From IMG/VR virus record IMGVR_UViG_3300042429_000662, positions 1 to 28,334 of that record: a DNA stretch of 28,334 nt; one strand, 5' to 3'. How positions within the stretch are numbered: the first letter of the stretch is position 1; each line of letters begins with the position of its first letter. The position numbers and the translations under genes are program-made. Positions 1 to 28,334 of this stretch are shown in pieces. The DNA is from a virus. The notes below the pieces were generated by a model that searched no databases, had not been told where the DNA came from, and saw only the letters and a program-made list of their open reading frames with translations.

Positions 1-1
1 C

Positions 2-367
2 GGCACTATTGATTCAATGTCATTTGGGTTCAACGTCATTAAAGATTCGTGGTCTGATGATGGCAGTGTGCGAACCCTTGAACAAGTGCGTGTGTTCGAA
101 ATCAGTTTGGTGTCTTTCCCTGCCTACACCGCTACCGCTGGCACAGTGTCAGTTCGTGAACAACGAAACATTGACCCTGACAAACTTGCAGACAGTTTGG
201 CACGGTTGGAATACGGTGAACAGTTAGACGCTGATCAGGCTGAACTGATTAAAACCGTTGTTGACAAACTAACTGACACCCCTGAACCTGCCCCTGATAA
301 CGGGTTGGAATTGCTGGAACTTCAGCAACTAAAATTGAAACTACTTGAGAAAGGTTTAGCACTATGA
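2..367 (+). CDS. Prohead (capsid maturation) protease, C-terminal part
   Basis: The frame is open from the first bases of the window, so the N-terminal catalytic part lies to the left and 121 codons remain. The visible start, around residues 5-40, has a run of the type MSFGF, then a Trp, then an R-x-L-x-x-V-x-V-x-E-I-S-x-V-S-x-P-A-Y pattern. This is typical of the end of the HK97-type prohead protease domain (peptidase family S78). The family cleaves the scaffold region of the capsid protein and itself during head maturation. The last 60 residues are acidic and Leu-rich, probably a helical or coiled tail. Its position just before the major capsid gene is the standard one. The stop overlaps the next start as ATGA. 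Confidence 0.85.
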   Translation, partial: GTIDSMSFGFNVIKDSWSDDGSVRTLEQVRVFEISLVSFPAYTATAGTVSVREQRNIDPDKLADSLARLEYGEQLDADQAELIKTVVDKLTDTPEPAPDNGLELLELQQLKLKLLEKGLAL

Positions 368-522
368 CTTCTGTAAACGAAATCGAAATTGCTATTCGTG
401 TAATTCGTGAAGTGTCGGGTGATCCGATAGTGGGTGCGATTGCTGAACTGTTGAAAGATTTAGAAGCTTCAGCGGTAGCCCCAAAGGATGTGCGAACAGT
501 CACCCCGAAAGAAACACGCTAA
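364..522 (+). CDS. Small hypothetical protein between protease and capsid genes
   Basis: This 52-residue ORF begins with the ATG that overlaps the protease stop (ATGA), so it is probably translated by coupling. The protein is short, helical-looking and mildly acidic, with alternating Ile/Val and charged residues in the first 35 positions. It has no cysteines and no membrane segment. It ends 12 bp before a strong terminator and is therefore the last gene of the head-protease transcript. I do not recognise a family; a scaffold-like or accessory head role is possible from position only. Confidence 0.6.
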   Translation: MTSVNEIEIAIRVIREVSGDPIVGAIAELLKDLEASAVAPKDVRTVTPKETR

Positions 523-534
523 CTTACAGCGTGT

Positions 535-570
535 AACCCCTGCCGATTCTACTCTAGGCGGGGGTTTTCT
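535..570 (+). terminator. Rho-independent terminator after the protease operon
   Basis: AACCCCTGCC and GGCGGGGGTTTT form a GC-rich stem with a 12-nt loop, followed by a T-rich run (TTTTCTTTC). It separates the protease transcript from the capsid transcript, which then has its own promoter. Confidence 0.85.
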
Positions 571-590
571 TTCGCCCTAAAGGGTGTTAA

Positions 591-608
591 AAAAACTGCG
601 GTAGAATC
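591..608 (+). promoter_or_regulatory. Putative late promoter (CTGCGGTAGAAT motif) for the major capsid gene
   Basis: The 18-bp string AAAAACTGCGGTAGAATC occurs here and again exactly at 5667-5684 before the major tail gene. Its 12-bp core recurs at 7280-7291. TAGAAT at 602-607 would serve as a -10 element, preceded by TGCGG; no clear -35 hexamer lies at 17 bp. It sits directly after a terminator and about 95 bp before the capsid start, as expected of a promoter. Recognition by host sigma A, or with phage factors, is inference. Confidence 0.65.
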
Positions 609-638
609 TAAACAGGTTCTGTGTCGGCACGGCCTAAC

Positions 639-662
639 GCTGGTCAGTGTCTGCACGTCAGC
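639..662 (+). other. Possible hairpin in the capsid mRNA leader
   Basis: GCTG at 639-642 can pair with CAGC at 659-662, and inner GTG with CAC, within the approximately 85-nt leader between the putative -10 and the capsid ATG. The pairing is modest. It may stabilise an abundant mRNA, but this is only a visual fold. Confidence 0.25.
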
Positions 663-700
663 AAATTCCAAAAATCAAATTTATCTAAGGATTATTTAAA

Positions 701-1852
701 ATGAGTGATTTCATTAAAGCTCAGTCGGAAACCCGTAACAATTTGGTTGCACAGATGCGTGAAGTTATTGACGCTGTTGCTGCCGAATCACGTGGTCTTT
801 CGTCTGAGGAAAAGATTAAGATTGAGCGACTAGAGGCTGACATTGAAGCCCGTGACGCTGCAATTGCAACTGCCCAGAAGGTATCTGAGCGTGAAGCCCG
901 TGCTGTTGAAGCCGCACAAGGTTTCGCACCGGTTGAAGCCCGTCAGTCAAACGATGGTGACCTTCTTCGTTCGATTGCTAAGGGTGAGATGCGTGGTCAC
1001 GAATTCGTTCGTGAAACCCGTGCTGCCCTAGTTCCTTCGTCTAACACCGTTGGTCAATCGTTCTACAACCAGGTGTTTCAGATTGCACAGTTGGTCGGCC
1101 CTATGCTTACCACTTCGGAAGTGTTCAACACTGCTTCTGGTGAATCGCTAGTGATCCCAACCGTCACCGCTGTTTCTTCGGCTGGTTCGGTTGCTGCTGG
1201 TTCGGCTATCACCGAAAGCAACCCAACCTTCTCAAGCATCACTTTGGGTGCTGAGAAATACGCCGCACTTGTATCTGTTTCAAGCGAGCTTCTAACTGAC
1301 GCTGGTTTTGACATCTCAGGTTACATTGCTCAGGAACTTGGAACTGCACTAGGTCTTCAGGCCAACAGCGTTCTAACCACTAAGCTTTCGGGTGCTGCTG
1401 GTTCGGTTGTTACTGGTGGAACTGGTGTTTCGGGTGCTGCTACTTATGAGAACCTGATTGACCTTGTTTACGGTATCGCTGACGGTGCGCGTGTTCTTCC
1501 AGGTCTGGGCTTCCAGATGTCGAAGACCGGTATTGCTGCTGCCCGTAAGATGAAGGATGGTGCTGGCAACTACATTTGGTCTGACAGTGCTATTCCAGGT
1601 CAGCCAGCCACCCTGCTAGGTTACTCGGTTTATGAGAACCCAGCGGTTGCTGCTGTTGCTACTGGTGCTAAGTCGGTTCTGTTCGGTCACCTACCTTCGT
1701 TCAAGGTTCGTGTTGCTGGCGGTATCCGTGTAGATCAGTCAAGCGACTACGCGTTCAACACTGACGTTGTGACCTATCGTGGAATTATCCGCCTTGACGG
1801 TGGCCTAACCCACGCTACCCACATTGGTTACTTCAAGGGTGGCGCAAGCTAA
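701..1852 (+). CDS. Major capsid protein, HK97 fold
   Basis: The 383-residue protein begins with a highly charged, helical region (about residues 1-80, repeated E/R/A heptad-like spacing). This fits the scaffolding delta domain that the prohead protease removes. The rest is the Ala/Gly/Ser/Thr-rich HK97 capsid core, with a central run in the style of PTVTAVSSAGSVAAGSAITES and a C-terminal DGGLTHATHIGYFKGGAS. The length matches this family. Codon choice differs from the neighbours (more TTC, AAC, CTT, ACC), as expected for a very abundant product. It is a single-gene transcript with its own promoter, an AAGGA ribosome site and a strong terminator. Confidence 0.93.
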   Translation: MSDFIKAQSETRNNLVAQMREVIDAVAAESRGLSSEEKIKIERLEADIEARDAAIATAQKVSEREARAVEAAQGFAPVEARQSNDGDLLRSIAKGEMRGHEFVRETRAALVPSSNTVGQSFYNQVFQIAQLVGPMLTTSEVFNTASGESLVIPTVTAVSSAGSVAAGSAITESNPTFSSITLGAEKYAALVSVSSELLTDAGFDISGYIAQELGTALGLQANSVLTTKLSGAAGSVVTGGTGVSGAATYENLIDLVYGIADGARVLPGLGFQMSKTGIAAARKMKDGAGNYIWSDSAIPGQPATLLGYSVYENPAVAAVATGAKSVLFGHLPSFKVRVAGGIRVDQSSDYAFNTDVVTYRGIIRLDGGLTHATHIGYFKGGAS

Positions 1853-1870
1853 ACACTTGCCCTTAAATTC

Positions 1871-1908
1871 ACAACCCCCCAACAGCGTAGAGTTGGGGGG
1901 TTGTGTTT
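1871..1908 (+). terminator. Strong terminator after the capsid gene, probably bidirectional
   Basis: ACAACCCCCCAAC and GTTGGGGGGTTGT form a perfect 13-bp stem with an 8-nt loop, followed by GTTTTCTC. The stem is symmetrical and also lies at the 3' end of the convergent minus-strand gene, so it could stop transcription both ways. Confidence 0.9.
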
Positions 1909-1910
1909 TC

Positions 1911-1936
1911 TCCTGCGTAGGGGGATTGCAGGAAAC
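1911..1936. repeat. 26-bp repeat, copy 1, abutting a minus-strand stop codon
   Basis: This 26-bp segment is identical to 12838-12863. It contains an internal inverted repeat, TCCTGC and GCAGGA, separated by 11 bp. In both copies it follows a rightward terminator and ends exactly one base before the stop codon of a minus-strand gene. It could be a 3'-end RNA hairpin of the leftward gene or a recombination boundary of a gene cassette. Confidence 0.85.
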
Positions 1937-2350
1937 CTATGCGGCTTGAATTAGTTTCTCAAGTCGGCTGATGAAGTGAAGGCTGGTTTTGTCATTCCAA
2001 CCTGGTTGCCCCAACCGTGCCTGATAGACCGCTAGTGAAGCTTTGTATTCTTCGACAGTCGGTGCTGGCGGTTCAATGTCTGCGTGATACTCAGATGGGG
2101 TAGGGCAGTTGCCGTTGCATTTGCGGATGCCTAAGTTGGCACTTTCAATTGCGTATTCCCACAGGTCAGACATTTTGGTTGTGAAGTAGATTCCGTCAGT
2201 TCTGAATCCGACTACAAACCGGTGGTTATCGTTTGTGTTGAACACGTGACCTTCTGGTGCGATTAGTGTCAGGCTGTCACCGTCATCTTGAAGGGTTGCC
2301 CCTGCACGTTTGATGGCGGCTAGTGCGTTTGTTTTAGTTGGCTTGACCAT
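1937..2350 (-). CDS. Hypothetical protein (minus-strand moron)
   Basis: A 137-residue protein of unknown family, transcribed against the surrounding virion genes. The N-terminal 25 residues are Lys/Ala-rich. The middle (about 25-75) looks beta-rich and contains a VVGFRTDGIYFTTKMSDLWEYA-like stretch. A Cys pair (C-N-G-N-C, about residues 78-82) and a Pro-rich linker follow, and the C-terminus is helical. An excellent ribosome site, AGGAAAGGAAAC, precedes the ATG. The gene has its own promoter (2385-2395) and ends at the 26-bp repeat, so it is an independent unit of the moron type. Role unknown. Confidence 0.75.
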   Translation of the reverse strand: MVKPTKTNALAAIKRAGATLQDDGDSLTLIAPEGHVFNTNDNHRFVVGFRTDGIYFTTKMSDLWEYAIESANLGIRKCNGNCPTPSEYHADIEPPAPTVEEYKASLAVYQARLGQPGWNDKTSLHFISRLEKLIQAA

Positions 2351-2384
2351 CTTGTTTCCTTTCCTATTGCTTCCTTGTATTTAC

Positions 2385-2430
2385 ATTCAACCACATTTCA
2401 AACAAAAAATGTTGCATTTCTACAAACTTT
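2385..2430 (-). promoter_or_regulatory. Early-type promoter for the 1937-2350 gene
   Basis: Read on the minus strand, TGTGGTTGAATGTAA (TTGAAT = 2390 down to 2385) is followed by the leader motif ACAAGGAAGCAA. Upstream at fixed spacing are AAAAAAGTTTG and GAAATG. The same elements in the same register occur before the genes at 12864-13043 and 22371-22556. A GTTACC box lies at 2439-2444. Which hexamer acts as -35 is unclear. Confidence 0.6.
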
Positions 2431-2455
2431 TTTGAACGTTACCAAACTGTTATTT

Positions 2456-2464
2456 TGCTACTAT
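2456..2464 (+). promoter_or_regulatory. Possible extended -10 for the glycosyltransferase transcript
   Basis: TGCTACTAT fits an extended -10 (TG-n-TAnnAT) 22 bp before the GTG start at 2487, in a gene-free divergent region (2351-2486). The preceding gene on this strand ends at a strong terminator, so a promoter is needed here. No -35 at good spacing is seen (TTGAAC is 21 bp away). Confidence 0.4.
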
Positions 2465-2486
2465 TTGAGTAACGAAAGGAAACAAC

Positions 2487-3695
2487 GTGGGCAAATCGGG
2501 AAACCCTGCCAAACAAACCAAACCCCTAAACGGTGCAGTAGCCGTTTGGTCTAATTCACCAGGTATGCCAACCGGATACGGCGAACAGGCAAAACTGTTA
2601 ATTGACTTGTTGAAACGTGACGGGGCTAAAGTGGCAGCCGTTTCAAACTATGGTTTGGAAGGTGTAGTTGATGAATACCGTTCACCTTATGGCCCTGTTC
2701 CACATTATCCGCGTGGGTTAGACACTTACAGTAATGACGTTGTAGGGATGCACTATGCACATTTTATGTCGCAACATCCTGACCTTCAAAAGCTCATAAT
2801 CACCCTTTATGATGTTTGGATTTTGAAAGGTAAAGGTTGGGATGATAAACGGGTTGCGTCTTGGATGCCCCTTGATCACGTGACCCTGCCACCAGCAGTT
2901 GCGGATTGGGCTAGACGGGATAACGTCACCCCTGTTGCTATGGCGAAACACGGTGTGCGTCAGTTGAACGCTGCTGGTATTGAATGTGAATACGTGCCAC
3001 ATTCGATTGACACGAAAGTTATGAAACCCACTGACACGATTGGTGGGCGTGACGGGCGTGACTATCTGGGTGCAAATGACCGGTTTGTTGTGGGTATGGT
3101 TGCTGCTAATAAAGCTTCAGGTTTGGTTCACCGAAAAGCGTTTAGTGAAAACTTGCAAGCGTTCAGTGTGTTCCACCAGAAACACCCTGACACGTTGTTG
3201 TATTTGCACACCGACTTTATTGGTGGTGCAGGTGGTTGGAATCTGCTGAAACTGTTGACCGCTTATGGTATCCCGAAAGAAGCAGTGACGTTCCCTGCGT
3301 TGAATGATTACCGTTACGGTGTCAGCCGTGCAGACCTGGCTGGTTTTTATACCGCTATGGATGTTCTTCTTGCCGTGTCTTACGGTGAAGGGTTTGGTGT
3401 TCCCACTGTTGAAGCTCAAGCGTGTGGCACACCCGTTATCGGTTCTAGTTGGGCAGCAACCCCTGATCTGCTTTCTGATGATTGCTGGATGGTTGACGGC
3501 ACTATGGCGTGGGATGCAGGTCAAGATGCGTTTTGGGTGACACCTAACGTGTCTTCGATTGTGTCTGCGTTGGAACTGGCTTATGAGCGTGGGCGTGGCC
3601 GTTCGCAAGCGTCTATTGATTTTGCTAAACAGTTTGACACTGAAACGGTTTGGCAAGAACACTGGTTGCCGTTGCTGTCAAAGTTGTTGGCGTGA
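2487..3695 (+). CDS. Glycosyltransferase, GT-B fold, GT4-like
   Basis: A 402-residue protein. The N-terminal domain opens with a Rossmann strand and SPGMPTGYGEQA, resembling the nucleotide-sugar enzyme pattern in which a Gly-rich loop follows the first strand. The C-terminal domain has the GT4 signature YGEGFGVPTVEAQACGTPVI, with the E-x7-E pair at residues 301 and 309, which contacts the donor sugar nucleotide. It would move a sugar from an NDP-sugar to an unknown acceptor. It starts at GTG after GAAAGGAAAC and is followed by a GT2 enzyme and a nucleotidyltransferase in overlapping frames. Sitting between capsid and connector genes, the block may glycosylate virion proteins (inference). Confidence 0.85.
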   Translation: MGKSGNPAKQTKPLNGAVAVWSNSPGMPTGYGEQAKLLIDLLKRDGAKVAAVSNYGLEGVVDEYRSPYGPVPHYPRGLDTYSNDVVGMHYAHFMSQHPDLQKLIITLYDVWILKGKGWDDKRVASWMPLDHVTLPPAVADWARRDNVTPVAMAKHGVRQLNAAGIECEYVPHSIDTKVMKPTDTIGGRDGRDYLGANDRFVVGMVAANKASGLVHRKAFSENLQAFSVFHQKHPDTLLYLHTDFIGGAGGWNLLKLLTAYGIPKEAVTFPALNDYRYGVSRADLAGFYTAMDVLLAVSYGEGFGVPTVEAQACGTPVIGSSWAATPDLLSDDCWMVDGTMAWDAGQDAFWVTPNVSSIVSALELAYERGRGRSQASIDFAKQFDTETVWQEHWLPLLSKLLA

Positions 3696-4339
3696 TTCCG
3701 GTTCTAGGTTTTGCGGTAGTCAATCAGTTTGCTAAAGCAGACCGTCTGTTGGCTTCCATTGATTACCCTGTTGAACATTTGATGATTGTTGATAACAGTG
3801 GCACTGCTTCGTGGAATCCTGTCAAACCGGATTGGGTGGCGAACCTATGGGTTGTGCGTGTGCCGTTCGGGTTAGGTTTGGTTGGGGCGTGGAATCTGAT
3901 TGTGAAAGCAAACCCTTACGCCCCGTATTGGTTGCTGATTAATGATGATGCGTGGTTTGAACCTGGTGCGTTGAAACAAATCGCAGACGGTGTTGATTCG
4001 TCAACGCTGAACTTTATTGGCACAAACCCTGAATGGTCGGGTATAGCGTTAGGTGAAAAAGTTGTTGAAACTGTTGGCCTTTATGATGAACGTTTTTACC
4101 CTTTGTATTTTGATGATAACGATTATGAGCGGCGTATTACTGACGCTGGTTTTGTTATCAACCGTATCGGGGCTGTGGTTCATCACGAAAACAGCAGCAC
4201 ACTTCATTCTGGGTTTCAGTCGAAGAACGTGGTGAGCTTTAGAAACAACCAACTGCTTTATGAAATGAAGGTTGCCGTTGATGACTATTCTGAAGGTAAC
4301 TGGTCTTTAGCGATTAGAAGGGCGAACCGGTGGGATTGA
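3692..4339 (+). CDS. Glycosyltransferase family 2 (GT-A fold)
   Basis: I choose the GTG at 3692, which overlaps the previous stop as GTGA and gives 215 residues beginning with a typical GT2 first strand. An in-frame ATG at 3650 would add an unlikely N-terminal tail. The chain has VDNSG (about residues 32-36), an N-D-D motif (residues 84-86) in the place of the metal-binding DxD, and YFDDNDYERRI further on. That last motif is the acidic D/ED-Y pattern usual in rhamnosyl- or galactofuranosyltransferase-like GT2 enzymes. It probably works with the GT4 enzyme upstream on the same glycan. Donor and acceptor cannot be read from the sequence. Confidence 0.85.
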   Translation: MIPVLGFAVVNQFAKADRLLASIDYPVEHLMIVDNSGTASWNPVKPDWVANLWVVRVPFGLGLVGAWNLIVKANPYAPYWLLINDDAWFEPGALKQIADGVDSSTLNFIGTNPEWSGIALGEKVVETVGLYDERFYPLYFDDNDYERRITDAGFVINRIGAVVHHENSSTLHSGFQSKNVVSFRNNQLLYEMKVAVDDYSEGNWSLAIRRANRWD

Positions 4340-4752
4340 AAGTTTATACGGGTGGCACGTTTGATTTGTTCCACGCTGGTCACGTCAAGTTTTTGGAACG
4401 TTGCCGTCAGTTCGGTAAAGTCACGGTGGCGTTGAACACTGACGAATTCATTGAAGCGTATAAAGGTAAACCGCCCGTGATGTCTTATGAAGAACGGGCT
4501 GAAGTGTTGCTGGCTTGCCGTTTCGTTCACGATGTTGTGCCGAACTTTGACGGTGCTGATTCACGCACCGCAATTGACTGGGTTGAACCTGACTTGATTG
4601 TTATTGGGTCTGACTGGGCGGTTCGTGAATATCACGCACAAATGGGTTTTGATCAGGCGTGGCTTGATGAACGGGGTATTGGTTTGTGTTATTTGCCTTA
4701 CACGAAGGGTGTTAGTTCGACTGACATTAAAGCCCGAATCAGTAGGCGGTAA
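4330..4752 (+). CDS. Cytidylyltransferase-like nucleotidyltransferase (TagD type)
   Basis: A 140-residue protein with all core motifs of the small nucleotidyltransferase fold: YTGGTFDLFHAGH (HxGH at residues 15-18, binds the nucleotide phosphates), an ALNTDEF strand, an IDWVEPDLIVIGSDW region and GVSSTDIK near the end (equivalent of the ISTT motif). Glycerol-3-phosphate cytidylyltransferase and relatives have this size. It would couple a phosphorylated alcohol or sugar to CMP or AMP. GTG at 4330 is favoured by AGAAGG nine bases upstream; TTG at 4336, overlapping the previous stop, is the alternative. It closes the glycan block. Confidence 0.87.
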   Translation: MGLKVYTGGTFDLFHAGHVKFLERCRQFGKVTVALNTDEFIEAYKGKPPVMSYEERAEVLLACRFVHDVVPNFDGADSRTAIDWVEPDLIVIGSDWAVREYHAQMGFDQAWLDERGIGLCYLPYTKGVSSTDIKARISRR

Positions 4753-4783
4753 ACTAGAAGCGTAGGCTTTTAGAAGGTGTTTG

Positions 4784-5404
4784 ATGGCGATTACTAACGG
4801 GTATGCAACCCTGACCGAAATAAAAACAAGTTTGCGAATCAGTGACACCATTGATGATGCACAACTGGAAATGGCTGTTGAAGCAGCCAGCCGTTTAATT
4901 GACGGTTATGCGCAACGATATTTTTACCCGTCAGGCACGGCTACGCGTGTGTTTGCGTCAGATAACACTTACCAGGTTGTTCTTGATGACTTGTTGACTG
5001 TGACTGAAGTCAAACTTTCTAGCCTTGATAACGGCACGTATGACACAACTCTTGTGCCAAACGATTACCAACTGTATCCGTTGAACAACGTTGTGGGCGG
5101 TCTGACCGGTTGGCCATTTACTGAAATGGTTTTGGCTGGCAACTATCTATCAGCCAACTATGGGTTCACTACTGGTTCGGGTAGGGCTAACGTTCAAATT
5201 ACGGGAACGTGGGGCTGGTCTGCTGTGCCGATAGCCGTCAAACAGGCAACTATCATTCAAGCTTCACGCATTTTTAAACGTGCAGATTCACCGTTGGGTG
5301 TTGCAGGGTTTGGGGATATGGGTGTGATGCGTGTCAGTTCTAGCCTTGACCCTGACGTTCGACAGTTGATTGATCCTTACCGCCTTATGAGAAACTTTCA
5401 ATAA
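4784..5404 (+). CDS. Head-tail connector protein (gp6-like)
   Basis: A 206-residue protein. ATG at 4784 is well placed after AGAAGG; the in-frame TTG at 4781 is less likely. The N-terminus (YATLTEIKTSLRISDTIDDAQLEMAVEAASRLIDGYAQRYF) is the helical pattern of HK97 gp6-like or gp15-like head-tail connectors, which form a ring under the portal. The rest is a beta-rich region and a C-terminal helix ending in DPDVRQLIDPYR, which is typical of actinophage versions. The stop overlaps the next start. This is the first gene after the glycan insertion that returns to the usual morphogenesis order. Confidence 0.8.
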   Translation: MAITNGYATLTEIKTSLRISDTIDDAQLEMAVEAASRLIDGYAQRYFYPSGTATRVFASDNTYQVVLDDLLTVTEVKLSSLDNGTYDTTLVPNDYQLYPLNNVVGGLTGWPFTEMVLAGNYLSANYGFTTGSGRANVQITGTWGWSAVPIAVKQATIIQASRIFKRADSPLGVAGFGDMGVMRVSSSLDPDVRQLIDPYRLMRNFQ

Positions 5405-5811
5405 TGGCAACTGTTTCCCAAATCCGTGACGGCCTTGCCGCTAACCTTGCCACCATTGCAGGTCTACGCACTGCCGCTACTGTGCCTGATTCGCCTAACC
5501 CACCGATTGCAATTGTTGAACCGGTATCAATCAACTTTGACACCACGTTTGGGCGTGGGCTTGATGAATACTTGTTTAAGATTACTGTGGTTGCTGGTAG
5601 GGCTGATGAACGGTCAGGGCAAAACAAGATTGACGGTTACTGTAATCCGTCAGGGTCACTGTCAGTAAAAACTGCGGTAGAATCAGATAAGACACTTGGT
5701 GGCGTTGTTCAGACACTACGGGTGACTGGGCTTTCAACATATGGAAGCATCACAATTGCAGAAATACCATACCTAGCAGCAGAATTTGCTGTGTCGGTTT
5801 ACTCTAACTAG
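5404..5811 (+). CDS. Probable tail terminator / head-tail joining protein
   Basis: A 135-residue protein whose ATG overlaps the upstream stop (TAATG). It begins with an amphipathic helix (VSQIRDGLAANLATIAGLRTA) and continues with alternating beta strands. This, with its place just before the major tail gene, fits a tail-terminator or head-tail joining protein of siphophages (inference from size, shape and synteny). No catalytic motif is seen. Its last third contains the promoter-like 18-bp string at 5667-5684 that probably drives the following gene. Confidence 0.6.
   Translation: MATVSQIRDGLAANLATIAGLRTAATVPDSPNPPIAIVEPVSINFDTTFGRGLDEYLFKITVVAGRADERSGQNKIDGYCNPSGSLSVKTAVESDKTLGGVVQTLRVTGLSTYGSITIAEIPYLAAEFAVSVYSN
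5667..5684 (+). promoter_or_regulatory. Putative late promoter inside the upstream gene, for the major tail gene
   Basis: An 18-bp string identical to 591-608 (AAAAACTGCGGTAGAATC), with TAGAAT at 5678-5683. It lies inside the coding region of the preceding gene, 140 bp before the major tail gene. Exact conservation before the two most abundant virion proteins supports a promoter role. No -35 is evident. Confidence 0.6.
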
Positions 5812-5823
5812 GGAAAAAACTAA

Positions 5824-6240
5824 ATGCCAAAATTTGTAGCAACAAACTTTCAGATTAGCTTGAACGGAACTGATCTAACTTCAAGCCTTTCATCAGCCAC
5901 ACTTGAAATTACTTCAAATGAAGTTGAAACCACCACGTTCGGAACTGCTTCGACTGCTTACCGCACTGTTGTTGGTGGAATCGTTTCAGGTTCGGTCAAA
6001 CTAGACTTCTACCAGGATTACGCTTCAGCATCAGTTGACGCAACCCTAAACAGCCTGATCAACACGATTGGAACTGTGGTCATTAAGCCACTGGGTTCTG
6101 CTGTAACTTCAACTAACCCTTCATACACTGCCACCTGTCTAATCAACAACTACACCCCTGTTTCTGGCACGATTGGTGACCTGTCTTCGTTCAGCGTGAC
6201 GTGGCCTACCACCGGCACAATCACTAGGGCAACGGCGTAA
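5824..6240 (+). CDS. Major tail (tube) protein
   Basis: A 138-residue protein, nearly all Thr/Ser-rich beta strands, with the pattern FQISLNGTDLTSSLSSATLEITSNEVETTTFG at the start and SFSVTWPTTGTITRAT at the end. This is the common form of siphophage tail-tube subunits, which stack as hexameric rings around the tape measure. Codon use again shifts to TTC/AAC/CTT/ACC, as in the capsid gene, a sign of strong expression. It is followed after three bases by the tail assembly chaperone, which is the conserved order. Confidence 0.88.
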   Translation: MPKFVATNFQISLNGTDLTSSLSSATLEITSNEVETTTFGTASTAYRTVVGGIVSGSVKLDFYQDYASASVDATLNSLINTIGTVVIKPLGSAVTSTNPSYTATCLINNYTPVSGTIGDLSSFSVTWPTTGTITRATA

Positions 6241-6243
6241 CAA

Positions 6244-6504
6244 ATGAGAATGAATCTACGCGTTGAATTTTTGGATGACACCAGCAAGAATGTGACTGCT
6301 ATCGCTTCCGATATGGTGGCGTTCGAAAACGAATTCAATCTTTCTATTGCACGTCTTGAACACGAACTGAAGCTAACCCACCTGCTTTATTTGGCGTGGC
6401 ACGTTGAACACCGCACGAAGGTTACGGGTAAACCGTTTCTTGAATGGGTGGAAGATGTTGCCCAAGTTGGTGTCGGTGATGCTGACCCAAAATCAAAGGG
6501 CTAG
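6244..6504 (+). CDS. Tail assembly chaperone, short form (G-like)
   Basis: An 86-residue protein made by normal termination at TAG 6502-6504. The sequence is acidic and helical, with a RVEFLDDTSKNVTAIASDMVAFENEF start seen in actinophage tail chaperones. These proteins coat the tape measure during tail assembly and do not remain in the virion. The last codons hold the CCCAAAA slippery site that gives the long form (6244-6644). Confidence 0.85.
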   Translation: MRMNLRVEFLDDTSKNVTAIASDMVAFENEFNLSIARLEHELKLTHLLYLAWHVEHRTKVTGKPFLEWVEDVAQVGVGDADPKSKG

Positions 6505-6644
6505 GCGAAACTTCAGCCCATTGGTTTATTGCCACCCTTGCAGTTGAAACAGGCATTGCCCCTAGTGTTTTGATGCAGGAAAGTGAACGAATGTTGTTCA
6601 CGATGGGTAAAGTTTTGGTTGCTAAAGCTTCACCTAGTCAATAA
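6244..6644 (+). CDS. Tail assembly chaperone, long form (G-T) by -1 frameshift
   Basis: Reading shifts back one base after AAA 6490-6492 and continues ATC 6492-6494 to TAA 6642-6644, giving about 133 residues. The added 50 residues (LGETSAHWFIATLAVETGIAPSV and on) carry no start codon of their own. Their helical style is that of the T part of chaperones, so expression as a fusion is the natural reading. The G/G-T pair made in a fixed ratio is a conserved feature of long-tailed phages. The product would recruit the tape measure and tail tube protein. Confidence 0.85.
6486..6492 (+). other. -1 ribosomal frameshift heptamer CCCAAAA
   Basis: The heptamer is in the correct X-XXY-YYZ phase (C CCA AAA) for the G frame. 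After slippage the tRNAs re-pair with CCC and AAA, and the -1 frame opens exactly into the T region. The 0-frame stop is ten bases downstream. No strong stimulatory stem was identified by eye. Confidence 0.85.
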
Positions 6645-6678
6645 AGAAACCCCCTACCAGGTTGGTGGGGGGTTCTTT
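6643..6678. terminator. Bidirectional terminator between the tail chaperone and a minus-strand gene
   Basis: AAAGAAACCCCCTACC pairs with GGTGGGGGGTTCTTT around a short loop, with A-rich and T-rich flanks on both sides. It can stop both the rightward tail transcript and the leftward gene that ends at 6689. Confidence 0.85.
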
Positions 6679-6688
6679 AATTTGATGA

Positions 6689-7189
6689 TTAGTTTGATAG
6701 CACTTTACAGTTGTGCAGTTTGCAGGAACAGTAAACGTATTGTAGGTAACCAGCCTGTTCGCCTTCGATTGTTAGGCGTTCGTCAATTTCAAAGTTTTTG
6801 TGCCAAACCACTTGTGACGCTGCTAGGTCAATCATTGATTGAATGTCTTGTTCGGTGAATCGGCTGTTGGCTACTATCCACGCGAATCCGTCAATGTTGG
6901 TTATGGCGTTGTATGCCAACCGAACCACTAGGGCCTGATAGTAGACGTTATCTGCTGGTATGTTGCCTTTACCGATTTCAATTAGTGCTGCTTCGTATTG
7001 AAATAGACCGTCTGTGATGTGGTCAATGGTGTCATAGGTTTCTGGGAACAGTTTTGCAATATCCCACAGTTCGGTTTCAATGTTTTTTTGACCGGTGATG
7101 ATGTTTGCGGAATGTTCCAGCATTAGTTCGTTGTAAAGCTTTCGGGCTTCACCGCTGATTGGTTCGACTGTGTATGTGTCAGTGTTCAT
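6689..7189 (-). CDS. Hypothetical protein (minus-strand moron in the tail module)
   Basis: A 166-residue, acidic, mostly helical protein with no recognised family. Its last 15 residues hold a cluster of three cysteines (Y-C-S-C-K-L-H-N-C), which could bind a metal. The ribosome site (AAAAAGGAAAAC before ATG) and the promoter at 7225-7235 are its own. It splits the usually continuous chaperone-to-tape-measure order, so it is probably a moron expressed apart from the late genes. Function unknown. Confidence 0.75.
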   Translation of the reverse strand: MNTDTYTVEPISGEARKLYNELMLEHSANIITGQKNIETELWDIAKLFPETYDTIDHITDGLFQYEAALIEIGKGNIPADNVYYQALVVRLAYNAITNIDGFAWIVANSRFTEQDIQSMIDLAASQVVWHKNFEIDERLTIEGEQAGYLQYVYCSCKLHNCKVLSN

Positions 7190-7224
7190 AGTTTTCCTTT
7201 TTCTAGTTACTGCCTTGTTCGTCT

Positions 7225-7235
7225 ATTGAACCACA
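7225..7235 (-). promoter_or_regulatory. Early-type promoter for the 6689-7189 gene
   Basis: On the minus strand, TGTGGTTCAATAGACGAACAAGG gives TTCAAT as -10 (7230 down to 7225). A TTGCCC lies 18 bp upstream, and the leader motif ACAAGGCAGTAA follows. It matches the other early-type promoters in the -10 and leader but lacks the AAAAAAGTTTG block. Confidence 0.55.
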
Positions 7236-7262
7236 CCTGGTGCGGTTTGGGCAACATTGAAA

Positions 7263-7280
7263 GGTAACGTTTTTGTTACC
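7263..7280. promoter_or_regulatory. Palindromic operator GGTAAC-N6-GTTACC between divergent promoters
   Basis: A perfect 6-bp inverted repeat with a 6-bp GTTTTT spacer. It overlaps the region just upstream of the rightward CTGCGGTAGAAT motif and lies about 33 bp upstream of the leftward -10. Single GTTACC-like boxes also occur at the three other early-type promoters. A dimeric regulator that switches early and late expression is a plausible ligand. Confidence 0.5.
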
Positions 7281-7291
7281 TGCGGTAGAAT
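7280..7291 (+). promoter_or_regulatory. Putative late promoter for the gp10-like and tape measure genes
   Basis: CTGCGGTAGAAT, third copy of the motif seen at 596-607 and 5672-5683, directly abutting the palindrome. Only 22 bp separate TAGAAT from the ATG at 7314, so the leader would be very short, with the GAAGGTGG ribosome site near the 5' end. Confidence 0.5.
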
Positions 7292-7313
7292 TGGGGTTGA
7301 AGGTGGTTCGCTG

Positions 7314-7949
7314 ATGCTGAAACTTGAAATCCCTAAAACTGTGGGGTCATTGCGTTCGGCTGGCGTATCTGCAAAAAGTGCAAGCGTCAATGACATTCGT
7401 GAGCTTCAACGCCGTTTGAAGGCGATTGACCCTGCGTTTCGTAAAGCGTTACTGCGTCAGGCTAAAGAATCCGCTAAACCCGTTCAGAAGGCTATTAAGG
7501 ATAGATTAGGGTCTGTGACACCGCCTAGCGGTATGGAACGTGGGCGTTTGAATTGGAACGCATCTACTGATGCTAAGGGGCGTGTTCATTCGCCTACTGA
7601 TGTGAAGATTGAATTTCGAACTAAGTCTTCGGGTAGCCGTTTAGTTACTTCGTTAGTTCGTGTTCGTGCTGCTTCCCCTGCTGTTGCTATGGCTGATATG
7701 GCTGGGCGTTCAGGGCGGTTCATTGATTCTGGTTATAAAGGCACGGGGCGAACCAAGATGTATAAGTGGAAGAACACTGAGCGTATGCACAGGGTAAATG
7801 GTCAGGGTCGGGCGTTGATCCGTGCGTTGGGCGGTAAGGCTTCCCGTTTCGTTTATCCTGCTGCTGAAGCTTCGTTGCCACAGGCTATGCGTGAAGTTGA
7901 CAAAGTGGTTTCGGATTTTGCGAAACTAGTAAATATGAAGGGTTTTTAA
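7314..7949 (+). CDS. HK97 gp10-like phage protein
   Basis: I choose the ATG at 7314 (211 residues) because a promoter-like motif and palindrome occupy the region before it; an in-frame start at 7257 would include them. The chain is strongly basic. Residues about 28-65 (IRELQRRLKAIDPAFRKALLRQAKESAKPVQKAIKDRL) have the helical pattern of the HK97 gp10 / tail-completion family, in which A-K-P-V precedes a helix and then a T/G-rich strand. Such proteins usually act at the head-tail joint. Here the gene lies after the tail chaperones, which is unusual, so a different tail role is possible. Confidence 0.55.
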   Translation: MLKLEIPKTVGSLRSAGVSAKSASVNDIRELQRRLKAIDPAFRKALLRQAKESAKPVQKAIKDRLGSVTPPSGMERGRLNWNASTDAKGRVHSPTDVKIEFRTKSSGSRLVTSLVRVRAASPAVAMADMAGRSGRFIDSGYKGTGRTKMYKWKNTERMHRVNGQGRALIRALGGKASRFVYPAAEASLPQAMREVDKVVSDFAKLVNMKGF

Positions 7950-9962
7950 ATGGCTAGTTCGATTATTCTTGCGGTCAAATCCGTCTTTGATGATAAGGGT
8001 TTGAAAAACGCTCAAAAAGAATTCAGTTCTGTTGGCAAGAAACTTAAGGGTGTTCTTGCTGGTGTTGGTATTGGTGTCGGTCTTTCTGCTGCTGTTTCCG
8101 CGTTGAAGGATGCTGGTAAAGCGGCAGTTGTTGATGCTAAGTCACAGGCAGTTTTGGCGAACGCCCTAAAGAACACTTTGGGTGCAAATGATGAAGTTAT
8201 TGCGTCTGTTGAAGATTCGATTGCTAAGTTCCAAATGGCTTCGGGGGTCGCTGATGATTCCCTTAGACCGGCTTTTCAATCTTTGGCCACTGCTACCGGT
8301 TCGGTTTCTAACGCTAACAAGTTGATGCAGGTTGCACTTGACCTGTCAGCTTCGAAACAGATTAGCGTTGAAAAAGCAGCGTCTGTTTTAGGTAAAGCGT
8401 TTAACGGAAACACTACGCAACTAACCAGGTTGATGCCTGAACTTAAAGGTTCGTCAAACCTGTTGGGTGAACTTGAACAATCGGTTAAGGGTGCTTCTGC
8501 TGCTGCCGCCGCTAGTGATCCGTTCAGCCGTATCAATGTCATTTTTGGCGAGATGCAGGAAAAGTTGGGGCAGTATCTGATTCCGTATGTGAATCAGTTT
8601 GCTGAATACCTTGCGTCTGATGTTGGTCAACAACAAATGCAGGAACTGGTTGCAACTATTGGTCAGGCCATTATTGCTTTCAGCAACTTGATTGGTTTTA
8701 TTATTGAAAACCGTGTTGCGTTGGAAGTTTTTGCGTTGGTTATTTCTGGCACGGCGATTGCGTGGGGTATTTATTCTGCTGCTGTCGCTATTATGCGTCT
8801 TCGAACTTTGGGTGCTGCTTCTGCACAGGCGATTCTTGCTGTTGCTATGGGTGCGGTGAACCCTTACGCGTTGACTGTTGGTATTGCTGCTTTAGCGTTG
8901 GTTGCTGTTGAACTTGCGTCTTCTACTCAGGCTGCTGCTGATGCTCAAGAAAACTTGAACAAAGCTAACGGCGAATATAAACCACCACCGATACAACTTC
9001 AGGCTTCCCCTACTGGTGGCCCACAAAACTTCCCGAAAAACCCTAAACCTGGCGATGTTTACACTTGGTTTAATTATTCTGACCCTGATAACCCAAACAT
9101 TGCAACTTGGTGGCAACAAACTTGGAATGGCAAAACTTGGTCTAAGCCTGTCGCTATGACTTACACACCATCGAATACCGGTGTTGGTGGCGGTAAACCT
9201 AAAAATGCGTTTGCCGACTTTAGCAAAAAACTTATGGATGATGCTAAGAAACTTCGTGCCATTGGTGTTCTTCAGGGTAAAGGTTTGTCTGAAGGTTTGG
9301 CGGAAGCAATTGTTTCTAGCGGTGATCAGTGGGTTACTACTTACAACAAGATTGTAAATATGGGCAAGACTACACTTGCTGCCTTGCAGAAGCAGTTTAA
9401 CGCAACCGGTAAGGGTCAAGATGAACTGACTGAAAAACGTAAAGCGGCCCTTGAGAAACAGAAAGCGGCTGATGAAGCTTATGCCGATTCGGTAAAGGAA
9501 ACGTTTGGCAGTATTCGTGAAAGCATTATGGGCGCGTTTGACATAACCCAGATGGGTAAGACTGCTGGTGGTTTGTTGCGTAACGTGAACAAGTTGATTG
9601 CTCAGACTAAAGCGTTTGCGGATAACATCAGGTCTTTGGCTGGTCAGGGTTTGAACACGCAACTGTTGAATCAGTTGATTATGGCTGGCCCTATGGAAGG
9701 TGGGCGTTTGGCGGCTTCGTTGGCTTCGTCAGGTGCTGGTGCTATCGGGCAGTTGAACACTGGGTTTGCAGAATTTCAGGGGCTGTCAACAAACATTGCC
9801 GCTTATGGCACACTGTCACAGTTCGGTGACAAAGCTAACCCCGTGATTAATGTGGTTGTGAACGCTGGTATGGGAACTGACGGGGCTGCTGTTGGTAAGC
9901 AAGTAGTTGACGCTATTTTGAAATATGAGCGAACCACTGGCAAGATTTTTGTTAGGGCATAA
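7950..9962 (+). CDS. Tape measure protein
   Basis: A 670-residue protein, the longest in the window, starting right after the previous stop (TAAATG). It is Ala/Lys/Gln-rich and helical. A Gly-rich N-terminal segment (about residues 28-50) is followed by long helices, a hydrophobic block (about residues 230-320) with several membrane-like stretches, a Pro/Asn/Thr-rich loop and a further helical region. This layout is typical of siphophage tape measure proteins, which set tail length and pass into the host membrane during DNA entry. At about 1.5 angstrom per residue the tail would be near 100 nm (rule of thumb). No lytic domain was recognised. Confidence 0.9.
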   Translation: MASSIILAVKSVFDDKGLKNAQKEFSSVGKKLKGVLAGVGIGVGLSAAVSALKDAGKAAVVDAKSQAVLANALKNTLGANDEVIASVEDSIAKFQMASGVADDSLRPAFQSLATATGSVSNANKLMQVALDLSASKQISVEKAASVLGKAFNGNTTQLTRLMPELKGSSNLLGELEQSVKGASAAAAASDPFSRINVIFGEMQEKLGQYLIPYVNQFAEYLASDVGQQQMQELVATIGQAIIAFSNLIGFIIENRVALEVFALVISGTAIAWGIYSAAVAIMRLRTLGAASAQAILAVAMGAVNPYALTVGIAALALVAVELASSTQAAADAQENLNKANGEYKPPPIQLQASPTGGPQNFPKNPKPGDVYTWFNYSDPDNPNIATWWQQTWNGKTWSKPVAMTYTPSNTGVGGGKPKNAFADFSKKLMDDAKKLRAIGVLQGKGLSEGLAEAIVSSGDQWVTTYNKIVNMGKTTLAALQKQFNATGKGQDELTEKRKAALEKQKAADEAYADSVKETFGSIRESIMGAFDITQMGKTAGGLLRNVNKLIAQTKAFADNIRSLAGQGLNTQLLNQLIMAGPMEGGRLAASLASSGAGAIGQLNTGFAEFQGLSTNIAAYGTLSQFGDKANPVINVVVNAGMGTDGAAVGKQVVDAILKYERTTGKIFVRA

Positions 9963-11104
9963 TGGCTAAACCTGTTGTTCGGGTGTTTTTGGGCGGTAGC
10001 ACTGAAATCACTTCGTATGTTCGAACCCTTACCACTTCACGCGGTAAAAGCCGTGACCTTGATCAGTATGATGCTGGTCAGTTCAGTATCGTTTTAGATA
10101 ACCGCACCCGTGCGTTTGACCCACTGTATACGTCTAGCCCGTTTTATTCGCTGTTGAAGATTCGTCAAGTGGTTTATGTCACCACAAACGGGGTCTACAC
10201 CGGTGCAAACATTTTGACTGGTTTCATAAATGCGTGGGATTTGTCTTATGACGTTGGCGGTGATTCGATTGCCACCATTTCGGGTGCTGACGCTTTCACT
10301 TACCTGGCACAACAAACTTTAGATGATGTGACTACTACTGTTCAAAAATCTGGTGAACGTGTGCTGGTTGCGTTGGGTAGGCCGTTCGTTGGGGCTGGTG
10401 TATCGTTCAGCGGTGCAGGTGTAAATCAAGGCATCGTTAATGTGCTTGATGATCCGATTGTTGAAGGCGATAACGTTTTAGAGTATTTGCAAACTTTGGA
10501 AAAGTCTGAACGTGGTTCGTTGTTTGTTCAAAAGGCTGGAACTTTAGCGTTTATTGCTGCTAACGGTGGCACGAATACGTCAACAGTTTTGACTGATGAC
10601 GGTGGCGGTATTCCTTACAACGCTATAACGGTCAACTATGGCACTGACTATATGTTCAACCGTATTCAGTTAGAAAACACGGCGTTGGATGTTGGCACGA
10701 AAGATAACACCAGCAGTATCACAGACTATGGTGCAACCGTGTTTTCTGATTCTGGTTTGCTGGTCAATGACCCTGCCGTGTTGCAGTCACAGGCTGATGT
10801 TTTAGCAACCCGTTATGGAACGCCTGAGTATCGTTTTGAATCAGTCACTATTGAACTGACGGGTTTGACTACTGCCCAACAGAATGAGCTTATCGGGCTA
10901 GAAATGACTAACCGTTTAGCGGTCGAATTCACCCCGAACAAGACCGGTTCACAAATTTCTAAAATGTGTCAACTGATTGGCATTAGTCACCAGGTTTCTG
11001 TTGACCGTCACCAAATGGTTCTAAATTTTGCTTCAGCCGATAACGGGCTGTTCACCCTGAATAACACTATTTTGGGTCGGTTAGACTATAACTTGTTAGG
11101 TTGA
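9962..11104 (+). CDS. Minor tail protein (distal tail / baseplate type)
   Basis: A 380-residue protein, start overlapping the tape measure stop (TAATG). The N-terminal part (GGSTEITSYVRTLTTSRGKSRDLDQYDAGQFSIVLDNRTRAFDP) matches the beta-rich start of distal tail or tail-tip proteins in actinophages, in which a D-N-R/D-P motif closes the first domain. The rest is a series of beta strands with TGFI and an ISGADA-like segment. Position directly after the tape measure supports a tail-tip hub or distal tail role. Confidence 0.75.
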   Translation: MAKPVVRVFLGGSTEITSYVRTLTTSRGKSRDLDQYDAGQFSIVLDNRTRAFDPLYTSSPFYSLLKIRQVVYVTTNGVYTGANILTGFINAWDLSYDVGGDSIATISGADAFTYLAQQTLDDVTTTVQKSGERVLVALGRPFVGAGVSFSGAGVNQGIVNVLDDPIVEGDNVLEYLQTLEKSERGSLFVQKAGTLAFIAANGGTNTSTVLTDDGGGIPYNAITVNYGTDYMFNRIQLENTALDVGTKDNTSSITDYGATVFSDSGLLVNDPAVLQSQADVLATRYGTPEYRFESVTIELTGLTTAQQNELIGLEMTNRLAVEFTPNKTGSQISKMCQLIGISHQVSVDRHQMVLNFASADNGLFTLNNTILGRLDYNLLG

Positions 11105-11115
11105 TTGGATAACGT

Positions 11116-11718
11116 ATGTCTTACAAAACTTGGGCTTCAGGTGAAGTTCTTACAGCTTCAGATTTAAACACGTATTTGATGGCACAAAGTATTCCTGCTT
11201 TTGCCACTACTGCTGACAGAAACACGGCTATTCCATCACCGATTGAAGGTCAGTTTGCTTTTATCGAACTGAACGATATCACCACCTATTACAACGGCAC
11301 GGCGTGGCAAAACTATTTGTTTCCGTCAACTTGGATTGCTTACACGCCAACTTTGTCTAACATCACTTTGGGTTCTGGTGGCACTTCAGCGTTCTATTAT
11401 CAGGTTGTCGGTAAGCAAGTCAACGTGCGTGGCCGTATAACTTTGGGAACGACCGGCACACTTACAGGCGCAGCAACATTTACCTTGCCGGTGACTTGCA
11501 TTTTGTCTAACCAATTTTGGCAGTCAGGTGCATCCTTACTTGATTCAGGAACAAACTATTTTCAGGGTGTTGTTCAGTTGGGAACAACAGCAGCATCCCT
11601 GTATGCAGTCAATTCTTCTGGCACTTACAGCGTTTTGACTGCAACAAGTGCAACTGTGCCTTTTACCTGGGCTATTAATGATGTTATTAATGTTGGTTTT
11701 AGTTACGAAAGCGTGTAA
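11116..11718 (+). CDS. Minor tail / receptor-binding type protein
   Basis: A 200-residue protein. The first 65 residues carry a module common in tail fibre or tail-tip proteins of environmental phages: W-A-S-G-E-V-L-T-A-S-D-L-N-T-Y-L, then a D-R-N-T-A-I and E-G-Q-F-A-F strand ending in YYNGTAWQ. The remaining 130 residues are a Thr/Gly/Ser-rich beta domain that may face the host receptor. It is short for a full fibre and is the last virion protein before the lysis genes. The receptor cannot be deduced. Confidence 0.7.
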   Translation: MSYKTWASGEVLTASDLNTYLMAQSIPAFATTADRNTAIPSPIEGQFAFIELNDITTYYNGTAWQNYLFPSTWIAYTPTLSNITLGSGGTSAFYYQVVGKQVNVRGRITLGTTGTLTGAATFTLPVTCILSNQFWQSGASLLDSGTNYFQGVVQLGTTAASLYAVNSSGTYSVLTATSATVPFTWAINDVINVGFSYESV

Positions 11719-11864
11719 TGAGTAAGTTTGTCTGTGATGTGGTTGATTGCCCGAATAAAGACACCGTTTATGATTTTGGTGATCAATCCCCTGACCTTTG
11801 TGAATGTGGCGGATGTCACACGTTCCTTTATCCAATTGTTGAAGACGGTGACGCAAGTGAGTGA
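11718..11864 (+). CDS. Small zinc-ribbon-like protein
   Basis: A 48-residue ORF whose ATG overlaps the preceding stop (TAATG) and whose end overlaps the next gene. Five cysteines (residues 6, 11, 28, 30 and 33) in C-x4-C and C-x-C-x2-C spacing, plus a His at 34, suggest a small metal-binding fold. The rest is acidic. It is the first gene after the tail proteins and precedes the lysis genes. Family not recognised. Confidence 0.65.
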   Translation: MSKFVCDVVDCPNKDTVYDFGDQSPDLCECGGCHTFLYPIVEDGDASE

Positions 11865-12072
11865 TGAACGCCACCCAACAAATCAGGCCCTGCTGTTACG
11901 TATTGAATCACGGTTGACTGTTATTGAATCCAAAATTGACCAACTGGCTGATCACGAAGACCGGTTGCGTGAACTTGAAAAAGCCCGTTATCAGTCGGCG
12001 TGGATTACTTCGATTCTGTCTTCTGCTATTGCTTCTGCTGTTGTTTATCTGATTGTGAAGGTGTTCGTGTGA
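11857..12072 (+). CDS. Coiled-coil membrane protein, holin-accessory (XhlA-like)
   Basis: GTG at 11857 gives 71 residues and overlaps the upstream stop; a longer in-frame start at 11728 would run through the zinc-ribbon gene and is rejected. Residues about 10-45 form an acidic heptad-rich helix (RIESRLTVIESKIDQLADHEDRLRELEK split by charged positions), and about 50-71 form one membrane segment at the C-terminus. This is the layout of the XhlA group of lysis accessory proteins. It stands directly before the endolysin and holin genes, so a role in lysis is likely. Confidence 0.65.
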   Translation: MSDERHPTNQALLLRIESRLTVIESKIDQLADHEDRLRELEKARYQSAWITSILSSAIASAVVYLIVKVFV

Positions 12073-12512
12073 CCATTTTTAAAGAACCGTTTTCGTCAAA
12101 GCTCAGGGGTGACGAATTTGGCAACCTTGCCCCGTATCGTAATGGCAGACCGCATCGCGGTCAGGATTGGTCACCGAAAGAATTGACCCCTATCCCGTCA
12201 ATCTGTGACGGTAAGGTTCACAACGTTTTCTGGTCTGACGTGCTGGGTTGGGTTGTTGAAGTTTGGGTGCAGGAAGAAAAAGTTTTCGTGCAATATGCTC
12301 ACGTTGCACCTGACACTGTGACGGTGAAGAAGGGTGACTTGATTAAGTTGGGTCACGTTATTGGCAAAATTGGTGGTGGCAAGAACACTAAAAGTGGATC
12401 CGCCAGCACCGGAAGCCATTTACATATGCAGGTGTCGAAGAAGGTTAATGGCCATTTGGCTTCTTACGCTGATCTGATTGACCCTATGAGCTTGTTTGGA
12501 AAGAAGAAGTAA
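12069..12512 (+). CDS. Endolysin, M23-type metallopeptidase
   Basis: GTG at 12069 overlaps the previous stop (GTGA) and gives 147 residues. The M23 zinc-site pattern is complete: H29-x3-D33 in HRGQD, H78 in YAHVA, and the HLH triplet at 117-119 after a Ser/Gly-rich loop (TGSHLH). Enzymes of this family cut peptide cross-bridges of peptidoglycan. There is no signal peptide and no separate wall-binding domain, so export needs the neighbouring holin (12512-12790). An entire endolysin of this size is a single catalytic domain. Confidence 0.88.
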   Translation: MTIFKEPFSSKLRGDEFGNLAPYRNGRPHRGQDWSPKELTPIPSICDGKVHNVFWSDVLGWVVEVWVQEEKVFVQYAHVAPDTVTVKKGDLIKLGHVIGKIGGGKNTKSGSASTGSHLHMQVSKKVNGHLASYADLIDPMSLFGKKK

Positions 12513-12790
12513 TGACCAGGTTGAAGGCTATTTTGAAGTTGGTGGGCTGGTTTATGTGGTTCACTATCGCCCTGTTGTTGGTGACTGTTTCGGCTGGTGC
12601 TGCGGTGGGTGCTGTCACTGGTAACTGGTTGAACGGTGTTGTGGTGATGTTTGGTGGTGCGATGTTGCTAGTGTTTGGTGAACTGGGTCGCACGATGATT
12701 CGCCGTATGAAGTTGATGTTGGAAGATATTCAACGGGCGTTCATTAAGGCTTCTGATTCGATTGACGAACAGGTGCAAGACAAGAAGTAG
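12512..12790 (+). CDS. Holin
   Basis: A 92-residue protein with two membrane segments (about residues 9-34 and 41-57), a short Gly/Asn turn between them and a charged, Lys-rich C-terminal tail. This layout with both ends on the same side is that of class II holins. Start overlaps the endolysin stop (TAATG), and a terminator follows, closing the late transcript. The holin would form the membrane lesion that lets the M23 endolysin reach the wall. Confidence 0.82.
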   Translation: MTRLKAILKLVGWFMWFTIALLLVTVSAGAAVGAVTGNWLNGVVVMFGGAMLLVFGELGRTMIRRMKLMLEDIQRAFIKASDSIDEQVQDKK

Positions 12791-12804
12791 TTGTGCAAAA
12801 GAAT

Positions 12805-12836
12805 AACCCCCAACCGTTTGGCTGGGGGTTTTCTTT
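12805..12836 (+). terminator. Terminator after the lysis genes
   Basis: AACCCCCAACC and GGCTGGGGGTT form an 11-bp stem with one mismatch and a short loop, followed by TTCTTTAT. It ends the rightward late transcript and faces the convergent 12864-13043 gene. Confidence 0.88.
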
Positions 12837-12837
12837 A

Positions 12838-12863
12838 TCCTGCGTAGGGGGATTGCAGGAAAC
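12838..12863. repeat. 26-bp repeat, copy 2, abutting a minus-strand stop codon
   Basis: Identical over 26 bp to 1911-1936, with the same TCCTGC / GCAGGA inverted ends. The stop codon of the convergent gene begins at the very next base, exactly as in copy 1. Confidence 0.85.
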
Positions 12864-13043
12864 TTAGGCAGAAACCTTGACGCTAACGATGCGGTCAAGA
12901 ATCTTCTTGCCACACTGCATAACTAGCAAGTCATAGGCTAGTTTTTCATTTGCGGCTGGGTGGCGAACAATCTTTAGTTCGTTGGTTTCTGGGTGACGAA
13001 CGGTGAAGTAGTAGGTCTTCATTACTGACTTGAATGACTGCAT
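12864..13043 (-). CDS. Small hypothetical protein
   Basis: ATG at 13043 follows AGAAGGAAAC and gives 59 residues; a longer frame to 13115 would run over the promoter and is rejected. The protein is basic, with a beta-like first half (TYYFTVRHPETNELKIVRH) and a helical second half with one Cys. Shape resembles small phage DNA- or RNA-binding or regulatory proteins, but no family is recognised. It has the same type of promoter as the 1937-2350 and 22371-22556 genes and the same 3' repeat as the former. Confidence 0.7.
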   Translation of the reverse strand: MQSFKSVMKTYYFTVRHPETNELKIVRHPAANEKLAYDLLVMQCGKKILDRIVSVKVSA

Positions 13044-13082
13044 TTTGTTTCCTTCTGTTTGGTGTTGCTTCCTTGTAGTTAC

Positions 13083-13148
13083 ATTCAACCATATTTCAGC
13101 ACCTGACCGCAACATTTCCGCAAACTTTTTTGGTCACAGTTTGGTAAC
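13083..13148 (-). promoter_or_regulatory. Early-type promoter and upstream boxes for the 12864-13043 gene
   Basis: On the minus strand this reads GTTACC (13148-13143), five bases, GTGACC, AAAAAAGTTTG, GAAATG, TTGCGG as possible -35, 18 bp, TTGAAT as -10 (13088-13083). The leader ACAAGGAAGCAA follows. The 36 bp from GTTACC to GAAATG match 22272-22307 at 32 positions. It follows the WhiB gene directly. Confidence 0.65.
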
Positions 13149-13153
13149 AAAAA

Positions 13154-13438
13154 TCACAACAGTTTGTTGTTCATTTTCATCGCTTCACGTTCGGCAGGTG
13201 TCAATGCACCCCACACCATTGCTTCTTCACCAGCCGCCATTGCGTAACCAGCACATTCGAACCGGATGGGGCAACGAAGGCAAACTTCTTTGGCTGCTTT
13301 TTCCGCTATGCGTTTAGTGGCAGGGTCGGTGTATAGGTCTAAATCAAACAGGTCAGGGTTTTCCCTACATTCTGGTTCGCCGTGCTTATCTAAAGCATCA
13401 TTTAGTTCACGCCAAAGTTTTACACGCACACTGGGCAT
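13154..13438 (-). CDS. WhiB-like iron-sulfur transcription factor
   Basis: A 94-residue protein with the four conserved cysteines of the family, C24 and C53-x2-C56-x5-C62, which bind a 4Fe-4S cluster. MVWGALTPAER (about residues 74-84) replaces the usual G-(V/I)-W-(G/A)-G turn, and a basic tail follows. WhiB-like proteins bind host sigma A and change promoter choice, and phage versions can block host functions. The ATG overlaps the end of the upstream zinc-finger gene, so the two are coupled. This gene is the best indicator of an actinobacterial host. No terminator separates it from the downstream minus-strand gene. Confidence 0.92.
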   Translation of the reverse strand: MPSVRVKLWRELNDALDKHGEPECRENPDLFDLDLYTDPATKRIAEKAAKEVCLRCPIRFECAGYAMAAGEEAMVWGALTPAEREAMKMNNKLL

Positions 13439-13599
13439 TTAGCCACCACACCTTTCACTGACCAATTGAACAGACGTGCAAGTTTGTATGCGTCAAGCAA
13501 CGTGACTGGTTGTTGGTTTTGGCGGTCAATAAAGTCGCTTAGTTTGCTGGTGCAATAGTCGCATTTTAGATCAACTTGCTGTTTGTATTCGATTAGCAA
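13420..13599 (-). CDS. Small zinc-finger protein upstream of WhiB
   Basis: C-x2-C near the start (KCDYC) and C-P-x-C near the end (KCPVC) flank a helical middle with LLDAYKLARLFNWSVKG. This is a layout common in small actinophage proteins that are probably DNA-binding. The start is uncertain: TTG at 13599 follows GGAAGGAACAGAC and gives 59 residues; ATT just before it is another possibility. The longer frame to 13746 would cover the divergent promoter. It overlaps WhiB by 19 bp, so they form one leftward operon. Confidence 0.7.
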   Translation of the reverse strand: MLIEYKQQVDLKCDYCTSKLSDFIDRQNQQPVTLLDAYKLARLFNWSVKGVVAKCPVCV

Positions 13600-13624
13600 A
13601 ATGTCTGTTCCTTCCGTTAGGTTA

Positions 13625-13653
13625 TTGACTGTAACAGAAAACCGCCGTAATGT
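13625..13653 (+). promoter_or_regulatory. Promoter of the recombination/replication operon
   Basis: TTGACT (13625-13630), a 17-bp spacer and TAATGT (13648-13653) form the best sigma-A-like promoter in the window, 58 bp before the exonuclease ATG. It lies in the divergent region opposite the zinc-finger/WhiB operon. Confidence 0.65.
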
Positions 13654-13690
13654 GTGAATCGCCCCCACAGTTTTGTGAAGGCGATTACAC
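13652..13690. promoter_or_regulatory. Long imperfect palindrome over the start of the recombination operon
   Basis: GTGTGAATCGCC (13652-13663) pairs with GGCGATTACAC (13680-13690) with one bulged G. Inside, CACA pairs with TGTG around a GTTT loop, for 15 paired positions in all. It overlaps the -10 and the expected transcription start, so a DNA operator is more likely than a full RNA hairpin. Either could control the divergent operons. Confidence 0.55.
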
Positions 13691-13711
13691 GGCACAATGA
13701 AAGGAAAAGTT

Positions 13712-14635
13712 ATGCCAATAACAAGTTTACCGATTAGTAAAGTCACGTCAGCGTTCTATCTGGGTGACCTGGTGAACGGCAGTGAAGAATGGCACGAAGC
13801 CCGTTCTAAAGGGATTGGTGGTTCTGAAGTTGGAACTATTGCAGGTTTGAACAAATGGGAATCTGCGTTCACTTTGTGGGCTAAGAAGTGTGGCCTGATT
13901 GATTCGCAAATTGCACAGTCGGAAGCGATGGAAGCCGGTTCACGTTTGGAATCGTTTGTTTTGGATTGGTTCAGTGAGCTTCACCCTGACCTTGCCATTG
14001 ATCCGAACGTTGGCACTTATGAAGGTGCTGCTGGTTGGGATAGGGCTAACCCTGATGGCGTGTTTGAAGACGCTGACGGGTTTGGCATTATTGAAGTAAA
14101 GACTGCCCGTTTTGAAGATGATTGGGTTGTGCCACCTAAAGGTGTTGCTGGTGATGTTACTGGTGTGCCGAAACATTACGTGACACAGGTTCAATGGTAT
14201 TTGCGGATTATGGGTTTTGACCGTGCCTATGTTGTGGTTTTGTTTGGTGGTCAAAAACTGCGTTGGTATCGAATTGATGCTGACCCGTTTCAGCAACAGG
14301 TTGATTTTGATTTGGCTGAACAGTTTTGGAATCTTGTTGAAACCCGCCAAAATCCTGGTTGGGATGGTTCAACATCTACTTATGAAACGGTTCGTGAACT
14401 GAACCCTGACATTACTGATGATGTTGTTGATTTGCCTACCGGTTTGGGTGCAGACTATTTGGGTTCGTTGGCTAAATTGCGTGAAGCTGAATTGTTGATG
14501 CAGGGTTACAAAACGCAGGTGTTGGCTGCTATGGGAACGGCTAAGTCGGCCCGTATTGACGGTGTTGTGCGTTGTGTTCGTCAGGCTGGCCGTAACGGTG
14601 CTGCCCCTTACCTAGTAAACAAAGAAGGAAAATAA
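13712..14635 (+). CDS. YqaJ-type viral recombinase / exonuclease
   Basis: ATG at 13712 is preceded by GAAAGGAAAAG and gives 307 residues; the ATG at 13697 lies before this ribosome site. Motifs of the lambda-exonuclease/YqaJ nuclease fold are present: E-W-H-E-A-R then GIGGSEVG near residues 26-41, E80, P-D-G (D115), E-V-K (E128, K130) and QVQWYL near 155. It would degrade one strand of double-stranded ends to make single strands for annealing. The next gene is the likely annealing partner. First gene of the early rightward operon. Confidence 0.9.
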   Translation: MPITSLPISKVTSAFYLGDLVNGSEEWHEARSKGIGGSEVGTIAGLNKWESAFTLWAKKCGLIDSQIAQSEAMEAGSRLESFVLDWFSELHPDLAIDPNVGTYEGAAGWDRANPDGVFEDADGFGIIEVKTARFEDDWVVPPKGVAGDVTGVPKHYVTQVQWYLRIMGFDRAYVVVLFGGQKLRWYRIDADPFQQQVDFDLAEQFWNLVETRQNPGWDGSTSTYETVRELNPDITDDVVDLPTGLGADYLGSLAKLREAELLMQGYKTQVLAAMGTAKSARIDGVVRCVRQAGRNGAAPYLVNKEGK

Positions 14636-14639
14636 AAAA

Positions 14640-15173
14640 ATGGCAACATTTAATTTGAACGATTATGCGACTGTTGATGAAAGGTTGGCGTTACTTTACG
14701 CTGATCACCCTGACGCACGAATTATCACCAGCAACCTAACTACCCCGTCTGACCGTGCCGTTTCGATGTGGGTTGTGAAGGCTGAACTTTGGTTGATTGG
14801 TGCTGACGGTGTGCCGTTCTTGAAATCTACTGGTCACGCTTTTGAAGTTGACGGTCAGGGTATGGCAAATAAAACGTCTGCCCTGGAAAACTGTGAAACT
14901 GGTGCAGTGGGGCGTTGCCTGATGTTGGCAGGGTATTCTGGGAACAAGAAAGGGTTAGCATCTAGAACTGAAATGGAAAAGGTTCAACGCGGTGTGACAC
15001 CGGTTGGGCGTGATTTTGTTGCTGAAGCTAACTTGCTGGATTCTAAGAAAGCGTTGCGTGAACTGTGGCAGGAAGCAAGAAAAGCGAACCAGCCGAAAGC
15101 CGTTTTGGATGCTATTCAGGTGGTGGCTGATGCGTTTGTTGATTCTGTGGGCGGCGGCGAAAGAAGTGTATGA
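14640..15173 (+). CDS. Probable single-strand annealing protein
   Basis: A 177-residue protein directly downstream of the exonuclease. It has beta strands (VSMWVVKAELWLIGADGVPFL), then NKTSALENCETGAVGRCLMLAGY (about residues 78-100). This motif, with a conserved E-x2-E-T-x-A-x-G-R core, is common in phage annealing or ssDNA-binding proteins coded beside exonucleases. The C-terminal third is helical. Assignment rests on motif and pairing. It would coat the 3' strand made by the exonuclease and promote strand annealing. Confidence 0.65.
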   Translation: MATFNLNDYATVDERLALLYADHPDARIITSNLTTPSDRAVSMWVVKAELWLIGADGVPFLKSTGHAFEVDGQGMANKTSALENCETGAVGRCLMLAGYSGNKKGLASRTEMEKVQRGVTPVGRDFVAEANLLDSKKALRELWQEARKANQPKAVLDAIQVVADAFVDSVGGGERSV

Positions 15174-15282
15174 GCTTTACCAAATGTGTCTAAAGCAAAA
15201 CAGACCTGATTTGGCGATGCAATATCTGACTGAAGTTTCACGTTTGTTAGACAGGATTGATTATGAACTTTCAAACCCCTGA
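15166..15282 (+). CDS. Very small hypothetical protein
   Basis: A 38-residue frame starting at GTG 15166, overlapping the stop of the annealing gene and the start of the next one. It is mainly a single amphipathic helix (YELYQMCLKQNRPDLAMQYL and on). The frame is open further upstream, but that part is out of frame with the annealing gene and reads unlike protein. The ribosome site GAAAGAAG is only two bases away, so confidence is limited. Spacing between real genes supports it. Confidence 0.45.
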   Translation: MYELYQMCLKQNRPDLAMQYLTEVSRLLDRIDYELSNP

Positions 15283-15613
15283 TTCGATTATTGGTGACCT
15301 GGTTGCGGTTCGTGTTGAAGCCGGTAAGGGTGTTGACGCATTGTTTCAGGCTGAAAAAGATTTGATTGAGGCTGAACTAGATTTTGACCGTGCCTATTCG
15401 CAAGCGTTGTTGGCTGCTCAGGGAACTGTTGTTGACCGGCAAGCGTTGGCACAGTTGCAGTCGCTTCCTGAGCGTGAAGCCCGTGACATTGCCCGTGCGG
15501 TTGTGTCTAGGGTAAAGACTAAGTTGCGGATTTTGACTGAACAGCAAATGAGTATTCAGACACAGGCACGTATGGTTGAACTGACGTGGAAGACTAGTGG
15601 CCTTGAACGCTAA
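15263..15613 (+). CDS. Hypothetical helical protein
   Basis: ATG at 15263 (116 residues) is preferred over TTG at 15257. The chain is almost wholly helical and charged, with Ala/Glu/Gln-rich heptads over residues 20-100, and may form a coiled coil. No catalytic motif. It sits between the annealing protein and an HNH nuclease, and its end overlaps the HNH start by 17 bp. Possibly an accessory of recombination, but no family is recognised. Confidence 0.65.
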   Translation: MNFQTPDSIIGDLVAVRVEAGKGVDALFQAEKDLIEAELDFDRAYSQALLAAQGTVVDRQALAQLQSLPEREARDIARAVVSRVKTKLRILTEQQMSIQTQARMVELTWKTSGLER

Positions 15614-15926
15614 AACCCGTAAAGCTTTGTTTGAGCGTGACAGTCACCGCTGTTGGCATTGTGGCAGTGAAGAAGTGACAGTTCAGCACCGTGCCAATAG
15701 GGGAATGGGTGGCAGTAAAGAAATGGATAACGCCGCCAACCTGATTCTGTTGTGCTGGTTCGTGAACTTTGAAATGGAAGCCAGCGATAAGAAAGCCCGT
15801 GAAGCTGAACTGTATGGCTGGAAAATAAGCCGTTACGCTGATCCGACTTCAATCCCTGTTTGGCATTACCCGTCACAGTCTTGGATTTTGCTAAATGATG
15901 CGTGGGGGCGTAGCATAATCGTTTGA
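15597..15926 (+). CDS. HNH endonuclease
   Basis: GTG at 15597 gives 109 residues. The HNH core is clear: C19-x2-C22 zinc ligands, H31 in VQHRANRGMGG, N48 in NAANLILLC, C53 and N57. Free HNH proteins of this type in phages nick or cut DNA, in packaging, recombination or homing. It is far from the head genes, so a packaging role is less likely here. The final 40 residues (IPVWHYPSQSWILLNDAW) form a beta-rich tail seen in other actinophage HNH proteins. Confidence 0.85.
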   Translation: MALNAKTRKALFERDSHRCWHCGSEEVTVQHRANRGMGGSKEMDNAANLILLCWFVNFEMEASDKKAREAELYGWKISRYADPTSIPVWHYPSQSWILLNDAWGRSIIV

Positions 15927-15950
15927 AACACTTCTTGAAAGGAAAACAAA

Positions 15951-16961
15951 GTGTTAAATGTAACTGCCCGTGTTTTGGTGGGCGATAATCGTAAACGTTT
16001 GGCTGAACTTGATGCCGGTTCGGTTCAGTGTGTTGTAACTTCACCGCCCTATTGGGGTTTGCGTGATTATGGGCAAGAAGATCAGATTGGTCTTGAATCT
16101 ACGCCTGAAGAATTTGTTGAAGAACTTTGTTTAGTTTTCGATGAAGTTTGGCGTGTGCTGGCCGATGATGGCACTTTGTGGTTAAATCTTGGTGATACTT
16201 ACTGCACTATTCCACACGGTTCTAAAGGTGTAAACGCACCACAAAGTTTTGAACACAAAGGTAGTCAAAATAGGGGTCAAGATAGAAATGGTGCTGCTAC
16301 TTCAGGTGGTGGTCACGCAAACAGAAAACCCTTACCTGGTCTAAAACATAAAGACCTTGTTGGTATCCCCTGGCGTGTAGCTTTTGCGTTGCAAGAACGT
16401 GGCTGGTATTTACGTCAAGACATTATTTGGGCCAAACCAAACCCTATGCCTGAAAGTGTCACTGACCGTTGCACAAAGTCACACGAATACATTTTCTTGC
16501 TGACTAAAAAACCTCAATACTATTTTGACAACGTATCAATCAAAGAACCCGTTAGTGAAGTTAGTTTAAAACGTGCAGAATACGCCTTTCACAGTGATAG
16601 ACCTTCCACAAAAAATGCTTCAATGGGTGGTGCTGGTATTCATACTGAAAAAATGGGTTCACGTTTTGTAAACCCAGAAGGTAGAAATAAGCGTGACGTT
16701 TGGAACGTGGCCACTAAACCATATGCTGAAGCTCATTTTGCAACTTATCCACCAGAACTGATTTTGCCTTGCATTTTGGCTGGTTCGAAAGAAGGTGATT
16801 TGATTCTTGATCCGTTTAGCGGTTCTGGAACAACAGGGCAGGTTGCTATGCAATTAGGCAGAAACTATGTTGGTTGCGAACTTAATCCCGAATACGCTTC
16901 CTTGAGTGAAAAGCGTTTGACGGATGCTATTGGAATGTTTGGAAGTGTCGAAATTGTTTGA
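15951..16961 (+). CDS. DNA methyltransferase, beta class (N4-cytosine or N6-adenine)
   Basis: 336 residues from GTG after GAAAGGAAAAC. Motif IV SPPYWGLRDYG is at residues 31-41, before motif I near the C-terminus (DPFSGSGTTGQVA, about residue 286). This order defines the beta class; the S-P-P-Y form is more often N4-cytosine or N6-adenine with related partners. The target-recognition part lies between, about residues 80-260. That middle DNA (about 16190-16740) looks more A-rich than the G/T-rich ends. No restriction enzyme is adjacent, so it is probably a self-protecting orphan enzyme. Confidence 0.9.
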   Translation: MLNVTARVLVGDNRKRLAELDAGSVQCVVTSPPYWGLRDYGQEDQIGLESTPEEFVEELCLVFDEVWRVLADDGTLWLNLGDTYCTIPHGSKGVNAPQSFEHKGSQNRGQDRNGAATSGGGHANRKPLPGLKHKDLVGIPWRVAFALQERGWYLRQDIIWAKPNPMPESVTDRCTKSHEYIFLLTKKPQYYFDNVSIKEPVSEVSLKRAEYAFHSDRPSTKNASMGGAGIHTEKMGSRFVNPEGRNKRDVWNVATKPYAEAHFATYPPELILPCILAGSKEGDLILDPFSGSGTTGQVAMQLGRNYVGCELNPEYASLSEKRLTDAIGMFGSVEIV

Positions 16962-17415
16962 AGAAAAAGAAGAACCCGTTTACTGCCATAACCGTTTAAC
17001 TATGGTTGCGTGTTCGCGGTGTGGTGCTGACGCGTTTAGTGCTGAAGCGTGGATTAAACGGCAGTTGCGTGGTTCGTCAAAACTTTGTGCCGATTGTGAA
17101 CGCACACCGGTTCTAGTTATCAAACCTAAGAACCAGGTTGAAGGTATGTGCCGTGTTTGGCACGGTGACTATGACTGGGATGATCACCCGTTAGATTCTG
17201 ACGGGCAACGGTTCACAGGCGATGTGGCGTTGTGTGGTCATAAGGATTGCATAAACGCTAACCACCGCCCTGAAATGGTGCTGAAACGCCCACCACGCCC
17301 TTCTGAAGTAGTTTCTATGGATGCCCGTAAACGCAAAAAGATAGCAAAACGCAAAAAAACCACTTTTAGTCTTGAACTGTGGTTGGCTGTTGCTGAAGGG
17401 TCAGGCCAATTGTGA
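16945..17415 (+). CDS. Zinc-finger / HNH-like protein, paralog of 21121-21393
   Basis: GTG at 16945 (156 residues), overlapping the methyltransferase end. N-terminal zinc ribbon: CSRCGADAF and LCADC. Then CRVWHGDYDWDDHP and a LCGHKDCINANHRPEM finger, whose C-x4-C-x-N-x2-H form resembles the end of HNH_3-type nuclease domains. A Lys/Arg-rich tail follows. The 21121-21393 protein shares the W-x-G-D-x-D-x2-D-x-P and C-x-H-x-D-C-x-N-x-N-H elements. Probable DNA-binding protein, nuclease activity uncertain. It joins two methyltransferase genes. Confidence 0.65.
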   Translation: MSKLFEEKEEPVYCHNRLTMVACSRCGADAFSAEAWIKRQLRGSSKLCADCERTPVLVIKPKNQVEGMCRVWHGDYDWDDHPLDSDGQRFTGDVALCGHKDCINANHRPEMVLKRPPRPSEVVSMDARKRKKIAKRKKTTFSLELWLAVAEGSGQL

Positions 17416-17996
17416 AGCTTCGAGTAGGGTCACTGTTTAGTGGCTATGGGGGTCTTGATCTTGCCGTGTCTGCTGTGTTGGATGCTGAAACGGTTTGGTT
17501 TTGTGAATGGGATGATGCCCCGTCTAAAGTTTTGGCGGCACGGTTTCCAGGTGTTCCCAATTTTCGTGACGTTTCGAAAGTTGATTGGGCGAATGTTCCG
17601 CCTGTTGACATTTTGACTGGTGGTTTTCCGTGTCAGGATGTTTCGCTTGCTGGCAAACGTGCCGGTTTGATGGATGGCACACGTTCAGGTTTATGGTCTG
17701 AATTTTTTAAAGCAATTACTATTTTGAAACCTAGATTGGTGGTTATTGAAAATGTTCGTGGATTACTCTCAGCTTCAGCAGATAGCGGTGTTGGAACAAC
17801 AGACGGGTTTGTGGTTGAAAACGCAGGTGACCCCACTATTCGGGCCATTGGTGCTGTTTTCTCAGACCTTTCCACCATCGGGTATTCTGCACGATGGCAA
17901 ACTGTTCGTGCCGCTGACGCAGGGGCAGCCCACAACAGGGCTAGGGTTTTCATCGTTGCATTCCCAGAATCAGGAACTTCTTCGAACACCGATTAG
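17412..17996 (+). CDS. C5-cytosine DNA methyltransferase, N-terminal part (motifs I-VIII)
   Basis: A 194-residue frame with motif I (LFSGYGGLDLA, residues 8-18), motif IV GGFPCQ (catalytic C74), motif VI IENV (about 112-115) and motif VIII (NRARVFIVAF, about 175). It stops at TAG 17994-17996, soon after motif VIII. The target-recognition region and motifs IX-X are in the next frame (+1) from about 17956. Start GTG overlaps the upstream gene as GTGA-style coupling. Either the gene is broken, or it is sequenced with an indel, or the enzyme is made by frameshift or as two chains. Confidence 0.85.
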   Translation: MKLRVGSLFSGYGGLDLAVSAVLDAETVWFCEWDDAPSKVLAARFPGVPNFRDVSKVDWANVPPVDILTGGFPCQDVSLAGKRAGLMDGTRSGLWSEFFKAITILKPRLVVIENVRGLLSASADSGVGTTDGFVVENAGDPTIRAIGAVFSDLSTIGYSARWQTVRAADAGAAHNRARVFIVAFPESGTSSNTD

Positions 17997-19200
17997 TTCT
18001 GAAGCTGAAGGTGGGGCTATTCATCCTGAAGATGCTAAAGCCGGTGGCAATAACCTGAAACTGGGTTGGCAGATACTGGGGCATTTTGGTCACATTGAAC
18101 CTAAGTTGCCAACAATTAAAGCCCGTGATTCTGTTGCTGAAGGTTATGAAGCAGGGTTGCGCCGTCAATCGCCCCAGATTGGAACGATTGTTAAGGGCAT
18201 TGTTGACCGTGATCCACGCGCAACTTCTGAACCTAAGTTGCCTACGCCTGTTGTGAATGATATGGGTGCAGGTAAAACTGTTGAATGGTGGGATGAATGG
18301 TGTGCCGCTACAAAAAAGAAGCACAACAACAGTAACGGTCACGGCCCTAGCCTGAATGTTGAAATGTTGCGTTTGTTGCCCACCCCTAACACGATGGATG
18401 GGTTACCGGCTAGAACGCCTGAAAAGATTGCGGAAAGTAAAGAACGCACACCTGCTGGTTATTCGAATCTTTGTGAATCGGTTGTAAATGATCTGTTTCC
18501 TACGCCGGTTGCACAGGAAGGCATTAAAGCACCGTCACAACAAACGTCTGAAGTCAAAGGCAAGAACGGTCAGGTTTGGCTGTCTAACGTCGCTAAAGAC
18601 ATTGAAGCGATGAATGAACCCGTTGACTTGATTGGCACACCGCGAACCAGCAGTGCAAACGGGTCAACACCGAAACAGGTAGCGAACGGGGCAACAAAGT
18701 CGCGCATTGAAGACCAGGTTCTAACTACTTCGTGGGGCAAGTTCGAACCAGCAATTCAACGTTGGGAACAAGTCATTGACCGCCCAGCACCAGCACCAAC
18801 CAAACCTGACGGTAAAGACGGTCAACACCGTTTGTCTAGCGAATTCACTGAATGGTTGATGGGCTTACCGGAAGGATGGGTTACTGATCCTGAATTGGGT
18901 TTGACTAGGAATGAGCAGTTGAAGCTTTGTGGGAATGGTGTTGTGCCACAACAGGCAGCATTGGCCCTAAGAATGATGCTTTCTGACTTTATTCCAGAAA
19001 AAAATGATGATGCCGTGATGCCGACTTTGACCACAAATGGAACGGGTAGGCATTCTGCTGGCTATGATTCGTTAGGCACTTTACAAATGCTTGAAGTTGC
19101 TAAGGGTGTTTTGCCGAAGGAATACACTTCGTGGGAACAGGTGAACGCTAAGATTCCTGCTGAATGGCGTGATGGTAATGCTGGTAAGGAAAACAAATGA
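17956..19200 (+). CDS. C5-cytosine methyltransferase, C-terminal part (recognition region, motifs IX-X)
   Basis: This frame is +1 to the N-terminal part and open from before 17746, but only the stretch after about 17956 reads like protein. It has LLRTPISSEAEGGAIHPED, several (L)PTP repeats, then FTEWLMGLPEGWV and LKLCGNGVVPQQAALAL, the motif IX/X end of C5 methyltransferases. TTG at 17956 is the first nominal start in this stretch and has no good ribosome site, so independent translation is doubtful. About 414 residues. The final 60 residues carry one more PTL segment beyond motif X. Confidence 0.75.
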   Translation: MHSQNQELLRTPISSEAEGGAIHPEDAKAGGNNLKLGWQILGHFGHIEPKLPTIKARDSVAEGYEAGLRRQSPQIGTIVKGIVDRDPRATSEPKLPTPVVNDMGAGKTVEWWDEWCAATKKKHNNSNGHGPSLNVEMLRLLPTPNTMDGLPARTPEKIAESKERTPAGYSNLCESVVNDLFPTPVAQEGIKAPSQQTSEVKGKNGQVWLSNVAKDIEAMNEPVDLIGTPRTSSANGSTPKQVANGATKSRIEDQVLTTSWGKFEPAIQRWEQVIDRPAPAPTKPDGKDGQHRLSSEFTEWLMGLPEGWVTDPELGLTRNEQLKLCGNGVVPQQAALALRMMLSDFIPEKNDDAVMPTLTTNGTGRHSAGYDSLGTLQMLEVAKGVLPKEYTSWEQVNAKIPAEWRDGNAGKENK

Positions 19201-19844
19201 GCGTTGAAGCTATCTCGCTAGTGCTTAATCATTCGAAAGCAACAGGTCGGGCAAAACTGGTTCTTATCGGTATCGCAAACCATTTAGGCGATCAGGGTGC
19301 GTGGCCGTCAATCGCCACCTTAGCCCGTTATGCAAATGTTGACACCAGGTCGGTGCAACGTGACATTAAAAACTTGGTGGAACTGGGTGAACTGTCTGTT
19401 GAAAAGAACGCCGCACCGGTTGGTGGGCAATACAAAACAAACCTTTACTGGATAACAATCGAACCGTCAGGGGTGACAGATTGGGTCAGCAGGGGTGACA
19501 GTTCTGGCAGTCAGGGGTGTCAGGTTTTGCAAACAGGGGTGACACCTGCTGTCGCACAAAACATAATTAACCATAAAGAACCTTTAAGTAAGAAAAAAAG
19601 TTTCAACGCGGATTGGAAACCGTCAGCCGAATTGACTAAATGGGCTAACCAGGTGAACCCTGATTTGGATGTGACTGACGCTGTTGCCCAAATGATTGAT
19701 TATCTTCTTGCCACTGGTAAAGCTACAGCAGTGAAAGACATTGACGCACGATTTCGCACGTGGGTTCGAAACAGTGTAAAGTTTGGAAAACCGCAGAAAA
19801 AGGAAGTGACGGAATTTGTTCCGTTTATTGGTAAAAGATTGTGA
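19197..19844 (+). CDS. Replication initiator protein with winged-helix domain (lambda O-like role)
   Basis: 215 residues; ATG overlaps the previous stop as ATGA. Residues about 15-75 form a helix-turn-helix (KLVLIGIANHLGDQGAWPSIATLARYANVDTRSVQRDIKNLVELG split by turns), of the type found in phage replication initiators. The middle is a Gly/Ser/Thr linker coded by the four iterons at 19466-19553. The C-terminal part (FNADWKPSAELTKWANQ to FRTWVRNSVKFG) resembles DnaT/DnaD-like helicase-loading domains. It would bind the iterons and load the DnaB-type helicase coded next, whose start overlaps it. Confidence 0.8.
   Translation: MSVEAISLVLNHSKATGRAKLVLIGIANHLGDQGAWPSIATLARYANVDTRSVQRDIKNLVELGELSVEKNAAPVGGQYKTNLYWITIEPSGVTDWVSRGDSSGSQGCQVLQTGVTPAVAQNIINHKEPLSKKKSFNADWKPSAELTKWANQVNPDLDVTDAVAQMIDYLLATGKATAVKDIDARFRTWVRNSVKFGKPQKKEVTEFVPFIGKRL
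19466..19553 (+). repeat. Four 22-bp iterons: probable replication origin
   Basis: The 11-bp core CAGGGGTGACA occurs at 19468, 19490, 19512 (CAGGGGTGTCA) and 19534, with an exact 22-bp period. Because 22 is not a multiple of three, the repeats are translated in three different frames (SGVTD, SRGDS, SQGCQ, TGVTP), so conservation is of DNA, not peptide. They lie inside the initiator gene, as the lambda origin does in gene O. Confidence 0.85.
19554..19606. other. AT-rich segment next to the iterons: probable DNA unwinding element
   Basis: Directly after the fourth iteron the sequence becomes A/T-dominated (ACATAATTAACCATAAAGAA and on, with an A7 run at about 19594). Iteron origins usually have such a segment on one side for strand opening. 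The assignment depends on the iterons. Confidence 0.6.
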
Positions 19845-21103
19845 ATGTTGAAAAAGCAGTGATTGGTGCGGTGCTGCTAGACAGTGGCCGTTGCCTTGAT
19901 GAATTGACGCTTAGACCGGCTGACTTTGATGATCCCCGTCACGTTCAGATTTGGGGCAAGTTTCTTGATAATCAGTCACAGGGTAAACCTTGTGACACGG
20001 TTTCGATGATTGCCGAATTGCCTAAACTGGCTGAATTGTTTTATGACTGCACTTCGGCTTGCCCGTCTGTTACGTCTGCCCCGTATTATGCCCGTCAGGT
20101 TTATTTAGCTTCAATGCGTAGGCAAGTGAAGTCTGCTGGTTATGCGTTGGTGGATTTGACTGACACTGATGATCCTGAACAGTTGCTGGAAATCGCTTAT
20201 AAGCGTTTGGATGATGTTGCAGAAAATGAGCAAACTGAAGATGTTGTGTTTATGTCTGAACTGTTTGGTGACTACTATCCGACTATTGGTGAACGTCAGT
20301 TTCACGCCACTTCGGGCATTGCTTCGTTGGATGAATTGTTGAACGGGTTTAGACCTGGTGGCCTTTACATTATTGGGGCTAGACCGGCAACGGGTAAGAC
20401 TGTGGTTGGTTTGCAGGTCGCGTTTGGTTTGGCACGTAACGCTAACAGTTTGCCTGATGGTGAAAATGCTGGTGCGGTCACTTTTCATTCGCTAGAAATG
20501 TCTAAAAGGGAACTTTTGAACCGTTTGACTGCTCAAGTGTTCAACATTTCGTTGACCAGGTTGGAACGCGGTGACGTGAACGCCGCTGAAAAGAAAATGA
20601 TTCAATCCCAGATTCACGAAATTGGTCGAATGTTGGCGATTAATGACCGTTCGAATCAGTCGGTTGCGTCAATTCGCCGTTATGCCCGTTCGGTGGTTCG
20701 GCGTGGTATCCCGTTGAAGGGGATTGTTGTTGACTATCTGGGCCTGATTAGTGATGTTCAGTCTTCTGGGCGTTCACGTTATGAAGCTATGACTTTGGTT
20801 AGTGGGCAGATGAAGGCGTTGGCTAAAGATTTGAACGTGCCGGTTGTGTGTTTGGCACAGTTGAACCGTAACGTTGAAGGGCGTAAAGATTCTGCACCCG
20901 TGATGGCTGACCTGCGTGATTCGGGTTCGATTGAACAGGATGCTGACGTTGTAATGCTGTTGCACCGTAAAGCGTCAGTGACTGCTGCTGATCCAAACCT
21001 GTTGAACGTGTTGCAGGTCATTGTGGCTAAGAACCGTCACGGTCAAACTGGTGCAATGGAATACCTGTTTGAAGGTGCGTTTAGCCGTATCAGGGAAGTG
21101 TGA
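19841..21103 (+). CDS. Replicative DNA helicase, DnaB-like
   Basis: 420 residues from GTG 19841 (GTGA overlap). N-terminal domain begins VEKAVIGAVLLD, the DnaB start pattern. The RecA-like domain has Walker A GARPATGKT (179-187), an S-L-E-M-S motif after motif 1a, Walker B-like IVVDYLGLI, and VCLAQLNRNVEGRKDSAPVMADLRDSGSIEQDAD with the conserved Q and arginine-finger region. The end (KNRHGQTG-x5-F) is also family-typical. It would unwind the fork during phage replication after loading by the initiator upstream. Length is a little below the 450-470 residues of bacterial DnaB. Confidence 0.93.
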   Translation: MNVEKAVIGAVLLDSGRCLDELTLRPADFDDPRHVQIWGKFLDNQSQGKPCDTVSMIAELPKLAELFYDCTSACPSVTSAPYYARQVYLASMRRQVKSAGYALVDLTDTDDPEQLLEIAYKRLDDVAENEQTEDVVFMSELFGDYYPTIGERQFHATSGIASLDELLNGFRPGGLYIIGARPATGKTVVGLQVAFGLARNANSLPDGENAGAVTFHSLEMSKRELLNRLTAQVFNISLTRLERGDVNAAEKKMIQSQIHEIGRMLAINDRSNQSVASIRRYARSVVRRGIPLKGIVVDYLGLISDVQSSGRSRYEAMTLVSGQMKALAKDLNVPVVCLAQLNRNVEGRKDSAPVMADLRDSGSIEQDADVVMLLHRKASVTAADPNLLNVLQVIVAKNRHGQTGAMEYLFEGAFSRIREV

Positions 21104-21120
21104 CTTGCTACGCTTAAGGT

Positions 21121-21393
21121 GTGTATCAGTTTGCTCAATGTGTTCGTTGCGGTTACCGGTGGGAAATCACCGCGAAACGCAACAACTTGTTGGCAAAATG
21201 TGCATCCTGTAAAACAATAAAACGGGAACGCATTGAATACGATGATGAAACGTGTTTGGCGTGGCAAGGCGATTTTGACCGTGAAGATAATCCGATAATG
21301 AACGGCGTTTTGTATCTTCCAGGTTTTCGCATTTGCCAGCACCGTGATTGTTGTAATGTAAACCATATAGTGCCGTTCGAAAGGAATGAATAA
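21121..21393 (+). CDS. Zinc-finger / HNH-like protein, paralog of 16945-17415
   Basis: A 90-residue protein, GTG start at 21121 (ribosome site weak). Zinc ribbon C-V-R-C-G and C-A-S-C, then CLAWQGDFDREDNP and CQHRDCCNVNHIVPFERNE. The second half aligns with 16945-17415 (W-x-G-D-x-D, C-x-H-x-D-C-x-N-x-N-H). This is a shorter form without the Lys-rich tail. The finger resembles the C-x4-C-x-N-x2-H part of HNH_3 nucleases. DNA-binding is likely; cutting is unproven. It lies between helicase and SSB genes. Confidence 0.7.
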   Translation: MYQFAQCVRCGYRWEITAKRNNLLAKCASCKTIKRERIEYDDETCLAWQGDFDREDNPIMNGVLYLPGFRICQHRDCCNVNHIVPFERNE

Positions 21394-21395
21394 AA

Positions 21396-21728
21396 ATGGC
21401 GTTGAACATTGTTATTGATGAAGTTACTGTTACCGGTTTTGTAAACAAGATTTTGGGTGACAAAGGTTTTGAGCTTGCTAGACCGATTAGCAAAAAGAAT
21501 GATGCTGGTCAGTGGGAAGAAGTGGGCAAAAACTATTTCAAGGTTTGGATCAGCCCTGTCACTGTTGAAGTGAACCAGCGTGTTGATGTTGTGGGCCGTT
21601 TGTCGGTTCGTGAAACTGAGTATGAAGGTAAGACCCGTGTTGAATTGCACGTGTCTGCAACTTCTGTTTCTGCTGCTGTGAAGCGTGGGCAGTCTGCCCC
21701 TGCTGTGGATGTTTCTGCCCCGTTCTAA
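21396..21728 (+). CDS. Single-stranded DNA-binding protein (OB fold)
   Basis: 110 residues after GAAAGGAATG. Beta-strand alternation (LNIVIDEVTVTGFVNKI, NYFKVWISPVTVEV, VDVVGRLSVRE, TRVELHVSATSV) is that of a compact OB fold, like the SSB versions coded in actinophage replication modules. The C-terminal tail is Ala/Pro-rich but lacks the acidic DDDIPF-type tip of bacterial SSB. It would protect single strands in replication and recombination. Neighbours (helicase, RusA) support this. Confidence 0.75.
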   Translation: MALNIVIDEVTVTGFVNKILGDKGFELARPISKKNDAGQWEEVGKNYFKVWISPVTVEVNQRVDVVGRLSVRETEYEGKTRVELHVSATSVSAAVKRGQSAPAVDVSAPF

Positions 21729-21889
21729 TGTTGCCTATTCTGTTTGCGTGGGGTTACGGGCTGGTGTTGTATCTGCTGTCTTGGAAATGCCCTGACCCTA
21801 CGCTTGCAGGTATCGGTTATGGTTTAGCGTTGTGGCAGTTTATCGCTGGTGGCATTTTTGCGTGGCGGTATAGCCGTGAAGACGATTAG
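21728..21889 (+). CDS. Small membrane protein, two membrane segments
   Basis: A 53-residue ORF starting at the ATG overlapping the SSB stop (TAATG). Two hydrophobic stretches, about residues 2-18 and 27-45, are separated by SWKCPDP. The tail is charged (RYSREDD). The end overlaps the RusA gene by 14 bp. The arrangement of real genes on both sides and tight overlap support translation. Function unknown. Confidence 0.6.
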   Translation: MLPILFAWGYGLVLYLLSWKCPDPTLAGIGYGLALWQFIAGGIFAWRYSREDD

Positions 21890-22286
21890 TTTCATTGTTC
21901 CAGGTTTGCCCATAGGTCAAGGGTCTATGCGTCATATTGGCGGTGGTCGAATGATTGCGTCTAACGATAAAGCTTTGAAGTTGTGGCGTGACCAGGTTGC
22001 TTTGGCGGTTCAGCAGGAACGTAACCGGTTGGGGGAAGTGGTTCAGTTCACTGGTGCGGTTCGGTTGGATGTGAAGTTTTGTGTTGAACGCACAAAGGCC
22101 GCATCTAAACGCACACACCCTGTTACCCCGTATGATCTTGACAAACTGGTTCGTTCGATTGGTGACGGCATCAGTGTCAATTGTGACTTGCTGGTGAATG
22201 ACAGTCAGATTTGTGAAATCAACGCGTCAAAGGTTTTTGCGGATGGTTGCCCGTTTGGTGGTCACATAACCGTTACCGAACTGTAA
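21876..22286 (+). CDS. RusA-family Holliday junction resolvase
   Basis: GTG at 21876 (136 residues); the frame to 21849 lacks support. Typical features: FIVPGLPIGQGSMR start, KLWRDQVALAV helix, GAVRLDVKFC strand, YDLDKLVRSIGDGI with the two catalytic-type aspartates of the D-L-D motif, and VNDSQICEINASKVF with the third Asp. RusA proteins cut four-way junctions left by recombination or replication. This fits the exonuclease/annealing system in the same operon. The 3' end of the gene contains a GTTACC box of the next promoter. Confidence 0.88.
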   Translation: MKTISFIVPGLPIGQGSMRHIGGGRMIASNDKALKLWRDQVALAVQQERNRLGEVVQFTGAVRLDVKFCVERTKAASKRTHPVTPYDLDKLVRSIGDGISVNCDLLVNDSQICEINASKVFADGCPFGGHITVTEL

Positions 22287-22337
22287 CCAAAAAAGTGTGC
22301 TGAAATGCTTCCGTTGTTGGCGGTTTTCTGCTTCAAT
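22272..22337 (+). promoter_or_regulatory. Early-type promoter for the small-gene operon
   Basis: GTTACC (22272) and GTAACC (22283) are direct repeats 11 bp apart, followed by AAAAAAGTGTG, GAAATG, 24 bp and TTCAAT (22332-22337); the leader continues GTCATTGCAAGG. The 36 bp from GTTACC match the minus-strand 13148-13113 block at 32 positions. The first box is inside the RusA gene. Confidence 0.65.
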
Positions 22338-22370
22338 GTCATTGCAAGGTAGTTGAAGAAAGGAAAACTA

Positions 22371-22556
22371 ATGACTACTGATCATAAATTGGATTACCTG
22401 GTTGGCGTGTATGTGGCAGCGTCAAAGTTCTACCGTGAAGCCCCGTCAATGGATTCGTTCACGGCACAACTGTCAGCGTTTGACAAACTGTGTAGCCACA
22501 CCGGATTTGATGAACCAATGATGATTCAAGATTTGAAGAAACGGGGTGTGTTTTAA
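22371..22556 (+). CDS. Small hypothetical protein
   Basis: ATG at 22371 follows GAAAGGAAAAC and gives 61 residues; the ATG at 22353 would overlap the leader. Acidic, helical, with one Cys and no family known. It is the first gene of a rightward operon of nine or more tight genes that ends with the metallophosphoesterase. Confidence 0.7.
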   Translation: MTTDHKLDYLVGVYVAASKFYREAPSMDSFTAQLSAFDKLCSHTGFDEPMMIQDLKKRGVF

Positions 22557-22720
22557 TGTGGCGTGTTCTAGTGTTCCTGACTTGCTGGTTGGGTGTTTAC
22601 TGGTTGGCTGACACTTTGCCGTTTGTTGTGTATTCGGTTGTGTCTTTCATTCTGGTTGGTGCGTTTTGGGCGTTGTGTGTTTGGGCGTGGAAGTTGGGTG
22701 ACGTTCGTGAAGAAGACTAG
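22556..22720 (+). CDS. Small membrane protein, Trp-rich
   Basis: 54 residues, start overlapping the previous stop (TAATG). Two membrane helices with many Trp/Val/Leu (about residues 4-19 and 23-45), then a short charged tail KLGDVREED. The next gene starts inside its end. No family recognised; similar-sized membrane proteins are frequent in phage early operons. Confidence 0.6.
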   Translation: MWRVLVFLTCWLGVYWLADTLPFVVYSVVSFILVGAFWALCVWAWKLGDVREED

Positions 22721-22877
22721 GCCACCTGTTCGTGCGTTGGATGTTTTGCGTCACGGCAACGGGAAACACCGTGCGGTGCGTGTTCGAAATCCTAAAACTT
22801 GGTGGCAGCACTGGTTCAGGTTGAAGAACCAAACTTGGTATGTGTGGCTGAAGCTCAGGGGGTTGGTTCGCAAATGA
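22707..22877 (+). CDS. Small basic protein
   Basis: GTG at 22707 gives 56 residues, Arg/Lys/Trp-rich (KTWWQHWFRLKNQTWYVWLKLRG). Overlaps both neighbours by a few bases. Without these overlaps it would be doubtful. High charge fits nucleic acid or membrane-surface binding, but nothing specific can be said. Confidence 0.5.
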   Translation: MKKTRPPVRALDVLRHGNGKHRAVRVRNPKTWWQHWFRLKNQTWYVWLKLRGLVRK

Positions 22878-23083
22878 CTGCAACTGATTATGATGCTGAA
22901 ATGTTGCAACTTGACCGTTGGCGTGAAGCCGGTAAAAGTGTTGGGCGGCAGTTGGGCGTGTTGCAGGAACGTAGACGTGTTGTTGCGTTGCTGGAAGCGA
23001 TGATTGCTGATGGCGATTATGTGAAGTCGAATGGTTTGAAGTCTTTGGAAAAAGCAATTTTGGTTGTGGAAGGAACGCTGTGA
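22874..23083 (+). CDS. Hypothetical helical protein
   Basis: ATG 22874 (ATGA overlap) gives 69 residues: DYDAEMLQLDRWREAGKSVG, then RRRVVALLEAMIADGDY, and a C-terminal LEKAILVVEGTL. Entirely helical with charged faces. Located directly before the second nucleotidyltransferase, whose start overlaps its stop. No family recognised. Confidence 0.6.
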   Translation: MTATDYDAEMLQLDRWREAGKSVGRQLGVLQERRRVVALLEAMIADGDYVKSNGLKSLEKAILVVEGTL

Positions 23084-23628
23084 AAAAGTTTGTTTTAGTG
23101 TCGGGCGGTTTTGATCCGTTGCATCAGGGGCATTTGGCTTACCTTGAAGCTGCTTACCGGTTGGGTGATGGCCTGATTGTTGGGTTGAACAGTGACGAAT
23201 GGTTGGCACGGAAGAAGGGCAAGGGGTTGTTGCCGTTTGCTGACCGTCAGGCGGTTCTTGACGCGTTATGGATGGTTGATGAAGTTTGGGCGTTTGATGA
23301 TTCTGACGGGTCTGCGTCTGACTTTATTCGTAAGGTCATTGATCAGTTTCCTGATTGCCGTTTTGTGTTTGCCAATGGCGGTGACCGTGACGGTTCGAAC
23401 ATTCCTGAAATGTCGGTTGATGATTACCGTCTAGATTTTGCTTTCAGTGTTGGCGGTAGTGACAAGATCAACAGTTCATCAAACATTCTGGGCGATTATG
23501 TTGCGTATCACCGTGAACAGTTTTGCCAGGTTTTGCAGGATGAAGTTGACGGTTGGGTTCGTCAGCCTTCGTTCAGTTACCCTAAAGCTTTGACTGCCCT
23601 AATCGAAAAAATAAAGGAAAACAAATGA
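23080..23628 (+). CDS. Cytidylyltransferase-like nucleotidyltransferase
   Basis: 182 residues from GTG (GTGA overlap). Fold motifs: VSGGFDPLHQGHLAYLE with HxGH at 15-18, a VGLNSDEWL strand with a K-K-G-K loop, ADRQAVLDALWMVDEVWAF, and SSSNILGDY (ISTT-motif equivalent). This is closest in pattern to the RfaE-C / glycerol-phosphate or heptose nucleotidyltransferase group. It differs from the head-module enzyme at 4330-4752 in the loop and C-terminus. It would activate a phosphorylated sugar or alcohol with CTP or ATP. Substrate unknown; relation to the mannose genes at the right end is possible. Confidence 0.85.
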   Translation: MKKFVLVSGGFDPLHQGHLAYLEAAYRLGDGLIVGLNSDEWLARKKGKGLLPFADRQAVLDALWMVDEVWAFDDSDGSASDFIRKVIDQFPDCRFVFANGGDRDGSNIPEMSVDDYRLDFAFSVGGSDKINSSSNILGDYVAYHREQFCQVLQDEVDGWVRQPSFSYPKALTALIEKIKENK

Positions 23629-23843
23629 GCGAACAAAAACTTCAGCAAATGTTTGAACTGACCGATAAGTTTCTTGCCCCGTATCACAACGGCATTGCCG
23701 AAGGTGAGCAGCGTGAGCGTGAACGCATAATCAAACTGCTTGAATTTGAACTTTGGGAAGCGTTTCAGAAAAGCCATAACGAACGACCAGCGTGGGCAAC
23801 TATGGGTATGTTGGTTAGGGCTATTAAGGGAGAAAGCAAATGA
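23625..23843 (+). CDS. Hypothetical protein
   Basis: 72 residues from the ATG overlapping the previous stop and well spaced from AAAGGAAAAC. Helical, charged, with GEQRERERIIKLLEFELWEAFQ, a possible coiled coil. The next gene overlaps it by 4 bp. Together with the following gene it looks like a pair of small helical proteins with E-R-x-x-I-K-x-L patterns. Function unknown. Confidence 0.6.
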   Translation: MSEQKLQQMFELTDKFLAPYHNGIAEGEQRERERIIKLLEFELWEAFQKSHNERPAWATMGMLVRAIKGESK

Positions 23844-24034
23844 GCATTGACACACCAGAAACAATTGTTATTCCCCGTGCGGAATACTTGAAAAGCATTA
23901 TTGAAGCGTGTAACAACGGGGCTGCTGCTGAACGAAGCATTATCAAAGACCGGTTGCTTGAACTACGTTCACTAACCGAACCAGGTTCGCCAGCGTCTAT
24001 AGAAATCACGAAGTGGGTGAATCAACTTGGTTAG
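23840..24034 (+). CDS. Hypothetical protein
   Basis: 64 residues, ATG overlapping the previous stop (ATGA) after GGGAGAAAG. Pattern IPRAEYLKSIIEACNNGAAAERSIIKDRLLELRSL is helical and resembles the preceding protein (E-R-x-I-I-K-x-x-L). The gene end overlaps the next by 8 bp. No recognised family. Confidence 0.6.
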   Translation: MSIDTPETIVIPRAEYLKSIIEACNNGAAAERSIIKDRLLELRSLTEPGSPASIEITKWVNQLG

Positions 24035-24257
24035 GCCTTACGATTTGCACGAAGCGTCACTGCTGTTGCGTTCTGACCTTGAGTGGTCGGATGATTTTGA
24101 TGCGGTCAAAGATTCGTTAGCGGATTTGCTGGAAGCGATTCAAACTAACCTGTCTGCCCGTCAGATTGAAAAGCTTGAACCTGCCCTGTCTGATTTTGTT
24201 GCAGACTTGTTGGATGATGGGCAGTCGCTGATCATTCCTAACCCGTTAGGTCGCTAA
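24027..24257 (+). CDS. Hypothetical acidic protein
   Basis: 76 residues from TTG 24027 (overlapping the previous stop; no better start is seen). Acidic and helical, with EWSDDFDAVKDSLADLLEAI and LEPALSDFVADLLDDG. Possibly a small regulator; function unknown. The stop overlaps the next ATG. Confidence 0.55.
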   Translation: MVRPYDLHEASLLLRSDLEWSDDFDAVKDSLADLLEAIQTNLSARQIEKLEPALSDFVADLLDDGQSLIIPNPLGR

Positions 24258-24481
24258 TGTTGGAAGACTTGACACCAAAAACTAAAGTGTGGCCGTGTAA
24301 AGTTCGAACAGTCGCAGAAACTTTAGAACCTAAAGACCAGCAACTGTTGACTGATGCCGTGATGAACCCTGACTGGGCGTTTGCTACCCTAGAAACAGCC
24401 CTAAAAACTAAAGGGGTTGTGTTGGGTGCGGCATCTATAAAACGTCACCGGTTAGGTTTATGTTCGTGCTGGAAAATCTAG
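24257..24481 (+). CDS. Small DNA-binding-like protein upstream of the phosphoesterase
   Basis: 74 residues, ATG overlapping the stop (TAATG). It has LEPKDQQLLTDAVMNPDWAFATLETALKTKGVVLGAASIKRHRLGLCSC. The A-S-I-K-R-H-R-x-G-x-C-x-C ending is a pattern I associate with small phage proteins coded just before a phosphoesterase, with a likely helix-turn-helix-type recognition helix. Acts presumably as a DNA-binding protein (inference). It overlaps the next gene by 22 bp. Confidence 0.6.
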   Translation: MLEDLTPKTKVWPCKVRTVAETLEPKDQQLLTDAVMNPDWAFATLETALKTKGVVLGAASIKRHRLGLCSCWKI

Positions 24482-25608
24482 GCGTTGCCCCGAAACAAAC
24501 CGTCACCCCTTTAGGTGCGGTTGCTGTCGAATTTGATGGCACGGTGGGAACAGCCACCACACCAGGTTTACCAGATGGGGCAGACTTCACACAGTTTCTA
24601 ATTGACGCAGGTTATTCACCTGAAGATTATGAAGTTGTTGGAACGCCACGCACTAGCCGTTGGCAACGGTATGACGGCGAATGGCTAACCGCCTACCGGT
24701 TCAGTTTCCGTAAAGTCACCGTGTTGCCCGATTTGCCGTTGCTGTATGCCGAAGCAAAAAAGAAAACAAACCTGAAACCTGTCAAAGTTACAGGCAGTAA
24801 AGCTTTGGTTGTGTGTTGGTCTGATTTGCAGATTGGCAAGGTTGATCATAGGGGCGGTGTTACTGAACTGGTGGCACGTGTTGAAGCGACTAAACAGCAA
24901 CTGTTTGATTTGGTTCGGCGTGAAAAACCGTCACAGATTGTTGTGCTGGATGTTGGTGACTTGGTTGAAAACTTTGGTAACGCTGCTAACTTGCAACAGT
25001 TGCGAACTAATGACCTTTCAATTATGGGTCAGGTTGATTTGGCTACCACTATCATTTTTGACTTGTTGAAACAGTTGGCGGCGTTAGTGCCTGACATTGT
25101 TTATGCGTCTGTTGGTTCGAATCACTGTCAGTGGCGTGTGCAGAAGCAAGTTGTTGGCACACCAACTGATGATTGGGGCGTGTTTGTTGGCCGTCAACTG
25201 GCACGGTTAGCTTCAGAAACTAAACTGCCTGTCAAGTTTTATGAACCAGCGACACACGATGAATCTTTGACCCTTGATGTGTTTGGTCATCGTATCGGGT
25301 TACTGCACGGGCATCAGGTGAGCAGACCGGAAGGGTTGCCCGATTTTTGGCGTAAGTCTTCGTTTGGTGGTTCGCCTATTGCTAACGCAACAATTCTGGT
25401 CACGGGCCATTTTCACCATTTACGCGTTACTGAATTGGGTGTTGATCAGTTTGGTGCGTCACGATTCTGGGTTCAAGCAGCCACCCTTGATAACGGTTCG
25501 GGTTGGTATATGCGTTCTAGTGGTGAAGATTCGCAACCAGGTTTGGTTTGTTTTACTGTTGAAGAAAATAAAAAGTTTGCTGGATGCGTTCAGAAACTGG
25601 TTGTTTAG
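24460..25608 (+). CDS. Calcineurin-like metallophosphoesterase
   Basis: 382 residues. Metal-binding motifs in order: SDLQIGK (about residue 120), DVGDLVEN (about 165-170), GSNHCQWR (about 218), LLHGHQ and GHFHH (about 310). This D-x-Q, GD, GNH, GHxH set marks binuclear metal phosphoesterases. Residues 1-100 form a separate N-terminal region with SPEDYEVVGTPRTSRWQRYDG. Such phage proteins may act on DNA ends, nucleotides or cyclic nucleotides; the substrate is not visible. The end of the operon starting at 22371. Confidence 0.87.
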   Translation: MFVLENLGVAPKQTVTPLGAVAVEFDGTVGTATTPGLPDGADFTQFLIDAGYSPEDYEVVGTPRTSRWQRYDGEWLTAYRFSFRKVTVLPDLPLLYAEAKKKTNLKPVKVTGSKALVVCWSDLQIGKVDHRGGVTELVARVEATKQQLFDLVRREKPSQIVVLDVGDLVENFGNAANLQQLRTNDLSIMGQVDLATTIIFDLLKQLAALVPDIVYASVGSNHCQWRVQKQVVGTPTDDWGVFVGRQLARLASETKLPVKFYEPATHDESLTLDVFGHRIGLLHGHQVSRPEGLPDFWRKSSFGGSPIANATILVTGHFHHLRVTELGVDQFGASRFWVQAATLDNGSGWYMRSSGEDSQPGLVCFTVEENKKFAGCVQKLVV

Positions 25609-25626
25609 TGTAGGGTTTTAGGTGTC

Positions 25627-25694
25627 GGTAGCAGTCACCTGTTTACGAATGAGCAGCGAATTCTTTGGTTAAAAATTCATTTGTGACTGTTACC
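25627..25694 (+). other. Long inverted repeat in the gene-free segment 25609-25798
   Basis: GGTAGCAGTCAC (25627-25638) pairs with GTGACTGTTACC (25683-25694) over 12 positions with one G-T pair. The inner 44 bp carries a further GAATT/AATTC stem. The right arm, GTGACT, can instead pair with AGTCAC at 25714-25719, plus ACC with GGT, so two folds are exclusive. It may be an RNA switch, a terminator-like element or an operator. Confidence 0.5.
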
Positions 25695-25699
25695 GCGTT

Positions 25700-25777
25700 G
25701 GGCTGGTCTGGTTAGTCACGGGTTTCTTCCTTGTGTGTTTTCCTTCCCCGTTAACGGTTCGATTCCGTTTCAGCCCA
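25700..25777 (+). ncRNA. tRNA/tmRNA-like element with acceptor and T arms but no normal D or anticodon arm
   Basis: GGGCTGG (25700-25706) pairs with TCAGCCC (25770-25776) followed by A and CTA, one base from a coded CCA. AACGG-TTCGATT-CCGTT (25753-25769) is a perfect T arm with the canonical T-loop. Between them, TCTGGTTAGTC has GG in D-loop style but no D stem. ACGGG/CCCGT then closes a 24-nt pyrimidine-rich loop instead of an anticodon arm. D-stem absence and a GGCUG...CUGG start recall the tRNA-like domain of tmRNA, without a resume ORF. G3-C70 lacks the G-U of alanine tmRNA. A weak TTGGTT-17 bp-TGTTAC promoter would start at 25700. A decayed tRNA or attachment-site scar is possible. Confidence 0.5.
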
Positions 25778-25798
25778 CTAGCCGTTGAAAGGAACGAA

Positions 25799-27133
25799 AT
25801 GGCTTGTTTGGATGATTTTCAAAAAATAACTGTTGGTGCTGCTACCGTGTTTCACGGTTCTAATCTTGACGTGTTGCCGTTTATGGCTGATAACAGTGTT
25901 GATTCGATTGTTTGTGACCCACCGTATGAGCTTGGTTTTATGGGTAAGTCTTGGGATAGTTCCGGCATTGCCTATTCGGTGGATTTGTGGCGTGAGTGTT
26001 TGCGTGTGTTGAAACCTGGTGGGCATTTGTTGGCGTTTAGTGGGTCACGCACTTATCACCGTATGGTGGTGGCTATTGAAGATGCTGGTTTTGAAGTTCG
26101 GGATATGATTTCTTGGATTAGCAACAAAACGTTCCCCAAGTCAATGAACATCAGTTTAGCGATTGATAAAGCGGCTGGCTTGCAGAAAGACCGTGGAACG
26201 GCTATCAATGTTGGCGGAAAAGGTGACCGCGCTGACATTGAAACCAGCGTTAGTGTTGCAAATGGCAAGTTGCAAGAAGGCTACAAAGAACCAAAAAGTG
26301 ATGATGCTAAGAAGTGGGCTGGTTGGGGAACAGCGTTGAAGCCTACTGTTGAACCCGTTGTGCTTGCCCGTAAACCGGTAGATGGCACGATTGCTGAAAA
26401 CGTGTTGGCGTGGGGTGTTGGTGGGTTGAACATTGATGCAAGTCGAATCGGCACAGATTCAATCACAATCAACACATTTGATAACGGGGCTAAACCATTT
26501 GGTGATGCTGTTGGTGAACCTTATAGCAGTAAGCAAGTTCAAGGGCGTTGGCCTGCAAACGTCATTTTTGATGAAGACACAGCAGGGCTACTAGACGAAC
26601 AAAGTGGTGTCACCAAATCACCGCAAAACTACATTGCTAAAGGTGGAAAGACAAACAAAATCTATTCTTCTGGAATTGGTGTCGAAATCGGTGAATGGCA
26701 TAAAGAGTATGGCGATTCGGGTGGTGCTAGTCGTTTCTTTTATGTTGCTAAGGCTTCTAAGCGTGACCGTAACGAAGGGCTAGAAGAACTGCCAAAACAA
26801 ATGTCACGCAAGTTTGCTCAAGACGAAACCACACTAGCCACTATGCCGTTTGGTAAAGAACCCGTGCAAAACTTTCACCCGACAGTCAAACCCACCGACC
26901 TAATGCGATACCTAATCAAGTTAGTTACCCCTGCTGGCGGTATCGTGCTAGACCCATTCACCGGTTCAGGTTCAACAGGTAAAGCAGCACTGCTAGACGG
27001 TTATCAGTTTGTTGGTATCGAACTAACCGCCGACTATCTGCCCATTATTGAAGGGCGTTTGCGTTGGGCTGATCAAGAACACCGTGACCAGGTTGCAAGG
27101 CTGGAAGCCGAAGAAAAAGAAACCCTGTTCTAA
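25799..27133 (+). CDS. DNA methyltransferase, beta class (probable N6-adenine)
   Basis: ATG at 25799 follows GAAAGGAACG and gives 444 residues; the frame to 25733 crosses the tRNA-like element. DPPY (40-43) is followed by ELGFMGKSWD and a GGHLLAF strand, and motif I DPFTGSGSTGKAAL comes near the end (385 on), the beta-class order. The middle 200 residues are the recognition part, with a TVEPVVLARKPVDGT segment common in such phage enzymes. Base composition moves from G/T-rich to C/A-rich along the gene. Third DNA methyltransferase here; no restriction partner. Confidence 0.88.
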   Translation: MACLDDFQKITVGAATVFHGSNLDVLPFMADNSVDSIVCDPPYELGFMGKSWDSSGIAYSVDLWRECLRVLKPGGHLLAFSGSRTYHRMVVAIEDAGFEVRDMISWISNKTFPKSMNISLAIDKAAGLQKDRGTAINVGGKGDRADIETSVSVANGKLQEGYKEPKSDDAKKWAGWGTALKPTVEPVVLARKPVDGTIAENVLAWGVGGLNIDASRIGTDSITINTFDNGAKPFGDAVGEPYSSKQVQGRWPANVIFDEDTAGLLDEQSGVTKSPQNYIAKGGKTNKIYSSGIGVEIGEWHKEYGDSGGASRFFYVAKASKRDRNEGLEELPKQMSRKFAQDETTLATMPFGKEPVQNFHPTVKPTDLMRYLIKLVTPAGGIVLDPFTGSGSTGKAALLDGYQFVGIELTADYLPIIEGRLRWADQEHRDQVARLEAEEKETLF

Positions 27134-27303
27134 TGCCCGTCTATGACTACAAATGCCCCGACTGTGGGAAGACCCGAACCCAAACAATAAGTCTGAAAGA
27201 CGTTGACACTTTCAAAGCTGTGTGTGCGTGTGGTGTGGTTATGGTTCGTGTGTATGGTGTAGCAGCCGTCACGTTCAAGGGAACGGGATGGGGCAAGGAT
27301 TGA
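27133..27303 (+). CDS. FmdB-family zinc ribbon protein
   Basis: 56 residues; ATG overlaps the methyltransferase stop (TAATG). MPVYDYKCPDCG is the FmdB start signature, followed by a second pair C-A-C-G and the ending TFKGTGWGKD, like the F-x-G-x-G-x-x-K-D end of the family. These proteins are short regulators or metal-binding proteins of unclear role. The second pair is C-x-C rather than C-x2-C. It is the first of the C/A-rich right-end genes and overlaps the cupin gene by 16 bp. Confidence 0.8.
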   Translation: MPVYDYKCPDCGKTRTQTISLKDVDTFKAVCACGVVMVRVYGVAAVTFKGTGWGKD

Positions 27304-27629
27304 TTGATTACCGTTTATGGGGAACATTCCAGGTTCTAGGCGAAAACCCCGTGTGTGTAAAACTACTAACCGTCAACCCACACAGTCGCTTATCGTTACA
27401 AACACACGAACACCGCGCAGAAGTTTGGTATCCGCTAACTGACGGGTTACAGGCCATAATCGGTGCAAGGCACATAGACCTGAAAGCTTTGACGCGTTAC
27501 CGTATCGGTGAAGGTGTTGAACACAGACTGATCAACCCGACAAACAAACCGTTACAGGTTATTGAACTGATGTATGGCGTATATGATGAAGCCGACATTT
27601 TTAGGATTCAAGATGACTACGGGCGGTAA
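27288..27629 (+). CDS. Type II mannose-6-phosphate isomerase cupin
   Basis: ATG at 27288, 113 residues (TTG at 27300 is the alternative start). It matches the C-terminal cupin of ManC/AlgA-type proteins: RLWGTFQVL, VKLLTVNPHSRLSLQTHEHRAEVWYPL (metal-binding H-x-H-R-x-E), a G-V-E-H-R-L-I-N-P histidine, LQVIELMYGVYDEADIFRIQDDYGR. It interconverts fructose-6-phosphate and mannose-6-phosphate, the first step to GDP-mannose. The nucleotidyltransferase part of the bifunctional protein is absent. It overlaps the phosphomannomutase gene, the next step. Confidence 0.87.
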   Translation: MGQGLIDYRLWGTFQVLGENPVCVKLLTVNPHSRLSLQTHEHRAEVWYPLTDGLQAIIGARHIDLKALTRYRIGEGVEHRLINPTNKPLQVIELMYGVYDEADIFRIQDDYGR

Positions 27630-28334
27630 CGTTTACGTTTTTGATTTAGACGGCACACTGTGTATTTCTAAACAGTTACTGCCCTACCCGATACGGGAAG
27701 CATTGACAGACTTAGCAGCATCTAACCGTGTCGCTATCCTGACCGGTGGCACACTGACCCAAATCCAAACACAGGTGCTTGACCTGCTACCTGGTGTGGA
27801 ACTGTGGGCGTATGGATGTTCTGGCACACAATACCAGCAACCTAATCAACCACCGGTTTACACTGCGATACCAGCAACAGACCGTCAACGCATTATCGCC
27901 GTAGTCAAAAAGAAAACTAAAGAATTGGGCTATTGGTGTGAACATCCTGCTGGTGACATTATCGAAGACCGTGTTAGTCAGGTCACGTTCAGTGCGTTAG
28001 GGCAACACGCCAACCCCGAACTGAAACTGAAGTGGGATACTGACGGCAGTAAACGCCAACACATTATTGAACTAATAACCCCACACCTGAACGGATACGT
28101 TGCACATCTAGGCGGTTCAACCAGCATAGACATCACACACCCAAACCAAACCAAACAGTTAGGTGTGACACTAATCGCTGAACATTTAGGCGTTGACGTT
28201 AGTGACATCACGTTCATAGGTGATGACCTTGAACCAGGTGGCAACGATTATCCCGTGACCCTAACCGCTGCCCGAACTATACCAACCCGTAACTGGTTAC
28301 ACACACTGCAACTAATCAAACAGTTCAATGAGTA
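27613..28334 (+). CDS. Phosphomannomutase, HAD type (runs to the window end)
   Basis: ATG at 27613 overlaps the isomerase gene by 17 bp. About 240 codons are open to the last base; the next codon starts TA, so it may stop right there. HAD motifs: VFDLDGTLC (nucleophile and acid Asp, about residues 11-13), LTGG (motif II), K in a HPNQTKQLGV segment (motif III) and ITFIGDDLEPGGNDY (motif IV). The GDxxxPGGND form is typical of eukaryotic-type phosphomannomutase. It converts mannose-6-phosphate to mannose-1-phosphate. Right-end composition is C/A-rich as in its neighbours. Confidence 0.85.
   Translation, partial: MTTGGNVYVFDLDGTLCISKQLLPYPIREALTDLAASNRVAILTGGTLTQIQTQVLDLLPGVELWAYGCSGTQYQQPNQPPVYTAIPATDRQRIIAVVKKKTKELGYWCEHPAGDIIEDRVSQVTFSALGQHANPELKLKWDTDGSKRQHIIELITPHLNGYVAHLGGSTSIDITHPNQTKQLGVTLIAEHLGVDVSDITFIGDDLEPGGNDYPVTLTAARTIPTRNWLHTLQLIKQFNE

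Follow-up and report, generated by a model that had tools for sequence, protein, structure and literature searches.

Four repeats at an exact 22-bp period lie inside the replication initiator gene of a bacterial virus, and we believe, with a probability of about 0.9, that they are the iterons of a replication origin carried within the gene of its own initiator. The stretch analysed, hereafter the window, comprises 28,334 bases of a virus record that is classed as linear and is probably a fragment. Three components of an origin of the intragenic-iteron class were present: repeats in the initiator's own gene, conservation at the DNA level, and an adjacent A+T-rich element seen in both sequence and stability. 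The initial annotation had already read iterons within the initiator gene as an origin, and this reading was supported by the conservation of the repeats and by their covariation with the recognition helix of the protein. Origins of actinobacterial phages seem to be mostly unmapped. A study of extrachromosomal mycobacterial prophages reported no repeat motifs near the repA genes, and could only suggest an origin upstream of or inside repA (PMC7157519). A candidate origin can now be read from the initiator gene in more than 100 phages and prophages, including cultured Arthrobacter phages. The literature searched, which did not include subscription papers and preprints, contained no account of these repeats.

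The core CAGGGGTGACA occurs in three identical copies, and the remaining copy, the third, is GGGGTGTCA / CAGGGGTGTCA, one base off, with TGT for TGA (Table 1). The repeats are also given as GGGGTGACA. The positions, the period and the single change in the third copy had all been reported in the initial annotation and were confirmed here. No other four-copy array (11-bp core, at most one mismatch, period of 15-30) was found in the window, and none of 200 Markov-simulated windows held any such array, even with a 9-bp core; the array exceeds the chance expectation. Because the cores occupy codon frames 1, 2, 0 and 1, the claim that the repeats are read in all three frames is correct. Each unit contains one conserved half-site and the units are arranged head-to-tail, while an inverted partner 6 bp further on, the arm spacing of relatives, is absent from the window units.

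Table 1. Features of the candidate origin and its genes in the window
Feature	Position	Strand	Remarks
Replication initiator gene, 215 aa, HTH_36 winged helix and C-terminal helical domain	19197..19844	+	Pfam HTH_36 3e-10; PHROG 'replication initiation O-like' 8e-24
Winged-helix DNA-binding domain (residues 3-86; recognition helix 50-62)	19203..19454	+	AlphaFold2 secondary structure; residues 52, 54 and 55 covary with repeat bases in relatives
Predicted disordered linker, residues 91-133	19467..19595	+	pLDDT <50 (AlphaFold2)
Iteron 1, CAGGGGTGACA	19468..19478	+	
Iteron 2, CAGGGGTGACA	19490..19500	+	
Iteron 3, CAGGGGTGTCA	19512..19522	+	A-to-T where an in-frame TGA would arise; same variant in L001-L003
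Iteron 4, CAGGGGTGACA	19534..19544	+	
A+T-rich candidate DNA-unwinding element	19555..19614	.	72% A+T; 0.27% of window 60-mers less stable
C-terminal helical domain, residues 144-195	19626..19781	+	AlphaFold2; unrelated domain instead in relatives keeping HTH and iterons
DnaB-type replicative helicase gene, overlaps initiator stop	19841..21103	+	PF03796 3e-69; PHROG_19

The product of the gene that holds the repeats belongs to the HTH_36 / PHROG_8540 phage replication initiators, as both the profile match and the HTH domain were present. Its AlphaFold2 model is of moderate confidence overall (mean pLDDT 65, pTM 0.41), and the 10-residue pLDDT means of the winged helix span 51 to 85. The DNA coding for the predicted linker holds the iterons and most of the A+T-rich stretch. 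A PDB sequence search with the initiator gave no significant match, and a PDB fold search gave weak winged-helix matches only (E above 0.02), among them 4pt7 ('initiator') and 5kbj ('Rep-DNA complex'), which we take to be RepA_N proteins. The helicase gene that had been noted as the next gene is indeed there and is of the DnaB type. Upstream of the initiator, a C5-cytosine methyltransferase is encoded on the plus strand in two overlapping ORFs, 17412-17996 (N-terminal part of PF00145) and 17746-19200 (C-terminal part). Since the methyltransferase of the distant relative L005 is split likewise (3534-4088 and 3862-5004), this looks like a conserved split gene or a frameshift and not an error. 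Elsewhere on the plus strand there were a glycosyltransferase gene (2487-3695) and a cytidylyltransferase-like gene (4330-4752) amid head and tail genes, a second cytidylyltransferase-like gene (23080-23628) and, near the window end, a gene with a mannose-6-phosphate isomerase C-terminal (cupin) domain (27222-27629). Rfam and tRNA scans of the whole window found nothing.

Conservation of the repeats was assessed in 80 loci obtained by scanning IMG/VR with the initiator protein, using peptide search patterns that contained no repeat sequence. The repeats were kept in all 80. The initial annotation had named relatives with the peptide but no repeat as the case against its reading, and the result was the opposite. 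Within the window clade (L001-L003) the spacing is 22/22/22 with core frames 1, 2, 0, 1, and in most other loci it is 21/22/23 (frames 1, 1, 2, 1) or 22/23 (frames 1, 2, 1). The spacing thus slips by 1 bp, so that the reading frames shift while the DNA core stays. Variant copies were found in L009 (two copies as GGGGGGACA) and L011 (one copy as GGAGTGACA). Among 35 non-redundant genes, the winged-helix domain differed at fourfold sites in shared codon boxes in 60% of comparisons, and 34 of 3570 (about 1%) differed at the third positions of GVT codons within the cores. The core codons for Gly, Val, Thr, Arg and Asp are nearly always GGG/GGT, GTG, ACA, AGG and GAC, and the cores use the strings GGG-GTG-ACA or AGG-GGT-GAC almost without exception, although all synonyms are used elsewhere. 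The earlier suggestion that selection acts on the DNA is therefore supported, as the relatives hold the repeats while the peptide frame shifts.

One frame of the core reads CAG-GGG-TGA and so hides a stop codon. The window clade retains the copy that falls in this frame, as TGT, and that base is the sole departure of the third copy. In the relatives with 22/23 or 21/22/23 spacing, the slips leave no copy in the stop frame. We discarded the observation that TGA sites never occur in the stop frame, because any open frame forces it; the absence of TGA is trivial, and the informative point is that a stop-frame copy is kept with a single changed base. In this detail, selection at the DNA level plainly takes precedence over the protein code.

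About 100 further genes came from distant actinobacterial prophages and phages and from two more IMG/VR scans. The comparison covered about 150 related viruses. Most of the distant genes carry two to five repeats in the same linker, of different sequence and usually in the form of 18-bp dyads (arms of 6 bp) at spacings of 19, 23 or 24 bp. Covariation was measured in 63 non-redundant genes (cut-off of 90% identity of the N-terminal domain) that did not include the window clade; the motif finder and the set were both made in this analysis, and 14 loci lacking clean dyads had been put on a hand-made exclusion list ahead of the test. Base 5 of the half-site carried most information on residues 55 and 52 (z 11.5 and 8.0, respectively), and base 3 on residue 54 (z 10.2). 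Under a phylogeny-aware null, for which the tree was built with the recognition helix masked, none of 500 simulated base histories reached the observed value for any of the three residues. The fitted rate for base 5 was the grid maximum, which leaves almost no phylogenetic signal. G3 accompanied R54 in 8/8 genes and other residues in 0/55; T5 occurred with N52-K55 in 15/16, and A5 with S/T52-R55 in 19/22. When each gene in turn was left out, residues 52, 54 and 55 predicted base 5 correctly in 42 of the 63 genes, compared to 26 for the majority base and 36 for the best among 200 triplets of columns drawn at random; at bases 3, 4 and 6 such prediction did not exceed the majority baseline in the same genes.

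The window clade has S52-[QK]54-R55 (S52-Q54-R55 in the window), which fits the rules for GGTGAC (T3-A5-C6), and its repeats are all GGTGAC, except for the TGT copies in the stop frame and the variants in L009 and L011. Covariation in the relatives indirectly supports the idea that the winged helix reads the repeats. We think it somewhat probable that actinobacterial phages share a large and undescribed family of HTH_36 initiators whose origins are intragenic and are read by the protein itself, following a simple protein-to-DNA code. Within this one family, two architectures (18-bp dyads, and half-sites placed head-to-tail at 22 bp) would have evolved, and the hidden stop would shape both spacing and sequence. 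In the code proposed as part of this family reading, and held with the same modest preference, residue 54 would read base 3 and residues 52 and 55 would read base 5; residue 55 would probably also read base 6. If true, origins, and the phages able to cross-replicate, could be predicted from the protein sequence. The covariation gives a recognition code open to direct test. Internal repeats of other sequence in an HTH initiator gene were also found in the cultured Bifidobacterium phage PMBT6, Curtobacterium phage Penoan and Gordonia phage Jollymon (L106, L105 and L210). A search of 795 genomes of two host families (400 and 395) for more copies gave few extra loci. The gene of Salmonella phage SI8, a distant HTH relative, has no repeats, so the arrangement is not universal.

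The annotation knew of no description of an iteron origin inside the initiator gene for a WhiB-carrying phage of this kind. WhiB-carrying lake phages are not the sole carriers of the arrangement, because the cultured Arthrobacter phages Kuleana, Galaxy and Coral share the intragenic array, with the repeats unannotated in their records. In these three and in Abidatro and Kepler, as in the window, the array lies at the same place in the homologous gene, which is named an HTH 'replication initiation protein'. In these phages it consists of GGGGTG cores, four or five in number, that run head-to-tail at intervals of mostly 22 bp, and the copy in the stop frame is changed. The arrays of Galaxy and Abidatro have 22/22/22 spacing and are made of GGGGTGAAC, except that precisely the copy in the stop frame reads GGGGTGCAC (TGC), a solution that arose independently of the TGT of the window clade. 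However, the recognition helix and the repeat ends differ from those of the window: SVQN helices occur with GGTGAA/GGTGCA and SVQR helices with GGTGAC/GGTGCC, so that N55 goes with the ends in A and R55 with the ends in C. The downstream gene in these phages is a methyltransferase, whereas it is DnaB in the window.

The A+T-rich stretch after the repeats, noted from the outset, is real, and in 35/35 non-redundant relatives the DNA past the last core fell below the gene mean in stability. Exact DnaA boxes (TTATCCACA) were found at the repeats in 16 of the 63 distant relatives, about 99 times their density elsewhere in the same loci. Against the origin reading, there were no DnaA boxes within one mismatch near the repeats of the window clade. 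In L087-L100 and in viral loci such as L128, L129, L163 and L168, there is often a perfect DnaA box that stops 2 bp short of the first iteron dyad (offset -11), which suggests that actinobacterial phages of soil have a variant of this origin assisted by DnaA. The GC skew also counts against an origin, as it is positive almost throughout, with one slightly negative 1-kb segment near 5.5 kb and no sign change near 19.5 kb, but this check is uninformative in a 28-kb fragment. In many relatives the winged helix and iterons are retained with a different C-terminal domain, and some lack a DnaB gene, which shows that the iterons travel with the winged helix. The absence of a downstream DnaB gene from some relatives with the same iterons is a further point against the reading, and it means that helicase recruitment may differ among them. 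An ORF of 121-148 aa follows the initiator in relatives without DnaB (L012:5626-5991, L018:917-1363), and it weakly matches the helicase-loader profile PHROG_2289 (E 0.01). Such relatives may load the host helicase instead.

Covariation suggests that the protein reads the repeats but does not show what binding does, and the repeats might be operators for the repression or timing of the operon by its own HTH protein. Transcription is likewise influenced by O binding in lambda. We consider this alternative unlikely, because the sites are some 270 bp into the gene, promoter signals in their vicinity do not exceed chance, an unstable A+T-rich stretch comes after them, relatives have clusters of DnaA boxes at the repeats, and the genes that come next encode helicases or putative loaders. 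It is still less probable that the array is some other phage DNA site, such as a packaging site (pac), a centromere-like parS or a recombination hot spot, which came by chance to lie in an initiator gene. Tandem repeats are typical of such sites too, and no result favours this idea. However, a terminase or parA/parB gene was not recognised adjoining the array, the repeats covary with the recognition helix of the protein whose gene contains them, and they stay with the winged helix when the C-terminal domain and the downstream gene change. That GVT- or RGD-like codons are kept for the peptide, with the DNA repeats as a by-product, would agree with cores inside an open frame and with several copies encoding GVT, but it is already refuted by the frame shifts and the synonymous constraint, since the copies encode different peptides in different frames (GVT, RGDS, QGCQ), synonymous sites are frozen, the spacing slips by 1 bp between relatives, and the region is predicted to be disordered.

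Taking the repeats as the iterons of an origin, we propose that the initiator, through its N-terminal winged helix, binds one GGTGAC half-site per 22-bp unit, which would align four protomers along a single DNA face at intervals of two helical turns. The resulting nucleoprotein complex would strain and open the A+T-rich stretch, the C-terminal domain would contact the DnaB helicase of the phage, the product of the next gene, and bring it in, and the origin would fire at the array. The steps of opening and helicase recruitment are modelled on lambda, SPP1 and pSK41. Because the repeats double as codons of a disordered linker, their protein meaning is nearly free, and their DNA sequence is held, even through a change of the stop-making base or, in relatives, a 1-bp slip in spacing.

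The term lambda-O-like, used in the initial annotation, holds for the anatomy and for the presumed mechanism but not for detectable homology: the window protein matches only HTH_36, lambda O itself matches Phage_rep_O (PF04492), and hhalign between the two gave a probability of 0.1%. The PHROG label 'O-like' is a functional name. In lambda ori/O, as in the window, the iterons come right after the DNA-binding domain in mixed frames and are followed by an A+T-rich stretch. The four annotated lambda iterons lie at codons 117-145, just past the Phage_rep_O domain (22-115), in frames 0, 2, 2, 1 with spacings of 20/24/23. They are 18-bp dyads, as in the distant relatives of the window protein, whereas the window repeats are head-to-tail half-sites at 22 bp and form no dyads. 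The next gene in lambda is P, which acts on the helicase (PMC6022878), a P-type loader in contrast to the DnaB helicase of the window. The layout of SPP1 oriL/gp38 is similar, in that gp38 binds direct repeats inside gene 38, where an A+T-rich element is also found, and the phage encodes a loader and a DnaB-type helicase (PMC6316719). SPP1 is, however, a Bacillus phage with a second origin, oriR, and none was found in the 28-kb window fragment. In pSK41 the N-terminal winged helix of Rep binds four Rep boxes in the middle of rep, the part coded by the origin is a linker, and the C-terminal domain contacts the replication machinery (PMC5703833). The window shares the winged helix, the four intragenic boxes and the origin-coded linker, although pSK41 is a Firmicutes plasmid and its Rep belongs to a Pfam family different from that of the window initiator. 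By analogy with these systems, the best explanation is that the window array works like lambda ori/O, SPP1 oriL/gp38 and pSK41 Rep.
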